64,000 bases of DNA from Prevotella sp. Lineage in GTDB: Bacteria > Bacteroidota > Bacteroidia > Bacteroidales > Bacteroidaceae. Shown in pieces: positions 1 through 64,000 of the stretch. The notes under the pieces are model-generated. The model had not been told where the DNA came from, searched no databases, and worked only from the letters and a program-made list of their open reading frames with translations. Positions within the stretch are counted from its first letter, which is position 1. Each line of letters begins with the position of its first letter. Made by a program: the position numbers and the translations under genes. The DNA lies in NCBI GenBank assembly GCA_017651265.1, contig JAGCDO010000026.1, forward strand, positions 1 through 64,000. The letters are read 5' to 3'.

Positions 1-824
1 ACTTGAAAAATGCAGCCGTTCTTCTGTTTGGCAAGAATCCCCAGAAGTTCTTCCCAAGTGCCGTATTCAAGATAGGTCGCTTTGGCAAGGATGAAGCTGA
101 CCTGATGTTTCAAGATGTGATAGAGGGTAACATCATTCAGATGGCCGACCGTGTGATGGAAGCTCTACAAGCTAAATACCTTGTATCACCCGTACGTTTT
201 GAAGGAATGCAGCGTTATGAAACACTGGAGATACCCAAGGAAGCCATGCGAGAGATACTATACAATGCCCTGGCACATAAAGACTACGCGGGACCAGATA
301 TACAGATGCACGTTTATAATGACCACATCGAACTCTGGAATGAGGGCGAACTGCCAAGTGGATATGACGAGAAGATGCTGTATGGCAAACATTCTTCCAA
401 ACCTCGCAATCGCAACATCGCCAATACAATGTTTAAGGCGGGCTTCATAGATACATGGGGCCGTGGCTTCATAAAAATACGCGAAGGCTTTGAAGGGGCT
501 GGTATGCCCATGCCCAAGGTCGAGAATTTCTGTGGAGGTGTACAAGTAACCATCGAGCGCACAAAGTTTGTGCAAATGACAAATGTCGGAGATAATGTCG
601 GAGGTGATGTCGGAGGTCAAAAAGTGGCAAAACTTGCTGAAAGACAGAGGAAAATGCTTGATTTGATAAAAGAAAATCCTCGCATGTCAGCCAATGAAAT
701 GTCGGAGGTCTTGTCGGTGACGCAGAGGACGATTGAGCGCGATCTTGCAGCAATGCAAAAACAAGGAATTATCATCCGCGAGGGTAACGTCAAATCTGGA
801 CGTTGGGTCATTCTTCAAAAGTAA
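1..824 (+). CDS. ATP-binding DNA-binding regulator (AlbA_2/RecG-C-like), 5' truncated by window
   Basis: The frame is open at the left edge (first full codon at 3), so the N-terminal AlbA_2 half lies outside. The visible part opens with LKNAAVLLFG, typical of the end of an AlbA_2 domain. A GHKL-type ATPase segment follows (about residues 80-160): the N-box-like EILYNALAHKDY, then NRNIANTMFKAGFIDTWGRG. A linker with repeated VGG (NVGDNVGGDVGG, encoded by near-identical GTCGGAG repeats) leads to a C-terminal winged helix (RQRKMLDLIKENPRMSANEM...TQRTIERDL). Such proteins are usually annotated as putative transcriptional regulators or RecG-like ATP-binding proteins; the actual target is unknown. 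A hairpin terminator follows the stop. Confidence 0.75.
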   Translation, partial: LKNAAVLLFGKNPQKFFPSAVFKIGRFGKDEADLMFQDVIEGNIIQMADRVMEALQAKYLVSPVRFEGMQRYETLEIPKEAMREILYNALAHKDYAGPDIQMHVYNDHIELWNEGELPSGYDEKMLYGKHSSKPRNRNIANTMFKAGFIDTWGRGFIKIREGFEGAGMPMPKVENFCGGVQVTIERTKFVQMTNVGDNVGGDVGGQKVAKLAERQRKMLDLIKENPRMSANEMSEVLSVTQRTIERDLAAMQKQGIIIREGNVKSGRWVILQK

Positions 825-853
825 TTTACTGGTATTACTGTATAAATACGCCT

Positions 854-885
854 TGCGAACACCAAAAGTGTGTTCGCAGGATTTT
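854..885 (+). terminator. Probable intrinsic terminator after the first gene
   Basis: TGCGAACAC (854-862) pairs perfectly with GTGTTCGCA (870-878) around a 7-nt loop and is followed by GGATTTTT. It lies 30 nt after the stop codon at 824. Confidence 0.6.
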
Positions 886-938
886 TCTGTGTTCATGGGA
901 TGTCTGAGATTGCACTCGGTGTTCGCACGGTGTTCGCA
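854..938. repeat. Four copies of a 9-mer GTGTTCGCA
   Basis: One inverted copy (854-862) and three direct copies (870-878, 919-927, 930-938) of GTGTTCGCA sit in 85 bp between the first gene and tRNA-Met. The first pair forms the terminator stem. The others have no stem partner nearby and could be a protein-binding repeat. Confidence 0.6.
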
Positions 939-941
939 AAG

Positions 942-981
942 CAAAAAAACAAGGAGCTACATTTTTGATGTAACTCCTTGT
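942..981 (-). terminator. Terminator of tRNA-Met
   Basis: On the minus strand a 14-bp stem (949-962 with 968-981, one imperfect pair) with a 5-nt loop is followed by seven U residues (943-949 read in reverse). It lies 10 nt past the tRNA 3' end. Confidence 0.85.
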
Positions 982-990
982 CTTTCAGGG

Positions 991-1064
991 TGGACCAGCT
1001 TGGGCTTGAACCAAGGACCTCCAGATTATGAGTCTGTTGCTCTAACCAACTGAGCTACAAGTCC
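991..1064 (-). tRNA. tRNA-Met (anticodon CAU)
   Basis: The minus strand folds as a 74-nt tRNA. Acceptor is GGACTTG with CTGGTCC (one U-U mismatch), D stem GCTC/GAGC, anticodon loop CTCATAA giving CAU, T stem CTTGG/CCAAG with loop TTCAAGC, discriminator A. CCA is not encoded. The 5' end is not the CGCGGGG-type start of initiator tRNA, so this is elongator Met; a lysidine-modified tRNA-Ile2 cannot be excluded from sequence alone. Confidence 0.9.
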
Positions 1065-1142
1065 GGAACATACACATGGTGAATATTCTGGCTGCAAAGG
1101 TACTCTAAAAATGTGAGACCACCAAATTTTTTGCGTTTTCGT

Positions 1143-1173
1143 TTTGTTTTTCACTCGTTTATTCGTACCTTTG
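1143..1173 (+). promoter_or_regulatory. Bacteroidota promoter for the FimB/Mfa2-like gene
   Basis: TTTG at 1143-1146 and TACCTTTG at 1166-1173 are separated by 19 bp, the usual -33/-7 arrangement. The start codon at 1243 lies about 65 nt beyond the expected transcription start. Confidence 0.65.
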
Positions 1174-1242
1174 CCCTTGCAATCATTATTATGAAAACAC
1201 CGTGACTATGAAAAACGGTGCATGATTATTTACTTTATTACA

Positions 1243-2115
1243 ATGAAAAAGAAACATTTGATGTTGTGCTTGACAGCCATGGCTGCATGCATGAGTTGTG
1301 AACAGGCATTGCTGCCTGAGAGTGAAGAACAGGAAAAAGCCGTGCTCAAGGTACGCGTGGAGAGCTTGGAACAAGTTGGCTTCGCGGAATCGAGAGCGGG
1401 TGGAGGACTAGGTGACTATTGTACGAAAATGTCGTTCGTGCTCTTTGACGACAAGGGCGAGAAGACTGTGACAGTGAATCAGGAGTCTGCGGATGCAACC
1501 TTTGGTAGCGCGTCGATGAATGTGCCGTTCGGTAACTACCATCTGTTGGTAATCGGTCACAGCGGAGAAAAGAACTGCACGGTGAAATCCACCGGGGGTG
1601 TAACGTTCGACCGGGCGAGTGATGTGACGGATACTTTCTGGTACTATGGCGAGGTGGCTTTTACGGAATCCACGAAGGATATCGTGCTTTCTTTGAAACG
1701 TGTGGTGGCAAAGATGGAGCTGACTTGTTTGGATAACCTCCCATCAAACGTTAAGAAGGTGGCATTGAAATACGGTCAGGCCACAGGAACACTCGATATA
1801 CAGACGGGGTATGGAATGACCAAGACAACGATAACGAAGGAGATAGAGATTACTGACGATATGTATGGGCAGTCGCAAACCTTCTCTTTCTATATCTTCC
1901 CGCAGGAGGATGATATAACCATCAATGTTACGCTGAAAGCGTATGATGAAAACGGAACAGAGGTGGGAGGTAAGGAGCTGAAGGATGTACCCATGCGACA
2001 GAATGCCATTACCCGCTATCGTGGAGAGTTCTTTGGGAAATCCGTAGGGGTGAAAGCGAATGTGCAGGCGGAATGGACCACCATAGATTTCAACCCCTCG
2101 TCAAATAATTCGTGA
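1243..2115 (+). CDS. FimB/Mfa2-type fimbrial lipoprotein
   Basis: The product has a lipoprotein signal (MKKKHLMLCLTAMAACMSC, lipobox Cys at about residue 19), so it should be exported and lipid-anchored. The body is beta-rich without enzyme motifs. The pattern VLKVRVES near the N terminus, a middle WYYGEVAF...IVLSLKRVVAKMELT segment and FSFYIFPQEDDITINVTLKAYDENG resembles FimB/Mfa2 (DUF1812-like) anchor or assembly subunits of Bacteroidales fimbriae. The start at 1243 is preferred to 1222 because the lipoprotein signal begins there. No fimbrilin or usher-like partner lies beside it, so it is an orphan here. Another adhesin-like lipoprotein family is possible. Confidence 0.65.
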   Translation: MKKKHLMLCLTAMAACMSCEQALLPESEEQEKAVLKVRVESLEQVGFAESRAGGGLGDYCTKMSFVLFDDKGEKTVTVNQESADATFGSASMNVPFGNYHLLVIGHSGEKNCTVKSTGGVTFDRASDVTDTFWYYGEVAFTESTKDIVLSLKRVVAKMELTCLDNLPSNVKKVALKYGQATGTLDIQTGYGMTKTTITKEIEITDDMYGQSQTFSFYIFPQEDDITINVTLKAYDENGTEVGGKELKDVPMRQNAITRYRGEFFGKSVGVKANVQAEWTTIDFNPSSNNS

Positions 2116-2154
2116 TTTACCGTTGTTTTATGGTGGATTGAATAGATTTTTGCG

Positions 2155-2162
2155 TAATTTTG
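2155..2162 (+). promoter_or_regulatory. -7 promoter element for the HAD-ribF-CPBP operon
   Basis: TAATTTTG followed by CACCC matches the -7 element; no convincing -33 box lies 19-21 bp upstream. Transcription would begin near 2169, leaving a very short leader before the ATG at 2182. Confidence 0.45.
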
Positions 2163-2181
2163 CACCCAAATGAACGGATCG

Positions 2182-2769
2182 ATGGAAATCAAGAATATCG
2201 TCTTCGACTTCGGGTGTGTACTCGTAGATCTGGATAAGTACCGTTGCGTGGATGCTTTCAACAGCATTGGCGCACAGGCAATATCCACTTATGTGGATGA
2301 GTGCAGACAGGAGGATTTGTTTCATGACTTCGAAACGGGACGTATAGATATAGATGTGTTCTGCGATGAGGTGAGGAGAAAATCGCCTGACTGCACCGCT
2401 ACGAACGAGAAGATATGCTGGGCATGGAACCAGTTGCTGACTGGGATTCCTGAACAAAGGGTGGCTAAACTGAAGGAACTGAAAGGGAAATACCGATTGT
2501 TCCTGCTGAGTAATACGAACCCTGTGCATTGGTTGCCTTGCAAGGAATTGTTGGACGAATGTTTCGAAAAGGTGTTCCTCTCGTACGAGATGCACATGGT
2601 GAAGCCCGACAGTGAGATCTTCGAGAGGATGTTAGAGGAATCGGGTATTGATGCCAAGGAGACGCTGTTCATTGATGACTCGAAAGCTAATTGTCGTGCG
2701 GCGGAGGCCTTGGGTATCCGTACGCTTCATGTTTCGCATGGCGACGAGTGGCTGGAACAAGTAGGATAG
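2182..2769 (+). CDS. HAD-superfamily phosphatase (YihX-like, subfamily IA)
   Basis: Probable small-molecule phosphatase of about 195 residues. Motif I is IVFDFGCVLVD (nucleophilic Asp in a DFG setting as in YihX-type HADs), motif II LFLLSNTNP, motif III Lys in HMVKPDSEIF and motif IV LFIDDSKANCRAA. A cap domain occupies the region between motifs I and II. A start at 2170 (MNGSMEIK) is possible, but the -7 box at 2155-2162 places transcription at about 2169 and motif I follows MEIKNI, so 2182 is preferred. Only 1 nt separates its stop from ribF. That link hints at a flavin nucleotide or sugar phosphate substrate, which is inference only. Confidence 0.85.
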   Translation: MEIKNIVFDFGCVLVDLDKYRCVDAFNSIGAQAISTYVDECRQEDLFHDFETGRIDIDVFCDEVRRKSPDCTATNEKICWAWNQLLTGIPEQRVAKLKELKGKYRLFLLSNTNPVHWLPCKELLDECFEKVFLSYEMHMVKPDSEIFERMLEESGIDAKETLFIDDSKANCRAAEALGIRTLHVSHGDEWLEQVG

Positions 2770-2770
2770 G

Positions 2771-3730
2771 ATGGAAGTAAGCTATTTGGACAAAGGGATG
2801 AAGGCTGGGCAGTTGTGTGCTGCCACCATCGGCTTCTTTGACGGGGTGCACCAAGGGCATCAGTATCTGCTGAGGCGTCTGGTGGATGAGGCTCGCCAAG
2901 CCGGTATGCAGTCGTGTGTCATCACCTTCGACCGCCATCCTCGTCAGGTGCTGCAAACCGACTATTGTCCCCGTCTGCTTACTACCTTCGAAGAAAGGAA
3001 GGAACTGCTTTCAAAAACAGGAATCGACAGATGCGTTATCTTACCCTTCTCACCAGAGATGGCCGCACTTTCCGCCAAGGATTTTATGAAGGAGATCCTG
3101 CTGGAGAGAATCGGCGTGAAGAGGCTTTATATAGGCTATGACCACCGTTTCGGACATAACCGCAGCGAGGGCTTTGAAGATTATGTACGCTATGGTGAAG
3201 AGATGGGAATGGAGGTGTTGCAGAACGATGCTTTTGTCCTTTCACCATCTGCTGATGAAGAGGTGGAACTGCAATCGGTAAGTTCCTCTTCCATCAGAAA
3301 GGCGTTGCTGCAAGGTGACGTGGATCAGGCAAGGATGCTGTTAGGCTATCCGTATTTCCTTACCGGAAAGGTGGTTGATGGCGAACACGAAGGCAGGAAG
3401 ATGGGATTTCCTACGGCCAACATCGATGTGACATGTAAGGAAAAGCTGCTGCCTGCTCCCGGTGCCTATGTGGTGGAAGTGCGTATGGAAGACGAGGAAA
3501 GGGCGTTGCCGGGGATGATGAATATCGGCACCCGTCCTACCTTCGGTGAGAATGGTCTGTCGCTCGAGGTTCATGTACTTGACTACTCGGGAAACCTCTA
3601 CGGTAGGATGCTTACGGTGGCGTTCCTGCAGCGGTTGCGTGAGGAGCATAGGTTTATGAGTACAGAGGAACTGCGCGAACAGCTGATGAGTGATGCGCAG
3701 CAGGTTAGAACGTATTTTCAACAAAAATAA
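2771..3730 (+). CDS. ribF: Bifunctional riboflavin kinase / FAD synthetase
   Basis: This protein phosphorylates riboflavin to FMN and adenylylates FMN to FAD in the cytosol. The N-terminal nucleotidyltransferase half shows IGFFDGVHQGHQ (residues 20-31, the HxGH-type nucleotide site) and VSSSSIRKAL. The C-terminal riboflavin kinase half begins near residue 190 with GKVVDGEHEGRKMGFPTANI and continues to NIGTRPTFGENGLSLEVH. The length of 319 aa is normal. It sits between a HAD phosphatase (1-nt gap) and a CPBP protease (6-nt gap), so the three are likely one transcript. Confidence 0.97.
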   Translation: MEVSYLDKGMKAGQLCAATIGFFDGVHQGHQYLLRRLVDEARQAGMQSCVITFDRHPRQVLQTDYCPRLLTTFEERKELLSKTGIDRCVILPFSPEMAALSAKDFMKEILLERIGVKRLYIGYDHRFGHNRSEGFEDYVRYGEEMGMEVLQNDAFVLSPSADEEVELQSVSSSSIRKALLQGDVDQARMLLGYPYFLTGKVVDGEHEGRKMGFPTANIDVTCKEKLLPAPGAYVVEVRMEDEERALPGMMNIGTRPTFGENGLSLEVHVLDYSGNLYGRMLTVAFLQRLREEHRFMSTEELREQLMSDAQQVRTYFQQK

Positions 3731-3736
3731 AGGGTT

Positions 3737-4507
3737 ATGGTCAAGAAGGTTGTATGGTATGTGTTTCTGTTCATCGTTGTGCAATATGTGGCATTAGCGC
3801 TGGTAACTGTGGGTAACATCCTCATCAACGGGAAGGATGCTACGCTGGGAACACCGCAGATGCTCCTTGTGCAAGGAATCTTTGCCGTGATTTGTGTGGC
3901 TTTGTTCTTAGGCTTGCGTTGGACTCCTGTGTCGATGAACTATTGGAACACCCGACCGCTTTCGGTCATCATCTGGTGCATCATTGCTGCTGTAGGCACC
4001 ATTGCACCATCGATGAGTCTGCAGTCGGCTTTGACATTCCTGCCTGATCTGGCGGGTGAAGAGCTGCTCGACTTCATACGTCACCGCTGGGGATATCTGG
4101 TGGTGTGCATCTTAGCACCCTTGGCCGAAGAGGTGATCTTCCGCGGGGCAGTGCTCCGTACGATGCTTGAGCATTGGGAAGGAAACAAACGGTGGACCGC
4201 CATTACCATCTCTGCGCTGTTGTTCGCTCTTGCCCACATGAACCCTGCACAAATGCCTCACGCCTTCCTGCTGGGTCTGCTGTTAGGATGGCTGTACGAA
4301 CGTTCACGGAGTCTGATACCCTGTGTGGTGCTGCATTGTGCCAATAACACCATTGCTTACCTGATGACCGCAGCCTATCCGGCTCCCGACATTACCCTGC
4401 GGGATATTCTTGGCGGCAGTGCACGGGCTGAATGGATGGCCGTAGGCTTCTCTATCATGATTCTTATCCCAGCCCTGTATCAGTTAAGTATCCGACTGAA
4501 ACGATAA
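3737..4507 (+). CDS. CPBP-family intramembrane metalloprotease
   Basis: A multi-spanning membrane protein of 256 aa. The CPBP (CaaX protease and bacteriocin-processing, Abi) glutamate motif EEVIFRG lies near residue 130, and the second motif FALAHMN with following HAFLLGLLLGWLYERSRSL gives the conserved histidine. A third motif, VVLHCANN, contains another His/Asn pair. At least six hydrophobic segments are visible. The substrate is unknown; members process prenylated or peptide substrates or act in bacteriocin self-immunity. It is the last gene of the HAD-ribF unit and is followed by a terminator. Confidence 0.9.
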   Translation: MVKKVVWYVFLFIVVQYVALALVTVGNILINGKDATLGTPQMLLVQGIFAVICVALFLGLRWTPVSMNYWNTRPLSVIIWCIIAAVGTIAPSMSLQSALTFLPDLAGEELLDFIRHRWGYLVVCILAPLAEEVIFRGAVLRTMLEHWEGNKRWTAITISALLFALAHMNPAQMPHAFLLGLLLGWLYERSRSLIPCVVLHCANNTIAYLMTAAYPAPDITLRDILGGSARAEWMAVGFSIMILIPALYQLSIRLKR

Positions 4508-4528
4508 CTCCTAAAACCCCCATAACAT

Positions 4529-4570
4529 GAAGAAGCGCGATCAATCAATGACCGCGCTCTTCTTCTTACG
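4529..4570 (+). terminator. Terminator after the ribF operon
   Basis: AAGAAGCGCG and CGCGCTCTTCTT (one bulged base) form a GC-rich hairpin beginning 22 nt after the CPBP stop. Only a weak T-rich tail follows. Confidence 0.55.
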
Positions 4571-4678
4571 TTAGTATGTTATGAAAAATTTGAGAGAATT
4601 GAAACTTCACAGTTTCATTAAATCTTTAAAAATGTGTTTTACTAAACATGTTTTATAGAGAAAGCATAGAAATATATT

Positions 4679-5152
4679 CTACTTAATGATGGCAGGAACA
4701 GGCAACTCCGCCTTCTTCAGCGTGTCAACCTTCAGGGAATCGCTCACCGCAGCAACGGAAGGACCCTCGCTGGGCTGCTGAACCTCTGCCATGTTCATGT
4801 CGTATGGATCTTCCTGGTTGAAGGCCACCTGAGCGGCATTTCCCAAGGTAAGGATGATGGCCACAACGGCCGCAGCCTTGAAGAGCGGCATGAGGCGCTG
4901 GGTGAGATGGATGGTGCGGGCCTTTACAGGTGTCGGCTCGTCAATCATCTCCATCATCTTACGATCAAACTCCTCGCCCAAGACTTCTTCTTCCTTCTGC
5001 GTCTGCTCGTAGGTGAACAAAGCCTTATACTGAAGCAAGGATGCGGGAACGTCTTTCTGACGGAAGAATGTACGCAGGATGTTCTCCTCTTCGAGAGAAG
5101 TGGTGCATTCCCAGTAACGCTCCAGCAGTTGTTCGATGTACTTATAATCCAT
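4679..5152 (-). CDS. Probable single-pass anti-sigma factor partner
   Basis: A 157-aa protein opening MDYKYIEQLLERYWECTTSLEEE, a cytoplasmic start typical of small regulatory partners of Bacteroidota ECF sigma factors. One membrane segment (LFKAAAVVAIILTLGNAAQ) lies near the middle, and a short Pro/Glu/Ser-rich periplasmic tail ends the protein. The ATG at 5152 is preferred to the TTG at 5161. The start overlaps the stop of the sigma gene by 11 nt, implying coupled translation. The role as anti-sigma is inferred from position and architecture; no ZAS zinc motif is seen. The signal sensed is unknown. Confidence 0.6.
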   Translation of the reverse strand: MDYKYIEQLLERYWECTTSLEEENILRTFFRQKDVPASLLQYKALFTYEQTQKEEEVLGEEFDRKMMEMIDEPTPVKARTIHLTQRLMPLFKAAAVVAIILTLGNAAQVAFNQEDPYDMNMAEVQQPSEGPSVAAVSDSLKVDTLKKAELPVPAIIK

Positions 5153-5654
5153 ATTGTTCAACTTCTTGAAATTTCTGTTTAATGGTTTGGCGGGCTCGGA
5201 AGATGTTTACTTTCACCTGTTCCTCGCTGATGCCGAGAATTTGAACGATCTCCTTGTAACTCTTTCCTTCAAAGTCTCGCAGTTGCATGCAGCTACGCTG
5301 CTTTTCGGGAAGACTGTCAACAAGTTTTCTTACCAGTGCGACACGGTCCTGTTGAAGAACGTGTTCGAAAGGGCTTGAAGAGCGGTCGGTGAGAAAGGCA
5401 GTGTGGTCGTCGAGTGTGGTCTCGTTGTTGCTTGCTTTCTTGATCTTGTCCAGTGCCACATTTCTGCAGATAGTCAGCGCAAAGGCTTCAATGTCCTCAA
5501 TCTCTTGCCAGCTGTCTCTCTTATTCCATACCTTTATCAGCGTATCTTGTACGACATCCTCGGCATCTTCATGCCTGAGGGTGATACGTAAAGCGAGACG
5601 ATATAACGCGTTTTTCAACGGCAATATATCGTTTCGAAAGCTGATATTCTTCAT
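5142..5654 (-). CDS. ECF-type RNA polymerase sigma-70 factor
   Basis: 170 aa, the usual ECF size. Region 2 is seen in LYRLALRITLRHEDAEDVVQDTLIKVW (the DAEDVVQDT core that binds polymerase and melts the -10). Region 4 is seen in LPEKQRSCMQLRDFEGKSYKEIVQILGISEEQVKVNIFRARQ, a helix-turn-helix that reads the -35. The charged linker between them is short. It is transcribed with the downstream small membrane protein, the normal sigma/anti-sigma order. The regulon cannot be told from this window. Confidence 0.95.
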   Translation of the reverse strand: MKNISFRNDILPLKNALYRLALRITLRHEDAEDVVQDTLIKVWNKRDSWQEIEDIEAFALTICRNVALDKIKKASNNETTLDDHTAFLTDRSSSPFEHVLQQDRVALVRKLVDSLPEKQRSCMQLRDFEGKSYKEIVQILGISEEQVKVNIFRARQTIKQKFQEVEQYGL

Positions 5655-5756
5655 CTATTCTATACTTAAATGACGATTGTGACTGCTGGAAGTTACAACC
5701 TTTTTCTTGTTTTAACGTTGTTTAAGGAAACACGGTAAAGGGGATGTTTCCTGCTA

Positions 5757-6563
5757 TTAGGCCATGATAGTCGTGCCCTGCCGACCGTCGATGGCGGTGG
5801 CCAGGGTGATAATCACCTTTTCCACACCTCCGTCGATGGCATTGAAGGCATTGTCGAGTTTGGGAATCATTCCACCGGAGATGACACCCTTTTCCACATA
5901 GTTCTTGAAATCGTTCCTGGTAATGACAGGAATCACGCTATTGTCATCATCCGGATTGCTCAGCACTCCTTTCTTCTCGAAGGAGAAGATGAGGGTTACC
6001 TCATAGTAAGACGACAGGGCTTTGGCAACCTCCCCGGCAATGGTGTCGGCATTGGTGTTGAGAATATGTCCCTGACCATCGTGGGTAAGGGGAGCCATAA
6101 CGGGTGTGATACCTTCATTGATGAGGGTGGACAGCATCTTGCCGTCGGCACAGTCGACATCGCCCACAAAGCCGAAATCAACCAGGCATGTTTCGTTTGT
6201 TCCCTCTTTCCTGACATTCACGGGCGGACGCTTGTGGGAGCGAATCACATTCATGTCAGCACCTGTTAAGCCCAAGGCGTTCACACCATGAGCCTGCAGA
6301 CGGGCCACAAGGTTCTTGTTCACCAGACCGCCATACACCATCGTCACCACCTGCAGCATATTCTTGTCGGTGATACGACGACCGTTAACCATCTGGTTCT
6401 CCAAACCGAGCTGGGAGGCTACTTGCGTGGCACGGCGGCCACCGCCATGCACCAGTACTTTCTTACCGGGGATGGCAGAGAAGTCTTTCAGCAACTGGTT
6501 CAGCTGAGCCTCGTCTTCCACGACCGCTCCGCCTACTTTTACGATGGTTAGTTTCTCTTTCAT
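5757..6563 (-). CDS. argB: Acetylglutamate kinase (or N-succinylglutamate kinase)
   Basis: Amino-acid kinase family enzyme of the second step of ornithine/arginine synthesis. VKVGGAVVED at residues 8-17 and VLVHGGGRRATQVASQLGL (about 36-54) form the phosphate-binding loops; GGMIPKLDNAFNAIDGGV near the C terminus is the conserved ArgB nucleotide segment. Length 268 aa is normal. Bacteroides relatives use succinylated rather than acetylated intermediates (established for B. fragilis), so the true substrate may be N-succinylglutamate. It lies 3 nt after speA, at the end of the topA-aroK-speA-argB run. Confidence 0.93.
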   Translation of the reverse strand: MKEKLTIVKVGGAVVEDEAQLNQLLKDFSAIPGKKVLVHGGGRRATQVASQLGLENQMVNGRRITDKNMLQVVTMVYGGLVNKNLVARLQAHGVNALGLTGADMNVIRSHKRPPVNVRKEGTNETCLVDFGFVGDVDCADGKMLSTLINEGITPVMAPLTHDGQGHILNTNADTIAGEVAKALSSYYEVTLIFSFEKKGVLSNPDDDNSVIPVITRNDFKNYVEKGVISGGMIPKLDNAFNAIDGGVEKVIITLATAIDGRQGTTIMA

Positions 6564-6566
6564 ATA

Positions 6567-8459
6567 TTATTCAAGATAGGTATATCCGTAGAGACCAGAG
6601 CGGTAGTTAGAGAGGAACTCCTTACCTTCTTCCAAGGAGATCTTGCCCTGCTTGACACTCTTGGCCACCCAAATTTCCAGTTGGCGTACCAGTTTCTTCG
6701 GAGCGTACTGCACGTATTCCAATACCTCGGCCACGGTCTCACCATCAATAATCTGATCGATGTGATAATGCCCGTCTTTCACCGAGATATGCACTGCCGT
6801 GGTATCGCCGAACAGGTTGTGCATATCGCCCAGGATTTCCTGATAGGCTCCCACAAGGAATACACCTAAGTAATAAGGCTCGTTCTTCTTCAAGGCATGA
6901 ACGGGCAGGGAGTGGGAGTTATGACGGTTGGTCACGAAGTTCGCAATCTTGCCGTCGGAGTCGCAGGTGATATCCTGCAAGGTGGCATTGCGTGTCGGGC
7001 GTTCATTGAGTCGCTGAAGAGGAAGAATGGGAAAGAGCTGGTCGATGGCCCACGAGTCGCTCAGACTCTGGAACAGCGAGAAGTTACAGAAATACTTATC
7101 TGCCAGCAGCTTGTCGATATTCATCAACTCCTCAGGGATATGCTTCAGGTTCTTGGCCAGTGCATTGATCTCATGACAAACGCTCCAGTACATGGCCTCG
7201 ATCTCAGCACGAGTCTTCAGGTCCACGATACCATGAGCGAACAAGTCGAGCACCTCTTCCCTGATCTGCTCTGCATCATGCCAGTCTTCAAGCACATTAC
7301 GAGGTGAGAGGTTATCCCAGATCTCATAGAGATCCTTCACCAGCTGATGAGAGTTCTCATCCGGCTCGAATTCCTCAGGCATCTCTGGAAGAGAAGCGGT
7401 TTCCAGCACATCGATGACCAGCACCGAGTGGTGGGCAGCCAGTGAACGACCGCTTTCAGTGATGATATTGGGGTGGGGGAGGTCGTTCTTGTTAGCAGCC
7501 TCCACGAAGGTATAGATACAGTCGTTGACGTATTCCTGAATAGAATAGTTAACCGAGCTCTCACTCGAAGGCGAGCGTGTTCCGTCGTAGTCAACACCGA
7601 GTCCGCCACCACAGTCCACGAAATCCACATTATACCCCATCTTATGCAGCTGGATATAGAACTGCGAAGCCTCACGAAGAGCCGTCTGGATACGGCGGAT
7701 CTTAGTAATCTGTGAACCGATATGGAAATGAATGAGTCGCAGGCAGTCGCGCATATTCTTCTTGTCGAGCAGCTCCAGTGCTTCCAGCAGCTGGGCACTG
7801 GTCAGACCGAACTTCGAAGCGTCGCCGCCGCTTTCCTCCCATTTTCCGCTACCACTGCTGGCCAGCTTGATGCGGATACCGATATTGGGGCGCACGTCGA
7901 GTTTCTTAGCCACCTTGGCGATGAGTTCCAGTTCGTTCATCTTCTCTACGACGATGAAGATCTGCTTGCCCATCTTCTGTGCCAGCAAGGCCAGCTCGAT
8001 ATAGCTCTGATCCTTGTAACCGTTGCAAATGATGATGGAGTCGCTTTGACACTGCATGGCAATCACCGCATGCAGCTCAGGCTTGGAGCCAGCTTCCAGT
8101 CCGAGGTTGAACTTCCGTCCATGAGAGATGATCTCCTCTACCACTGGCTGCATCTGATTCACCTTGATGGGATAGACCACATAGTTCTCGCCTTTGTAGT
8201 CGTACTCCTTCGAGGCCTTCTTGAAACAGCTCCACGTCTTCTCGATACGGTTGTCGAGGATATCGGGGAATCGCAGTAAGACAGGTGACTGCACGTCACG
8301 CAGCGATAATTCGTCCATCACTTCCCTGAGGTCGATCTGCACCTCATTCTTACAGGGAGTCACAAACACGTTCCCTTCGTCGTTGATTCCGAAATAGGAA
8401 GTACCCCATCCATTGATGTTGTACAGTTCCTTGGAATCCTCAATCGTCCATCTCTTCAT
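6567..8459 (-). CDS. speA: Biosynthetic arginine decarboxylase
   Basis: PLP enzyme converting arginine to agmatine for polyamine synthesis. The PLP lysine lies in YPIKVNQMQPV (about residues 96-106). The barrel contains HFHIGSQI and VDCGGGLGVDYDG; the C-terminal beta domain carries LFQSLSDSWAIDQLFPI and GAYQEILGDMHNLFGD. Length 630 aa is the usual size for the SpeA-type (alanine racemase fold) enzyme. Pairing with argB in one operon joins arginine synthesis and arginine use. The gap to aroK is 13 nt. Confidence 0.96.
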   Translation of the reverse strand: MKRWTIEDSKELYNINGWGTSYFGINDEGNVFVTPCKNEVQIDLREVMDELSLRDVQSPVLLRFPDILDNRIEKTWSCFKKASKEYDYKGENYVVYPIKVNQMQPVVEEIISHGRKFNLGLEAGSKPELHAVIAMQCQSDSIIICNGYKDQSYIELALLAQKMGKQIFIVVEKMNELELIAKVAKKLDVRPNIGIRIKLASSGSGKWEESGGDASKFGLTSAQLLEALELLDKKNMRDCLRLIHFHIGSQITKIRRIQTALREASQFYIQLHKMGYNVDFVDCGGGLGVDYDGTRSPSSESSVNYSIQEYVNDCIYTFVEAANKNDLPHPNIITESGRSLAAHHSVLVIDVLETASLPEMPEEFEPDENSHQLVKDLYEIWDNLSPRNVLEDWHDAEQIREEVLDLFAHGIVDLKTRAEIEAMYWSVCHEINALAKNLKHIPEELMNIDKLLADKYFCNFSLFQSLSDSWAIDQLFPILPLQRLNERPTRNATLQDITCDSDGKIANFVTNRHNSHSLPVHALKKNEPYYLGVFLVGAYQEILGDMHNLFGDTTAVHISVKDGHYHIDQIIDGETVAEVLEYVQYAPKKLVRQLEIWVAKSVKQGKISLEEGKEFLSNYRSGLYGYTYLE

Positions 8460-8472
8460 ATCAGGCTTTCAT

Positions 8473-9000
8473 TTATAGGTTTAATAGTTCGCGCAGCTTG
8501 GCTACGCTGATTTTGATCTTCTCGTAGTTGTCCATCAGGTTCACATCAAGCACATGCTTGGCCTGCAGGTAATATTGTTCACGCTTGTCGAGCTGCTCAC
8601 GGATATACTCCTGCATCTCTTCGGGCGTTTTGTTCTTCAGCAGCGGTCGTTCGGTCTTGCCGATTTTCAGATGACCGTACAGTACCTCGGGTGAGGCCTT
8701 CAGGTAAACGGTATCACCCTGAGCGTTCAAGTAGTCCATGTTATCATAGAAACAAGGGGTGCCACCGCCGCAGCTGATGATGACATCTTCGAACTCCGCC
8801 ACTTCGTGCAGCAAGTTGTGCTCGATCTTGCGGAATCCTTCTTCACCGCGTTCGGCGAAGATTTGCGGAACGGTTTTACGCATTCGACTCTCGATGTACC
8901 AGTCAAGGTCGTAGAAAGGGATATTCAGCTCCTTTGAAAGGGCCTTGCCGACTGTCGTCTTGCCGGCACCCATGTAGCCTATGATAATGATCCGCCTCAT
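8473..9000 (-). CDS. aroK: Shikimate kinase
   Basis: Cytosolic kinase of the chorismate pathway, 175 aa. Walker A is GYMGAGKTTVGKAL (residues 8-21); YDLDWYIE supplies the shikimate-binding Asp; CGGGTPCF is the conserved glycine-rich substrate loop; the LID arginine lies in KTERPLLKN. Its start overlaps the end of topA by 4 nt (ATGA), so the two are translationally coupled. Confidence 0.95.
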   Translation of the reverse strand: MRRIIIIGYMGAGKTTVGKALSKELNIPFYDLDWYIESRMRKTVPQIFAERGEEGFRKIEHNLLHEVAEFEDVIISCGGGTPCFYDNMDYLNAQGDTVYLKASPEVLYGHLKIGKTERPLLKNKTPEEMQEYIREQLDKREQYYLQAKHVLDVNLMDNYEKIKISVAKLRELLNL

Positions 9001-11321
9001 TTCTTTTTCGCGTTCTGCGCCTCAATCACGTGCATGCACTCTTCAAGAGTCAGTTCCGCAGCTTTGGCGTGCATGGCCTTTGGCAGTCGGTAGTTCTTAC
9101 CGTCGTAAGCAAGATAAGGACCATATCTTCCGTTGAGCACCTCCAGCTTAGGATCCTCTTCGAAGGACTTCAGGTGGCGCTGTGTCTCCTGCTTGCGCTT
9201 ATCTTCAATCAGCTGGATACATTCTTCAAGGCTGATGGTCATGGGGTCGGCTTCCTTCGGAAGAGAAACATACTTCTTGTCATGCAGCACATAAGGTCCG
9301 AAACGACCTGTACCGATAACCACATCACTGTTCTCGTAGGTGCCTACAGTACGGGGAAGACTGAACAGATCCAGTGCCTCGTCGAGCGTAATGGTCTCCA
9401 TGCTCTTTCCGGCAGGCAGCTGGGCGAAGCGCGGCTTCTCCTTATCTTCAGCGGTACCAATCTGGATGACTGGTCCAAAGCGGCCGATCTTGACAAATAC
9501 GGGCTTGCCGGTATTGGGATCTGTACCCAGTTCGCGTTCGCCAGCCTTATGCTCCTCGCGGGCATTCATGGTCTTCTCCACGGTGGGCTCAAAGTCCTTG
9601 TAGAACTTCTTGATCATACTGGTCCACTGCTTCCTGCCCTCGGCAATATCATCGAACTCCTTCTCCACCTTGGCAGTGAAATTGTAGTCCATAATCTGCG
9701 GGAAAAACTTCATCAGGAAATCGTTCACCACCATACCGATATCTGTGGGGAGCAGTTTTCCCTTGTCGCTTCCGGCCATTTCCTTACGACTTCTGGTTGT
9801 AACCTTGATGCCCTGAAGGATATCAATGGTGTATTTGCGCTCCTCACCTTTCTTGTCACCTTTCTGCACGTATTCACGCTGCTGAATGGTAGAGATGGTG
9901 GGGGCGTAAGTGGAAGGACGACCGATGCCCAGTTCCTCCAGCTTATGCACAAGAGAGGCTTCCGTATATCTGAGCGGACCTTGGGTGAATCGTTCCGTAG
10001 CACTGATCTCTCTGCGCTGAAGAACATTGCCGGTCTTCATCGGAGGCAGCACATGTGAGAAATCATCCTGGTTCTCATCCTCGTCGTTGGATTCGCGGTA
10101 AACCTTCAGGAAACCGTCGAATTTCACCACTTCACCCTGTGCGATGAAGGCATACGGTTGTGTATTGTTACCGTTGTTGATGCTGATCTCAGCTGTGGTC
10201 TTCTCTATCTGTGCATCTGCCATCTGTGAGGCAATGGTGCGCTTCCAGATCAGGTCATACAAACGACGTTCCTGAGCAGTACCTTCAATAGACGACTTGT
10301 TCATATAAGTAGGACGAATAGCCTCATGTGCCTCCTGAGCACCTTTCGAGTGCGTATGGAACTGTCGGGTATGACTGTATTCCTTACCCCACAGGTTTGT
10401 GATCTCTTCCTTGCTTGTACCCAGACAAAGAGAGGAGAGGTTCACAGAGTCGGTACGCATATAGGTGATATGTCCGTTCTCGTAGAGATGCTGAGCCACC
10501 ATCATGGTCTGACTTACCGTGAAGCCCAGCTTGCGGGCAGCTTCCTGCTGAAGGGTACTGGTGGTGAAGGGAGGAGCGGGGTTACGCTTCTGCGGTTTCT
10601 TCTGAATATCCTTCACCACAAACTCGCTCTCCTTGCAGATCTCCAGGAAAGCCATCACTTCGTCGTGTGTCTTGAACCGGGTGTCGAGCTCAGCCTTCAC
10701 CTCACTCTGCGAACCATCAGCATTTGTCAATCCGAAGATGGCGCTGACACGGTAGTAGGGCTCACTCTTGAAGTTCTGGATCTCGCGTTCACGCTCAACG
10801 ATCAGTCGAACGGCAACACTCTGTACACGACCGGCTGACAAGGCGGGCTTCACCTTTCGCCAAAGCACGGGAGAGAGCTTGAAGCCAACAAGGCGGTCGA
10901 GTACACGACGGGCCTGCTGGGCATTCACCAGGTTCATGTTCAGATGACGAGGATTCTCGATAGCAGCCAGAATGGCGGGTTTGGTAATCTCGTGGAAAAC
11001 GATACGGTTGGTTTTCTCTTCATCCAGTCCGAGCACTTCGCAAAGGTGCCATGAGATGGCTTCTCCTTCGCGGTCTTCATCGGAAGCCAGCCAGATGTTC
11101 TCTGCCTTCTTCGCGTTCGACTTCAGTTCGCTGACCAGTTTCTTCTTTTCATCAGGAATCTCGTAGTCAGGTTCCAGAGATTCCATCTCTATACTGATTT
11201 CTTTTTTCTTCAAGTCGCGGATATGCCCATAGCTCGACATCACCTTGAAATCCTCTCCTAAGAATTTCTCAATTGTCTTAGCCTTTGCCGGGCTCTCTAC
11301 AATGACCAGATTCTTCTGCAT
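8997..11321 (-). CDS. topA: DNA topoisomerase I (type IA)
   Basis: Relaxes negative supercoils. The Toprim domain starts at once (LVIVESPAKAKTIEKFLG, then SDEDREGEAISWHL with the DxD metal site). The active-site tyrosine is in HITYMRTDSVNLS. The C terminus has no zinc-finger cysteine clusters; it carries repeated Topo_C units seen as KIGRFGPVIQIG, GTGRFGPYVLH and GRYGPYLAYDG, a common Bacteroidota form. 774 aa. It heads the operon with aroK, speA and argB. A TACTTTTG box at 11348-11355 on the minus strand may be its -7 element. Confidence 0.96.
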   Translation of the reverse strand: MQKNLVIVESPAKAKTIEKFLGEDFKVMSSYGHIRDLKKKEISIEMESLEPDYEIPDEKKKLVSELKSNAKKAENIWLASDEDREGEAISWHLCEVLGLDEEKTNRIVFHEITKPAILAAIENPRHLNMNLVNAQQARRVLDRLVGFKLSPVLWRKVKPALSAGRVQSVAVRLIVEREREIQNFKSEPYYRVSAIFGLTNADGSQSEVKAELDTRFKTHDEVMAFLEICKESEFVVKDIQKKPQKRNPAPPFTTSTLQQEAARKLGFTVSQTMMVAQHLYENGHITYMRTDSVNLSSLCLGTSKEEITNLWGKEYSHTRQFHTHSKGAQEAHEAIRPTYMNKSSIEGTAQERRLYDLIWKRTIASQMADAQIEKTTAEISINNGNNTQPYAFIAQGEVVKFDGFLKVYRESNDEDENQDDFSHVLPPMKTGNVLQRREISATERFTQGPLRYTEASLVHKLEELGIGRPSTYAPTISTIQQREYVQKGDKKGEERKYTIDILQGIKVTTRSRKEMAGSDKGKLLPTDIGMVVNDFLMKFFPQIMDYNFTAKVEKEFDDIAEGRKQWTSMIKKFYKDFEPTVEKTMNAREEHKAGERELGTDPNTGKPVFVKIGRFGPVIQIGTAEDKEKPRFAQLPAGKSMETITLDEALDLFSLPRTVGTYENSDVVIGTGRFGPYVLHDKKYVSLPKEADPMTISLEECIQLIEDKRKQETQRHLKSFEEDPKLEVLNGRYGPYLAYDGKNYRLPKAMHAKAAELTLEECMHVIEAQNAKKK

Positions 11322-11441
11322 AATGATATTAATTTGATTTTGGGATGCAAAAGTAGATAAAAACTTTGCATATACCTTATTATATATATGATTTTTTAGT
11401 TATTTTAATACTTTGGCAGTCATTGACTTGTTGTGAGATAC

Positions 11442-11468
11442 AAAAAAAGGTGTGTCGATTGACACACC
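11442..11468 (-). terminator. Terminator of pnp
   Basis: Minus strand: GGTGTGTC (11461-11468 in reverse) and GACACACC (11449-11456) form a perfect 8-bp stem with a 4-nt loop, followed by seven U residues. It lies 26 nt after the pnp stop. Confidence 0.92.
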
Positions 11469-11494
11469 TTTCTGTTATTTCTTCCCACAAAGAA

Positions 11495-13834
11495 TTAGAA
11501 ATCCATGTGGTCAAGAGAGTCGTTGAAATCCTTCGGCTCATGATCAGCGGGATCATGATACTCGTTGAAAGACTCCTGCTTCGGCTCGTGGCTGCGCTCA
11601 CCTTTCTCGTGACGGCCACCACCGCGGCGCTCATCTCTGTTGCGACCACCACGACGGTCGGGACGCTCAGGACGAGGACGGCGCTCACGCTCTACATATC
11701 CCTCTGGTTTCGGGATCAGCACGCGGTGACTGAGCTTGTACTTACCTGTCTTCGGATCAATCTCAAGGAGTTTCACAGTGATCTTGTCACCTTCCTTCAG
11801 ACCAGCCTCCTCAACAGTCTCCAGACGCTTCCAGTCGATCTCGCTGATGTGCAGCAGACCGTCCTTACCAGGCAGGATCTCTACGAAGCAGCCATAAGGC
11901 ATGATGGAACGAACCGTTCCCTCATAGATCTCACCCACCTCAGGAACAGCCACGATGGCACGGATCTTGCGGATGGCAGCATCGATAGCATCCTTGTTCG
12001 GAGCGCTTACCTGAACCTTACCAACACCGTCTGCCTCATCGATAACGATGGTAGCACCTGTCTCTTCCTGCATCTGCTGGATAATCTTTCCGCCAGGACC
12101 AATCACAGCACCGATGAACTCCTTCGGAATCTCGAAGGCCTCGATACGAGGTACATGCGGCTTCAGTTCAGCACGCGGCTCAGCGATGGTCTCTGTAATC
12201 TTACCGAGGATATACTCACGACCGGCCTTAGCCTGCATGAGGGCCTTCTCCAGAATGTCAAACGACAGACCGTCGCACTTGATATCCATCTGAGTAGCGG
12301 TCAGACCGTCCTTCGTACCGGTGGTCTTGAAGTCCATATCACCCAGGTGATCCTCATCACCCAGAATATCGCTCAGCACAGCATACTTGTCTTCTCCAGG
12401 ATTCTTGATCAGACCCATGGCAATACCGCTGACGGGCTTCTTCATGGGAACACCTGCATCCATCAATGCCAGTGTACCAGCACATACTGTAGCCATGGAA
12501 GAAGAACCGTTAGACTCCAGGATCTGAGATACCAGACGTACGGTGTAGGGGAACTCCTCAGGAATCTGACCCTTCAGACCGCGCCAAGCCAGATGACCAT
12601 GACCAATCTCACGGCGACCTACGCCACGCTGTGCCTTGGCCTCACCAGTACAGAACGGGGGGAAGTTATAATGAAGCAGGAAACGCATATAACCGCGCTC
12701 CAGCACATCGTCAACCAGTTTCTCATCGAGCTTTGTACCCAGTGTACAGGTAGAAAGACTCTGTGTCTCACCACGGGTGAAGATAGCACTTCCGTGAGGC
12801 ATGGGCAGTGGAGACACCTCGCACCAGATAGGACGGATCTCATCGCACTTACGACCATCGAGGCGGATACCCTCGTCCAAGATGCAACGGCGCATAGCGT
12901 CGCGCTCCACATCGTGGTAGTAACGCTCCATCATGGCCTCGTAATCTTCCTTCGAGATCTCAGAATCCTCAGGAAGCTCTTCCAGGAACTTCTCCTTGAA
13001 GTCGGCCAGCAGCTTCTCGAAGGCCTCGGCACGAGCCTGCTTCTCCAAAGCCTGCTTGGTGATATCGTAGGCCGACTGGTAGAGCTCCTTGTTCATGCGC
13101 TCACGCAGTGCCTCGTCGTTGATCTCATGGTCATACTCACGCTTCACATCCTTGCCGAGCTCCTTGCTCAGTTCGGTCTGCAGCTCGCACATCGGCTTGA
13201 TGGCAGCCATGGCAGCCTTCAGGGCACCGATCATATCCTGCTCGCTCACCTCTTTCATCTCACCTTCCACCATCATGATGTTCTCGGCAGAAGCACCAAC
13301 CATGATGTCCATGTCGGCTTCCTTCATCTGCTCGAAGGTGGGGTTGATGACGTACTCGCCATTGATGCGAGCCACGCGAACCTCAGAAATGGGGCATTCG
13401 AAAGGAATATCTGAGCAAGCCAAAGCGGCTGAAGCAGCGAATCCGGCCAAAGCATCGGGTTGATCTACTCCGTCGGCTGAGAGCAGCATAACGTTTACAA
13501 ACACCTCAGCGTGATAGTTTGAGGGGAAAAGGGGACGAAGCACACGGTCAACCAGACGTGAGGTAAGAATCTCATTGTCGCTGGCCTTGCCTTCGCGCTT
13601 CGTAAATCCGCCGGGGAAACGTCCGGCAGCGGAGTACTGTTCTCTGTAGTCAACCTGCAAAGGCATAAAATCTGTTCCGGGAACTGCATCCTTTGCTGCA
13701 CAGACGGTGGCGAGCAACACGGTGTTGTTCATACGCAGAACAACGCTTCCATCGGTCTGTTTTGCCACTTTCCCGGTTTCAATGGTGATGGTTCTTCCAT
13801 CAGCCAATTGAAGGGTTTTCGTAATTACGTTCAT
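11495..13834 (-). CDS. pnp: Polyribonucleotide nucleotidyltransferase (PNPase)
   Basis: Phosphorolytic 3'-5' exoribonuclease of RNA turnover. Two RNase PH-like cores are present (first: [21 protein letters not shown]; second, catalytic: [20 protein letters not shown] and [21 protein letters not shown], with the acidic catalytic residues). They are followed by KH ([21 protein letters not shown]) and S1 ([20 protein letters not shown]). After S1 there is an Arg/Gly-rich tail ([20 protein letters not shown]) and an acidic end, extra to the E. coli enzyme and common in this phylum. 779 aa. It has its own promoter and terminator. Confidence 0.97.
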
Positions 13835-13867
13835 CTAAAAATACTTATTGTTTTAACTTACATCAAA

Positions 13868-13891
13868 TGCGCAAAGACACTTCGTTGCGCA
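13868..13891 (-). promoter_or_regulatory. 5' leader hairpin of pnp
   Basis: TGCGCAA (13868-13874) and TTGCGCA (13885-13891) form a 7-bp stem in the untranslated leader between the -7 box and the pnp start. In Enterobacteria pnp is autoregulated through a leader hairpin; whether this one acts similarly is inference. Confidence 0.4.
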
Positions 13892-13902
13892 AAAAATCCG
13901 TG

Positions 13903-13930
13903 CAAAGATAAGGAAAAGTAAGCGAACAAA
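13903..13930 (-). promoter_or_regulatory. Promoter of pnp
   Basis: Minus-strand TATCTTTG at 13910-13903 with TTTG at 13930-13927, a 16-bp gap that is shorter than the usual 19-21. The -7 box is an exact match. Confidence 0.5.
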
Positions 13931-13996
13931 CGAATAAATGCGGGAATATTATCTTTTTTTACCATTTAAAAGGTACACGCAAGGGAAAAGAAGGGT

Positions 13997-14887
13997 TTAC
14001 CACGTCTTGGTAACCCAATCAATGTGCTGCTGAGTGATTACCTTCTTTCCTGCCTGTTCTTCCACGACAGTGGCCAATACACTGCGAGGCCAGCCGTCTT
14101 CGAAATAGGCATATTCGTAGTGATAACTTGTCAGACTTCCATCGTCATTCTTATCTTCGAGTTCGATGTATATCTGATACTCATCTTCATCGGAATCCTC
14201 ATCATCTTCCAATGCACCGGCATGAACTTGGTAGTAACATGACCGCCCATCTTTTTCGACAGTGGACTCACCCATGGGAAAGGAATGCCCGTGGAAGGAG
14301 AATAATAAGTTCAACGGTGCAAACAATTCAGTCATCTTTTCCTTAGTGCCTACCATTTCATTGTATTGTTCTTTCAGTTTTTTTATTAGTTCTTCCTTAG
14401 ACTGTCGTGCATAGAGTTCGGGATGATTGAAATAGCTCGAGTCAATGAGTTTCTTCATGACATCGAATCCTATCTTATATCTTTCTTTCCAGTTATCTAC
14501 CCCTTGGAAACAACCCAATTCATCGGTAGAAAAGAGCACTTTACTTCCCAATGCCATACGCGAAGCCATTAAGAGCAATTGACCCTGAATGGACAGTGAA
14601 TCGCGTTTCCACACATCAGTGAAAACCAATTCCATCTTATAACCCTTTTTCGTCGAGTCTGTCACGCAGATGCGGAAATCACCCCCCGAACCATCTATGA
14701 TGGTAGTGTCTCCATTTACTATTTCTCCAACCACTTCTGATAATCGGTACTCTAGGGTATCAGTCTTGCTGAACCATCCAATAACATGAACCTGGGAATC
14801 TAATTCCGAAGCATCTACATTGATTTGTGCATGAACAGTTGACGTCAGTAACAATAGGGAAACCCCTAAAAGAATTCTTTTCATCAT
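13997..14887 (-). CDS. Secreted protein of unknown function
   Basis: 296 aa with a clear Sec signal (KRILLGVSLLLLTSTVHAQ, cleavage after residue ~21). The mature protein is mixed alpha/beta with charged helices (SKEELIKKLKEQYNEMVGTKEKM) and a very acidic stretch (ALEDDEDSDEDEYQIYIELEDKN, given here in part only as DDEDSDEDE). I do not recognise a family. It has its own promoter (14962-14992) and stands alone between pnp and the GH115 gene, divergent from the latter. Confidence 0.7.
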   Translation of the reverse strand: MMKRILLGVSLLLLTSTVHAQINVDASELDSQVHVIGWFSKTDTLEYRLSEVVGEIVNGDTTIIDGSGGDFRICVTDSTKKGYKMELVFTDVWKRDSLSIQGQLLLMASRMALGSKVLFSTDELGCFQGVDNWKERYKIGFDVMKKLIDSSYFNHPELYARQSKEELIKKLKEQYNEMVGTKEKMTELFAPLNLLFSFHGHSFPMGESTVEKDGRSCYYQVHAGALEDDEDSDEDEYQIYIELEDKNDDGSLTSYHYEYAYFEDGWPRSVLATVVEEQAGKKVITQQHIDWVTKTW

Positions 14888-14961
14888 CGTTTTGTCAATT
14901 TGTAATTAAAATTTTGATTTGTTGAATAAAAGGGATTCTTACCCCTTCCTGAAAACGCGGG

Positions 14962-14992
14962 CAAAGGTAAACAATTATTAGATACCGACAAA
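14962..14992 (-). promoter_or_regulatory. Promoter of the secreted protein gene
   Basis: Minus-strand TTTG (14992-14989), 19-bp spacer, TACCTTTG (14969-14962). Confidence 0.65.
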
Positions 14993-15123
14993 GAAATACG
15001 AGGAAATGATTCTACGGAAACGAAGAAAGGAGTCTTTTTACCGGTGAAAAGGAACAATCATCTGTTGAAACCGTTGCAAATGTTTTTGAATTTGTATCAT
15101 GAGCAACATTCTTTTCCTTGAGA

Positions 15124-15155
15124 TTTGACAAATAAGAAGAAAAAACTTATCTTTG
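15124..15155 (+). promoter_or_regulatory. Promoter of the GH115 gene
   Basis: TTTG (15124-15127), 20-bp spacer, TATCTTTG (15148-15155). The ATG at 15181 gives a leader of roughly 20 nt. Confidence 0.7.
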
Positions 15156-15180
15156 CATCCAAACAAACCCATAAAACAAT

Positions 15181-17703
15181 ATGAGAACTTATTATCCAAT
15201 CTTACGTACCTTCTGCCTGGTTGTTGCACTGTTTGTAACGAGCCACCTCATGGCGGCAGAACCATTTGTGAGTTTCAGTAATGGTGATATCCAGCTGAAT
15301 AACAACAATTCCGTAAAAATCCATTATGACAGTAACGACTTGAAAGGCGTGAGCATTGCTGCACGGAACCTGCAATCCGACTTGCAGAAGGTGTGCGGCG
15401 GGCAGATCACCTTCTCTTCCGCTTCCGATGCTAACATTATCGTCGGAACCATCGGGCATTCTGCAGCTGTCGACCAGCTGGTGAAAGCCAAGAAAATTGA
15501 TGGAAAGGCGCTGAAGGGTAAGCTCGAGAAATACATCATCACAACCATCGGTCAGCAACTCGTCATTGCAGGCAGCGATCGCCGAGGCACCATCTTCGGC
15601 ATCTACGAACTGTCCCAGCAACTGGGCGTGTCTCCATGGTATTATTGGGCCGACGTTCCCGTTGTCCATCATGATAAGATTTTTGTCAAAAACGGCGTTT
15701 TCACCGATGGAGAGCCCGTGGTTAGATACCGTGGAATCTTCATCAACGATGAGGCTCCTTGTCTGACGTCTTGGGTGAAGAACACCTTCGGCACCGATTA
15801 CGGCGGTCATGATTTCTACGAGAAAGTGTTTGAGCTGATTCTCCGTCTGAAGGGTAATTTCCTGTGGCCCGCCATGTGGGGCTGGGCTTTCTATGCTGAT
15901 GACCCCGAGAATGGTAAACTGGCCGATGAAATGGGCGTTGTTATCGGAACCTCTCATCATGAGCCGATGGCTCGTAACCATCAGGAATGGGCTCGCAATC
16001 GTGAAGAGAACGGTGCGTGGGATTACCAGAAAAACAAGGAAACGCTCGATAAGTTCTTCCGTGAGGGTATTGAGCGGGCAAAAGGAACAGAAGACCTGAT
16101 TACCATTGGTATGCGTGGTGATGGTGACGAGGCGATGAGCGCTGAGGCCGATACCAAGCTCTTGGAGGATATTGTGAAGAACCAACGGCGCATCATCCAG
16201 GAAGTGACTAAGCGCCCGGCCAAGGAAACACCGCAGGTATGGGCTTTGTATAAGGAGGTGCTGGAGTATTACGATAAAGGTATGACTGTGCCTGATGATG
16301 TGCTCATCCTGTTGTGCGATGATAACTGGGGTAATGTGCGCCGTGTACCGAAGGCACAGGAACGCAATCATCCCGGTGGCTGGGGTCTCTACTACCATGT
16401 TGACTATGTGGGCGCGCCCCGAAACTCCAAGTGGCTCAATGTTACTCCTTCTCAGAATATGTGGGAGCAGCTGCAGCTGGCCTATCAGTACGGTATCGAC
16501 CGTTTGTGGGTGCTGAATGTAGGCGACATCAAGCCCATGGAATATCCCATCACCTTGTTCATGGACATGGCTTGGAACCCGAATTCCGTCAGTGTAAACG
16601 TATCCGACAGTCATACCACCGCTTTCTGTCGTCAGCTGTGGGGTGAGGAGCAGGCTGAAGAGGCTGCCCGTATCCTGAACCTCTGCTGCAAATACAACGG
16701 TAGGGTAACGGCAGAGATGCTTACCGCCAACACCTATAACGTGGAGACAGGCGACTGGCAGCGTGCAGTGAATGAATACCTTGAGTTGGAGAATGCTGCG
16801 CTGCAGCAGTTCCTCACACTGCGTGAAGACCAGCGTGACAGCTACCGTCAGATCATCCTCTTCCCCGTGCAGGCCATGAGTAACATCTATCAGATGTATT
16901 ATGCCCAGGCCATGAACCAGAAGCTCTATAAGGAGGGTAATCCTGATGCCAACCTGTGGGCCGACAAGGTGGAAGCAGCTTTCCATCGTGACTCAGTGCT
17001 GTGTGCCCAGTATAACCACGAGATTGCCAACGGCAAATGGAACGGTATGATGACCCAGAAGCACATTGGCTATATGAGTTGGAACGATAACTTCCCCAAA
17101 GACCGTCTGCCAAGGATCTCCCGTTTCAAGGAGTCCGATGAAACCGGTGGTTTCAGCTTCACAGAGAAGAATGGTTATGTGGCCATGGAAGCTGAGCATT
17201 TCTGGGAGAAGAAAGATGCGAAACAGGCACAGTGGACCGTTATTCCTTTCATGGGCAGAACGCTGAGCGGGTTGTCATTGATGCCTTATACAGCAAGTAC
17301 CGACGATGCCTCTCTATCGTACCGTTTCACCTTATCTGAGTCGAAGAAACAACTGCAGGAAGTGAAGGTCATTGTCGTGGTGAAGTCAACCCTTGACTAT
17401 ATGGATAAGGGCGGAATGGAATATACCGTATCCATCGACGGCCAAGCGGCTCAGACAGTCAATTTCAACGAGAAGCTGAACGAGAAGCCCGAGAACATCT
17501 ACAGCGTCTATTACCCCACCGTAGCACTCCGTGTAGTATCCAGTACGATACAACTGCCGTTGGGTAACCCCAGCGACGGCTGGCACACTGTAACGATTCA
17601 TCCCAAGGATCCGGCCATAGTCTTCGAGAAGGTCATCATCGACTGCGGAGGCTATCAGTCGTCTTTCCTGTTCATGGATGAGAGTCAGAAGACAAAGAAA
17701 TAG
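15181..17703 (+). CDS. GH115 xylan alpha-1,2-glucuronidase
   Basis: Exported enzyme (signal peptide to about residue 25, ending LMAAE) that removes glucuronic or 4-O-methylglucuronic acid side chains from xylan. The 840-aa product shows GH115 landmarks: GTIFGIYELSQQLGVSPWYYWADVP (quoted in part: LGVSPWYYWADVP), RYRGIFINDEAPCL, LKGNFLWPAMWGWAF, VVIGTSHHEPMARN and TIGMRGDGDEAM. The C-terminal GH115_C domain with the MEAEHFW start follows. It ends with TAG. Nearby acetylesterase-like genes (22.8-25.2 kb) fit a hemicellulose-degrading neighbourhood, but no SusC/SusD pair lies in the window. Confidence 0.93.
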   Translation: MRTYYPILRTFCLVVALFVTSHLMAAEPFVSFSNGDIQLNNNNSVKIHYDSNDLKGVSIAARNLQSDLQKVCGGQITFSSASDANIIVGTIGHSAAVDQLVKAKKIDGKALKGKLEKYIITTIGQQLVIAGSDRRGTIFGIYELSQQLGVSPWYYWADVPVVHHDKIFVKNGVFTDGEPVVRYRGIFINDEAPCLTSWVKNTFGTDYGGHDFYEKVFELILRLKGNFLWPAMWGWAFYADDPENGKLADEMGVVIGTSHHEPMARNHQEWARNREENGAWDYQKNKETLDKFFREGIERAKGTEDLITIGMRGDGDEAMSAEADTKLLEDIVKNQRRIIQEVTKRPAKETPQVWALYKEVLEYYDKGMTVPDDVLILLCDDNWGNVRRVPKAQERNHPGGWGLYYHVDYVGAPRNSKWLNVTPSQNMWEQLQLAYQYGIDRLWVLNVGDIKPMEYPITLFMDMAWNPNSVSVNVSDSHTTAFCRQLWGEEQAEEAARILNLCCKYNGRVTAEMLTANTYNVETGDWQRAVNEYLELENAALQQFLTLREDQRDSYRQIILFPVQAMSNIYQMYYAQAMNQKLYKEGNPDANLWADKVEAAFHRDSVLCAQYNHEIANGKWNGMMTQKHIGYMSWNDNFPKDRLPRISRFKESDETGGFSFTEKNGYVAMEAEHFWEKKDAKQAQWTVIPFMGRTLSGLSLMPYTASTDDASLSYRFTLSESKKQLQEVKVIVVVKSTLDYMDKGGMEYTVSIDGQAAQTVNFNEKLNEKPENIYSVYYPTVALRVVSSTIQLPLGNPSDGWHTVTIHPKDPAIVFEKVIIDCGGYQSSFLFMDESQKTKK

Positions 17704-17719
17704 TTTGTTTTTTCGTTCA

Positions 17720-17754
17720 TTTGTGCGGTATGTCAAAAAAAAGATGTACCTTTG
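17720..17754 (+). promoter_or_regulatory. Promoter of the TlpA-like lipoprotein gene
   Basis: TACCTTTG at 17747-17754 with TTTG at 17720-17723 (23-bp spacer, slightly long). Expected transcription start is about 35 nt before the ATG at 17796. Confidence 0.5.
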
Positions 17755-17795
17755 TCCGCATATTATCAAAACTTAGAACAAAAATAGGAAAAGAT

Positions 17796-18950
17796 ATGAA
17801 AAGGACTATATTGAAGACACTGACCTTCGCTGTGGTCGCACTTACCCTCGGAGCCTGCTCTAAAGGACAGTTCCACATCAACGGAACCATTACCGAGGCC
17901 AAAGACTCCACGCTGTATTTCGAGAATATGAGTCTTGACGGAGCCGTGGTTATGGACTCTGTCAAACTCGATGAAACGGGCAGTTTCAGCTTCTCCGGTG
18001 ATGCTGCTGAGGCCCCCGAGTTCTATCGTCTGCGTATTGCCAATCAGATTATCAACCTCAGCATCGATTCCACCGAAACCGTTGGAATCAAGGCCGCCTA
18101 TCCTTCCATGGGCTTCAACTACGAGGTGAAGGGATCGGAGAACTGCAACAGAATCAAGGAGCTCGCCCAGAAGCAGATCGTCTTGCAGAACCGTGCCATT
18201 GCCTTGCAGCGCGACAATACCATGAGTCTTGAGGCTGCCAACGACAGTATTATGCGATTGGTGGAGATCTTCAAGGACGATGTGAAGCGTAACTATATCT
18301 ACAAGGAGCCGATGATGGCCTCCTCGTATTTCGCCCTGTTCCAGACGTTGGGTAACATGCTGATTTTCAATCCGCGCGAGAGCAAGGAAGACATCAAGGC
18401 CTTTGCCGCTGTGGCCACCAGCTGGGACACCTATTACCCCCACGCCCTTCGTGGACAGAACCTGCATAACATTGCCATTGAGGGCATGAAGAATGTGCGC
18501 ATCCTGGAAGGAAGGCGCCAGCAGTCATTCGAGCTGAGTCAGATTGCCACCACCTCCATCATCGATATTGAGCAGCCAGACAATAAAGGAGCCATCCGTC
18601 GTCTGAGCGACCTGAAAGGTAAGGTGGTGATACTCGACTTCCATGTGTTTGCCACGAAGGAGTCGGCAGCACGTATCATGAAGCTGCGTGATGTCTATAA
18701 CAAATACCATGCTCAGGGTTTGGAAATCTATCAGGTGTCGTTGGATTCCGATGAGCATTTCTGGAAGCAGCAGACTGCCGCTCTTCCTTGGATCAGCGTG
18801 CGTTTGGCTGATGGCTTGAATGCAGAGGAACTGGTGCACTACAATATCCAGGATCTGCCCACTTTCTTCCTGATCGACAAGACCAATTCACTCTATAAGC
18901 GCGATATTCAGATCAAAGATCTGGACAAAGAAATCCAGAGTTTACTGTAA
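17796..18950 (+). CDS. DUF4369/TlpA-like lipoprotein lacking the CXXC redox motif
   Basis: A lipoprotein (signal MKRTILKTLTFAVVALTLGAC, lipobox Cys near residue 21). An N-terminal DUF4369-like beta domain follows (FHINGTITEAKDSTLYFENM), a helical middle, then a thioredoxin-like fold (IRRLSDLKGKVVILDFHVFA...YHAQGLEIYQVSLDSDEHFW...DLPTFFLIDK). In active TlpA/ResA proteins the strand is followed by WCxxC; here the equivalent is FHVFATKESAARIM with no cysteine. It should therefore not be a thiol oxidoreductase. The upstream start at 17721 is rejected because it lies before the -7 box and lacks a signal. Confidence 0.8.
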   Translation: MKRTILKTLTFAVVALTLGACSKGQFHINGTITEAKDSTLYFENMSLDGAVVMDSVKLDETGSFSFSGDAAEAPEFYRLRIANQIINLSIDSTETVGIKAAYPSMGFNYEVKGSENCNRIKELAQKQIVLQNRAIALQRDNTMSLEAANDSIMRLVEIFKDDVKRNYIYKEPMMASSYFALFQTLGNMLIFNPRESKEDIKAFAAVATSWDTYYPHALRGQNLHNIAIEGMKNVRILEGRRQQSFELSQIATTSIIDIEQPDNKGAIRRLSDLKGKVVILDFHVFATKESAARIMKLRDVYNKYHAQGLEIYQVSLDSDEHFWKQQTAALPWISVRLADGLNAEELVHYNIQDLPTFFLIDKTNSLYKRDIQIKDLDKEIQSLL

Positions 18951-18982
18951 GATCTCTTCGGTAGCGCAGTGGCGCAGTATCT

Positions 18983-19027
18983 CTAGCAAAACTAGTATCT
19001 CTAGTATAACTAGAACAACTAGTAAAA
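18983..19027 (+). repeat. Five 9-bp tandem units starting CTAG, ending at a start codon
   Basis: CTAG occurs at 18983, 18992, 19001, 19010 and 19019, exactly 9 bp apart (units CTAGCAAAA, CTAGTATCT, CTAGTATAA, CTAGAACAA, CTAGTAAAA). The last A is the A of the next gene's ATG. CTAG is usually rare in bacterial DNA. Confidence 0.8.
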
Positions 19028-19587
19028 TGAGGATAATAGAATGTCTATTTCTTCTGTGGCTGATGCCAACGGCTCATGCTTGGGGACAGTCGGCTGTTTC
19101 TTCACCAACGGTGATGAACAACCAAACGAGTGCTTTCTCCATTGAACAGCAGAACGATACACTTTTCACCCTCACCCTAACCACCGATTCCACCGCCGAT
19201 AAGTGGCAGATACCCTATCCGGTTTATCGGTTCTGCACAGGTGATGTAGATGGTGACGGCAGCGAAGATGCCTTGGTGGGCGTGGTCAAGACCACCCGTT
19301 ACTTCCAGGAAGAAGGTCACCGCATCTTTATCTTCAAGAACTACCACGGTCTGATCCGTCCGTTGTGGATGGGCTCCAAGCTCGGTGGAATCCTCGATGA
19401 TTTCCGCTTTGTTGACGGGAAGATCAGGAGTCTGGAACGCACCACCGACGGGCAGTATGTTGTGGCCGAATACCGCTGGGCCCATTTCGGTATGGGGTTC
19501 GAGCGTTTCCTTGTCAAGAACGCAACTAAGCAGACGGCCTTGGATATTTTTGAAAACTCTAACTACAACAAGAACGATAGTCTATGA
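19027..19587 (+). CDS. Exported protein with a VCBS/FG-GAP-like Asp-rich motif, unknown function
   Basis: 186 aa with a signal peptide (MRIIECLFLLWLMPTAHAWG). The sequence YRFCTGDVDGDGSEDALVGVV resembles the calcium-binding DxDGDG strand-loop of FG-GAP/VCBS beta-propeller repeats, but only one copy is present. It overlaps the DUF3160 gene by 4 nt and is probably cotranscribed with it and the CapA gene. No closer family is recognised. Its ATG follows the CTAG tandem repeat directly. Confidence 0.7.
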   Translation: MRIIECLFLLWLMPTAHAWGQSAVSSPTVMNNQTSAFSIEQQNDTLFTLTLTTDSTADKWQIPYPVYRFCTGDVDGDGSEDALVGVVKTTRYFQEEGHRIFIFKNYHGLIRPLWMGSKLGGILDDFRFVDGKIRSLERTTDGQYVVAEYRWAHFGMGFERFLVKNATKQTALDIFENSNYNKNDSL

Positions 19588-21977
19588 AAAGAACAGTGTT
19601 TATAATGGTGATGCTTGCCATGGTGTTGGGCGCAAGCGCACAGCAGCGAAGTGTCATACTTCCCGGTAACGCGAAGATCGACGTAGAGAAACTGAACAAG
19701 CAGATTCCCCTTAACATGGATGTGTCGACGCTTTCCATCAGTGAGGCACGAGTCTTACGGAACGCTTTTGCTGCCCGTCAGGGCTACTGTTTCATGAGCG
19801 GCGACCTCCGTTCCATCTTCGAGGCCACCTCGTGGTATGAGAAGGTGATGAACGACCGTTTCTGGGAAGAGGAAGACGGCAAGGCCAAGCCCCTTACCTA
19901 TACCGATGCCGAGAAAGCATTCATGCAGAAGCTCAAGGACCGTGAGGAGGCGCTGAAACAGCAGAACTTCATGGCTCCCAACGGGATGATGGTGAATATG
20001 GACAACCTCATCAACCCCTTCCAGTTAGCTTCGTTCGATCCTAAACTCCGTCAGGCCTTGGCCAAGAACGCCTTTGCCATCGTGCCCGGTGATGAGCAGC
20101 AGCTGTTCCATGTATATGAACGCAACGACTACCACCAGTTCCCCAACTTCGTCACTACCGACCTCTTCCTGCAGGTGTTCCATATGTATTTCGACTGTCT
20201 GCTGAAAGAGGTGGAGCAGGAGAAGTTCGTGCCGTTGCTCACTAACTTTGTCAAGCAGCTCTATGATGCCATGAGCACACAGGCTTCGTTTGCCACCGAT
20301 GCGAACGTCAAGGCTGCAGCACAATACAACGCTGCCTTTTTCGCCATTGCCCACGCCCTGCTCACAGGTCAGAACAACCTGCCTGTCGCCTCCAACTACA
20401 CCGCATTGGTGAAGGAAGAGATAGACCATGTGAATGCTGCCGAGACCACCTATTCCACCTTCCTCGGCTACGTGCCGGAAAGGAAGATGCCGATGTTCAT
20501 CTACAACACCTATCGTCCTCGCGGTCATTACACCCGTAACGAAACACTGAAACGCTACTTCCGTGCCATGATGTGGCTGCAGAATGCCCCCTTCGGCACC
20601 GATATGGAAGACAAGCTGCAGGCTGCCCTTCTCATGGCGCAGGTGATTGGTAGTAATGAGAAACTGACGGAATCCTACCGTTTCATCACCGAGCCCATTA
20701 CCTATCTCATGGGAACGCCCGACGATGTGAGCATCATGCAGGTGTATGAGGAGATCCAGAAGAGTGGAATGAAGCTGAACCAACTCTTCAAGGATAAGAA
20801 GAAAATGGCCAAAATCCGCGGATCCATCGAGACTTTAGCGCAACAGCAGGTGCGCATCAAACCGAAGTTCGTTGCTTCGAGCGAATATAAGATCTGTATG
20901 ATGCCCCAGCGCTACATGCCCGACAGCGAGGTGCTGCTCGAGATGGTTGACTATGAAAGTGTAGAGACGCAGCGCGGTACGCCCAAAGGACTGGATGTGC
21001 TGGCTGCCATCGGTATTCCTGCGGCTGAGCGGGTGCTGTTGCAGGAACTCAACGAACAGGGTCGGTGGGATAAGTACACGCAGACACTCCAGAAGATGAA
21101 AGTGCGCATGGGTGAGATCGACTGGAACGCCACGGTGGCTAACCAGTGGATTGCCTCTACCAAGGCGGTGAATGCGAAGGATGCGAAATATCCGCAGTTC
21201 ATGACCACCCCGCAGTGGGAGAAAAAGAACCTGAACAGTGCCTTAGCCTCTTGGGCTGAACTGAAGCACGATGCCATTCTCTATGGTAAGCAGCCCATGG
21301 GTGCCGAGTGCGGCGGAGGCGGTCCTCCTGCCCCTGTGGTAAGAGGTTATGTAGAGCCGAACGTTACTTACTGGACCAAGGCCATTTCGCTGATTGATGC
21401 TACCGTGAATGTGTTGAAGCGTTTCAACCTCGAGACCGAGAAGGCGAAGATTGCCACCAACGATTTGCGCGACAAGGCCGAGTTCCTGCTGAACTGCAGT
21501 AAGAAGGAACTGGAAGGAAAACGTCTCAGCGACGAGGAATATGCACAGATCGAGAACATCGGTTCCGCTTTCGAGTACTCCACGCTCTTCTTGATTCAGG
21601 AGCCCGATCAGCAGCTCATGGGTTGGAGTGATGTGCAGGGAGCCGATAAATCCATTTCTGTGGTGGCCGATGTCTATACCGCCAATGCAGGGAACAATCC
21701 AGATAAGTCGGTGCTCTACGAGGCTGTTGGTCCTGCCCACGAGATCTATGTCGTGGTAGAGATCGAGGGTTACCTCTACCTCACCCGCGGTGCGGTGTTC
21801 TCCTATCGTGAGTTCCAGGAAGACCTGAATGCGCCGCGTATGACCGATGAGGAGTGGCAGGAGAATCTCAAGACACACCCCGACAAGGGTATCCCCGAAT
21901 GGATGTTGGATATCATTGTGCCCATCAACGGTAAGAAAATCGACAACGAGTATATCTTCTACAGTACCGGATGCTGA
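19584..21977 (+). CDS. DUF3160 family exported protein
   Basis: 797 aa with a signal peptide (KRTVFIMVMLAMVLGASAQ). The conserved block PGDEQQLFHVYERNDY...PNFVTTDLFLQVFHMYFDCLL marks the DUF3160 family; function unknown. The N-terminal segment (LSISEARVLRNAFAARQGYCF...SWYEKV) resembles a YARHG-type module, which suggests binding to a cell-surface component. It is the centre of a three-gene set with an FG-GAP-like small protein before and a CapA-like protein after, both overlapping by a few bases. Confidence 0.75.
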   Translation: MKRTVFIMVMLAMVLGASAQQRSVILPGNAKIDVEKLNKQIPLNMDVSTLSISEARVLRNAFAARQGYCFMSGDLRSIFEATSWYEKVMNDRFWEEEDGKAKPLTYTDAEKAFMQKLKDREEALKQQNFMAPNGMMVNMDNLINPFQLASFDPKLRQALAKNAFAIVPGDEQQLFHVYERNDYHQFPNFVTTDLFLQVFHMYFDCLLKEVEQEKFVPLLTNFVKQLYDAMSTQASFATDANVKAAAQYNAAFFAIAHALLTGQNNLPVASNYTALVKEEIDHVNAAETTYSTFLGYVPERKMPMFIYNTYRPRGHYTRNETLKRYFRAMMWLQNAPFGTDMEDKLQAALLMAQVIGSNEKLTESYRFITEPITYLMGTPDDVSIMQVYEEIQKSGMKLNQLFKDKKKMAKIRGSIETLAQQQVRIKPKFVASSEYKICMMPQRYMPDSEVLLEMVDYESVETQRGTPKGLDVLAAIGIPAAERVLLQELNEQGRWDKYTQTLQKMKVRMGEIDWNATVANQWIASTKAVNAKDAKYPQFMTTPQWEKKNLNSALASWAELKHDAILYGKQPMGAECGGGGPPAPVVRGYVEPNVTYWTKAISLIDATVNVLKRFNLETEKAKIATNDLRDKAEFLLNCSKKELEGKRLSDEEYAQIENIGSAFEYSTLFLIQEPDQQLMGWSDVQGADKSISVVADVYTANAGNNPDKSVLYEAVGPAHEIYVVVEIEGYLYLTRGAVFSYREFQEDLNAPRMTDEEWQENLKTHPDKGIPEWMLDIIVPINGKKIDNEYIFYSTGC

Positions 21978-22852
21978 CATCGTTGCTCATAGCCATGATG
22001 ATGGTCGGTGATTCACTGACCATCACCTTTACTGGCGATCTGCTGCTCGACCGTGGTATCCGTGAGGTAATCAATCACAGGGGAGTAGAGCGCCTCTTCT
22101 CCCCCTATGTCGATTCCGTGTTCCAGTCGAGCAACCTCGTCGTGGCCAACCTGGAATGTCCTGTCACGAAGATCGTGCAGCCCATGTACAAGCAGTATAT
22201 CTTCCGTGGCGAGCCCGAATGGTTGTCTGCGTTGAAGGCACACGGTATCACCCATCTCAACCTTGCCAATAACCACAGTATCGACCAGGGTAGGGAGGGG
22301 TTGTTAGATACAAAGAAAAACATTGAGGAGGCAGGGATGATTCCCGTGGGAGCAGGAAAGAACATGCAGGAGGCTGCCGAGCCCGTTGTCCTTGCCGATC
22401 ATCCGCGCCGCGTATATTTGCTCACTTCCCTCCGTATGGCCTTGGAGAACTATGCCTATCTGCCCGATAAGCCCAGTGTGAGTCAGGAGAGCAATGACTC
22501 CCTCCTGCAGCGCATCCGAAGGCTCCGCGCCGACGATCCCCACGGTCTCATCATTCTCTCCCTGCATTGGGGAGGCGAGCACACACTCCATCCCATACCC
22601 ATGCAGCGGCAGCAGGCGCACGAATACATTGATGCGGGGGCAGATGCCTTGATCTGCCATCACACACATACCTTACAAAGTATAGAGGAATACCATGGGA
22701 AGCCCATCTACTACAGTATCGGTAACTTTATCTTCGACCAGCAGAAACCCATCAATAGCAAGGCCTGTATGGTGAAAGTAACTGTTACTGCCGACAGCGT
22801 GTCTTACGAAACCCTTCCTATTTACATCAGGAACGGTGTTCCCATGCGTTAG
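21971..22852 (+). CDS. CapA family (poly-gamma-glutamate synthesis-type) metallophosphatase-like protein
   Basis: 293 aa, starting inside the DUF3160 stop (7-nt overlap). PGA_cap/CapA landmarks: ITFTGDLLLDRGIREV, ANLECPVT, LNLANNHSIDQGREG, LSLHWGGEHT, DALICHHTHTLQSIE and YYSIGNFIFD, i.e. the Asp/Asn/His set of a calcineurin-like metal site. The first 15 residues form a short hydrophobic start that could be a signal. No other capsule genes (capB, capC) are nearby, so a role in gamma-glutamyl polymer formation is not supported by context. Its TAG stop overlaps the opposite-strand esterase stop. Confidence 0.82.
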   Translation: MLTSLLIAMMMVGDSLTITFTGDLLLDRGIREVINHRGVERLFSPYVDSVFQSSNLVVANLECPVTKIVQPMYKQYIFRGEPEWLSALKAHGITHLNLANNHSIDQGREGLLDTKKNIEEAGMIPVGAGKNMQEAAEPVVLADHPRRVYLLTSLRMALENYAYLPDKPSVSQESNDSLLQRIRRLRADDPHGLIILSLHWGGEHTLHPIPMQRQQAHEYIDAGADALICHHTHTLQSIEEYHGKPIYYSIGNFIFDQQKPINSKACMVKVTVTADSVSYETLPIYIRNGVPMR

Positions 22853-23673
22853 AAACTCTTCAGCCAGGCTTTCAGCTCGAGCAGCATCTCCAGGTGGAAC
22901 TGGAAATCACTGCGAAACCCCCAGCCATGTCCGCCCGACGGGTAGATATGCAGCGAGGCAGGCACATCGTGGCGGTACAGCTCCGTGTAGTAGTTCAGTC
23001 CGTTGGCAGGCAGCACCACATGGTCGTCATCGCTCAGTGCTATCCAAGCCCTTGGTGTCACGCGTGTCACCTGCGTGTCATTACTGTAGTCGCGCTCTTC
23101 CTTCTTCCTTGCGCCGCCCCCTAAGAAATTGTCGTGCGACCCCTTGTGGGTGATATCCGGCATCATGGTAATCACCGGGTAGAACAGAATCTGGAAGTCG
23201 GGCATAGCCTCTTTCGGCGCGTGGGTAGCGATGGTGGAAGCCAAGTGTCCTCCAGCCGAAGAACCCATGATGCCCACCTGATCAGGTTTCACGTTGAAGT
23301 TCTCCGCATTGCGGCGCACCCAGCGCATCGCCTCCTCAGCATCCTCGATGGGGACGAACCGGTTACCATGCGGCATACGGTATTTCAACACGAAAGCCGC
23401 TATTCCTTCCTGGTTGAAGAACGAAGCCCAGTCGTTCCCCTCATGATCCATGGCGAGCCCTTGATAGCCACCACCTGGACAAATCACCACAGCCCGTCCC
23501 GTTGCCACCTTCTTGTCGGGCAGATACACCCGTATCATAGCCTGGTCGTCAGGGTCGTTACTCTGGTGCGGTGCACCCTCGGGCCACAAGGCAAAGTCGG
23601 CCGGCTTCTGCGCAAAGGTCATCAGTGCGACAAACGTGGCCAAGCCTGTCAGTATCCATTTATTCATTTTCAT
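22849..23673 (-). CDS. Exported alpha/beta-hydrolase, acetylesterase-like
   Basis: About 275 aa from MKMNKWILTGLATFVALMTF, a signal peptide; longer upstream starts are rejected because the promoter lies at 23711-23745. Alpha/beta-hydrolase features: oxyanion segment VVICPGGGYQGLAMDHEG, nucleophile GIMGSSAGGHLAS, acid in WIALSDDDHVV and histidine in YPSGGHGWGF. Fits the xylanase-associated acetyl esterase (BD-FAE-like) group, removing acetyl groups from plant polysaccharide. Divergent from the SGNH-type esterase, with overlapping promoters. Confidence 0.88.
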   Translation of the reverse strand: MKMNKWILTGLATFVALMTFAQKPADFALWPEGAPHQSNDPDDQAMIRVYLPDKKVATGRAVVICPGGGYQGLAMDHEGNDWASFFNQEGIAAFVLKYRMPHGNRFVPIEDAEEAMRWVRRNAENFNVKPDQVGIMGSSAGGHLASTIATHAPKEAMPDFQILFYPVITMMPDITHKGSHDNFLGGGARKKEERDYSNDTQVTRVTPRAWIALSDDDHVVLPANGLNYYTELYRHDVPASLHIYPSGGHGWGFRSDFQFHLEMLLELKAWLKSF

Positions 23674-23706
23674 ATTCTTCAATTCTGCATAAATTCCTCG
23701 AATTCC

Positions 23707-23745
23707 TTTGCAAAGATAATAATTTTTTGTAATATTGCAGTCAAA
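23707..23745. promoter_or_regulatory. Divergent overlapping promoters of two esterase genes
   Basis: Plus: TTTG (23707-23710), 19-bp spacer, TAATATTG (23730-23737). Minus: TATCTTTG (23718-23711) with TTTG at 23745-23742 (23-bp spacer). The -33 of one overlaps the -7 of the other, so the two directions should compete. Confidence 0.6.
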
Positions 23746-23762
23746 TAGTAACATAACATAAC

Positions 23763-25214
23763 ATGATAAAGAAGATTTTAATGATTTCAGCCTTGGCTGC
23801 AGTCGTTTGTGGCTTGCAGGCCAAAGTACGATTACCGCAGATTCTTGGTGACAATATGATTCTCCAGCAGAACACCGAAGCACGTTTATGGGGATGGGCA
23901 GAACCGGGTAAAACCGTTACGGTTACTACCTCGTGGAACACTGCAGTCTATACCGTGAAAGCCGCCAACGACGGTCGGTGGCTGGTCAAGGTAAAAACCC
24001 CTGCTGCCAGCTATCAGCCCCTGTCTATTACCTTCAACGATGGCGAACCCCTCACCCTGAACAATGTTCTTGCAGGCGAGGTGTGGGTATGCGCCGGACA
24101 GAGTAATATGGAGATGCCCGTCAAGGGCTTCGGCAACTGTCCGGTGGAAGGATATAACCAAGAGATCATCCAGGCAAACGACTACCAGGGCGTGCATTTC
24201 GTGAAGATTCCCAGCGTGATGAGCACCAAGCCCCTCAACGATGCCCAGTGCCATTGGGAAGTGGTGAGTCCGCAAACAGTGGGCGAGGCTTCTGCTACGG
24301 GCTATTTCTTTGCCCAGACCGTGAACAAGGCCCTCAATATCCCCGTAGGACTCATCATGGCGAATAAAGGAGGAACGCGCGTGGAGAGCTGGTTCACTAA
24401 GGAGAACATCGAGAAATATACCGACGACCCCACCGACTCCCTGGAAATCGTGAAGCGTTGGCCCGAATGGGATTACCATCGTTCGCTGCTCTGGGGCAAC
24501 GGCACGTTCAATCCCATTCTGAACTATACCGTAAAGGGAATCCTCTATTATCAGGGTTGCTCGAATGTGGGCGATCCAGGCGACCAGTACTCCGAGCGCA
24601 TGAAGATTCTCGTGGAGCAGTGGCGCAAGCAGTTCGACCTGGGTGAGATTCCGTTCTACTTCGTTGAAATCGCGCCTTATCACTATGACGATGTGAATGC
24701 TGATAACGGTGCCCGGTTGCGCGAGCAACAGTACAAGGCCTCGCAGATGATTCCCAATAGCGGACTGGTCTGCACGAACGACCTTGTCTATCCGTATGAG
24801 TTCACACAGATCCACCCCGCACAGAAGAAACCTGTTGGTCAGCGGTTGGCGTTCCTCGCCTTGAACAAGACCTACGGCATGAAGGCACTCGGTTGCATGA
24901 GTGCTTCGTTCAAGGATATGAAGATCACAGACGATCATGTGGATATCCACCTGAACAACGATCTGGGTGCTATTAGTCGTTTCGAGGATATCCAGGGCTT
25001 CGAGATAGCCGGTGCCGACCGTGTGTTCCATCCTGCCAAGGCCGTGCATTTCTGGCAGCCGGGTGGTGGCTATTGGGATGAAACCATCCGTATCAGCTCA
25101 CCCGAGGTAAAGAACCCCGTGGCTATCCGCTACTGCTTCAAGAACTTCCAGATCGGTAACCTGAAGAACGCAGCAGGACTGCCCTTGTTCCCTTTCCGCA
25201 CAGATAACTGGTAA
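23763..25214 (+). CDS. Sialate O-acetylesterase-type SGNH esterase
   Basis: 483 aa with a signal peptide (MIKKILMISALAAVVCGLQA). N-terminal beta domain (RLPQILGDNMILQQNTEARLWG), then the SGNH catalytic start VWVCAGQSNMEMPV with the serine in GQSNME, and the downstream block YYQGCSNVGDPGDQYSERMKILVEQWR. A histidine late in the protein (TQIHPAQKKPVGQRLA) completes the catalytic set. Members deacetylate sialic acid or acetylated plant glycans; with GH115 and another acetylesterase nearby, hemicellulose deacetylation is the more likely job here (inference). Confidence 0.88.
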   Translation: MIKKILMISALAAVVCGLQAKVRLPQILGDNMILQQNTEARLWGWAEPGKTVTVTTSWNTAVYTVKAANDGRWLVKVKTPAASYQPLSITFNDGEPLTLNNVLAGEVWVCAGQSNMEMPVKGFGNCPVEGYNQEIIQANDYQGVHFVKIPSVMSTKPLNDAQCHWEVVSPQTVGEASATGYFFAQTVNKALNIPVGLIMANKGGTRVESWFTKENIEKYTDDPTDSLEIVKRWPEWDYHRSLLWGNGTFNPILNYTVKGILYYQGCSNVGDPGDQYSERMKILVEQWRKQFDLGEIPFYFVEIAPYHYDDVNADNGARLREQQYKASQMIPNSGLVCTNDLVYPYEFTQIHPAQKKPVGQRLAFLALNKTYGMKALGCMSASFKDMKITDDHVDIHLNNDLGAISRFEDIQGFEIAGADRVFHPAKAVHFWQPGGGYWDETIRISSPEVKNPVAIRYCFKNFQIGNLKNAAGLPLFPFRTDNW

Positions 25215-25217
25215 TAT

Positions 25218-25751
25218 ATGAGCAATCAGCAACACCCCTTGCAGCGTTATCGCTACTGTCCCGTCTGCGGCAGTGCCGACTTCCTCGTCAGCTCGGTCAA
25301 GAGTAAGCAGTGCCGCCATTGCGGCTACGAGCTGTTCATCAATCCCTCAGCTGCTGTCGTTGCCTTCATCCGAAACGCTCGTGGCGAGCTGCTGGTGGTG
25401 GAGCGTGATTGCGAGCCAGCCAAGGGAACGCTCGACCTCCCCGGTGGTTTCACCGATATCGATGAAACCGTCGAGGAGAGTGTCATCAGGGAAATCAAAG
25501 AAGAGACAGGGCTCACCGTAACGGCTACTACCTATCTCTTCTCCTATCCTAATCATTATTTATACAGCGGGATGGATATCCCTACGCTCGATTTCTTCTT
25601 TGAGTGCCAGGTGGAAGACACCTCCGTGCTCCATGCTGCCGATGATGCCGCCTCCTGTCAGTGGCTCCCGCTCAACCAGATCCAACCCGAACGGTTCGGT
25701 CTGAAGAGCATTCGCCAGGGAGTCATCCGCTACCTGAACTCAAGGCGTTAG
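25218..25751 (+). CDS. Nudix hydrolase with N-terminal zinc ribbon
   Basis: 177 aa. The N terminus carries a C4 zinc ribbon (CPVCGSADF...CRHCGYE), like NADH pyrophosphatase NudC-type enzymes. The full Nudix box is present: GGFTDIDETVEESVIREIKEETGL (key residues G, E, R-E, E-E, G in GX5EX7REXXEEXG spacing), about residues 75-97. It hydrolyses a nucleoside diphosphate-linked substrate, not specified by the sequence. It starts 3 nt after the esterase stop, and its TAG stop overlaps a small opposite-strand ORF. Confidence 0.9.
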   Translation: MSNQQHPLQRYRYCPVCGSADFLVSSVKSKQCRHCGYELFINPSAAVVAFIRNARGELLVVERDCEPAKGTLDLPGGFTDIDETVEESVIREIKEETGLTVTATTYLFSYPNHYLYSGMDIPTLDFFFECQVEDTSVLHAADDAASCQWLPLNQIQPERFGLKSIRQGVIRYLNSRR

Positions 25752-25858
25752 CACCTTCTCATGTAGTCGTATGGCATTAACTCATTCAGAAATCGAAGCA
25801 CGGCTGCGCGGATCATTTCACTTGCTCTGTCCTTGATATTCATTATTGCTGTTTTCAT
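25748..25858 (-). CDS. Possible 36-aa small protein
   Basis: MKTAIMNIKDRASEMIRAAV followed by LRFLNELMPYDYMRRC, then TAA. A -7 box TATCTTTG (25924-25917, minus strand) lies about 60 nt upstream and no competing ORF has a better start. Amphipathic, no membrane segment. It overlaps the Nudix stop by 4 nt tail-to-tail. No family recognised; could be non-coding. Confidence 0.35.
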   Translation of the reverse strand: MKTAIMNIKDRASEMIRAAVLRFLNELMPYDYMRRC

Positions 25859-26164
25859 TGCTGCTTGTCTTTGATGGATTATTATTATCGTCGGGAGTTT
25901 CTTGTTTCCGACACTGCAAAGATAGGGCAGTTCCTGAAGCCATGAAAGAAATTTTGTGTTTTTCGTGAGCAGTACTTGCGACATAGCCATCATATTGCGA
26001 CAAATCGGATGCAGCATGCCAGGAAGTGTCGTGAAGCCGTTAAAATACCCAAGTAGATTTATTGTGTGGATTGTAAGATTTTGAACCAATCCCTTTGGAA
26101 AACATGAAGTGGTTACGATTTGAAACTGGTGCCGAAATTTTGTAAATATTTAAGAACAAAAAGC

Positions 26165-26191
26165 TGACGCCCCATAGAGCGTCATTTTTTT
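26165..26191 (+). terminator. Orphan intrinsic terminator
   Basis: TGACGC (26165-26170) and GCGTCA (26179-26184) with an 8-nt loop, then seven T residues. The nearest plus-strand gene (Nudix) ended 410 nt earlier, so it may end a long 3' UTR or a small RNA. Confidence 0.7.
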
Positions 26192-26397
26192 GCCGTTTTT
26201 TCAACACGACAATTTTATCGTTTTGCTAATTGTTACTGCTTGAAATGCTGTGCATATCGGTATCTTACAATATAAATGCCTGTTCCCTTCCGTAAATGGT
26301 TATAATCTCCAACTGACACTCCAATTTTCCGAGTTGCAATGGAAGAAGACGGAAGTCAAATTTGAATCTCGTGGTGATTGGCGCAAAGGATTATTTA

Positions 26398-26505
26398 TTA
26401 TGGGTGAAACGGAACCGACAGAATAGCGAGAGCAGAACAATGCTTGCCGTAGGCGCTGTTCTTCTCGTTGTTGTTCTTGTACTTTGCAATAAGTAGTCTT
26501 GCCAT
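26398..26505 (-). pseudogene. Truncated HU-like DNA-binding protein start (possible)
   Basis: A 35-codon frame begins MARLLIAKYKNNNEKNSAYGK, which resembles the N terminus of Bacteroidota HU-like proteins (short strand, Asn/Lys loop, YGK). It then diverges into unrelated sequence and stops. A well-formed promoter (26658-26689) and a leader of about 150 nt remain, suggesting a once-functional gene whose 3' part is lost. The family match is by eye and uncertain. Confidence 0.35.
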
Positions 26506-26657
26506 AATAATTAGATTTAATGTTAATAAATAGGGTTAACGATTTGTGAGATGGTCTCCGATTCTCCAAGCTCCCGGTCCTTCAAGTCTGCGCACTACTT
26601 TTTGGCTTGTTCACTTGTTGTCTCGTTGACTTTCACGCTGCATCTTCAAATGCAGTG

Positions 26658-26689
26658 CAAAATTACATCAAATAACAATAGCCTCCAAA
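26658..26689 (-). promoter_or_regulatory. Promoter upstream of the HU-like fragment
   Basis: Minus-strand TTTG (26689-26686), 20-bp spacer, TAATTTTG (26665-26658). Confidence 0.6.
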
Positions 26690-26894
26690 TTTCGACCCTC
26701 GTAGCGTGCAAATTTCTGTTAAGAAACCGCCACATTCGTGTTAAAAAACATTGAACGCCGTAAACGCTATGAGTGATCAAGGCAAACGCTCTTAGAGAGC
26801 ACGGCATTTACAATGGGTGAATGTACCAGGGTTAATCATAGCGAACAATACAAACGGACGAACAGAACATAATTAGCAACACACATATATAGTG

Positions 26895-26940
26895 TTAGAA
26901 TAATAATAAATAATATATATATTATTTATTATTATTCTAA
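26895..26940. repeat. Perfect 46-bp palindrome
   Basis: The two 23-bp halves (26895-26917 and 26918-26940) are exact reverse complements with no loop, starting TTAGAATAATAATAAATAAT. 44 of 46 bases are A or T. It lies 66 nt past the S41 peptidase stop (minus strand) and could extrude as a cruciform or end transcripts from that gene. Confidence 0.9.
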
Positions 26941-27006
26941 AGGTGGATATATGTATGTGGACAAATTACTGTTCGTTCGAATGTTCGTTCTGGTTGGCGA
27001 TGATCT

Positions 27007-28113
27007 TTATAGTTGATCAGCAATCCAGAGAATCCACTCGTCGCAATTATCCGTTAGCTGTTGGGGATAAGGCAAATCTATGCGCACATCGGGAGATAAG
27101 CCTGAACTGCCTTGGGAATCATCATGAAGAAAGAGTGATGAGATACATGTGGGATAATATACCCATATCCGACTATGGGGTAGTGGTGTGCCAATGATGT
27201 TACCAGAGTGCTGTGCACCCCATGTGTTTTCTTTGCCATATACCTTTGTGCGCGTGGTGTCGCAATACATCTTGGCAAATCTTACTAACGATTCGGCTGA
27301 ACTGGCAGTACTTTTATCAATCACAATAGCAGCTTTCTTGGGTAAAGGGGATATGGGTAATTCCTCATCTTCAGAATCATCATCATCTATTTTAACCATT
27401 TCTTCTTGACTCTTACTACAATGATCCACCAACGATTGTGCCACATCATCATCGGGATGATCATTGAGGATACGCTGGTAGAATGAAAGATTCTTTGGCG
27501 TGTTTCTGAATAAGGTGTATTCAGGCACTTCTGGCTGATGGTCGAACAACAGCGGTCCAACAGGTTCCCAAATAGCATCGCTGCCGCCGGTATTGCCTCT
27601 TATGTCAATAATCAAATGACTACAGCCTGACTGCAGATATTGCTGAGTAGCATCTTCGAGCCATTGGAAAGTGGGATTCTGACCATTACACGATGGAACC
27701 CGGATAAGCCATGTATCATCATTGACCTTACACGACACAGGTTTGGGGGCGTATTCAAATAGTTCTGCATAACGAATGTGACATTTGGGGAAATAGGTGT
27801 TCATGAATAGGGGATTGTCAACATATACATGACCATCAAACCTGCTGAAGAACCAATAGCAATACTCGCAAACTGCCTGATGAATTCCCATCTGCCCTGT
27901 TGATACTTGCTTACTGATATCAGACTTCATCGTCTGATAATCATTGCTGTATCCCTTTTCCATGATGATGGGGTAGCCTGCATAATTGGTTTCAATCATC
28001 AGGATCAAAGAATCCAGGTCGGCTTTATTTTTACTGATACTGTCGGTGTCTAATGCCCATACACTTGGCATGGCAAGTGTGGCGAGTAATAAAGCAAGTA
28101 ATAGTTTCTTCAT
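27007..28113 (-). CDS. S41-family (tail-specific type) exported peptidase without PDZ
   Basis: 368 aa with a signal peptide (KKLLLALLLATLAMPSVWA). The core is a C-terminal-processing-peptidase fold: CSHLIIDIRGNTGGSDAIWEP, then KAAIVIDKSTASSAESLVRFAK with the nucleophile serine in TASSAES. A lysine/Gly region follows in KVYGKENTWGAQHSG. The N-terminal helical bundle is followed by FFSRFDGHVYV, and no PDZ domain is visible. An acidic loop (KIDDDDSEDEELP) interrupts the core. Substrate unknown. No convincing promoter was found in the 238-nt gap to the next gene. Confidence 0.82.
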   Translation of the reverse strand: MKKLLLALLLATLAMPSVWALDTDSISKNKADLDSLILMIETNYAGYPIIMEKGYSNDYQTMKSDISKQVSTGQMGIHQAVCEYCYWFFSRFDGHVYVDNPLFMNTYFPKCHIRYAELFEYAPKPVSCKVNDDTWLIRVPSCNGQNPTFQWLEDATQQYLQSGCSHLIIDIRGNTGGSDAIWEPVGPLLFDHQPEVPEYTLFRNTPKNLSFYQRILNDHPDDDVAQSLVDHCSKSQEEMVKIDDDDSEDEELPISPLPKKAAIVIDKSTASSAESLVRFAKMYCDTTRTKVYGKENTWGAQHSGNIIGTPLPHSRIWVYYPTCISSLFLHDDSQGSSGLSPDVRIDLPYPQQLTDNCDEWILWIADQL

Positions 28114-28351
28114 CTTGATAATAAGTAATGATCCTTATTTGTTAGACGGAAATAATCCATCAATAGTTGCAAACAGTCTTTTCCTGAAGAAGGTTGGCCC
28201 AGAAAAGTTCTTCGCATAGCGAAGCGGCAAAGCCGAGCGGAATGGTTTTACCCCAATCCTTCCTGAAATTGATTTTTTTCTCCTTTTTCTGAAACTTTTT
28301 GTTAAGAATGAGCATCTAATGCACAGAATATAATCCTAAATGATATTGTAA

Positions 28352-29893
28352 ATGAAGAAAAAACTATTCATGGCGGTCTGCGGACTGCTTGTCATGGTGG
28401 CTGCACAGGCTCAGCCGTTATTGAAAACGCATGTGGAAACGGGGGATGTGGAAGGTGTTCTCGATGGAACCGATCTGGCCGTATATAAGGCGATTCCCTT
28501 TGCGGCTCCGCCAGTGGGTGAACTCAGATGGAAGGCTCCACAGCCGGCTAAGCCGTGGGAAGGAGTTCTGAAGGCAGAGGAGTGTGCCAAATGGCCCCCA
28601 CAGCCTGAACGTGATGATGTGACGTATGATATGATGAGCGAGGACTGTCTGTACCTGAGTGTGGTTACTCCTGCCAAGTCGGTTACCGATGCGCTGCCCG
28701 TGATGGTATATATCCACGGTGGTAGCTGGAAGACAGAGCATTATGGTGGTGAGCTGTGGCAGAGTTTGGCGCGCAGGGGCGTGGTAACGGTAAGCATTGA
28801 GTATCGTGCGGGTGCCCTGGGATTCCTGGCACATCCCGAGCTGAGCAAGGAGTCGCCCGACGGCACTTCAGGCAACTACGGATTGTTGGATCAGATCTTC
28901 GCCCTGCAGTGGATTCAGCGAAACATCAAGAACTTTGGTGGTGATCCCTCGAAAGTGACCATCTTTGGCGAGTCGGCCGGTGCCATGAACTGTAACATCC
29001 TTTGTGCCTCGCCCATGGCCAAAGGTCTTTTCCGTGCATGTATCAGTCAGAGCGGCGCCTTTATGTCGTCTATGAGTATGATCAACCAGCAACAGGCAGA
29101 GATGCTGGGCAGTATGTTCGTGCAGCAGCTTCAGAAAAGCTCCATTGAGGAACTGCGTGCAATGGATGCGAAGTCGCTCACGGGCACTGGCGTGAACTTC
29201 ATGGCCTGTACGCCCATCATCGACGGGAAGGTGCTGACAGATGAGGTGTATCGCCTCTATGAGCATGGTCAGTATGCTGATGTTCCCGTGATGCTGATGT
29301 ACAACAGCGACGAGGGTGCTGTGGTGGAGATTGAAACGGCCGAGCAGTATAAGGCGCAGATGAACGGTATGCCCCAGAACTATGTGGATAGCGTACTGGC
29401 CATCTATCCCGCCAATACCGACGAGCAGGCGTATTACAGTGTGCGTGACGTGGTGCGCGACTTGAATTTCGGGTGGCCCGCCTATGCATGGGCAACGCTG
29501 CAGAAGAAGACGGGTAAGAGTGCGGTGTATTCGGCCTACCTTGCGCAGAAGTCGGATCGTACCGTCTATGCCAAGGGTAACCGTCGCGGGGCTGCGCATG
29601 CGGATGATATTATGTACCTGAACGGTTCCTTCCTGAAAGATGCTGAGAGGTATCCCCAGGAGGCAGCGGTTTCGGAAATCATGCAGCAGTACTGGGTGAA
29701 CTTCGCCAAGACGATGAATCCCAATGGGGCAGGACTGCCTGAATGGCCTGTGTATGAGGAGGGGAAGAAGACCGTGATGCAGTTCAACAACGGTGCTACG
29801 CTGATTGAAACACCGAATATGGTGGGAATCGGACTGATAGACCGGTTTATGCAATACGTGAGAAAGGTGAAAGCTGAGACCAGTGGTCAATGA
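28352..29893 (+). CDS. Type-B carboxylesterase/lipase family protein
   Basis: 513 aa with a signal peptide (KKKLFMAVCGLLVMVAAQAQ). Carboxylesterase type-B landmarks: IPFAAPPVGELRWKAPQ, EDCLYLSVVTP, VMVYIHGGSWKTEHYGG (oxyanion hole HGG), the nucleophile elbow TIFGESAGAMN, an acid in YNSDEGAVVE and the histidine in RRGAAHADDIMYL. Probably periplasmic or surface hydrolysis of an ester substrate (for example feruloyl or acetyl esters). A strong terminator follows, shared with the convergent regulator operon. Confidence 0.9.
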   Translation: MKKKLFMAVCGLLVMVAAQAQPLLKTHVETGDVEGVLDGTDLAVYKAIPFAAPPVGELRWKAPQPAKPWEGVLKAEECAKWPPQPERDDVTYDMMSEDCLYLSVVTPAKSVTDALPVMVYIHGGSWKTEHYGGELWQSLARRGVVTVSIEYRAGALGFLAHPELSKESPDGTSGNYGLLDQIFALQWIQRNIKNFGGDPSKVTIFGESAGAMNCNILCASPMAKGLFRACISQSGAFMSSMSMINQQQAEMLGSMFVQQLQKSSIEELRAMDAKSLTGTGVNFMACTPIIDGKVLTDEVYRLYEHGQYADVPVMLMYNSDEGAVVEIETAEQYKAQMNGMPQNYVDSVLAIYPANTDEQAYYSVRDVVRDLNFGWPAYAWATLQKKTGKSAVYSAYLAQKSDRTVYAKGNRRGAAHADDIMYLNGSFLKDAERYPQEAAVSEIMQQYWVNFAKTMNPNGAGLPEWPVYEEGKKTVMQFNNGATLIETPNMVGIGLIDRFMQYVRKVKAETSGQ

Positions 29894-29903
29894 GATGGAA
29901 AAA

Positions 29904-29933
29904 GGAGTTGCGATTGCTCGTAACTCCTTTTTT
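29904..29933. terminator. Bidirectional terminator between carboxylesterase and regulator
   Basis: GGAGTTGCGA and TCGTAACTCC (10-bp stem, one mismatch, 4-nt loop) with T-rich flank on the plus side (29928-29933) and A-rich flank before it, serving both convergent genes. Confidence 0.85.
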
Positions 29934-29945
29934 CTTCATGGCGTT

Positions 29946-30239
29946 TTATGTCTTGCTGACCTCCAGATACGATTTCAACGCCTCGATGTATGTCTTGAAC
30001 GCTTGCCGTCCTTTGTCGGTGATGCGGCAGATGGTGCAAGGGCGCTTGCCCTTGAAGGTCTTCTCGACCTCGATATAGCCTGCTGCCGATAGCTTGTCGA
30101 CCTGCACGCTCAGGTTGCCAGCCGTGGCTCCCGTCTGCTCCTTGATATACGGGAACTCGGCCTCGTCGGTACTGATGAGCAGCGACATGACGGCCAGTCG
30201 CAGCTCAGCGTGCAGAAGTGGGTCTAATGGCTGAAACAT
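29946..30239 (-). CDS. Winged-helix transcriptional regulator
   Basis: 97 aa: FQPLDPLLHAELRLAVMSLL, then AGNLSVQVDKLSAAGYIEVEKTFKGKRP and CTICRITDKGRQAFKTYIEAL. This is a winged-helix fold of the ArsR/MarR-like HTH_27 group often paired with a membrane protein in Bacteroidota. It is the second gene of an operon (12-nt gap) whose promoter carries a palindrome suited to autoregulation. Confidence 0.85.
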   Translation of the reverse strand: MFQPLDPLLHAELRLAVMSLLISTDEAEFPYIKEQTGATAGNLSVQVDKLSAAGYIEVEKTFKGKRPCTICRITDKGRQAFKTYIEALKSYLEVSKT

Positions 30240-30251
30240 AGACGACCCTCC

Positions 30252-30878
30252 TTATTTCTTGTTTTGTAAATGAATCACAACTCCTGGTATGATGAGGGCG
30301 ATGATGGTAACGCCTGCCATTACATAGAGCTGTTGATAAGAAGAGAAAAACAGGGCGGCTATGAATCCTCCCAAGCCCGCGATGAATCCACATCTTTCGA
30401 TGAGACGGTTTTTGACGATGCGGCCCGTGATACTCGTACTTATTCCGAAGCACAAGGAAATGATGCTCGTTATGCAGCTGAATATATATTCATGGGGGAT
30501 AACCAGCTTTAAGGGCAGAACGCCAGTGCCTATCAGACAGAAAAAGATGCCGATGCTTCCACAAAACAAGCCAAATGTGGACCATACATGACCGATGGTC
30601 TTACTGACGAATGATGTCGGGACGGTTTCTTTCTTTTTGTCGATGATCCAGTTGCCTACAAAGCCAATCAGCCACATGGCAGCCCATAGCGTATTCCAGA
30701 TGGGTCCACCATGGTTTTTCCACAAGTAACCTATCAGCGGCGCAAATACAATCACGCAAATTCCCCACCACATCAGGGGCAGAGCAGAATTCTTGGTAAT
30801 CGTGCGCTGACTGCGCTCTATCTGTTCTGTGATAATTTCCAAACTGCGCTCGGCAGTCATGTTGTTGTTTTCTTCCAT
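30252..30878 (-). CDS. Six-span inner membrane protein of unknown function
   Basis: 208 aa. A cytoplasmic helix (ERSLEIITEQIERSQRTITK) is followed by about six hydrophobic segments (for example LPLMWWGICVIVFAPLIGYL and IFSCITSIISLCFGISTSIT). It shares an operon with a winged-helix regulator. Similar membrane protein/regulator pairs are frequent in Bacteroidota; function unknown. Confidence 0.8.
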   Translation of the reverse strand: MEENNNMTAERSLEIITEQIERSQRTITKNSALPLMWWGICVIVFAPLIGYLWKNHGGPIWNTLWAAMWLIGFVGNWIIDKKKETVPTSFVSKTIGHVWSTFGLFCGSIGIFFCLIGTGVLPLKLVIPHEYIFSCITSIISLCFGISTSITGRIVKNRLIERCGFIAGLGGFIAALFFSSYQQLYVMAGVTIIALIIPGVVIHLQNKK

Positions 30879-30987
30879 TGTTGTTTTGCTTTTGATGATT
30901 TGAAACGATGTTGTTTAACGCTCTCTTGCGCCCCTCCTCCCTCCTGCAGAAAGGAAGGAAAAGGCACAATTCATCCGGATTGCGCTG

Positions 30988-31019
30988 CAAAGATAAATAA
31001 GTTTATAATATAAACCAAA
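30988..31019 (-). promoter_or_regulatory. Promoter with embedded 15-bp palindromic operator
   Basis: Minus-strand TTTG (31019-31016), 20-bp spacer, TATCTTTG (30995-30988). The spacer contains GTTTATAATATAAAC (31001-31015), a perfect palindrome around 3 bp, placed where a dimeric repressor would block polymerase. The operon's own winged-helix protein is the natural candidate. Confidence 0.65.
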
Positions 31020-31125
31020 TTATTTTGCAAATATTTCCACTGGAATAATAATTATTAACATTTGGGAAACAAAAAGTCTGGATTCCTCTATGTGAACGGA
31101 ATGAGGATGGGGAAGTCCATTAAAA

Positions 31126-31153
31126 CAAAAAATCCTCAACCGAAGTTGAGGAT
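31126..31153 (-). terminator. Chromosomal tRNA-Asn terminator stranded next to attL
   Basis: Minus strand: ATCCTCAAC, loop UUCG, GTTGAGGAT, then a run of U. The 9-bp stem with a UUCG loop lies 3 nt after the tRNA-Asn 3' fragment, so it is probably the original terminator of the tRNA gene before integration. Confidence 0.9.
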
Positions 31154-31155
31154 GG

Positions 31156-31198
31156 GCGCTTCAGGATGGGCTTGAACCAACGACCCCCTGATTAACAG
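31156..31198. repeat. attL: 43-bp direct repeat, 3' part of tRNA-Asn
   Basis: Identical over 43 bp to 43518-43560. It covers the tRNA-Asn gene from the anticodon loop to 1 nt past the discriminator base. Outside the repeat the two copies differ at once. This copy lacks the 5' tRNA half and is a remnant left by integration. Confidence 0.95.
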
Positions 31199-31482
31199 GC
31201 TTTATCCCCATCATTCCCAGTGGACTCATTATCAACAAGTTAATGATCTCTGTGTAATCTCGGGGTCAACTATAGGTCAACTTTTCCTTGAATTACACCA
31301 CAAAGATAGTCATTTTTAATGAGAAAAAAGAATGTGAACTGAGAAAAGTTTGTGGGCGATATGTAAATAATCAAGTATTGTCAAATCTTAGGAAATTACC
31401 ATTCCTCTGTATCGTTGTTTATATAAAAAAGGAAAGTGGCACACCATCGAGAATAGCCTCTTTGATGTACCACTTACTATGA
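31199..31482. other. Left-end non-coding region of the element
   Basis: No supported gene. Contains the arm-type repeats (31264-31281) and a minus-strand TATCTTTG box (near 31300) directed toward attL with no gene after it. Confidence 0.5.
31264..31281. promoter_or_regulatory. Putative left integrase arm-type sites
   Basis: GGTCAAC at 31264-31270 and 31275-31281, exactly 11 bp apart (one helical turn). The right end has three GGTAAAC copies at the same 11-bp period, so both ends appear to carry the same kind of binding site. Confidence 0.55.
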
Positions 31483-31902
31483 TTAAGGAGCTCTCCATTC
31501 TGTTTCATCTGGTTCTGTCAGATCCAGATTTGACTCCTTGTTGAAATATCTAATGAAGTTCAAGTAAAGTGAGTCTTTGTATTCATTGACAATCGCTTTG
31601 TTTAGTAACTTGTTTCTATTGATGAAGTAATCTTCTAAAGATCCTTCGATTTCTATCTAATAGTATTGTAACCATATCCTTGCTATCTCTTTATTCCAAA
31701 CACACCATTCTCCGTAATGATATAGCTCTGGAGGAATCAGTGTGTGGATCTTTTTTTCAGTTATCTTATCTCCTTTTCTCAGATCCATAACCTAGAACGA
31801 AGGATTATGTGTAAGATAGATTCTCATCCTTTTGAAGAAAGAAACCTTATCTCTTGAATAGCCAACCTTGCAGTAGTTACCACTCTTGATGAAGTATATC
31901 AT
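31483..31902 (-). CDS. GIY-YIG (T5orf172/MUG113-like) nuclease read through two TAG codons
   Basis: Reading TAG as an amino acid gives a 139-aa protein ending at TAA. It starts MIYFIKSGNYCKVGYSRDKV, continues SFFKRMRIYLTHNPSF, then TAG (codon 37, 31792-31794), VMDLRKGDKITEKKIHTLIP, PELYHYGEWCVWNKEIARIW, LQYY, TAG (codon 82, 31657-31659), IEIEGSLEDYF. YFI, KVG, the Arg in KRM, the E/H of EKKIH and GEW follow the T5orf172-type GIY-YIG order. With TAG as stop only 36 residues are made, with no catalytic site. The start lies 1 nt after the TGA of the helicase gene. It should be absent from standard gene calls. Confidence 0.75.
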
Positions 31903-31903
31903 A

Positions 31904-33670
31904 TCAGATATTTAAGTTAAACAGGGGATCCCCCATCAGATAACCATTCACCTTCTTCCCATCTATGTACTAGCTAGATCTTTCTACGCTGTAGATGTCG
32001 CATTTCAGTATCTAAGTTGCTTTGGGTGACAAAGAGATACCAAGTCTCTGGAACTGTTCTGTTAGCAAGAGTTTCATATCCTTGTTGCTGATGAAAGCTC
32101 CCCTTTTGTAGATTGCCCTGAAAGCCTACTGGAGTTTCTTGTTATCCTCCACTGCTTTCATCATTCTTTCTTTGTTCCATCTAAGGCTGTTCATCTCAGT
32201 CTCTTTGAGATATAGCCTAAAATCCTTGAACTCTGGATATTCTATTTCGTATTGTTCTGAAGGATGCTCCAGATAGTCTTTTAGTAGTTTCTCATAGGAA
32301 ATTGTTACTGCGCGTGCTAGTTGTAAATCGAACTCATCCCAGTATGCTTGTTTTGTCTGCACAAACTTCTCTGATTTATTATAGGCTGCTCTCAGATTAA
32401 TTCCGTTTTTATATGCCTCTCTAATTTTTTGTTTCCTGATAAATGCTTTCTTCTTTAACTCATTACGGACTAATCGGCCTTCTTCTATAGACAATATGTC
32501 ATTTTCGATGTTGACCCTCTTGATGAGAGTATTCAACTCTTCCTTATCTGCTTTTGCCTGTAGTGTCAATAGATGAGTTGCGGCCTCTTCCCTTCTAAGC
32601 ATTACAGTTTCAAACTCTTCCTGAGACAAGATGTTATTATTGGTAGAGTAAATGTGTACCATTGTGTTTCGGAAGATATTGTGGTACTCGTCATTCTCTC
32701 TGAGCCTACCACTAATCTGCTCCATTGTTGTAGTTATATCCACTAACGTTTGTGTTCTATGTACGTCACTAGCCACAATAATAAGACCATTATTAGAAAA
32801 CAGGTTGCATCCTTGGAAGCTCTTTTTAGTAAAGAAGTTTATCCTCTTGTTTGGTGATATAGCGGACTCTCTCTTGAATCTCCCTAGGATAAGTCTGTTA
32901 CGTTGTCTTTGTGCACAGCAGATCTTTACTTCATCTTCTTCTAGTTCAAGTGTGTCAATGATCTGCTTTATTGTCGTTACTGAGTTTAAGAAGATGAATA
33001 GCTGTTCAACCCTCCTTCTCTCTCCATTAACATCTGGCAGGTAGATACCTTCTTCTTTAAACATTCGAATATATTTGGCCAATCCAAGTGGTAAACATGT
33101 TGCCTTGATCTTCTTTACTGTTATGGGTAAACCTTGTGGCCAGACAACCTTGTAGTGGGGTAAAATCTTGAAAACATCGATTTCATAATCTTCATCTATC
33201 GGAGTTGCAGAGAGAAATGTATAATGGTTAAACTTATGTATGCTCCAGCACATTCGCATGATCGCAGACTCTCGATAATCCATATCTTCTAAAATGAGGT
33301 GGTACTCGTCTATTAGAATCTTCCAACCATTAGTGTTGTTCCCAATCCACTTTAAGAGTTTATCTAGACTGTCATAGGTAACAGCAATCTTGTATATCTT
33401 GTGGTCTTTGATGTACTTTCGGAACTGGTTTTCTCTTACGCCACCATAGCACTTGAATACTGCGTACTTGTTATTCTTATCAGCTGAAATGCTATCCACC
33501 AAGTCCCTGAATGGACACACTATTATGTAATTGTATCTACAATTTACGGCACAGAATGTACCGCCAACATCTGTTTTTGTCTTATTGACTATGCCATGAG
33601 GCAATCCGTCTTGAAATTCAGAAAGCTCGCTAAGGTAACGAGCGTTTCCTGCATAAATAGTCTTTATCAT
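31904..33670 (-). CDS. Phage-type SF2 helicase with three in-frame TAG codons
   Basis: With TAG as stop the product is 514 aa; with TAG read through it is 588 aa, ending at TGA (31904-31906). TAGs are at 32126-32128, 32012-32014 and 31970-31972. SF2 motifs: a phosphate-binding segment GIVNKTKTDVGGTF (residues 26-39), ILIDEYHLIL (DEYH, 121-124), FLSATP (SAT, 154-156) and QISGRLRE near residue 320. All lie before the first TAG. The extension reads AFRAIYKRGAFISNKDMKLL and on to YIDGKKVNGYLMGDPLFNLN, compact and protein-like, resembling the C-terminal part of helicases of Bacteroidota phages. The start ATG is at 33670. Function in the element: replication or interference (inference). Confidence 0.8.
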
Positions 33671-33736
33671 TTATAAACGATATATGAGGTTATTTAGGAA
33701 TGATCTACTGACTCTGTTTTTATCTATGTTTTTAGA

Positions 33737-33785
33737 ACAGAATATTTTTCATGCATTTATAGGATAGCCTTGAAAAAACCGTTCT
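33737..33785. repeat. Hairpin repeat, copy 1
   Basis: Starts ACAGAATATTTTTCATGC and ends TGAAAAAACCGTTCT. AGAAC/GTTCT and TTTTTCA/TGAAAAA can pair. Lies 70-120 nt upstream of the helicase start. Copy 2 is at 34079-34128. Confidence 0.6.
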
Positions 33786-34078
33786 ACTACGAGGAAAATA
33801 AAAGACGCTGACATGCGCCTCTTATTTCCCCATATATCTGATAATAATATAGCGATTATCTTACTTCTTAAATCTAAACTGTCAACTGTATCTGTTTCAG
33901 TAGCCCTATAGAGTTCTAGAAGCCTCAAAAGGGACTTATTTCATTCTTGCATGTTATCTGGAGAACTTATTTGTCACTTTCTATGTGTTTGTCGTATTAC
34001 TTTTTAATGACTCACAGCGATCAAGTCCAAGTTGTCAGTTAATTGTTGCTGCACTCTTTTTAAAGGTACAGAACTGGT

Positions 34079-34128
34079 ACAGAATATTTTTCATGCTTTT
34101 GAATAGTATATCTGAAAAAATTTGTTCT
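34079..34128. repeat. Hairpin repeat, copy 2
   Basis: Same opening 18 bases as copy 1 and the same paired blocks (ACAGAA/TTCTGT extended, TTTTTCA/TGAAAAA). The pairing is kept although the arms differ in places. Preceded by a tandem GGTACAGAAC/TGGTACAGAA. Confidence 0.6.
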
Positions 34129-34502
34129 GTTCCCGTAAAAATTGAAGGGAATGCCCCATAAAGACGATTCCCTATTCTCTATCCTAACTGTTACAATGAT
34201 AATCATTATTTATTTAAGAAACAAGGCTGATTCCGAAAAAAATGTATCTGGCGGTTATGGGTTCTTTTTCACTTGTATTGTGTGGGACAAGCGATCTTTG
34301 TTACGAAAAGCCTTCATTATAACGGGATATGCAAAGCCAGAATACCCAACGCTGCAAATCTGTAGTGACATTTTAACATAAAGGTATAATAACAAACCTT
34401 TCCTATGAAATAGTCACTAAGCAGCAGAGCATTCTTTCAGTCTTTACCCAATAAAAAGTTAACCAAATCCTAATGTAGTCGAAATGAATTGTTTTTCTTC
34501 TG

Positions 34503-34847
34503 CTACCTTCGTATTTGCGGAGATAATACTATATCTATCAAGCTACTAATATGCTTAATCATTGTATCTTTCTTGTTATATAGAATACCAATATTAGCTA
34601 AAGCGAATGCAGTCATAGAACAAGAGTATAATGCCCATTCTCCTTGAAACTGAGAACCTATAAAGTTTGGCATTTTATTTAACAATTGTTCTGGACTGCT
34701 TTCAGTAACACTTGAAATAAGATAATTTGCACGACGAATAATGCCTTTTTCTTCTTTATCAATTTTTCCAATATGCCAAATATTCATGACTGTCCACAGA
34801 TATTTTAAGGCAAATGGAATAAGAAGAATAGTAATTACATATATCAT
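34503..34847 (-). CDS. Small membrane-anchored protein of unknown function
   Basis: 114 aa. One N-terminal membrane segment (MIYVITILLIPFALKYLWTV), then a soluble domain with a possible second hydrophobic helix (CSMTAFALANIGILY). Its ATG follows the TAA of a 45-aa membrane peptide with no gap, so the two should be translated together. Family not recognised. Confidence 0.55.
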   Translation of the reverse strand: MIYVITILLIPFALKYLWTVMNIWHIGKIDKEEKGIIRRANYLISSVTESSPEQLLNKMPNFIGSQFQGEWALYSCSMTAFALANIGILYNKKDTMIKHISSLIDIVLSPQIRR

Positions 34848-34985
34848 TTATTCTGAATCAATTATTTCTGATAATTCATCCATTTCCACATCCTTTCTGT
34901 GTTTGGAAACTATTTGCATGGCTTTTCCAACGGAAATAATACCAAATACTAAGAAAGCTACAAAGATAATAAAAGCTAGTAACAT
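34848..34985 (-). CDS. 45-aa single-span membrane peptide
   Basis: MLLAFIIFVAFLVFGIISVG, then KAMQIVSKHRKDVEMDELSE and IIDSE: one hydrophobic helix and a short charged tail. TAA at 34848-34850 abuts the next ATG. A TACCTTTTT box about 30 nt upstream of the start may be the -7 element. Small hydrophobic peptides paired with a second protein can be toxins, holin-like proteins or sensor anchors; nothing here decides. Confidence 0.5.
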   Translation of the reverse strand: MLLAFIIFVAFLVFGIISVGKAMQIVSKHRKDVEMDELSEIIDSE

Positions 34986-35253
34986 AATTAATTATTTAAA
35001 TTGTTGTTATTAAAAAGGTAAATCATTTTAAGTTTGGCAACAGCAAAATTACACCATTTCTTGAACACTCGACCACCCATAACGATTGTAGTACGAAATG
35101 AGTGGTTTCGCTTAACATCCCCCATGGCACATCATAGCCCAAAAGCCTAATGCGACTCATAATAGAACTAATTGTATAGCTTTCCAAATCTCTTTTTCAT
35201 CATTCATAGTCTATCACTATTATCATATTGTATCATAGATTCTAACTGGATAA

Positions 35254-35631
35254 TTAACGAAATAAACTATTAATTTGCGAAATGCCCTTTCTCAGCTCTA
35301 TTAGCAGTTCTTCTTGTGGAAAGTTTTTAAGGTATTCATAAAGATTATTAAATGATGCGTTATCTTCAAGATATGAAACATGTAGAGCAAAATGAGTGTC
35401 CATATTTAAAGATAAGTTATCCTTGAATTGTTCCCAGAATCCCTTTTTCTTTGGTTTGTTTTGCTCGTTGTATTGACGTACTAGGTTATCGTGAATTTCT
35501 TTTATCTGATTATATAAATCCATCTGGTGAGCAGCCTTTGCATAAGCAGCAACAGTAGAAAGAGTCACTATGTAATTATTGAATTCTTCAGAAGGACAGG
35601 TAATCGTGTGATGTACAGGTATTCTGATCAT
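35254..35631 (-). CDS. Cytoplasmic protein of unknown function
   Basis: 125 aa, mostly helical: NYIVTLSTVAAYAKAAHQMD, a Lys-rich middle (NKPKKKGFWEQFKDN) and a C-terminal helix (LLIELRKGISQINSLFR). No signal, no membrane segment. No family recognised. It follows two secreted-protein genes on the same strand inside the element. Confidence 0.6.
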   Translation of the reverse strand: MIRIPVHHTITCPSEEFNNYIVTLSTVAAYAKAAHQMDLYNQIKEIHDNLVRQYNEQNKPKKKGFWEQFKDNLSLNMDTHFALHVSYLEDNASFNNLYEYLKNFPQEELLIELRKGISQINSLFR

Positions 35632-35794
35632 AATTATATTGTTTATTATTGATTAGTATTTCTTGTTTATTTTGAGTGAAGGAACTTTGTCTTTTCACTC
35701 TGTTCTTTTGGGTTAAACGACTCAACCAGTCACAACCTAATGGAGTCATTTGTCCACGAAGAAGTGTAGTCAGGTTTCTTTTACTAGGAATCAT
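35588..35794 (-). CDS. Possible 68-aa basic protein
   Basis: Starts by a TGATG overlap with the stop of the secreted-protein gene upstream: MIPSKRNLTTLLRGQMTPLG, then a basic stretch. It overlaps the start of the following gene by 44 nt in another frame, which lowers confidence. No family recognised. Confidence 0.3.
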   Translation of the reverse strand: MIPSKRNLTTLLRGQMTPLGCDWLSRLTQKNRVKRQSSFTQNKQEILINNKQYNYDQNTCTSHDYLSF

Positions 35795-36408
35795 CAAAAA
35801 CCAGCGGATGCATCACCCCTTTCTAAGGATGTGCCTTTTTCATTACCTGATTCACTCTTCTTGGTTTTAGGTTTAGTCAATTCTTTTTTCTCGATGTTAT
35901 CAAACATTGTTTTAAATTGCTTACCCATTTTGTCCTTTGTAAACTCTTTTTCTGGATAATCCAAGAAAGGTGTTTTTTTCTCTTTATTATATGAGAGCAT
36001 TTCAACTCTAATCTTGGAAATGCCAGTAAAGATTTTATTCAACTGATCGAGTGAAATTGGATAGTATGCGGTAGGCTCCCAAACCCCATCTTTTAAACAT
36101 ACTAATTCAGATAAGACAGACGTAAGCTCAATTATCTCCCCATCAAATGTTTTAAACAACAATTTGCAGTCATTGGGGAAATTGTGGTATTCGTTTTCTT
36201 CTGATCTTCCACGTATAAAGTATTGGTTTTCACCGTTACAAATATACTTCTCAAGGTTGTATCTGAAAAAATTCTCAAAATCTATTGTTTTATATTTAGA
36301 TTGAATACGACGAACGCCATTTTCAATCTCGTCTGACGCAATTTCTTGAGAGAAAATGCTATTAGTAAAAACAATAAGTACAGTTGTTAATAAAATACGC
36401 AATTTCAT
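35794..36408 (-). CDS. Secreted protein of unknown function (element-borne)
   Basis: 204 aa with a signal peptide (MKLRILLTTVLIVFTNSIFS). Mature part is mixed alpha/beta (NGENQYFIRGRSEENEYHNF, LLFKTFDGEIIELTSVLSEL) and ends in a Lys/Ser/Glu-rich tail (KKELTKPKTKKSESGNEKG) that looks disordered. Ends with TGA. One of two exported proteins carried by the element; a surface or exclusion role is possible but unproven. Confidence 0.65.
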   Translation of the reverse strand: MKLRILLTTVLIVFTNSIFSQEIASDEIENGVRRIQSKYKTIDFENFFRYNLEKYICNGENQYFIRGRSEENEYHNFPNDCKLLFKTFDGEIIELTSVLSELVCLKDGVWEPTAYYPISLDQLNKIFTGISKIRVEMLSYNKEKKTPFLDYPEKEFTKDKMGKQFKTMFDNIEKKELTKPKTKKSESGNEKGTSLERGDASAGF

Positions 36409-36563
36409 ATTAATCTATTATTATTGGTTTGATAATCTATCATAAACGATCTATAATTACCCTTACTCATCTTCTATAGCAGAGAATTTGAGATTACCTG
36501 TATGTGTTTCGAACATAATTGACCTCGTTGCAGAAGTTGGGCAATATTAGGTTTCATTAAAAA

Positions 36564-37334
36564 TCAGAAATACAGCGTAAGTTGTCCAAGTTGTGCGCGT
36601 TGTTTTTTTGATGCTGTCTCTCTGTTTACTGTGGAATTAGAAGTACGTGCACCACCATTGTTCGGATATATTTGAACAGGTTGAATATTATCCCATATTT
36701 GGCGTCCTTGATAGTCTCTACCGGAGCAATAGGCAACAACCTTATCGCCTTGGACGCGTATAAGGAGGTTGTTAAGACCGCCCTGACCTGCATATATGGC
36801 TTCAATGGTCTGTTCTGGCTGCTGGCTGCTAGGACTGTTCATTGCAGTTGTCCCTGCAAATGTCCCAATATTCTGAGTATTTTGTACAGAATAACTTGTA
36901 GTAGGCTGCGAGATGATCGATTGTTCCTTCTTTCCATCATCTGTTGTTTCTTGGCGCTTATCTGCTTGTTGCTGTATTGCGGTTAATGCACCAGTTATGC
37001 CCCCACTGATTGCTCCTAAAGCATGAAGCCAAGCTTCTGCTTCAACATGTTCAACAACATCCCTGAATTGAACTAGTTCTTCCGCTTTGGTATTCATGTC
37101 TATTTCTTCTTTATGGGCGCGATAGTAATTACGTGCTTCAGTTATTACTTTTTCCTGATCTGGGCCAGGCGTAGTAATATTATTAGTTTCCAACACATAT
37201 GAAATGTAATTCATTTCACTTTGATTCTCATTGACTCCAAAGAATTGGAACAACAGATGTGAATTTGACGTTTGAGCTATTATGTTTCCACAAAAAAGGA
37301 GACATAATGAAATAAAGAAAACCTTTTTCCCCAT
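36564..37334 (-). CDS. Secreted protein of unknown function with Gly-rich centre
   Basis: 256 aa with a signal peptide (MGKKVFFISLCLLFCGNIIA). A helical N-terminal part (VITEARNYYRAHKEEIDMNT) is followed by a small-residue stretch (LHALGAISGGITGALTAI), a Gln/Ser/Thr-rich linker and a C-terminal beta segment (GGLNNLLIRVQGDKVVAYCS). The Gly-rich hydrophobic stretch is reminiscent of membrane-inserting segments, which is inference. It lies directly downstream of the structured RNA candidate, whose fold may control it. Confidence 0.65.
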   Translation of the reverse strand: MGKKVFFISLCLLFCGNIIAQTSNSHLLFQFFGVNENQSEMNYISYVLETNNITTPGPDQEKVITEARNYYRAHKEEIDMNTKAEELVQFRDVVEHVEAEAWLHALGAISGGITGALTAIQQQADKRQETTDDGKKEQSIISQPTTSYSVQNTQNIGTFAGTTAMNSPSSQQPEQTIEAIYAGQGGLNNLLIRVQGDKVVAYCSGRDYQGRQIWDNIQPVQIYPNNGGARTSNSTVNRETASKKQRAQLGQLTLYF

Positions 37335-37389
37335 AACTTATTAAATGTGCTAACCAATCCCCAGAAACCAGCAGTTAAACATAGTAAAA

Positions 37390-37613
37390 GGCGTGGGAAC
37401 TCTTAACTTATTACCTCATTGCGGCTCTGGACTGCCTTGGCTGAATAATAAGCAAAAGCCCACGCCACAATGATATAATAATCCCTTTCGGGGTATAAAA
37501 TATCATCTGCGTGGGCGTTCTTGCTCATCACCCTCAGCCGTGAATTGTCCAGATTCCAACGAGAGGCAACTTGCTAAACGCCCTGTCTCAGCTAACTACT
37601 AAGAGCCGCTTTG
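37390..37613 (-). ncRNA. Strongly structured RNA or leader with two exclusive folds
   Basis: Read on the minus strand: P1 joins GCGGCTCT (37609-37602) to AGAGCCGC (37428-37421). P2 joins GGGCGTT (37583-37577) to AACGCCC (37519-37513). P3 joins GCCCACGC (37516-37509) to GCGTGGGC (37465-37458) and encloses an ATGATAT/ATATCAT helix capped by CCC-GAAA-GGG. Alternatively GCGTGGG (37464-37458 side) pairs with CCCACGC (37397-37391), extended by CTTATTA/TAATAAG (37452-37446 with 37413-37407). The two sets cannot coexist. The promoter at 37620-37651 would start transcription a few bases before P1. Confidence 0.65.
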
Positions 37614-37619
37614 ACATTA

Positions 37620-37651
37620 CAAAGATAGTAAAAAGACGTTTAACTGTGCAA
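37620..37651 (-). promoter_or_regulatory. Promoter of the structured RNA
   Basis: Minus-strand TTG (37651-37649), 21-bp spacer, TATCTTTG (37627-37620). The expected start near 37613 is just ahead of the P1 stem. Confidence 0.65.
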
Positions 37652-37742
37652 GAACTTGCTTATTATTTAAGATTTAATAAGAAATGTATCCAGTACACTT
37701 GACAACATCATCAAGCAGTTAGAAACCAAAGGGATAGGGCAC

Positions 37743-38381
37743 CTATAGATTGAACTCTGTCTTGATCCTTTGTACTGTACTGATACCCTTGTTTGTAAGC
37801 TTGGCCACGTTCCGCACAGAGTATCCACGTTTCAGGTAAGAGATAATATCCTTATGCTCTTCTTTCTTCTGCTCTGTAGTCTTGACACTACCCACCTTGC
37901 GACCAAGTTTTCCACCTCGTTCAACATATAGCTTGCGGCCACTATTCAGACGAAACTTGATATTCTCTCGTTCAAGTTGTGCACATGTTGAGAGTGTCGC
38001 TATCATGATCGGTGCGAACATGGTGGGCTTTCCCTCATTGTCAAGAAGGGTAAGCTGTTCTTTCTGCATATAGAGGTTGATCCCATTATCTATGAGGTCT
38101 TTCACTGTGGCCAGAACCTCAAAGGCATTTCTTCCAAGTCTGGAAAGCTCACTTACTAACAGGATGGAAATACTGTTGGCCTTACAGTATTCGATGGCCT
38201 TCTGCAAGACGGGGCGTTCCGTGTTCTTCTTTGCTCCAGAAATGTGTTCCTCGTAGATCTTGCAAATATCCCAATGCTGGTATTCCACATAATCAAGGAG
38301 GTCTGAAATCTGGCGGTCTGTGCTTTGTCTGTCTCCTACGCTTGACACTCTGGCGTAGATAACTGCAGTTGTTGTACTCAT
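37743..38381 (-). CDS. Serine recombinase (resolvase/invertase type)
   Basis: About 212 aa. The catalytic domain starts AVIYARVSSVGDRQSTDRQI (nucleophile Ser in ARVSS) with LLVSELSRLGRNAFEVL; the E-helix is followed by GGKLGRKVGS and a short C-terminal helix-turn-helix (HKDIISYLKRGYSVRNVAKL). This is the small resolvase/invertase architecture, so it probably resolves or inverts DNA rather than integrating the element. It ends with TAG as an ordinary stop. An AATCTTTG box ends 6 nt before the ATG at 38381, implying a leaderless mRNA. Confidence 0.9.
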   Translation of the reverse strand: MSTTTAVIYARVSSVGDRQSTDRQISDLLDYVEYQHWDICKIYEEHISGAKKNTERPVLQKAIEYCKANSISILLVSELSRLGRNAFEVLATVKDLIDNGINLYMQKEQLTLLDNEGKPTMFAPIMIATLSTCAQLERENIKFRLNSGRKLYVERGGKLGRKVGSVKTTEQKKEEHKDIISYLKRGYSVRNVAKLTNKGISTVQRIKTEFNL

Positions 38382-38475
38382 TTTAATCAAAGATTAGGTT
38401 GGTAACGGAAAAGAGCATGCCCAGTAAACTTTCAGAGATTTGTTTGAACACACTCGTTAATTGAACACATTGGAA

Positions 38476-38518
38476 AAGGAAAGAGGACACCACCCATATA
38501 TAATAAGATGATGCCCTC
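38476..38518 (-). terminator. Terminator after the DUF3871 gene
   Basis: Minus strand: GAGGGCATCATC (38518-38507) pairs with GGTGGTGTCCTC (38494-38483), 12 bp including three G-U pairs, followed by TTTCCTTTTCC. It lies 11 nt after the TAG of the gene, showing that TAG is a real stop for this gene. Confidence 0.7.
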
Positions 38519-38529
38519 CACTCTATCAA

Positions 38530-39537
38530 CTAACCAAGAAACCATTGGTATGTTGAATCACCTTGCAGTGCGTTGTTGATGCCAACACTTACTTCCGTAG
38601 CGTTGACCGCACGTTGCAGGTAACTGTCAATGTAGCTGCTCTTGTTGGATTCAGTTAGCAGATTGTGGAAGTTCCACATGGAAATAGCACCTCCTTTCCC
38701 TCCGAAATCAGGACTACTATAGTAATCCCTGCACACATTGTTTATCTGGGAGTCAGTAATCATCAGGCGAGGCAGGCGTTTTTGAGCTCCCGTTGGCAAA
38801 GCCTGATAGAGTCTCATTCTTCCAATAATCTGTGCAAACTGTGTCTCTGTGAGGTAGGAATTGGATAGCTGCTGCATCAAATGAATGTCCTTAGCAGGAT
38901 TGAAACTGTAGAACATTTCCATTACCTGTTCGTATAGTTGTTTCAATTCCATTACCTCCATAGAGAGTTTCACACCCTGCCCTGTAAGAATCTGGTTGGA
39001 ACAGATGCACACTCTCCAGCCAACAAAGACAGAGAACTTTTCTACGCCCTTAGATGCTCTATAGAGATTCAGGTCATTGTAGTTCCTGACACCTCCGATG
39101 CAGAGCTCCAATTTCTGACCGTTGATCGTCTCATAGATGGTAGGAATGGTGAAAGCGAAAGCCAGTCTCTGGTAGAACTGTGTCTTCTCACATTCCAACA
39201 GCTCTGATGCTTTCTTTCCTAATGCGTCTGGAGTTCTGCCCCTGACGATGTGGGAAACCCTGATGGAAGGAGTGGAAATTGTTTCACCCTGATAGAAAGA
39301 CTTGGCTGCATCATGCACACAGTCGATGAAGTCCTGATGTGAAATAGTTAGCTCCTGATTCGCCCACGTAGGAACTACACAGAGGTTTCTTAACTCGTTC
39401 ATAGTGATTGCATTGGTGTTTGCATCCAAGAAACTCACACAAGAACTGGTAACAGGCTGCTCAACGATTTCTTCGTAGTCAGCGTACTCAAAACGGTTGC
39501 TGTTTGTGGCCACAGCTGGCATTAAAACTTGCTCCAT
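38530..39537 (-). CDS. DUF3871 family protein
   Basis: 335 aa. The segment FLDANTNAITMNELRNLCVVPTW...LTISHQDFIDCVHDAAKSFY, the GQKLELCIGGVRNYNDLNLY block and VFVGWRVCICSNQILTGQGV match the DUF3871 family, found on Bacteroidota mobile elements. Function unknown; the family is often next to integrases and single-strand DNA functions. Stop is TAG, followed at once by a terminator. Upstream is a set of three 24-bp spaced repeats likely to control it. Confidence 0.8.
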   Translation of the reverse strand: MEQVLMPAVATNSNRFEYADYEEIVEQPVTSSCVSFLDANTNAITMNELRNLCVVPTWANQELTISHQDFIDCVHDAAKSFYQGETISTPSIRVSHIVRGRTPDALGKKASELLECEKTQFYQRLAFAFTIPTIYETINGQKLELCIGGVRNYNDLNLYRASKGVEKFSVFVGWRVCICSNQILTGQGVKLSMEVMELKQLYEQVMEMFYSFNPAKDIHLMQQLSNSYLTETQFAQIIGRMRLYQALPTGAQKRLPRLMITDSQINNVCRDYYSSPDFGGKGGAISMWNFHNLLTESNKSSYIDSYLQRAVNATEVSVGINNALQGDSTYQWFLG

Positions 39538-39618
39538 AATGAAATGAATTTGATGGTTAATAATGATAGAGTTCTTACCTCTTAGAAATACAGTTCTACT
39601 ACATCTGACTTACGTTTT

Positions 39619-39681
39619 ATTACAGGCTACTTTACAGTTTAGATTACGGGCTCTTTCACCATATATATTAAAGGCTACTTT
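39619..39681. repeat. Three 15-bp repeats at exact 24-bp period
   Basis: ATTACAGGCTACTTT (39619-39633), ATTACGGGCTCTTTC (39643-39657) and ATTAAAGGCTACTTT (39667-39681). They lie between DUF3871 and the divergent 39790 gene, so they could be operator repeats for both or replication iterons. Confidence 0.75.
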
Positions 39682-39777
39682 TTCATATTTAAAAGGTAGG
39701 GGGGATTAAAAGTGGGTAAAGTGGCATGGGCAGAACTAATAACAAAAAATGAATGAGGTGTTTTCGATTTTATTGTG

Positions 39778-39785
39778 TATCTTTG
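39778..39785 (+). promoter_or_regulatory. -7 element of the 39790 gene
   Basis: Exact TATCTTTG; the ATG begins 4 nt later, so transcription would start at or next to the start codon. Confidence 0.55.
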
Positions 39786-39789
39786 TGGC

Positions 39790-40824
39790 ATGATTGAGAT
39801 TATTCCTATTAAAGAGTACGAAAGAACAGGATTTATGGATTATCCATATCTTGAAGATCCCATGTTTGAATATTTGAATCAGGTGGCTAATTATTTCTGG
39901 TGGGAACCAGATCCTGAATTTGATGAAGAAACCTGTGAAGAGTATTATTTACGAACTCCGTCTTTTGTGCCAAGTAGGTTTGCTCGTAGGTATTTGGATG
40001 GAAAAATAGACCTCAGCACAATGCCTTTATATATTGAAGCTGTAGGAGAAGAAGTTCAGAAGAAGCACGTTTCTATGGATGAAATTGATAACACTTCATC
40101 AGAGGAGATGCGTATCTCAAAGGATGATGTGCCCATTATTTCAATGACTCTGAAAGCCTTTGGATTAGACCACTCAAAATTCTGGTATTTATGTGTATGT
40201 ATTAAAGACTGGGTTGAGGGTCAAACTTGTGAAGGTGCAAGAATAGGTAATCCTACACACAGAGAGGAATTAGAGACCTTTGTTGCAGAATTGAATAGGC
40301 TTGATCCTAAACCTTGGGGTGGGAATATCAAAACGAAAGGCAAAGCCAAACTGACCTTAAACGTAAAAGGGAGAAACACCATTATTGAGGATGGACAAAC
40401 TCTTGCACTTATAGGATATGCTGTTTACAACTTCTTAGATTCGGACGTTTGTAAGAAAACGGTATTGGTTGATGGCAAAGAAACCAGAGTTCAGAAAAAC
40501 AGCACATTACTTGACATCTCTAAGGTGAGCGACAAGAAACTCACTAAACAGATGGCCAAAACCGTAAGACTAGCATTGTTCTATAAATATCTTAGTTGGT
40601 TCATGAAGCATAGGGAGGTAGATGAAGACCTTGTCAACAAATCCCCCTACTTAGTTTTTACGAACAGGGATCTTCTCATCTCGCGTATGGCATATTTTAC
40701 AGGCCTTACTAATGATAATAGATTTTTGGAACCAGACGATGCTGGGAAGGGGTATATTCGTACTGCCATAAGTGGTTATGAAGGGATAGAAGTAAAAGTA
40801 CACAACAAGTATTATGGTATTTGA
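39790..40824 (+). CDS. Element protein of unknown function
   Basis: 344 aa. Acidic N-terminal part (EPDPEFDEETCEEYYLRTPS), Lys-rich middle (IKTKGKAKLTLNVKGRNTII) and a basic C-terminal domain (LVFTNRDLLISRMAYFTGLT). No enzyme motif recognised. The TTG/ATG context just before (39775) lies inside the promoter, so the ATG at 39790 is chosen. An alternative internal start at 39835 has AGGA 5 nt upstream and would fit if the mRNA is not leaderless. Divergent from DUF3871 across the 24-bp repeats. Confidence 0.65.
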   Translation: MIEIIPIKEYERTGFMDYPYLEDPMFEYLNQVANYFWWEPDPEFDEETCEEYYLRTPSFVPSRFARRYLDGKIDLSTMPLYIEAVGEEVQKKHVSMDEIDNTSSEEMRISKDDVPIISMTLKAFGLDHSKFWYLCVCIKDWVEGQTCEGARIGNPTHREELETFVAELNRLDPKPWGGNIKTKGKAKLTLNVKGRNTIIEDGQTLALIGYAVYNFLDSDVCKKTVLVDGKETRVQKNSTLLDISKVSDKKLTKQMAKTVRLALFYKYLSWFMKHREVDEDLVNKSPYLVFTNRDLLISRMAYFTGLTNDNRFLEPDDAGKGYIRTAISGYEGIEVKVHNKYYGI

Positions 40825-40957
40825 TATTAGTTACCATAAAGTATAGGCTAACTATTTTTGTTATCATATTGAAACTTAGGTAGTTGGGAATATTGTATCA
40901 CAAATAGTTCCTAACACGGATTGTTTCGTTATATTAGTTTGTTACTTATAATCATTA

Positions 40958-41008
40958 TAATTTTGCGCCCAGAAAGGAACGAAAGCTACGGAATAGTTCT
41001 GAGCTGGG
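40958..41008 (+). promoter_or_regulatory. -7 element and leader hairpin of the 41025 gene
   Basis: TAATTTTG at 40958-40965, then a leader in which CCCAG (40968-40972) pairs with CTGGG (41004-41008) and GAAC (40977-40980) with GTTC (40996-40999) around symmetric internal loops. It ends 16 nt before the ATG. Confidence 0.45.
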
Positions 41009-41024
41009 AAGTCCTAACATAATT

Positions 41025-41984
41025 ATGTATAAAAAAACACCCACCACAGAAGTGGTAGAAGAGAGAAACAACGTGATTAATGAGATCACTAGTATTAACA
41101 ATCCTAAATCGGCAGATATGGTTAAGGAGAATGAAGAAGAGGTTGTGTATGTAACAAAAACCGCTATTATTGAAGGAGCAGAAATAGAAATCGTATTAGC
41201 CTTCACAGAGTACGATATGGAACAACCTAAAGACGGTAAAAAGCTGATGGAGAAAATAGACACCTCCATGCTCTTTAAGTGTTTTTACCACTTGACTAAG
41301 CCTGACATTTTCTGGAAAGAAGGTGTTAAGTTGGTTGACGAGAACGGGAACACTATAGAAGAGGGAACAGAAAACGTATATGTTTCGTGTCCTACATCAG
41401 AAACATTCTGGCGAAGGGGACTTGAAGAAAAGCTGGAATATGTGGAGATTCACACTTTTAAGTCTGTTAAAGAGTATGCTCAGGCTGTTGGATGTACGAA
41501 TCTCTACAGCCGTGGACTCAGCAACATCGAAAAAATAGGTATTGCAGCCTTAGCGACTGGCGATGAAGCTTGCAAAACGGTTTATGAGTTTGCGAAAGAG
41601 AACAAACTGAACGTGACTACAGCGAAACTCTATCTTGATTACAAAGTTAAACCCGCAGACATTCAAAGTATGACTATGGGTATTTGGGAAGAGGCTAGGC
41701 CAGAGCTTGGTCGCAAGAAAGAAGAAGCACAAGAGTTACTGGACAAAGTTAAGGAGAAATTTGGTAAAAATGCACAGAAAAGATATGTGATCAGAGTCGT
41801 TAATTCACTGCTACATACAAATGATGACTATTCATTAGAGAAGGTGAAGGAAGCAATCGGCCAAGTCACAGAGGCAGAAGCGGAAAAAATTAAGGATGCC
41901 AACAGCGCAGAAAAGGAAACAATAATCTGTAACATACTAACAAGGAAGCTTTCAGAGAATCACGAAACTGAGGAAGCAGCTTGA
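41025..41984 (+). CDS. Element protein of unknown function
   Basis: 319 aa, highly charged. Acidic N-terminal region, a central domain (TFKSVKEYAQAVGCTNLYSR, IGIAALATGDEACKTVYEFA) and a helical C-terminal half rich in Lys/Glu (KVKEKFGKNAQKRYVIRVVN). The helical part could be DNA-binding (ParB/KorB-like arrangement), but no diagnostic motif is seen. Transcribed toward the integrase, convergent with it. Confidence 0.6.
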   Translation: MYKKTPTTEVVEERNNVINEITSINNPKSADMVKENEEEVVYVTKTAIIEGAEIEIVLAFTEYDMEQPKDGKKLMEKIDTSMLFKCFYHLTKPDIFWKEGVKLVDENGNTIEEGTENVYVSCPTSETFWRRGLEEKLEYVEIHTFKSVKEYAQAVGCTNLYSRGLSNIEKIGIAALATGDEACKTVYEFAKENKLNVTTAKLYLDYKVKPADIQSMTMGIWEEARPELGRKKEEAQELLDKVKEKFGKNAQKRYVIRVVNSLLHTNDDYSLEKVKEAIGQVTEAEAEKIKDANSAEKETIICNILTRKLSENHETEEAA

Positions 41985-42051
41985 AACGAATGTCAAACCA
42001 CCAGAAGGAAATTAGGGAATAACCCCTAACTATCCTTTCTGGGGCAGCTCC

Positions 42052-43320
42052 TTATTTACAAAAAACGAACTTTACGACCTTGGCATTAGCTTTATTTTCG
42101 TTCACAAAGTCTCGTTCAATGTAGATGTCTGTGACACGCATGGATTCATCTACATGGTTAAGTGCTGCATGGACTGTGTACTTATCGATCCTGCATTTGT
42201 TGAGGGCAATGGTAGCCCATGAGTGACGTCCACAGTAGAATTCCAGATCGTCTATCTTCAATTGTTCCCCAATCTCTTTCAGCCCCTTGTTGATAGCCTT
42301 GTTGAATCCCTTGTGGTCACAGTAGTATTGATAGAAGTTGAATAGACGTTTACCTGTGCGATCACGATATTTCTCTATGATTGGCAGTACCATCTTAGGG
42401 ATGATCACTTCCATTTTGGCCTTATCAAGTCTGCGGTCTTTGGTCTTAGTACGGTAGTAAACAAGTCTGTTGCCTTGAAAATCTGTAGCATTGTATAGGT
42501 CAACAGAGTTTATCCCCATCAGGCAGAACGAGAGAATGAAGCAATCCTTAGCAAGATCGAAACGGCATGTGCTTTTCGCTCCCTTATGGATATTCTGGTA
42601 AGGCATTTCCCAGATCGCCTTTATTTGTTGAGGCAAGATAGCACGCTTACGGGTAGCCTCCTGTTTGGGAATCTTGAAATATTCAAACGGAGTGTGAGGG
42701 ATACGCATAAGTCCTTTATCGGGTTTGTTGAAGAACTTTTGAGCCTCGCTAAAGAGATGACGTAGAATCATTAGATAGAGAGACAAACAGCGGTTAGATG
42801 GTACGCGTTTCCCTGCTTCTGCTATTTTTTTCACTCTCTCTGCTCGTTCCTTTATTATATAGTCGCGGTACTGCTCTAATAGGTCAACGGTGATATTCTT
42901 GATGTCAAATTCTTCTTTGCCAAGGAAACGAATAAAGGCATTGAGGCCTGTTGTGTAAGTGTCCTTGCTCTTAATCGGAGCGGCAGCAATCCAATTTTTA
43001 CTGAAAGCTATAAAATCAATGGGTTTCTCAGCTTCTTCTTTGTTAAGCAGACGATTCACAATTTCAATAACATCGTAATTCTCAGAATCAAGATGCAGGG
43101 ATGCAAACATCATCCTGTAGTGTAGCACAAGACGGTCTGCCTCCTGCTTTACAATGGAATCCTCTTTCAACTTCAAGTCTGTCGTAAGGTCAGCCTCAGT
43201 AGCGAATAAGTTTGTTGATATTCGCCTTACCTTTTTGTCCTTGATAAATCGTACTTTTACGTTGTACATTCCATCCATTCTCTTTTTGTCCTTTAGGACT
43301 TCTGCTCTGATTGTCAGCAT
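42052..43320 (-). CDS. Tyrosine recombinase (integrase)
   Basis: 422 aa. N-terminal arm-binding domain (MYNVKVRFIKDKKVRRISTN), core-binding domain (WIAAAPIKSKDTYTTGLNAF), then the catalytic domain: FILSFCLMGINSVDLYNATD, the beta-hairpin lysine in RTKTKDRRLDKAK, box II FYCGRHSWATIAL, HVDESMRVTDIYIERDF with the nucleophile Tyr in DIYIE. In the usual place of the first catalytic Arg (G-L-R) the sequence reads GIN, a variant seen in some Bacteroidota integrases. It lies 198 bp from attR and should excise and integrate the element at tRNA-Asn. Confidence 0.93.
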   Translation of the reverse strand: MLTIRAEVLKDKKRMDGMYNVKVRFIKDKKVRRISTNLFATEADLTTDLKLKEDSIVKQEADRLVLHYRMMFASLHLDSENYDVIEIVNRLLNKEEAEKPIDFIAFSKNWIAAAPIKSKDTYTTGLNAFIRFLGKEEFDIKNITVDLLEQYRDYIIKERAERVKKIAEAGKRVPSNRCLSLYLMILRHLFSEAQKFFNKPDKGLMRIPHTPFEYFKIPKQEATRKRAILPQQIKAIWEMPYQNIHKGAKSTCRFDLAKDCFILSFCLMGINSVDLYNATDFQGNRLVYYRTKTKDRRLDKAKMEVIIPKMVLPIIEKYRDRTGKRLFNFYQYYCDHKGFNKAINKGLKEIGEQLKIDDLEFYCGRHSWATIALNKCRIDKYTVHAALNHVDESMRVTDIYIERDFVNENKANAKVVKFVFCK

Positions 43321-43338
43321 AGCAATTTTTGATTTTGG

Positions 43339-43367
43339 GGTAAACCTCGGGTAAACCAGAGGTAAAC
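43339..43367. promoter_or_regulatory. Putative right integrase arm-type sites
   Basis: GGTAAAC at 43339-43345, 43350-43356 and 43361-43367, each 11 bp apart, between the integrase start and attR. Being in the integrase leader, they could also let the integrase control its own gene. Confidence 0.6.
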
Positions 43368-43485
43368 TTTTGGTTATAAATGCGCTGATTTTGAGAAACT
43401 GGAAATTTTGGAGAATTTAAGAATCTGTAGTATCAGGGATTTCTTGATATTACGTAAGGTCTTGAAAATTAATATTTTAGAGAAC

Positions 43486-43515
43486 CAAAAAGTCCCAACC
43501 TTTCGATTGGGACTT
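43486..43515 (-). terminator. Element-supplied terminator for tRNA-Asn
   Basis: Minus strand: AAGTCCCAA stem partner TTGGGACTT (43490-43498 with 43507-43515, 9 bp), followed by U residues. It replaces the chromosomal terminator now separated at 31126-31153. Confidence 0.88.
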
Positions 43516-43517
43516 AT

Positions 43518-43560
43518 GCGCTTCAGGATGGGCTTGAACCAACGACCCCCTGATTAACAG
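43518..43560. repeat. attR: 43-bp direct repeat within intact tRNA-Asn
   Basis: Identical to 31156-31198. This copy is joined to the tRNA 5' half, so it restores a complete gene after integration. The 5' boundary falls in the anticodon stem-loop, a usual crossover site for tyrosine integrases. Confidence 0.95.
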
Positions 43561-43592
43561 TCAGGTGCTCTAACCAACTGAGCTACTGAAGC
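43519..43592 (-). tRNA. tRNA-Asn (anticodon GUU)
   Basis: 74 nt: acceptor GCTTCAG/CTGAAGC (7 perfect pairs), D stem GCTC/GAGC, anticodon loop CTGTTAA giving GUU, T arm with TTCAAGC loop, discriminator G. CCA not encoded. Its 3' 42 nt come from the integrated element. Confidence 0.95.
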
Positions 43593-43700
43593 AGGTTTTG
43601 CTTAATTGCGGGTGCAAAGGTATATTGTTTTTCTGAAATCACCAAACTTTTTTGAGAAAAAATAAAAGAAACGTCAAATTTACGATATTTTTTGCGGGTT

Positions 43701-43735
43701 TTTGCGCGTTATCCCGAGAGAATCATGTATTTTTG
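43701..43735 (+). promoter_or_regulatory. Promoter of the PDZ/S41 protease gene
   Basis: TATTTTTG (43728-43735) with TTTG at 43701-43704 (23-bp spacer). Confidence 0.45.
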
Positions 43736-43777
43736 TACCCGATTATTGTGCATGATTTATTTTAGTTGCATCAATCT

Positions 43778-45448
43778 ATGAAGAGAATTATATTGTGGAT
43801 GGCGTTCCTGCTGATGGTGGGAATGCCGATAAAGGCTCAAAACGAGCAGGATCATAACTTCGAGGTGGTGAAGAATCTGGAGATCTTCAATGCCCTCTAC
43901 CGTCAGCTGGATATGCTGTATGTGGATACGCTGGAAGCCGACAAGATGGTGGGAGCGGGCATCAAGGCCATGCTGCAGCGTTTGGATCCTTATACGGTGT
44001 ATTACCCGAAAGCCAGTGAGCTGAAATCGTTCCTCACAGGAAAGTACGGGGGTATAGGTGCGCTGATTCGTTATCACATGAAGGAGAAGACCACGGTGAT
44101 TGATGAGCCGATGGGGGATACACCTGCCCAGGAAGCCGGATTACGCAAGGGTGACATCATCCTGAGCATTGATGATACGACGATGGTGGGCAAGGGTATT
44201 GAGTATGTGCGGGAGCATCTGAGAGGTGAGCCCGGATCAACCTTTGCACTGAAGATTCGGCGTCCTAGCACGAACAAGGTGATGCAGATGAAGATTACCC
44301 GTCGTTCGTTGAGTGCTACACCCACGATTCCTTATTACGGAATGCAGGGCGACGGCATTGGCTATATCTGCTTGACACAGTTTACCGAGGGTTGTGCCCA
44401 AGAGGTGAGGCGCGCCTTTCTCGACCTGAAGAAACAGGGCATACAGAAGTTGGTGCTCGACCTCCGTAACAACGGTGGCGGTAGTGAGCTGGAAGCTGCC
44501 CATCTGGTGAATATTTTCGTGCCACGGGGCATTACGGTGGCCTCTAACCGCGGTAAGCTGCGTAGGGCCAATCACGACTACCAGACAACGGTGGAGCCCA
44601 TCGATACCGTGATTCCGCTGGTGGTGCTGGTGAACGAGGAATCGGCCTCGGCCAGCGAGATTACCAGTGGTGCCTTACAGGATCTCGACCGTGCCGTGAT
44701 CGTGGGTACGAGAACCTACGGCAAGGGATTGGTGCAGCTGCCTGTTGACCTTCCCCATAATGCGCAGCTGAAGGTGACTACCAGCAGGTATTACATTCCC
44801 AGCGGACGATGCATACAGGCCATTAACTACAAGCAGGGTGAAGGGGTGTATCAGGAGCATATTCCCGATTCGCTCACCAAGGTGTTCCATACGGCCAACG
44901 GACGAGAGGTTCGCGATGGAGGAGGAATCACTCCCGACTTGGTGGTGAAGCCGGACTCTCTGCCGAACATTGCCTATTACCTGGGTGTGAGCGGAAGGGA
45001 TTCCACGGAAACGATGTTCGAGTACGAGGTGGACTACCTGGCCAGTCATCCCAACATCGGTCCGGTTTCTTCGTTCGAGATTACCGATGCCGACTATGAG
45101 AACTTCAAGAAGCGGGCTATAGCCAACGGTTTTACCTATGATCCCGAAAGCGACCGGGCCATGAAGGCACTGAAGAAGATCATGGAGTTTGAGGGTTACT
45201 ACGAGGAGGCAAAACCCGAGTTCGAGGCACTGGAGAAGAAACTGCAGCATGATCTGTCGCACGATCTCGACCTGCATAAGGAGACCTTGAAACGGATGAT
45301 CTCGTCGGATATCGTGGCCGCTTATTACTACCAGCGGGGAACGGTGGAGTATAATCTGAAACATGACAAACAGATGGCTGCAGCCCGTGATTTGCTCAAC
45401 GATTTGAGTAGGTATAAACAGCTGTTGGAGCCGAAATCTATTAAATAA
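43778..45448 (+). CDS. Carboxy-terminal processing protease (S41, PDZ)
   Basis: About 556 aa with a signal peptide (MKRIILWMAFLLMVGMPIKA), so periplasmic. PDZ domain at about residues 90-170 (IDEPMGDTPAQEAGLRKGDI). Catalytic core: KLVLDLRNNGGGSELEAAHL, nucleophile in NEESASASEITSGALQD, and the lysine in GTRTYGKGLVQ. A C-terminal helical region (EYEVDYLASHPNI onward) is typical of Bacteroidota CTPs. The start at 43778 is chosen because the signal begins there. It processes or degrades periplasmic proteins; native substrate unknown. Confidence 0.93.
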   Translation: MKRIILWMAFLLMVGMPIKAQNEQDHNFEVVKNLEIFNALYRQLDMLYVDTLEADKMVGAGIKAMLQRLDPYTVYYPKASELKSFLTGKYGGIGALIRYHMKEKTTVIDEPMGDTPAQEAGLRKGDIILSIDDTTMVGKGIEYVREHLRGEPGSTFALKIRRPSTNKVMQMKITRRSLSATPTIPYYGMQGDGIGYICLTQFTEGCAQEVRRAFLDLKKQGIQKLVLDLRNNGGGSELEAAHLVNIFVPRGITVASNRGKLRRANHDYQTTVEPIDTVIPLVVLVNEESASASEITSGALQDLDRAVIVGTRTYGKGLVQLPVDLPHNAQLKVTTSRYYIPSGRCIQAINYKQGEGVYQEHIPDSLTKVFHTANGREVRDGGGITPDLVVKPDSLPNIAYYLGVSGRDSTETMFEYEVDYLASHPNIGPVSSFEITDADYENFKKRAIANGFTYDPESDRAMKALKKIMEFEGYYEEAKPEFEALEKKLQHDLSHDLDLHKETLKRMISSDIVAAYYYQRGTVEYNLKHDKQMAAARDLLNDLSRYKQLLEPKSIK

Positions 45449-45459
45449 TGTGGAAAAAA

Positions 45460-45491
45460 TTTGGTAGTGTGCAGAATTATTCGTAATTTTG
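45460..45491 (+). promoter_or_regulatory. Promoter of the rimP-nusA-infB operon
   Basis: TTTG (45460-45463), 20-bp spacer, TAATTTTG (45484-45491). Confidence 0.7.
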
Positions 45492-45505
45492 CACCCGTTC
45501 AGTGG

Positions 45506-45534
45506 AATGAGGGACTCTCCGAGAGTCTCTCATT
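45506..45534 (+). promoter_or_regulatory. Leader hairpin of rimP-nusA-infB (possible attenuator)
   Basis: AATGAG (45506-45511) pairs with CTCATT (45529-45534) around a near-symmetric GGACTCTCCGAGAGTCT core, and the hairpin is followed by TTCATTTAT. It starts about 8 nt after the expected transcription start. In E. coli the equivalent operon leader has NusA-responsive terminators; the same role here is inference. Confidence 0.5.
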
Positions 45535-45554
45535 TTCATTTATATTCAAGGTTT

Positions 45555-46022
45555 ATGATTGATAAAAGCATTGTAAAAAGTTTAGTTGAGGAGTGGCTCG
45601 ATGATAAGGAGTATTTCCTCGTAGATGTGGAGATTAGTAAGGACAACAAGATTGTTGTCGAGATTGACCACGCCGATGGCGTGTGGATTGAGGATTGTGT
45701 TGAGCTGAGCCGTTATATCGAGGATCGGCTGAACCGTGATGAGGAGGATTATGAACTGGAAGTAGGATCAGCCGGACTCGGACAGCCGTTCAAGGTGCCC
45801 CAGCAGTATATCAACTTTGTGGGCAAGGAAGTGGAAGTGCTCGACGGCGACGGAAAGAAGGTGAAGGGAATCCTGAAGAGCGTGGACGGTAACGACTTCG
45901 TGGTGACCGTCAGAGAGAAGGTGAAGGAGGAAGGAAAGAAACGTCCCGAACTGAAGGATGTGGACAAGACTTTCCAGATGGACAAAGTGAAATATACTAA
46001 ATACTTAATAAGTTTCAAATAA
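45555..46022 (+). CDS. rimP: Ribosome maturation factor RimP
   Basis: 155 aa, needed for 30S assembly. N-terminal domain EYFLVDVEISKDNKIVVEID and DGVWIEDCVELSRYIEDRLN, YELEVGSAGLGQPF in the middle, C-terminal SH3-like domain with FVGKEVEVLDGDGKKVKGIL. The start at 45555 (MIDKSIVKSLVEEW) is chosen; the longer frame from 45489 covers the hairpin leader. First gene of the conserved rimP-nusA-infB order. Confidence 0.95.
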   Translation: MIDKSIVKSLVEEWLDDKEYFLVDVEISKDNKIVVEIDHADGVWIEDCVELSRYIEDRLNRDEEDYELEVGSAGLGQPFKVPQQYINFVGKEVEVLDGDGKKVKGILKSVDGNDFVVTVREKVKEEGKKRPELKDVDKTFQMDKVKYTKYLISFK

Positions 46023-46025
46023 GCT

Positions 46026-47288
46026 ATGGCAGCAACAAAAAATGTAGAGACCCCCAGTATGGTCGATACCTTCAGAGAATTTACCGATCAGAAAAAGATC
46101 GACCGCACCACCTTGGTGAGTGTGCTCGAGGACAGTTTCCGCAATGTGATTGCGAAGATTTTCGGTAGCGATGAGAACTTCGATGTCATCGTGAACCCCG
46201 ACAAGGGTGACTTCGAGATTTACCGTAACCGTGTGGTGGTTGCCGACGGTGAGGTGGAGGATGAGAACAAGGAGATTTGTCTTTCGGATGCCCAGAAGAT
46301 TGAGGACGACTATGAGGTAGGCGAGGAAGTGTCTGAACGCGTGGATTTTGCGAAGTTCGGACGTCGTGCCATCCTGAACCTCCGTCAGACCCTGGCTTCG
46401 AAGATTCTCGAACTGGAACACGACAGTCTGTACAACAAGTACAAGGATCGTGTAGGACAGGTAGTGAGCGGAGAGGTCTATCAGGTATGGAAGCGTGAGG
46501 TACTGCTCGTTGACGATGAGAACAACGAGCTGATCCTGCCGAAGTCGGAGCAGATCCCTGCCGACCAGTATCGCAAGGGTGAGACCGTTCGTGCCGTGAT
46601 TCACCAGGTGAACAACGAGAACAACAACCCGAAGATCATCCTGAGTCGTACCAGTCCTGAGTTCCTGAAGCGTCTTCTCGAGGCTGAGGTTCCTGAGATC
46701 AACGATGGTCTGATTACCATCCGTCGTGTGGCCCGTATGCCGGGAGAGCGTGCAAAGATTGCCGTGGAGAGCTACGACGACCGTATTGATCCCGTAGGCG
46801 CCTGCGTGGGTGTGAAGGGTAGTCGTGTTCACGGTATCGTGCGCGAACTGTGCAACGAGAACCTGGACGTAATCAACTACACCGCCAACACCAAGCTGTT
46901 CATCCAGCGTGCATTGAGTCCAGCCAAGGTGTCGAGCATCGTGGTGGATGAGGAGAACCACAAGGCAGAGGTGTATCTGCGTCCCGAGGAGGTGAGTCTG
47001 GCCATCGGCCGCGGCGGTCTGAACATCAAGCTGGCCAGTATGCTGACTGAATATACCATTGACGTATTCCGTGAGGTGGATGAAAACGAGGCTGACGAGG
47101 ATATCTACCTGGATGAGTTCTCTGATGAGATTGATCAGTGGGTGATCGATGCCGTGAAGGCTATTGGTCTGGATACCGCCAAGGCCGTGCTGAACGCACC
47201 GCGTGAGATGCTGGTGGAGAAAGCCGACTTGGAAGAGGAGACCGTTGATCATATGTTGAATGTATTAAGAGCAGAGTTTGAACAATAA
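46026..47288 (+). CDS. nusA: Transcription termination/antitermination factor NusA
   Basis: 420 aa. N-terminal polymerase-binding domain (DRTTLVSVLEDSFRNVIAKI), S1 domain (VGQVVSGEVYQVWKREVLLV), KH1/KH2 (GACVGVKGSRVHGIVRELCN; VSLAIGRGGLNIKLASML). It lacks the two C-terminal acidic repeats of E. coli NusA and ends with a short helical segment, as is usual in this phylum. Three nt separate it from rimP and 6 from infB. Confidence 0.96.
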   Translation: MAATKNVETPSMVDTFREFTDQKKIDRTTLVSVLEDSFRNVIAKIFGSDENFDVIVNPDKGDFEIYRNRVVVADGEVEDENKEICLSDAQKIEDDYEVGEEVSERVDFAKFGRRAILNLRQTLASKILELEHDSLYNKYKDRVGQVVSGEVYQVWKREVLLVDDENNELILPKSEQIPADQYRKGETVRAVIHQVNNENNNPKIILSRTSPEFLKRLLEAEVPEINDGLITIRRVARMPGERAKIAVESYDDRIDPVGACVGVKGSRVHGIVRELCNENLDVINYTANTKLFIQRALSPAKVSSIVVDEENHKAEVYLRPEEVSLAIGRGGLNIKLASMLTEYTIDVFREVDENEADEDIYLDEFSDEIDQWVIDAVKAIGLDTAKAVLNAPREMLVEKADLEEETVDHMLNVLRAEFEQ

Positions 47289-47294
47289 GGAAGA

Positions 47295-50081
47295 ATGAGC
47301 ATTAGATTAAATAAAGCAATAAGAGAGCTGAACATAGGACTTCAAACGGCAGTTGAATTCCTGGAGAAGAGAAGTGACTTAGGGGAAGTGAGAGGCGACT
47401 TGAACTTCAAGCTGAGTGACGAGCAGTATGGTGCGCTCGTTGATCAGTTCAAGAAGGACAAGGAACAGAAAGGTCTTGCCGAGAAGCTGTACCCCAAGAA
47501 GCAGAAGGAGAAGAAACAACGACCGGAACCCAAGGTGGAGACTGTTGTGGAGCAGAAGCAGCAGTTCAAGCCGCTGGGTAAGATCGATTTGAGCAGTCTG
47601 GGTAAGAAACCCGAGCCTGTGAAGGCTGAGACTCCTGCCCCTGCTGCCGAACCAGAGCCGAAGGCTGCTGCCGAGAGCCCGAAGCCCGAGACAAAGACTG
47701 TTGAGAAACCCGAGCCCGTGCAGACCGAGCAGGTTGAAGAGCCTGTTGTGGAGCAGCCGAAGGCAGAGGTGGTTGAGCCTGAGGTTACCGAGCCGCAGGA
47801 GCCCATCTCGGAGGAACCTGCCGAGGATGATTCCCAGAAGAAGGAATCAGAGGTGTTCACACTGAAGAGCGAGCAGAAGCTGGCTCCGAAGGTGAACGTG
47901 CTGGGTAAGATCGACCTTGACTCCATCAACCAGAGCACTCGTCCGAAGAAGAAGACCAAGGAGGAGAAGCGCCGTGAGCGTGAGGAGAAAGCTCGTATTG
48001 CAGGCGGCAATGGTGAGAAGAAGAAACGCCAGCGCATCGGTAAGGAGAAGATCGACATCGAGGCTGTGGGTAAGATGCAGCAGGGTGGCGGTAAGAACAA
48101 CAATAATAACAATAACAACAACGCCGGCGGCGGTAAGAAGAACAAGAAGAAACGTGTTCAGAAACCGCTGGAGGTGAACGAGGAGGATGTAGCACGCCAG
48201 GTAAAGGAGACCTTGGCTCGTCTCACCAACAAGCAGAACCAGAACAAGAAGGGCGCCAAGTACCGTAAGGAGAAGCGTGACGCTGTTCAGGAGAAGCTCA
48301 ACGAGGAGATGGCTTCACAGGCCGCTGAGAGCAAGGTACTCAAGCTCACTGAGTTCGTAACCGTTAGCGAGCTGGCTACCATGATGAACGTGGGTGTGAA
48401 CCAGGTAATCGGTACCTGTATGTCTATCGGTATCATGGTGAGTATCAACCAGCGTCTGGATGCTGAGACCATCAATATCGTGGCCGATGAGTTCGGGTTC
48501 AAGACCGAGTATGTGAGTGCTGAGGTGCAGAATGCCATTACCGAGGAGGAGGACGATGAGAACGATCTCGTTCCGCGCGCTCCGATTGTAACGGTGATGG
48601 GACATGTTGACCATGGTAAGACATCGTTGCTCGACCATATCCGTAACACGAACGTGATTGCCGGTGAGGCTGGTGGTATTACCCAGCACATCGGTGCTTA
48701 CAACGTGGAGCTGAAAGACGGTCGTCAGATCACCTTCCTCGATACACCGGGACACGAGGCGTTCACCGCTATGCGTGCCCGTGGTGCTCAGGTAACGGAT
48801 ATTGCCATCATCATCATTGCTGCCGACGACTCGGTGATGCCTACCACGAAGGAGGCCATCGCTCATGCTCAGGCAGCTAACGTACCGATGGTGTTTGCCA
48901 TTAACAAGATTGATAAGCCGGGTGCTAATCCGGATAAGATTCGTGAGGATCTGGCTAACATGAACCTGCTCGTAGAGGAGTGGGGTGGTAAGTACCAGTG
49001 CCAGGAGATCAGTGCCAAGAAAGGTATTGGCGTGGATGAGCTGCTGGAGAAGGTGCTGCTGGAGGCCGAGATGCTCGACCTGAAGGCCAACCCCAACCGT
49101 AAGGCTACGGGTAGTATCATCGAGAGCTCGCTCGACAAGGGTCGTGGCTATGTCTCTACGGTGCTTGTATCAAACGGTACGCTCCATGTGGGTGATATCG
49201 TGGTGGCAGGAACCAGCTACGGTCGTATCAAGGCGATGTTCAATGAGCGTAACCAGCGCATCACCGAGGCCGGACCTGCCGATCCTGCTATCATCCTTGG
49301 TTTGAACGGTGCTCCCACTGCCGGTGACTCCTTCCATATCATGGAGACCGAGCAGGAGGCACGCGACATCACCAACAAGCGTGTGCAGCTGCAGCGCGAG
49401 CAGTCGATACGTACCACCAAGACCTTGGGTCTTGACGATATATCCCACCGTATTGCCCTGGGTGAGTTCCATGAGCTGAACATCATCGTGAAGGGTGATA
49501 CCGACGGTTCTATCGAAGCGTTGAGCGATTCGTTCATCAAACTCTCTACCGAGAAGGTGCAGGTGAACGTCATCAACAAGGCTGTAGGACAGATTTCCGA
49601 GAACGATGTCATGCTGGCCAGTGCTTCTGATGCCATCATCGTGGGCTTCCAGGTACGACCCAGTGCCGATGCCCGTAAGCTGGCAGAGCACGAAGGCGTG
49701 GAGATCAATACATACTCTATCATCTACGACGCCATCGACGAGGTGAAGTCAACGATGCAGGGTATGCTCGACAAGGTAAAGAAGGAGGTTGTATCCGGCG
49801 AGATCGAGGTGAAGCAGGTATTCAAGATCTCGAAGGTGGGTACCGTGGCTGGCGGTCTGGTTATCGACGGAAAGGTACACAACAAGGACAAGGCCCGCGT
49901 GATTCGCGATGGTATTGTCATCCATACAGCTCCTATCGATGCCCTGAAGCGCTACAAGGATGATGCCAAGGAAGTGGCCACTGGTCTGGAATGTGGTATC
50001 AGTCTGGTGAACTTCAACGACATCGAGGTGGGCGACATCATCGAGACCTTCACCGAGATCGAGGTGGAACAGAAACTGTAA
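47295..50081 (+). CDS. infB: Translation initiation factor IF-2
   Basis: 928 aa. A long low-complexity N-terminal region (Pro/Glu/Lys-rich, with a run of nine Asn between GGGK and AGGGKK near residue 270) precedes the GTPase core: G1 [19 protein letters not shown]3 [11 protein letters not shown]4 [10 protein letters not shown]. Domains II-IV follow, ending [15 protein letters not shown]. It places initiator tRNA on the 30S subunit. Third gene of the rimP operon; the SpoIIE-type phosphatase gene starts 3 nt later. Confidence 0.97.
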
Positions 50082-50084
50082 GGA

Positions 50085-52100
50085 ATGAAGGGAAAGGAGC
50101 GCAAGCTACACAGCTTTGCCGGACGTCTTACAAGACGGATAGTGCTCGTGCTGCTGGTCATCATGGGCCTAACCGCCTTGTGGCTTTTCGGACTGGGTGG
50201 TGCTTTTGCCAATGATGAGGAAATCTATCGTTATGAGGGTATTCTTCATGTGACGGCAGAAAACCTCAGTAGGGTGGGCTCCGACGTCTATGTGGCCGTG
50301 TGCAACCAGGTGCCCGAGATAGAAGAGAGTCTTGACCGCCCTGAGCGCATGCTGAAGCTGGTGGAGCGCACCGTTTCCCTGAATCCCCGAATCCATAGCT
50401 GCGGCATCAGCTTTGTGGAGGGTTATTACCCCAGCAAAGGACGAGCCTATATGCCTTTTGCATCCAGGAAGGACAGTACGACGATTGGCGTTGCTGACCT
50501 CGGTGCAACAAACGACTATCTTCAAGACGACTGGTTCCAGGAGGTGCTGACAACCAACGAGGGCTTCTGGACGGAGCCGTTCTTTGCGAAGAACGATTCG
50601 CTCACGCCCCTCATCGCTTATGTTCATCCCATTCACGACAAGCAAGGACGAACGGTTGCGGTAATCGGTGCCGACATCTCGCTCCATTGGCTGAGAGAGA
50701 AGATGAACAGAGCCGATGAAGAAACATTTGCCCATCAGTTGATGGGCGAGAACGAGGAAAGACGGGATAGCCGGAAGGAGAAATGGGCGTCGTATAGTAT
50801 GCTCGTCTCGCGGAAGGGTGTCTTCCTTGTTCATCCCGACGAGAAACGTGTTGCCCGCGACAGCATCGGCTCTTATGCAAAGACGGTAGATGAGTCATCC
50901 ACCTTGGCTGTGATTGTACAACGCATCAAGGATGGTAAAGGCAGCACCGATTTCGGACATACCGAAGAGAATAATTACACCAGTGTGGACATTGACGGCA
51001 GGTCAGGCTATTTGTTCTACACACCCGTCAAGCACATGGGGTGGACATTGATGAGTTTCGTGCCGGGAAGAACCATTGACTTCTTGTCTTATTTCCTGGG
51101 CGGACTGCTGGCTTTCTTCGTGCTGCTTGCGATTGTGCTTACCTGGTTGGTTTGCCGCTTTTCCATCAAGAAGACGACCCGTCCGCTGAAGCAGCTGGCT
51201 TCCTCGGCCAACGAGGTGGCAAAAGGGAACTTCGCCGCAGCCCTTCCTGATATCAAGCATAACGACGAGATACGCTTACTGCGCGATTCGTTCGAGGATA
51301 TGGAGCAGTCGTTGCAGCAGTATGTTGATGAGCTCAAGGAAACCACGGCTTCGAAGGCGGCCATCGAGAACGAGCTGAAGGTGGCGCATAACATCCAGAT
51401 GTCGATGCTGCCCAAGACCTTCCCGCCTTTCCCGGAACGCAACGATATAGATATATATGGTGTGCTGACCCCTGCCAAGGATGTGGGTGGCGACCTCTTC
51501 GATTTCTATATCCGCGAGAACATGCTGTTCTTCTGCATCGGTGATGTGTCGGGCAAGGGCGTGCCAGCCTCGCTGGTCATGGCCGTAACACGCTCACTGT
51601 TCCGCAACGTATCGGCCCATACCTCATCGCCCGACCAGATCATGTCGACCCTCAATGAGGCGTTGAGCGAAGGAAACGACTCGAACATGTTCGTAACCCT
51701 TTTCGCGGGTGTGCTCGACTTATCCACGGGTGCTTTGAGCTATTGTAATGCGGGTCATGACTCACCCTTGCTCATCGGTAACGAGGTGGCCCTGCTACCC
51801 TGCCATGCAAACATTGCCTTGGGCATCATGCCGGGTATGGCGTTCAGGAAACAGGAGACGAAGCTTGATCCCGATACCACCATCTTCCTCTATACCGACG
51901 GTCTTAGCGAGGCAGAGAATACCCTCCACGAGCAGTTCGGAAAGGAGCGCATCCTGCGCATGACTGCCACCTTGCAGAAGGAAGAGGCCGTTATGGTGGT
52001 GAAAAAGATGGAAGAGGCCGTTCACGACTTTGTGGGTGAGGCTGAGCAGAGCGATGATCTGACCATGTTGGCCATTCGGTTTTGTGCCACTGAAAAGTAG
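50085..52100 (+). CDS. Membrane sensor with HAMP and SpoIIE-type (PP2C) phosphatase, paralog 1
   Basis: 671 aa. TM1 about residues 20-42, a periplasmic Cache-like sensor (CGISFVEGYYPSKGRAYMPF, VAVIGADISLHWL), TM2 about 330-352, HAMP (KKTTRPLKQLASSANEVAKG), a coiled-coil linker ([20 protein letters not shown]) and a SpoIIE/PP2C domain. Metal-site residues are in [23 protein letters not shown] and [11 protein letters not shown]. Such proteins dephosphorylate anti-anti-sigma or other Ser/Thr-phosphorylated partners in response to a ligand. No STAS or HPK partner is adjacent. Tandem with paralog 2. Confidence 0.9.
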   Translation: MKGKERKLHSFAGRLTRRIVLVLLVIMGLTALWLFGLGGAFANDEEIYRYEGILHVTAENLSRVGSDVYVAVCNQVPEIEESLDRPERMLKLVERTVSLNPRIHSCGISFVEGYYPSKGRAYMPFASRKDSTTIGVADLGATNDYLQDDWFQEVLTTNEGFWTEPFFAKNDSLTPLIAYVHPIHDKQGRTVAVIGADISLHWLREKMNRADEETFAHQLMGENEERRDSRKEKWASYSMLVSRKGVFLVHPDEKRVARDSIGSYAKTVDESSTLAVIVQRIKDGKGSTDFGHTEENNYTSVDIDGRSGYLFYTPVKHMGWTLMSFVPGRTIDFLSYFLGGLLAFFVLLAIVLTWLVCRFSIKKTTRPLKQLASSANEVAKGNFAAALPDIKHNDEIRLLRDSFEDMEQSLQQYVDELKETTASKAAIENELKVAHNIQMSMLPKTFPPFPERNDIDIYGVLTPAKDVGGDLFDFYIRENMLFFCIGDVSGKGVPASLVMAVTRSLFRNVSAHTSSPDQIMSTLNEALSEGNDSNMFVTLFAGVLDLSTGALSYCNAGHDSPLLIGNEVALLPCHANIALGIMPGMAFRKQETKLDPDTTIFLYTDGLSEAENTLHEQFGKERILRMTATLQKEEAVMVVKKMEEAVHDFVGEAEQSDDLTMLAIRFCATEK

Positions 52101-52118
52101 AAATGAAAGGAACATACG

Positions 52119-54180
52119 ATGAAGAAGAAACGTAAGTTACACTCTTTTGCCCGACGACTGACGCGCTGGATTATCTTCACGCAGCTCATAGTGATGGGAG
52201 TGGTTTCGTATATGATCTACAATCTGTCTAAAACGATTGTACGCTCAGAGGAAACCAGTCTTTACGAGAGTTATCTGGAGGTTACAAGCCAAAACGTGCA
52301 GCGCATGCTCTCGGAGGTGCGTGTGGCTACCCTGAACCATGCGACGGAGATAGAGACCAATATCGGGCAGGCCGACAAGATGGCTGCCATCGTGAAAGAG
52401 ATTGTGGAGCAGAACCCCAGCGTTCGTGGCTGCGGCATCAGCTTCGTGGAGAACTACTATCCCCAGAAAGGTCGTTGGTACTGTCCTTATGCTGTGCGGA
52501 ACGACAAGAACACCATCGAGCAGCGCTTCGTCGGCAACAGTCGTCATAACTACCTGAAAGAAGAATGGTTCACCGAAGCACTGAAAGCCAAGCAAGGATA
52601 CTGGTCGAAGGCGTTCTTCGATGCCACCGATTCCATACCGCTGGTGGCCTATCTTCTTCCTGTCCGCAACAAACAGGGGAAAACCGTTGCCGTCATTGGG
52701 ACGGATATCTCACTGAAGATGATCAGTGAGCACATAAAGACAAATATCATATCTTCAGCCGACAGCATCAAATATAATTATAATAGTGCTATTGAAAACG
52801 ACTCGCTGGCGTTAATAGAGGAAAACGGTGGCGAGAAACCCACTGTGCACACCATCAACTGGCGTTTTATCCACTATCCTTTCATTATCGACAAGGATGG
52901 AACGTTCCTTGTCCATCCCGACAGCAATCGTGTCGTCAACGACAACTATTTTGCGCTGGCCAAGGAAACGACGGATACCATAGACGACTATGTAGGACGA
53001 CAGATGGTGGAAGGTGAAAAGGGTACCTGGATGGAAGATGGTAATGCCGCCTATTTCGATTTCTTCGACATCAAATGGCAGTCGGGTTATGTGTTCTACC
53101 AACCGGTAGAGGACACCAGCTGGTCGATAGCCCTTGCCGTACCGCGCATCATGGTCGACAGTCTGGCCATTGGCAGCGGTGTTGTCATGCTGGTGTTTAT
53201 CGCTCTGGCCCTGCTGGTGGCCCATCTTGTAGGACGGTTTGTCATCCGACGGGCTACCAAGCCGCTCAACCAGTTGGCTTCATCGGCCGACGAGGTGGCG
53301 AAGGGTAACTTCAACGCCCCCTTGCCCCAAATTAAGCATAAGGACGAGATACGCCAGCTGCGCGACTCGTTTGAGGGAATGCAGTCGTCTCTGAAGACTT
53401 ATATCGATGAGCTCAAGGATACCACGGCTTCGAAGGCAGCCATTGAGAACGAGCTGAAGGTGGCACACGATATCCAGATGTCGATGCTGCCCAAGACCTT
53501 CCCGCCCTATCCCGAGCGTGACGACATAGATATATATGGTATGCTGACACCTGCCAAGGATGTGGGTGGCGACCTGTTCGACTTCTACATCCGTGAGAAC
53601 AAGCTGTTCTTCTGCATCGGTGATGTGTCGGGCAAGGGTGTTCCTGCCTCATTGGTCATGGCCGTAACGCGCTCGCTGTTCCGCAACGTGTCGGCCCATA
53701 CCTCATCGCCCGACCAGATTGCCTCTACCCTTAATGAGGCATTGGCCGAAGGAAACGAAACGAACATGTTCGTAACGCTGTTCATCGGCGTGATCGATCT
53801 GGCCACGGGTAATCTCAGCTATTGTAACGCAGGTCATGGCTCATCCTTGCTCATCGGTAACGAGGTGGCTCTGCTGCCCTGCGATGCGAACCTCGCTCTG
53901 GGTATCATGCCGGGCATGACGTTCAGTAAGCAGGAGATGATGCTTGATCCCGATACCACCATCTTCCTCTATACCGACGGTCTTAACGAGGCAGAGGACT
54001 TCCTCCACTCGCAGTTCGGACTGGAGCGTATCATGAAGCTGGCGGCCACCTTACAGGCACAGGGTGAAAACACACCCACCACGATTGTCAAGAGGATGGA
54101 TGAGGCCGTGAGCATCTTTGTGGGCGGAGCCGAGCAGAGCGACGATCTGACCATGCTCGCCATCAAATACACGAACACAC

Positions 54181-54200
<20 letters not shown>
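52119..54200 (+). CDS. Membrane sensor with HAMP and SpoIIE-type (PP2C) phosphatase, paralog 2
   Basis: 693 aa with the same architecture as the preceding gene: N-terminal [20 protein letters not shown] (the first paralog has RKLHSFAGRLTRRIV), Cache-like sensor ([20 protein letters not shown]), TM2, HAMP, PP2C. The phosphatase halves are nearly identical between the paralogs ([19 protein letters not shown] in both), while the sensor halves differ much more. This fits duplication followed by change of signal. Its end overlaps sufB by 20 nt, linking it to iron-sulfur assembly. Confidence 0.9.
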
Positions 54201-55662
<1,462 letters not shown>

Positions 55663-55690
55663 AACAATTGAAAATTGAGAATTGAACTTT

Positions 55691-55755
55691 CGGAGCAGCG
55701 AGCGCCAACAAGCTTGCTTGATTGGCCAAGTCGTGACGAAAGTCAACGAAGTTAA
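55691..55755 (+). repeat. 65-bp dispersed repeat, copy A
   Basis: Begins CGGAGCAGCGAGCGCCAACA and ends AAAGTCAACGAAGTTAA, with an AAGCTTGCTT core. Copies: 60982-61050 (direct) and 63663-63733 (inverted). The rest of the sufB-sufC gap has CTTCCTCCCTCCTCC-type and GGGATTCGGTC repeats. Confidence 0.8.
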
Positions 55756-55842
55756 AATTGAAAATTTAAGGTCAAAGGGATTCGGTCAAAGGGTAATCTC
55801 CTTCCTCCCTCCTCCCTCCTCCTTCCTCGAATAAAAAAGTAT

Positions 55843-56608
<766 letters not shown>

Positions 56609-56631
<23 letters not shown>

Positions 56632-56742
56632 GGGAGGGGAGTAATTACCTAACAGATAAAGTAACGAGAAATATGACGGAGAAGAAAACAGCAACGGTAT
56701 CTACTCCCCTCCCTCAGAGGGAGGGGGAGGGGGTGGGTCTCT
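56609..56742. repeat. Inverted pair of G/C-rich palindromic repeats around the sufC end and sufD start
   Basis: Copy 1 (56609-56645) contains CCCCTCCCTGTGAGGGAGGG; copy 2 (56701-56742) contains CCCTCCCTCAGAGGGAGGGG and is in the opposite orientation as a whole. Each is itself a hairpin. Copy 1 gives sufC its stop, copy 2 codes for residues of the SufD N terminus. Confidence 0.85.
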
Positions 56743-58100
56743 CTTCGCTCTATGAGCAGTCTCGCGAGCTGATTTGCGGGCACAGCAGTGCCGTGATGAA
56801 TGCTGTGCGTGATGAGGCCTTCCGTGAGTTCTCTGCCAGCGGCTTCCCTACCCGTAAGGTGGAGCGCTATAAATATACCGACATCAACGAGCTCTTCGCA
56901 CCCGATTTCGGTGTGAACCTCAATCGGTTCGACATACCCGTCAATCCCTATGATGCCTTCCGCTGCGACGTGCCTAACCTGAGTACCTCGTTGTATTTCG
57001 TGGTAAACGACGCTTTCTATACCAAGGCCCTGCCTAAGAGTCATCTGCCCGAAGGGGTGGTCATCGGTTCCCTAAAGGACTTTGCCACCACCACTCATTA
57101 CCATCAGCTGGCTGCCAAGGATCATGATGCGGTGACGAATCTGAATACCATGCTGGCACAGGACGGACTGTATGTCTATGTTCCCAAAGGGGTAGTGGTT
57201 GATCGGGCCATCCAGGTCATCAATATCCTGAAATCCCCCGCCAATCGACCCTCCACAGGCAACACTGTCCTTCCTCCTTCGTCCTTCGTCCTTCCTCGAA
57301 TGATGGTAAACCGTCGTGTACTGATCATCCTGGAGGAAGGGGCTGAGCTGAAGATGCTCTTCTGCGATCATACCGCCGACGACTGCCACTTCCTGGCTAC
57401 GCAGGTCATCGAGGCCTACGTTGGTGAGAACGCATCGTTGGATCTCTACTGTATGGAGGAGACGCATGCCAAGAACGTGCGCGTGAGTAATGTATATATC
57501 GACCAGCAGGCCAACAGTAGGGTTAACCACAACGTCATCACCCTGCACAATGGCATCACCCGAAACAAGCTCGACCTCACCTTCTCGGGCGAGGGAGCCG
57601 AATGCGACTGCTATGGTTGTGTCATTGCCGATAAGCATCAGCATGTGGATAACAACACGCTCATCACGCACAAGGTGCCGCACTGCACCTCGAACGAACT
57701 ATATAAGTATGTGCTCGACGAGCAGTCAACCGGGGCCTTTGCTGGTAGGGTACTAGTGGAGCAGGGGGCGCAGAAGACCAGCTCGCAGATGACCAATCAG
57801 AACCTCACGGCCACGAAGGAGGCACGGATGTACACGCAGCCCATGCTCGAGATCTATGCCGATGATGTGAAGTGCGCCCATGGCTCAACGGTGGGTCAGC
57901 TCAACGATGCGGCCCTCTTCTATATGCGTCAGCGCGGTATTCCCCTCGAGGAAGCCCGATTGCTGTTGCAGAACGCATTCATCAACGAGGTCATCGACAA
58001 GATGAAACTCGAACCCCTCCGCGACCGCCTTCACTACCTTGTGGAGAAGCGTTTCAGGGGAGAACTCAGCAAGTGCGAAGGGTGCAAGCTGTGCAAATAA
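56673..58100 (+). CDS. sufD: Fe-S cluster assembly protein SufD
   Basis: 475 aa. N-terminal helices (LYEQSRELICGHSSAVMNAV, RKVERYKYTDINELF), beta-helix core (YVGENASLDLYCMEETHAKN, FSGEGAECDCYGCVIADKHQ) and the C-terminal ARLLLQNAFINEVIDKM. The start at 56673 is preferred; upstream in-frame codons are repeat sequence overlapping sufC. Two insertions look repeat-derived: TPLPQREGEGVGL near residue 10-22, and an extra segment (NRPSTGNTVLPPSSFVLPR, around residues 188-210) encoded by CTTCCTCCTTCGTCCTTC-type repeat (57268-57300). Last gene of sufBCD here. Confidence 0.94.
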   Translation: MTEKKTATVSTPLPQREGEGVGLSSLYEQSRELICGHSSAVMNAVRDEAFREFSASGFPTRKVERYKYTDINELFAPDFGVNLNRFDIPVNPYDAFRCDVPNLSTSLYFVVNDAFYTKALPKSHLPEGVVIGSLKDFATTTHYHQLAAKDHDAVTNLNTMLAQDGLYVYVPKGVVVDRAIQVINILKSPANRPSTGNTVLPPSSFVLPRMMVNRRVLIILEEGAELKMLFCDHTADDCHFLATQVIEAYVGENASLDLYCMEETHAKNVRVSNVYIDQQANSRVNHNVITLHNGITRNKLDLTFSGEGAECDCYGCVIADKHQHVDNNTLITHKVPHCTSNELYKYVLDEQSTGAFAGRVLVEQGAQKTSSQMTNQNLTATKEARMYTQPMLEIYADDVKCAHGSTVGQLNDAALFYMRQRGIPLEEARLLLQNAFINEVIDKMKLEPLRDRLHYLVEKRFRGELSKCEGCKLCK

Positions 58101-58192
58101 AGTGCATAGTTCATAGTTCATAGTGCATAGTTCATAGTTCATAGTGCATAGTTACGAAGGGATTCGGTCGAAGGGATTCGGTCAAAGGGATT
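58101..58192 (+). repeat. Tandem short repeats after sufD
   Basis: CATAGTTCATAGTG-type units (58101-58152) followed by AAGGGATTCGGTC units (58157-58192). The second type also occurs at 55768-55796. No gene in the rest of the gap; a TATATTTG box at 58288-58295 probably serves the next gene. Confidence 0.75.
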
Positions 58193-58326
58193 AAATATTA
58201 ATAGAAGCAAGAGGTGAGAGATTGTCAAATTGTGATTTTGACAATAGTTTTTGTGATTTTGAGAATGGGTATCTCATCATATTTTTCTATATTTGCAGCA
58301 TATTACTAACCTAAATTTTATGAATT

Positions 58327-58674
58327 ATGAAGAAATTTCTACTGATAACCTTGTTTTTCTTCTCGGCAGCATCGATGATGGCCGATGGTGAACAGAAGAT
58401 TGATGCTTCGAAGGTTTCCAAGATTACTTTCAAAGGCGATGACGTGATCATTACATTCAATGATGGAACATCAACAAAGACACTCGACATGTCGGTGGTT
58501 ACACTCGACTTCACAAATGCTACGAGTATTGAGGATCGTATAAGGCTTTCTGAAGAGAGTGGTTTGGAGGGTAAGCCAGTATACGACCTCAGCGGTAAGC
58601 AGATGGGCAATAGTGCTGCCTCACTCAAAGCGGGAGTCTATATCATTGATAAGAAAAAGGTTGTTATCAAATAA
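58327..58674 (+). CDS. Small exported protein with C-terminal Gly-Val-Tyr-Ile segment
   Basis: 115 aa with a signal peptide (MKKFLLITLFFFSAASMMA). Beta-rich (KITFKGDDVIITFNDGTSTK). It ends GKPVYDLSGKQMGN...LKAGVYIIDKKKVVIK, a C-terminal pattern frequent in Prevotella exported proteins and resembling sorting-type tails. Whether it is a secretion signal is not established here. Cotranscribed with the next gene (15-nt gap). Confidence 0.65.
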   Translation: MKKFLLITLFFFSAASMMADGEQKIDASKVSKITFKGDDVIITFNDGTSTKTLDMSVVTLDFTNATSIEDRIRLSEESGLEGKPVYDLSGKQMGNSAASLKAGVYIIDKKKVVIK

Positions 58675-58689
58675 AAGGAGGGAACCATG

Positions 58690-60855
58690 ATGAAACATCT
58701 ATATATTTCAGTGTTACTGCTCTTGGTGTCTGTTTGTGCATCGGCTCAAACAGGTGCTAATGCAGTGAAAAGGGACGGAAACCAAAACCAGGTCATACTT
58801 AGTCTGACCAATGGCGAAGTCAAATACTACAACACTTCTGATCTGCAGAGTATTGACTTCAAAAGCGGGGAGGTTACCTTCAAGCATCATGCGGGTAATG
58901 ATACTTACAAGAACATGGTTTCTGGCATGCGTTTCCTCAAGTCAGAGAAGATTACACCCTTGTCTGAGGATGAACTCAGTAACCTTACTGGCGATTTGGT
59001 GGCAAGGTTACTTGCGCTTGCCTATAACCCCCAAAGCAAAGTCAATGATGCGGAGCGTATCGACTATCTGCTTACAACACTCAGTCAGCAGCAAGCCATC
59101 GAAACCCGCGGTGTTTGGTCGAAAGCCAAAGCCATCGTTGACTTCGGTCTGGTGATGAACGATGCCAATAAGCTTCACCGTTGCACAGTGATTGGGGCGA
59201 TGTCGAAATTCGGCGTTAAGAGCAAGTCCGACCGTCAGCGCATCTGGCGGGATATCATGGATGCTGATGTGCTGCCCAATGAGTACCGCACCTCTTCCGA
59301 TCAGTTCTGGAAAGCCTTCTCCATGGGCGAGCTCGACTATTACGCCATCCCCATCTACAAAGCTATTATGGACCATAATGTCACGTCAGAATCTACAGCT
59401 ACTGAACGACTAGCCACAGAGATGGCTGTCAATGGCTTGCGGCATATTGACTTGACGCTTTCCGTTGCTCCACAACTCATTGAGGCTGGTGCTAATATCG
59501 TCTTCGCATTTGGCGGTGACTTGATTGAAACGTCCAAGCTGGCATACGACTTTGTCACGACAAACGAAGGGGTGATATTTGAGTTGGTGGAAGGTAATCT
59601 TACTGCCGAAACCTTCATTGATGCCTGTAACAATAACCTGAAACTGCTTGCAAAAGGACTTAAAGAAATAATTCCCGATGGGGGCGACCTCGCTGAGATG
59701 TTGGCAGATGCTACGGCAGAACAGGTGAAGCAGCTGAATCAGGAAATTAACGACGCCATCACCATGGCAGGCAATAGCAGTCTCACTCAGAGCGATGTGG
59801 CCTTCTTTGTGGATCGCATGAGAGACATTCTTAAAATAGACTGGAGCCCCGGATTCCTGGATAAGGACTATGAAAGCAAGGACAAGTCGTATTTCCATAT
59901 CACCTCCGCCGAGAACAAGACATACACGTTCCATTACTATGATGCCGATGGGGAACTGATGTGGGGTGGCAGATGCTCGGTTGATCCCAGTTATATCTTT
60001 GTGCAGGTAAGTGTGCTGGATGAGAAATGCGACCTGTTGCGCAACCCCAAGAACGTGGGTGATATCGTTGCTATTCCATACGTCGAGGGTTACCAATCTG
60101 TCTCTATGGGCTCTTCTACTGCAGGTGATGTGAAATTCAAGTCGTTCATTCAGAAAGAAGTGAACGTTGAAGATCAGGTGGTGTTCCATGATGAGAACCA
60201 GGGATACACCAGTTTTTACAACTCCGGGTATCAGGTGTACTTCACCGACCGCAGTGATGGGCATTACATGGAGATATCCAAGTATCTTGGGAATAATGAA
60301 ACCGAAACCATATTCCGGGCATACTACACGGCCAGCGAAAACAACGATTTGGGTCTTACCATCATTAGCTTCAAGAAAACCCTCAGAAACGGCGAAAGCA
60401 CCATCTTTGCCAACGAAAATTGGAAGGAAGGTGACATGATCTTGGGCAGTTACTACAAACCCGAAGACGGTATTTCCATCAACATCGGTAGTCATGAGTT
60501 TGTGCTTAACAAGGAAGTGAGTATCAAGGCGGTATGGACGTCTGTTGACGGTGCAGCCGAGTTTGATCTCTATTGGGGTAGATACAGGTGTAATGGCAAT
60601 CTGTACCTCACACTCAGAGCATCGGTGAATCAGTTTGAAAAGACCATCAAGTTCACTGTCCACTATGCGTATGATACGACGCAGGAAAAAGCAGAATCTT
60701 GTAAGATTAAGGTGCCTGGACAAGGTGAGATTACGGTCGACTGCAAGGATTACACCGTTCCATTCAAACTAGAGAAGAAGAAAGATGGTATTGAATATCT
60801 CACCTTCACACTCTTCGGCTGCGAGTTCGTGCTGAAAAAGACGGCCGACAAATGA
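58690..60855 (+). CDS. Large exported protein of unknown function
   Basis: 721 aa with a signal peptide (MKHLYISVLLLLVSVCASAQ). The first domain (QVILSLTNGEVKYYNTSDLQ) parallels the mature start of the preceding small protein (KITFKGDDVIITFNDG), suggesting the two share a beta module. A helical middle (residues ~95-380) and beta-rich C-terminal repeats follow (SYFHITSAENKTYTFHYYDA). No enzyme motif is recognised. A terminator follows directly. Confidence 0.7.
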   Translation: MKHLYISVLLLLVSVCASAQTGANAVKRDGNQNQVILSLTNGEVKYYNTSDLQSIDFKSGEVTFKHHAGNDTYKNMVSGMRFLKSEKITPLSEDELSNLTGDLVARLLALAYNPQSKVNDAERIDYLLTTLSQQQAIETRGVWSKAKAIVDFGLVMNDANKLHRCTVIGAMSKFGVKSKSDRQRIWRDIMDADVLPNEYRTSSDQFWKAFSMGELDYYAIPIYKAIMDHNVTSESTATERLATEMAVNGLRHIDLTLSVAPQLIEAGANIVFAFGGDLIETSKLAYDFVTTNEGVIFELVEGNLTAETFIDACNNNLKLLAKGLKEIIPDGGDLAEMLADATAEQVKQLNQEINDAITMAGNSSLTQSDVAFFVDRMRDILKIDWSPGFLDKDYESKDKSYFHITSAENKTYTFHYYDADGELMWGGRCSVDPSYIFVQVSVLDEKCDLLRNPKNVGDIVAIPYVEGYQSVSMGSSTAGDVKFKSFIQKEVNVEDQVVFHDENQGYTSFYNSGYQVYFTDRSDGHYMEISKYLGNNETETIFRAYYTASENNDLGLTIISFKKTLRNGESTIFANENWKEGDMILGSYYKPEDGISINIGSHEFVLNKEVSIKAVWTSVDGAAEFDLYWGRYRCNGNLYLTLRASVNQFEKTIKFTVHYAYDTTQEKAESCKIKVPGQGEITVDCKDYTVPFKLEKKKDGIEYLTFTLFGCEFVLKKTADK

Positions 60856-60861
60856 TGTAAG

Positions 60862-60898
60862 AAAAAGTCCTGCCCAACATATCGGTGGGACTTTTTTT
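60862..60898 (+). terminator. Terminator after the exported protein genes
   Basis: AAAAAGTCC and GGGACTTTTTTT bracket a short loop, with a long T run, 7 nt after the stop. Confidence 0.88.
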
Positions 60899-60907
60899 CG
60901 TATATCG

Positions 60908-60939
60908 GTTGCCCAAGTCGCAGAAAAGTAGTACTTTTG
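60908..60939 (+). promoter_or_regulatory. Probable promoter of sufS
   Basis: GTTG ending at 60911, 20-bp spacer, TACTTTTG (60932-60939). The resulting 5' leader of about 300 nt consists mostly of dispersed repeats. Confidence 0.5.
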
Positions 60940-60981
60940 CAGCAAGGAATAATAAAAGAAGCAAGAGGTGAGAGGCAAGAA

Positions 60982-61050
60982 CTTTTGGAGCAGCGAGTGC
61001 CACCATGCTTGCATGATTGGCCGAGTCGTGACAAAAGTCAACGAAGTTAA
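60982..61050 (+). repeat. 65-bp dispersed repeat, copy B
   Basis: Starts TTTTGGAGCAGCGAGTGCCA and ends GTCAACGAAGTTAA. Highly similar to 55691-55755 and inverse of 63663-63733. Confidence 0.85.
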
Positions 61051-61091
61051 GCAAGAGAAAAGTACTGAGATTCTGTATCTCTGAATCATTT

Positions 61092-61127
61092 CTCCTTCCT
61101 CCTTCGTCCTTCCTCCTTCCTCGAATA
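61092..61127 (+). repeat. CCTTCCTCCTTCG-type repeat before sufS
   Basis: CTCCTTCCTCCTTCGTCCTT followed by CCTCCTTCCTCGAATAAA. The same block occurs at 55801-55832 and, in frame, inside sufD at 57268-57300. Confidence 0.8.
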
Positions 61128-61144
61128 AATTTAATGTTTAATGA

Positions 61145-61216
61145 TAAAAAGACTAAGGAACCAAAGGACCAAGGATTAAAGACCAAAGAAATAAGGAACC
61201 AAAGGTAATCATAAAG
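61145..61216 (+). repeat. Left copy of a 72-bp inverted repeat flanking sufS
   Basis: Reads GACTAAGGAACCAAAGGACC onward to GGTAATCATAAAG. The reverse complement of 62814-62885 matches it with about one substitution and one single-base length difference. Confidence 0.9.
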
Positions 61217-61218
61217 AT

Positions 61219-61248
61219 AAAAGTTCAAAGTTCAAACTTCAAAGTTCA
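61219..61248 (+). repeat. TTCAAAG tandem repeat directly before the sufS start codon
   Basis: AAGTTCAAAGTTCAAACTTC and AAAGTTCA run up to the ATG at 61249. Same module before the genes at 62783 and 63937. Confidence 0.8.
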
Positions 61249-62490
61249 ATGATAAACAAGCGTAAAGACTTTCCCATTCTGTCAAGGGAAGTGTACGGTA
61301 AGCCGCTGGTATATCTGGATAATGCGGCCACCACGCAGAAACCGCTCTGCGTGCTCGACGCCATGCGCGATGAGTATCTCAATGTGAATGCCAATGTGCA
61401 CCGTGGCGTGCATTACCTCTCTCAGCAGGCCACCGACCTCCATGAGGCGGCGCGCGAGAAGGTGCGCCAGTTTATTCATGCACGTAAGACCGAGGAGATT
61501 GTCTTCACCCGCGGAACCACCGAGGCCATCAACCTCGTGGCCAGCTCGTTCTGCGAGTCGCAGATGCAGGAAGGCGATGAGGTGCTGGTTACCGAGATGG
61601 AGCATCATTCGAATATCGTACCCTGGCAGCTGCAGGCTATGAAACGCGGCATCATCGTAAAGCACCTCCCCATCACCGACGACGGCCGTCTCGTAAATTG
61701 CGATGATATTGCAACTTACATGACGGAAAGAACAAAGTTCGTAAGTGTGACGCACGTCAGCAACGTACTCGGCACAGTGAACCCCGTCAAAGAGATCATT
61801 CAGATAGCTCATGAACATGGTATCCCTGTGTTGGTTGATGGTGCCCAGAGTGCTCCGCACATGATGATTGATGTGCAGGATCTGGATTGTGATTTCTTCG
61901 CCTTCAGTGGTCATAAGATGTACGGTCCTACCGGCATAGGTGTGCTCTATGGCAAGGAGGAATGGCTCGAGAAACTGCCACCGTATCAGGGTGGGGGAGA
62001 GATGATTGACAAGGTGACGTGGGAGAAAACCACCTTTGAACGACTGCCGTTTAAGTTCGAGGCAGGCACGCCCGACTTCGTGGCCACCCACGGTCTGGCC
62101 ACCGCCATCGACTATATCCAATCCATCGGCTTCGACGCCATACAACAGCATGAGCAGGAGCTCACCCGCTACTGCATGCAACAACTCCTCACCATCCCCG
62201 ACATCCATATCTACGGACCCCAACTTAAAGTTCAAAGTACAAAGTTCAAAGTTCAAAGTTCAAAGGACGCAGTAGTAAGTTTCAACCTCGGCTCCATCCA
62301 CCACCTCGACGTCGGCACCCTGCTCGACCGTCTTGGCATAGCCGTCCGCACCGGTCATCACTGTGCGCAGCCCCTGATGGACCGTCTTGGCATCTCCGGA
62401 ACCGTCCGCGCCTCCTTCGCCCTTTACAACACGAAGGAAGAGGTGGATGCCTTGGTGGCAGGCATCGAGCGCATCAGGAAAATGTTCTGA
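61249..62490 (+). CDS. sufS: Cysteine desulfurase SufS
   Basis: 413 aa PLP enzyme supplying sulfur to the SUF system. YLDNAATTQKP at the N terminus, TRGTTEAINLVA, EMEHHSNIVPW, DGAQSAPHM, the PLP lysine in FAFSGHKMYGPTGIGVLYG and the persulfide Cys in RTGHHCAQPLM. A stretch LKVQSTKFKVQSSK (about residues 326-339) is encoded by TTCAAAG repeats (62226-62268), an in-frame repeat insertion between IHIYGPQ and DAVVSFNL. It is separated from sufBCD by two exported protein genes. No SufE/SufU gene is in the window. Confidence 0.96.
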   Translation: MINKRKDFPILSREVYGKPLVYLDNAATTQKPLCVLDAMRDEYLNVNANVHRGVHYLSQQATDLHEAAREKVRQFIHARKTEEIVFTRGTTEAINLVASSFCESQMQEGDEVLVTEMEHHSNIVPWQLQAMKRGIIVKHLPITDDGRLVNCDDIATYMTERTKFVSVTHVSNVLGTVNPVKEIIQIAHEHGIPVLVDGAQSAPHMMIDVQDLDCDFFAFSGHKMYGPTGIGVLYGKEEWLEKLPPYQGGGEMIDKVTWEKTTFERLPFKFEAGTPDFVATHGLATAIDYIQSIGFDAIQQHEQELTRYCMQQLLTIPDIHIYGPQLKVQSTKFKVQSSKDAVVSFNLGSIHHLDVGTLLDRLGIAVRTGHHCAQPLMDRLGISGTVRASFALYNTKEEVDALVAGIERIRKMF

Positions 62491-62498
62491 TAACCCCC

Positions 62499-62783
62499 TT
62501 AAGCCAGTAGTCTGCGGCATTTCTTCACGGCCACAACCAGCCACAGCAGTGCCACGGCACGCAGGACAAAGGCGTAACCCACGGGCATCACCCCTAAGAA
62601 GAACGCCACCTGCGCCTCAATCAACGCCCATGTCTGGTGCATGTTCAAATCGCGCTCCAGCACCTGGGCGTAATACGTACGTAAAAGGTTCACCGGACGG
62701 TTCACGCTCTCAGTAACCTTACTCATCATCTCTGCTACGAAGCGCCCACCACGTGAGCAGCTCAACACCATTTCCTTATTCAT
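62499..62783 (-). CDS. Small membrane protein of unknown function
   Basis: 94 aa: MNKEMVLSCSRGGRFVAEMM, an amphipathic region (LLRTYYAQVLERDLNMHQTW) and one or two hydrophobic helices (AQVAFFLGVMPVGYAFVLRA, VALLWLVVAVKK). Convergent with sufS, 8 nt apart. Its start codon is preceded by the GTAATCATAAAG/TTCAAAG leader repeat. No family recognised. Confidence 0.6.
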   Translation of the reverse strand: MNKEMVLSCSRGGRFVAEMMSKVTESVNRPVNLLRTYYAQVLERDLNMHQTWALIEAQVAFFLGVMPVGYAFVLRAVALLWLVVAVKKCRRLLA

Positions 62784-62813
62784 AACTTTGAACTTTGAAC
62801 TTTGAAATTTGAA

Positions 62814-62885
62814 CTTTATGATTACCTTTGGTTCCTTAGTTCTTTGGTCTTTAATCCTTGGTCCTTTGGTTCCTTAGTCTTTTAA
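62814..62885 (-). repeat. Right copy of the 72-bp inverted repeat flanking sufS
   Basis: Inverse of 61145-61216. Together with 61219-61248 and its counterpart at 62784-62813 it makes the two leaders, of sufS and of the 62783 gene, near mirror images. Confidence 0.9.
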
Positions 62886-62997
62886 AAACATGTTCTTCTG
62901 TTATTATGTCTAAAAACCTGTTCTTTTGTCTTCGCTGCAAAATTACCATCCCTTTGTGCACAATAAGTTCACAAATTCCCCGTTTTTCTATAAAAAA

Positions 62998-63023
62998 CTT
63001 TAATCTTTAATGTTTAATCTTTA
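62998..63023 (+). repeat. TTTAATC/TTTAATG repeat before rnhB
   Basis: CTTTAATCTTTAATGTTTAA then TCTTTA run into the ATG of rnhB at 63024. Confidence 0.6.
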
Positions 63024-63659
63024 ATGTTAAAATCTCATTTTCACGAGGGCAAGATCGAGGCAGGCTGCGACGAGGCAGGTCGTGGCTGTCTGGCAGGCAG
63101 TGTCTATGCTGCGGCCGTGATCTTCCCAGCCGACTATCAGAATGAGGCGTTGAACGACTCGAAGCAGCTCACCGACAAGCGGCGGCATGAGCTGCGGGAG
63201 GTCATTCAGCGTGACGCCCTGGCCTGGGCAGTAGGCATTGTCACCCCCGAGGAGATCGACAAGATCAATATCCTCAACGCCTCCATCCTCGCCATGCACC
63301 GTGCCTTGGATCAGCTCAAGGTGCGCCCCGAGGCCATCATCGTCGATGGTAACCGCTTCAAGCCCTACTTTACCCCCGCGCCACCGCACCACCGCACCCC
63401 CATCCCCCACACCACCATTGTGAAAGGTGATGCCAAATATCTCTCCATCGCCGCCGCCAGCATCTTAGCCAAGACCTACCGTGATGACTATATGGACAAG
63501 TTGGCCGAGGAGTACCCGCAGTACGACTGGCAGCGCAACAAGGGCTATCCCACCAAGAAACACCGTGAGGCCATCAAGCTCCACGGCATCACCCCCTATC
63601 ACCGCAAGTCCTTCAACCTCCTTGGTAACGAAGAACTATCATTGAACTTTGAACTTTGA
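63024..63659 (+). CDS. rnhB: Ribonuclease HII
   Basis: 211 aa, removes RNA from RNA-DNA hybrids. IEAGCDEAGRGCLAGSVYAA (residues ~11-30, catalytic Asp-Glu), NDSKQLTDKRR, IIVDGNRF and VKGDAKYLSIAAASILAKTY. An insertion TPAPPHHRTPIPH (about residues 116-128), encoded by CCGCACCACCG-type repetitive DNA, interrupts the usual VDGN-to-KGD spacing. The last residues LSLNFEL and the stop come from the TTGAACT repeat. Confidence 0.95.
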   Translation: MLKSHFHEGKIEAGCDEAGRGCLAGSVYAAAVIFPADYQNEALNDSKQLTDKRRHELREVIQRDALAWAVGIVTPEEIDKINILNASILAMHRALDQLKVRPEAIIVDGNRFKPYFTPAPPHHRTPIPHTTIVKGDAKYLSIAAASILAKTYRDDYMDKLAEEYPQYDWQRNKGYPTKKHREAIKLHGITPYHRKSFNLLGNEELSLNFEL

Positions 63660-63662
63660 ACT

Positions 63663-63733
63663 TTAACTACGTTGACTTTTGTCACGACTCGGCCAAATTG
63701 ATTCAAGCATCTTTGGCGCTCGCTGCTCCAAAA
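63663..63733 (-). repeat. 65-bp dispersed repeat, copy C (inverted)
   Basis: Reverse complement begins CTTTTGGAGCAGCGAGCGCC and includes GGCCGAGTCGTGACAAAAGT. Followed by GAACTTTATGATTAC, the same leader module in inverse orientation. The remaining bases to 63886 hold no supported gene. Confidence 0.85.
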
Positions 63734-63890
63734 GTTGAACTTTATGATTACTCTTATATTTTGTATCCTCTTTTTCACTCTACGAATTAGACGAACCGTC
63801 GGTCTTTCAAAGCTAAGCAGCGAAAGATGTCTATTCATTTGGACCTGTCCCCCTCCCTTTGGGGGGTTGGTGTTGGCTCCTTATCGTAGT

Positions 63891-63936
63891 GTAATCATAA
63901 AGTTCAATGTTCAAAGTTCAAAGATCAAAGTTAAAA
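63891..63936 (+). repeat. GTAATCATAAAG plus TTCAAAG leader repeat before the last gene
   Basis: Reads GTAATCATAAAGTTCAATGT then TCAAAGTTCAAAG-type units to the ATG at 63937. Third occurrence of this leader module. Confidence 0.8.
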
Positions 63937-64000
63937 ATGCGCCACGATAAACTAGAACGTCAGCTCGACCTTATGCTCCTCCTGGCAGGCAGCAGGGGCA
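63937..64000 (+). CDS. Start of a probable WYL-type HTH regulator, cut by window end
   Basis: Only 21 codons: MRHDKLERQLDLMLLLAGSR. This opening resembles Bacteroidota WYL-domain transcriptional regulators with an N-terminal helix-turn-helix. Too short for a firm assignment. Confidence 0.5.
   Translation, partial: MRHDKLERQLDLMLLLAGSRG

Follow-up and report, generated by a model that had tools for sequence, protein, structure and literature searches.

Can two adjacent genes in a bacterium with the standard genetic code be translated in full only when UAG is read as an amino acid? The question is raised by a locus in the window (the whole 64,000-nucleotide stretch that was analysed), which lies in contig C23 of a 3.16-Mb, 94% complete Prevotella genome (G000). 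On the minus strand, a gene for an SF2-type helicase (31904..33670; 588 codons, ATG at 33670, TGA at 31904; the fold assignment is based on an intact relative) runs through in-frame TAGs at codons 515 (32126), 553 (32012), and 567 (31970). After a gap of 1 base, a small, weakly GIY-YIG-like partner gene (31483..31902, minus strand; 139 codons, ATG at 31902, TAA at 31483) runs through TAGs at codons 37 (31792) and 82 (31657). These frames, coordinates, and TAG positions, proposed in a first-pass annotation, were reproduced base for base, and our recount agrees with its figure of about 727 codons: the pair totals 588 + 139 = 727 codons, interrupted by five TAGs and by no other stop or frameshift. 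The TAGs are not sequencing errors, since an element with the same five is present in a second genome, Tb.RUG.501 (G484), one of three close-relative carriers in the same genus, together with Prevotella sp. MA2016 (G281:C9) and the MAG RUG10994 (G464). The chance that five stops are all TAG is 0.003 to 0.045, a range over sequence and mutation models, so the window locus by itself is suggestive and the family-wide tally decides. A 42-nt imperfect repeat lies 5' of the helicase gene (33737-33778 and 34079-34120); among 15 loci, it occurs only in the window, L067, and (in part) L031, and it is possibly a regulatory or replication site.

Searches at three taxonomic levels matched the helicase in 43 of 399 family genomes (with a query ended at the first TAG), 26 of 398 genus genomes, and 21 of 393 order genomes. 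Stops interrupt 3 of the 63 places matched at the family level (1 TAG; 2 TAG; and, in the decayed copy G257:C1:998758, 2 TAG plus 2 TAA), 10 of 33 at the genus level (nine with TAG only and one, the best match in G711, with a TGA), and 4 of 27 at the order level (3 TAG; 4 TGA; 5 TGA; 1 TAG). We then tallied stops over 32 loci with genomic context, short loci L001-L030 being left out, and counted those helicase-family matches that span 60 aa or more with E values up to 1e-12; the window and its twin L067 were entered separately (3 TAGs each), and the overlapping loci L032 and L081 have one integrase-proximal copy in common. The resulting 38 regions contain 32 TAGs, spread over 13 regions and reaching 6 in a single gene, together with 6 TGAs, all in two copies from genome G1138, and a lone TAA that is the ordinary terminator of the intact L170 open reading frame. 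The partner gene, found in 5 of 200 genomes, carries TAG in four of its six places and no other stop; its seven TAGs fall in four loci (one in L066 and two each in L067, the window, and L072). Under a looser alignment, the G711 locus L080 has 3 TAAs and 3 TGAs and zero TAGs; it is a decayed or misaligned copy, and its stops count against a blanket statement that only TAG occurs. The TAGs range from codon 9 (L068) through motif VI (L033, L071, and L072) to the C-terminal domain (window), and because their positions scatter in this way, there is no truncated form in common; a conserved short product was accordingly rejected.

Comparison of the interrupted copies with their relatives indicates what TAG stands for. 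Gln makes up 29.4% of the residues aligned with 29 TAGs in a 20-row alignment that includes the window allele once (L035 was dropped, its TAGs lying at or after the true end), compared with 3.1% in columns drawn at random from those rows, with other residues unremarkable; 0 of 2,000 random draws reached that share, a figure that is not a strict probability, as the rows are related. In L071, L072, and L033, a TAG occupies the motif-VI Gln position, where all 14 of the other rows with a residue have Gln. Another Gln column is TAG in the window, L067, L065, and L070, CAG in L031, L066, L069, and L078, and CAA in L032, a distribution that, placed on the tree, requires repeated exchange. The expectation that all five TAGs of the window would sit on conserved Gln columns was borne out for three of them in MA2016, the nearest intact homologue, whose residues at the five sites are Q, Q, H, Q, and K: helicase codons 515 and 553 and partner codon 37 correspond to Gln, codon 567 to His in MA2016 or Gln in L066, and partner codon 82 to Lys or Asn. 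Elsewhere in the family, some TAGs of L032, L068, L072, L073, and L070 fall where Val, Cys, Lys, Asp, or Glu predominates, which counts against the explanation that we favor below. Together, the Gln enrichment at TAG columns and the occurrence of TAG as the only stop in 13 of the 38 regions uphold the proposal that TAG is a sense codon, for Gln, in an integrated bacterial element. By sequence, the two genes of the window treat UAG as a sense codon and the family treats it as Gln, and we regard it as nearly certain that UAG is read as Gln in these genes.

The same interruptions might be expected of dying genes, and decay does occur in this family: besides the stops in G257 (2 TAGs and 2 TAAs) and G711 (a TGA in its best match, and 3 TAAs and 3 TGAs over a longer, weak alignment), the L072 partner copy is split over two frames. 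Against decay as the general explanation, single substitutions would be expected to make TAG 0.31 to 0.41 of all stops in intact helicases (as much as 0.54 in the partner gene); at the helicase values, 36 of 36 stops being TAG would have a probability near 1e-14 or less. Between the window and MA2016 (L031), pS and pN are 0.73 and 0.090 for the helicase, 0.71 and 0.114 for DUF3871, and 0.77 and 0.076 for the recombinase, and two TAG-bearing copies, L065 and L069, differ by a pS of 0.77 and a pN of 0.12. We also counted residues unique to one of three copies (window, L031, or L066), with L069 as the outgroup. Behind the first helicase TAG, a short part of 69 to 72 codons, the window has 0 unique changes, L031 has 7, and L066 has 1, and on this basis the window copy is not relaxed behind its TAGs; the corresponding counts are 23, 7, and 9 before the first TAG, 12, 5, and 5 in DUF3871, and 4, 10, and 3 in the partner gene behind its own first TAG. 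The window pN/pS is 0.20 to 0.24 behind the first helicase TAG versus 0.11 to 0.12 over the whole gene. As a control, DUF3871 was matched in 20 of 185 genomes, and 22 of its 23 places are free of stops, the exception being a 60-residue fragment with 1 TGA and 2 TAGs. More broadly, no stop interrupts 225 of 257 homologous regions, a set from which L086 and five duplicate or overlapping loci were omitted, and the chromosomal exceptions outside the helicase, partner, antisense, and flank frames are limited to one stop in each of the DUF3871 and F4 genes of L074 and the L077 integrase gene. A reading by decay would need a TAG-specific mutation process, and we know of none. The TAG share, the Gln specificity, the unrelaxed tail, and the stop-free control genes thus practically rule out ordinary pseudogene decay, to which we assign a negligible probability, in agreement with the first-pass argument that random decay would not produce this pattern.

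What the pair encodes is clearer for the first gene than for the second. The helicase matches the Pfam DEAD family with E values of 7.9e-5 to 1.5e-4, under the curated cut-off, and its alignment has conserved DE, SATP, and QxxGRxR columns, which we take, by their motif names, to be helicase motifs. The intact MA2016 protein yields a predicted structure of moderate quality (pLDDT 70, pTM 0.56) that matches SF2 helicases in the PDB (E = 4e-8, with low TM scores), and by motifs and a modeled two-domain fold, the product of the window gene is an SF2 helicase. The last 85 residues of the MA2016 model, which are well predicted, look winged-helix-like in the order of their helices and strands, and the first helicase TAG of the window would cut off most of this C-terminal part. 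A sequence search of the PDB gave zero matches, and the serine recombinase was the sole match in an NCBIfam scan. The GIY-YIG-like label given to the partner gene has weak backing, in the form of sub-threshold similarity in two relatives (T5orf172, E = 0.028, for the L078 copy; MUG113, E = 0.0015, for a crAss relative). Weak relatives of this gene occur in 5 Kehishuvirus-type (crAss-like) records. In one crAss-like relative (L178:601-1146), the terminal stretch resembles, by eye, the helicase C-terminal domain, including a PKAT motif.

The pair occupies the end opposite the integrase of a 12.4-kb element integrated in a tRNA-Asn gene (43518..43592, minus strand). A 43-nt part of the tRNA gene (43518-43560) is repeated exactly 12,362 bases away, at 31156..31198, as the distal att copy, and GC content is 0.33 to 0.42 inside the element against mostly 0.44 to 0.54 outside. 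Beyond the helicase, the minus strand carries four cargo open reading frames of unassigned function (34503..37334; 114, 125, 204, and 256 aa), a serine recombinase (37743..38390), and a DUF3871 protein (38530..39537; PF12987). These are followed by two conserved unknown proteins on the plus strand, F5 (39775..40824) and F6 (41025..41984), and by a tyrosine-type integrase of family F2 (42052..43320, minus strand; the Pfam integrase domains were found in the F2 member of L077). In the literature consulted, DUF3871 had a single passing mention. Among nine window proteins, no structural PHROG rose above chance, the nearest being a weak match to a terminase small subunit (E = 0.081); no known-satellite gene family was recognized in the element; and PADLOC gave two weak matches, both to cargo open reading frames. 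With an integrase, a specific site flanked by att repeats, a small size, and no structural genes found, the element has these features in common with phage satellites.

Similar elements occur at other loci. Exact repeats of 43 to at least 60 nt flank 5.5 to 13.1 kb in 10 of the 18 tRNA-bearing loci examined (one of the other eight has a 16-nt repeat only, and seven have no repeat), and the tRNAs used across the repeat-bounded loci are those for Asn, Arg, Met, Lys, Phe, and Thr. The TAG-bearing helicase is distal to the integrase in the window, L067, L068, and L071, but not in L033; a paralogous helicase near the integrase in L066, L067, L069, and L081 is stop-free in all four copies. The cargo between DUF3871 and the helicase varies among elements, and the smallest layout, the 5.5-kb L077 element, consists of an integrase, the helicase, and two small open reading frames. 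Helicases are exchanged between elements, as L068 and L074 have DUF3871 proteins that are 99% identical and helicases that are 25% identical. Across 15 loci, the identities of the helicases correlate weakly with those of the DUF3871 proteins (r = 0.23), a value as high being reached in 183 of 5,000 permutations.

Which tRNA, then, could decode the pair? These bacteria might themselves read UAG as Gln at useful efficiency, or do so through an unseen suppressor tRNA, but the host has a prfA (RF1) gene above the curated cut-off, TAG ends 6 of the 39 host open reading frames of at least 100 aa outside the element, and as many as 6 TAGs would have to be read through in one gene. Inside the element, as the first-pass annotation had noted for neighboring genes, the DUF3871 gene, the serine recombinase gene, and the 114-aa open reading frame all terminate with TAG. 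No cognate CUA tRNA is encoded with the TAG-bearing genes in the element, over which Rfam places only the tRNA-Asn above threshold. The host genome gave 44 tRNA matches, the weakest not called by ARAGORN; the CTA anticodon is absent among the tRNAs called, a set that is incomplete, as Ala and Ile tRNAs are missing from it and the assembly is 94% complete. A pattern search for CUA tRNAs over 15 genomes, which tRNAs of other shapes can escape, returned 22 matches, comprising tRNA-Arg, non-tRNA sequences, and one tRNA in G657 (L205:1490-1609) that has a long insert in the anticodon arm and an anticodon that is not assignable. A CUA pattern match in L209 was not a tRNA according to ARAGORN or Rfam. 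The incomplete tRNA lists and the odd G657 tRNA speak for decoding by the host, and to that extent weigh against our preferred explanation, but with RF1 present, TAG in use as a stop, and a CUA tRNA neither called nor found by pattern in 15 genomes, we consider host decoding highly improbable.

Phages offer another source. In two IMG/VR contigs, L084 and L085, a stop-free helicase accompanies genes for TerL, portal, and major head protein, and their relative L088 has TAGs in TerL (7), portal (4), and helicase (1); six of these phage records yielded no tRNA. Of the viral contigs found, only L176 (L176:1-16756), a temperate phage, has a helicase that belongs to the window's subfamily (54% identical to that of the window). 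Its TerL, portal, and head protein genes hold 9, 7, and 2 TAGs, respectively, and none has a TAA or TGA (one TGA occurs in a weak match elsewhere on the contig). At 9117-9188, next to the helicase gene, L176 encodes a tRNA with anticodon CTA, labeled Pyl by ARAGORN, whose first half closely resembles the host tRNA-Gln. The L176 helicase itself has zero TAGs in 500 open codons, after which the frame changes. An initial scan of viral contigs with a single protein as the query had given no match. TerL genes of this phage kind were matched in 18 of 398 genus genomes and contain TAGs in one place (G420, with 7 TAGs), around which no tRNA was called in 40 kb. As to the crAss-like connection suggested at first, the partner gene is weakly similar to Kehishuvirus genes, and the clearest annotated phage relatives of the helicase are HK97-type temperate phages. 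A crAss origin of the helicase found no support, as no phage record hit with it was labeled Crassvirales (some hits are unclassified fragments).

The existence of phages with this helicase and TAG-rich genes, and the disagreement between the helicase and DUF3871 trees, would also suit repeated recent capture of genes from code-15 phages, the genes being nonfunctional from the moment they enter the element. Within the clade formed by the window, MA2016, and G464, however, the helicase, DUF3871, and recombinase genes have similar pS (given above for the window and MA2016) and therefore look inherited together; the L176 subfamily member lacks TAG in its open part; and the element, with its TAGs, is common to two genomes. 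Capture is, in our estimate, rather unlikely. Since the tRNA is missing from the element, the host uses UAG as a stop, and phages possess a suitable tRNA, decoding would probably come from outside, supplied by a stop-recoding phage.

On this basis, we suggest that a cell would complete the helicase and its partner only while it also contains a stop-recoding phage, or an induced prophage, that provides a CUA tRNA charged with Gln; the phage's own code would then be the switch for the pair. A resting cell would make only the truncated product, which in most carriers would lack the motor or its DNA-binding end. Less certainly, the element would be a phage satellite in which the helicase, which also occurs in temperate phages, may serve element replication or takeover during infection. 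Taken as a whole, a satellite-like element with a terminal pair that is fully translated only with a stop-recoding phage's tRNA is the explanation toward which we lean, if by a modest degree. It is supported by L176, a TAG-recoded temperate phage with both a CUA tRNA and a 54% identical helicase; the occurrence of a TAG-bearing TerL in only 1 of 398 genus genomes weighs against it, and we found no structural gene or phage hallmark that would tie the element to a helper. The same code gate could instead serve defense, the pair forming an anti-phage or inter-phage weapon switched on by the suppressor tRNA of the recoding phage. For a weapon, a gate that responds to the attacker would be fitting, structural genes were not found in the elements, and their cargo is variable; yet the helicase and partner match no PADLOC family, temperate phages also have the helicase family, which is what one would expect of a replication-type gene, and one 5.5-kb element holds little beyond integrase and helicase. 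We view such a defensive role as possible but doubtful.

Precedents for parts of the satellite model exist. Phage satellites of the PICI, P4-like, and PLE kinds are about 5 to 15 kb long, carry an integrase, integrate at att repeats, and lack structural genes. The element resembles them in size, integrase, att repeats, and the structural genes not found, but it has no recognized gene family of known satellites. Borges et al. (2022) reportedly described recoded phage genes together with a phage-borne suppressor tRNA. Lak megaphages of Prevotella are described as having TAG concentrated in some regions and as encoding a CTA-anticodon tRNA and RF2 (PMC6784885), code 15 is demonstrated by proteomics in crAss-like phages (PMC9523058), and a model is given in which a phage suppressor tRNA enables the production of recoded lysis and structural proteins (PMC10879173). 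The genes described here are like those of code-15 phages (Lak and crAss-like) in using TAG as Gln, but they differ in location: their 12-kb element sits in the chromosome of a bacterium with the standard code, has neither structural genes nor a CUA tRNA of its own, and includes other genes that end in TAG. Like the element, the recoded temperate phages L176 and L088 have this helicase family and genes (TerL and portal) in which TAG is the only in-frame stop; in such phages the tRNA is the phage's own, whereas the element would need an outside supply. Our literature search, thin on subscription journals, found no report of recoded genes in such elements. Stop-codon reassignment is usually treated as a property of phage genomes, and here it marks genes in small elements of standard-code bacteria; standard gene calling truncates such genes, which may nonetheless be functional. 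Should the gate prove real, the genetic code would serve as an infection sensor, and recoding would cost a phage by activating its parasites or its host's weapons.

A second code in the same gene family would also support the satellite explanation. Genome G1138, from another Bacteroidales family, contains two integrase-bearing loci with helicases (L167:9084-10949 and L168:8902-10803) that carry 5 and 6 in-frame TGAs and no TAG or TAA inside. One TGA common to both copies aligns with a Trp that all 17 other rows share, and a second common TGA falls at a column that is Trp in 4 of 17; elsewhere, the TGAs align with Phe, Leu, Asn, or Glu or sit in an initial stretch outside the alignment, and the small number of Trp columns counts against this explanation. 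TGA ends 12 of 48 G1138 open reading frames when the four helicase pieces are excluded and 16 of 52 when they are included, and no UCA tRNA was called by ARAGORN on the fetched loci. The G1138 helicases are likely a TGA = Trp counterpart in a standard-code genome, judging from these alignments. That bacterial mobile elements hold code-gated genes, which the host would be unable to translate, and that these arose in two codes, with TAG as Gln in Prevotella and in one relative within the Bacteroidaceae and with TGA as Trp in the other Bacteroidales family, with phage recoding as the signal for a satellite or weapon, is a proposition on which we are evenly divided. One of the TGA loci has an F5 gene like that of the window, and a third G1138 helicase has one TAG. 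Among viral contigs, L089:10070-11347 holds a helicase match with 3 TGAs and zero TAGs or TAAs.
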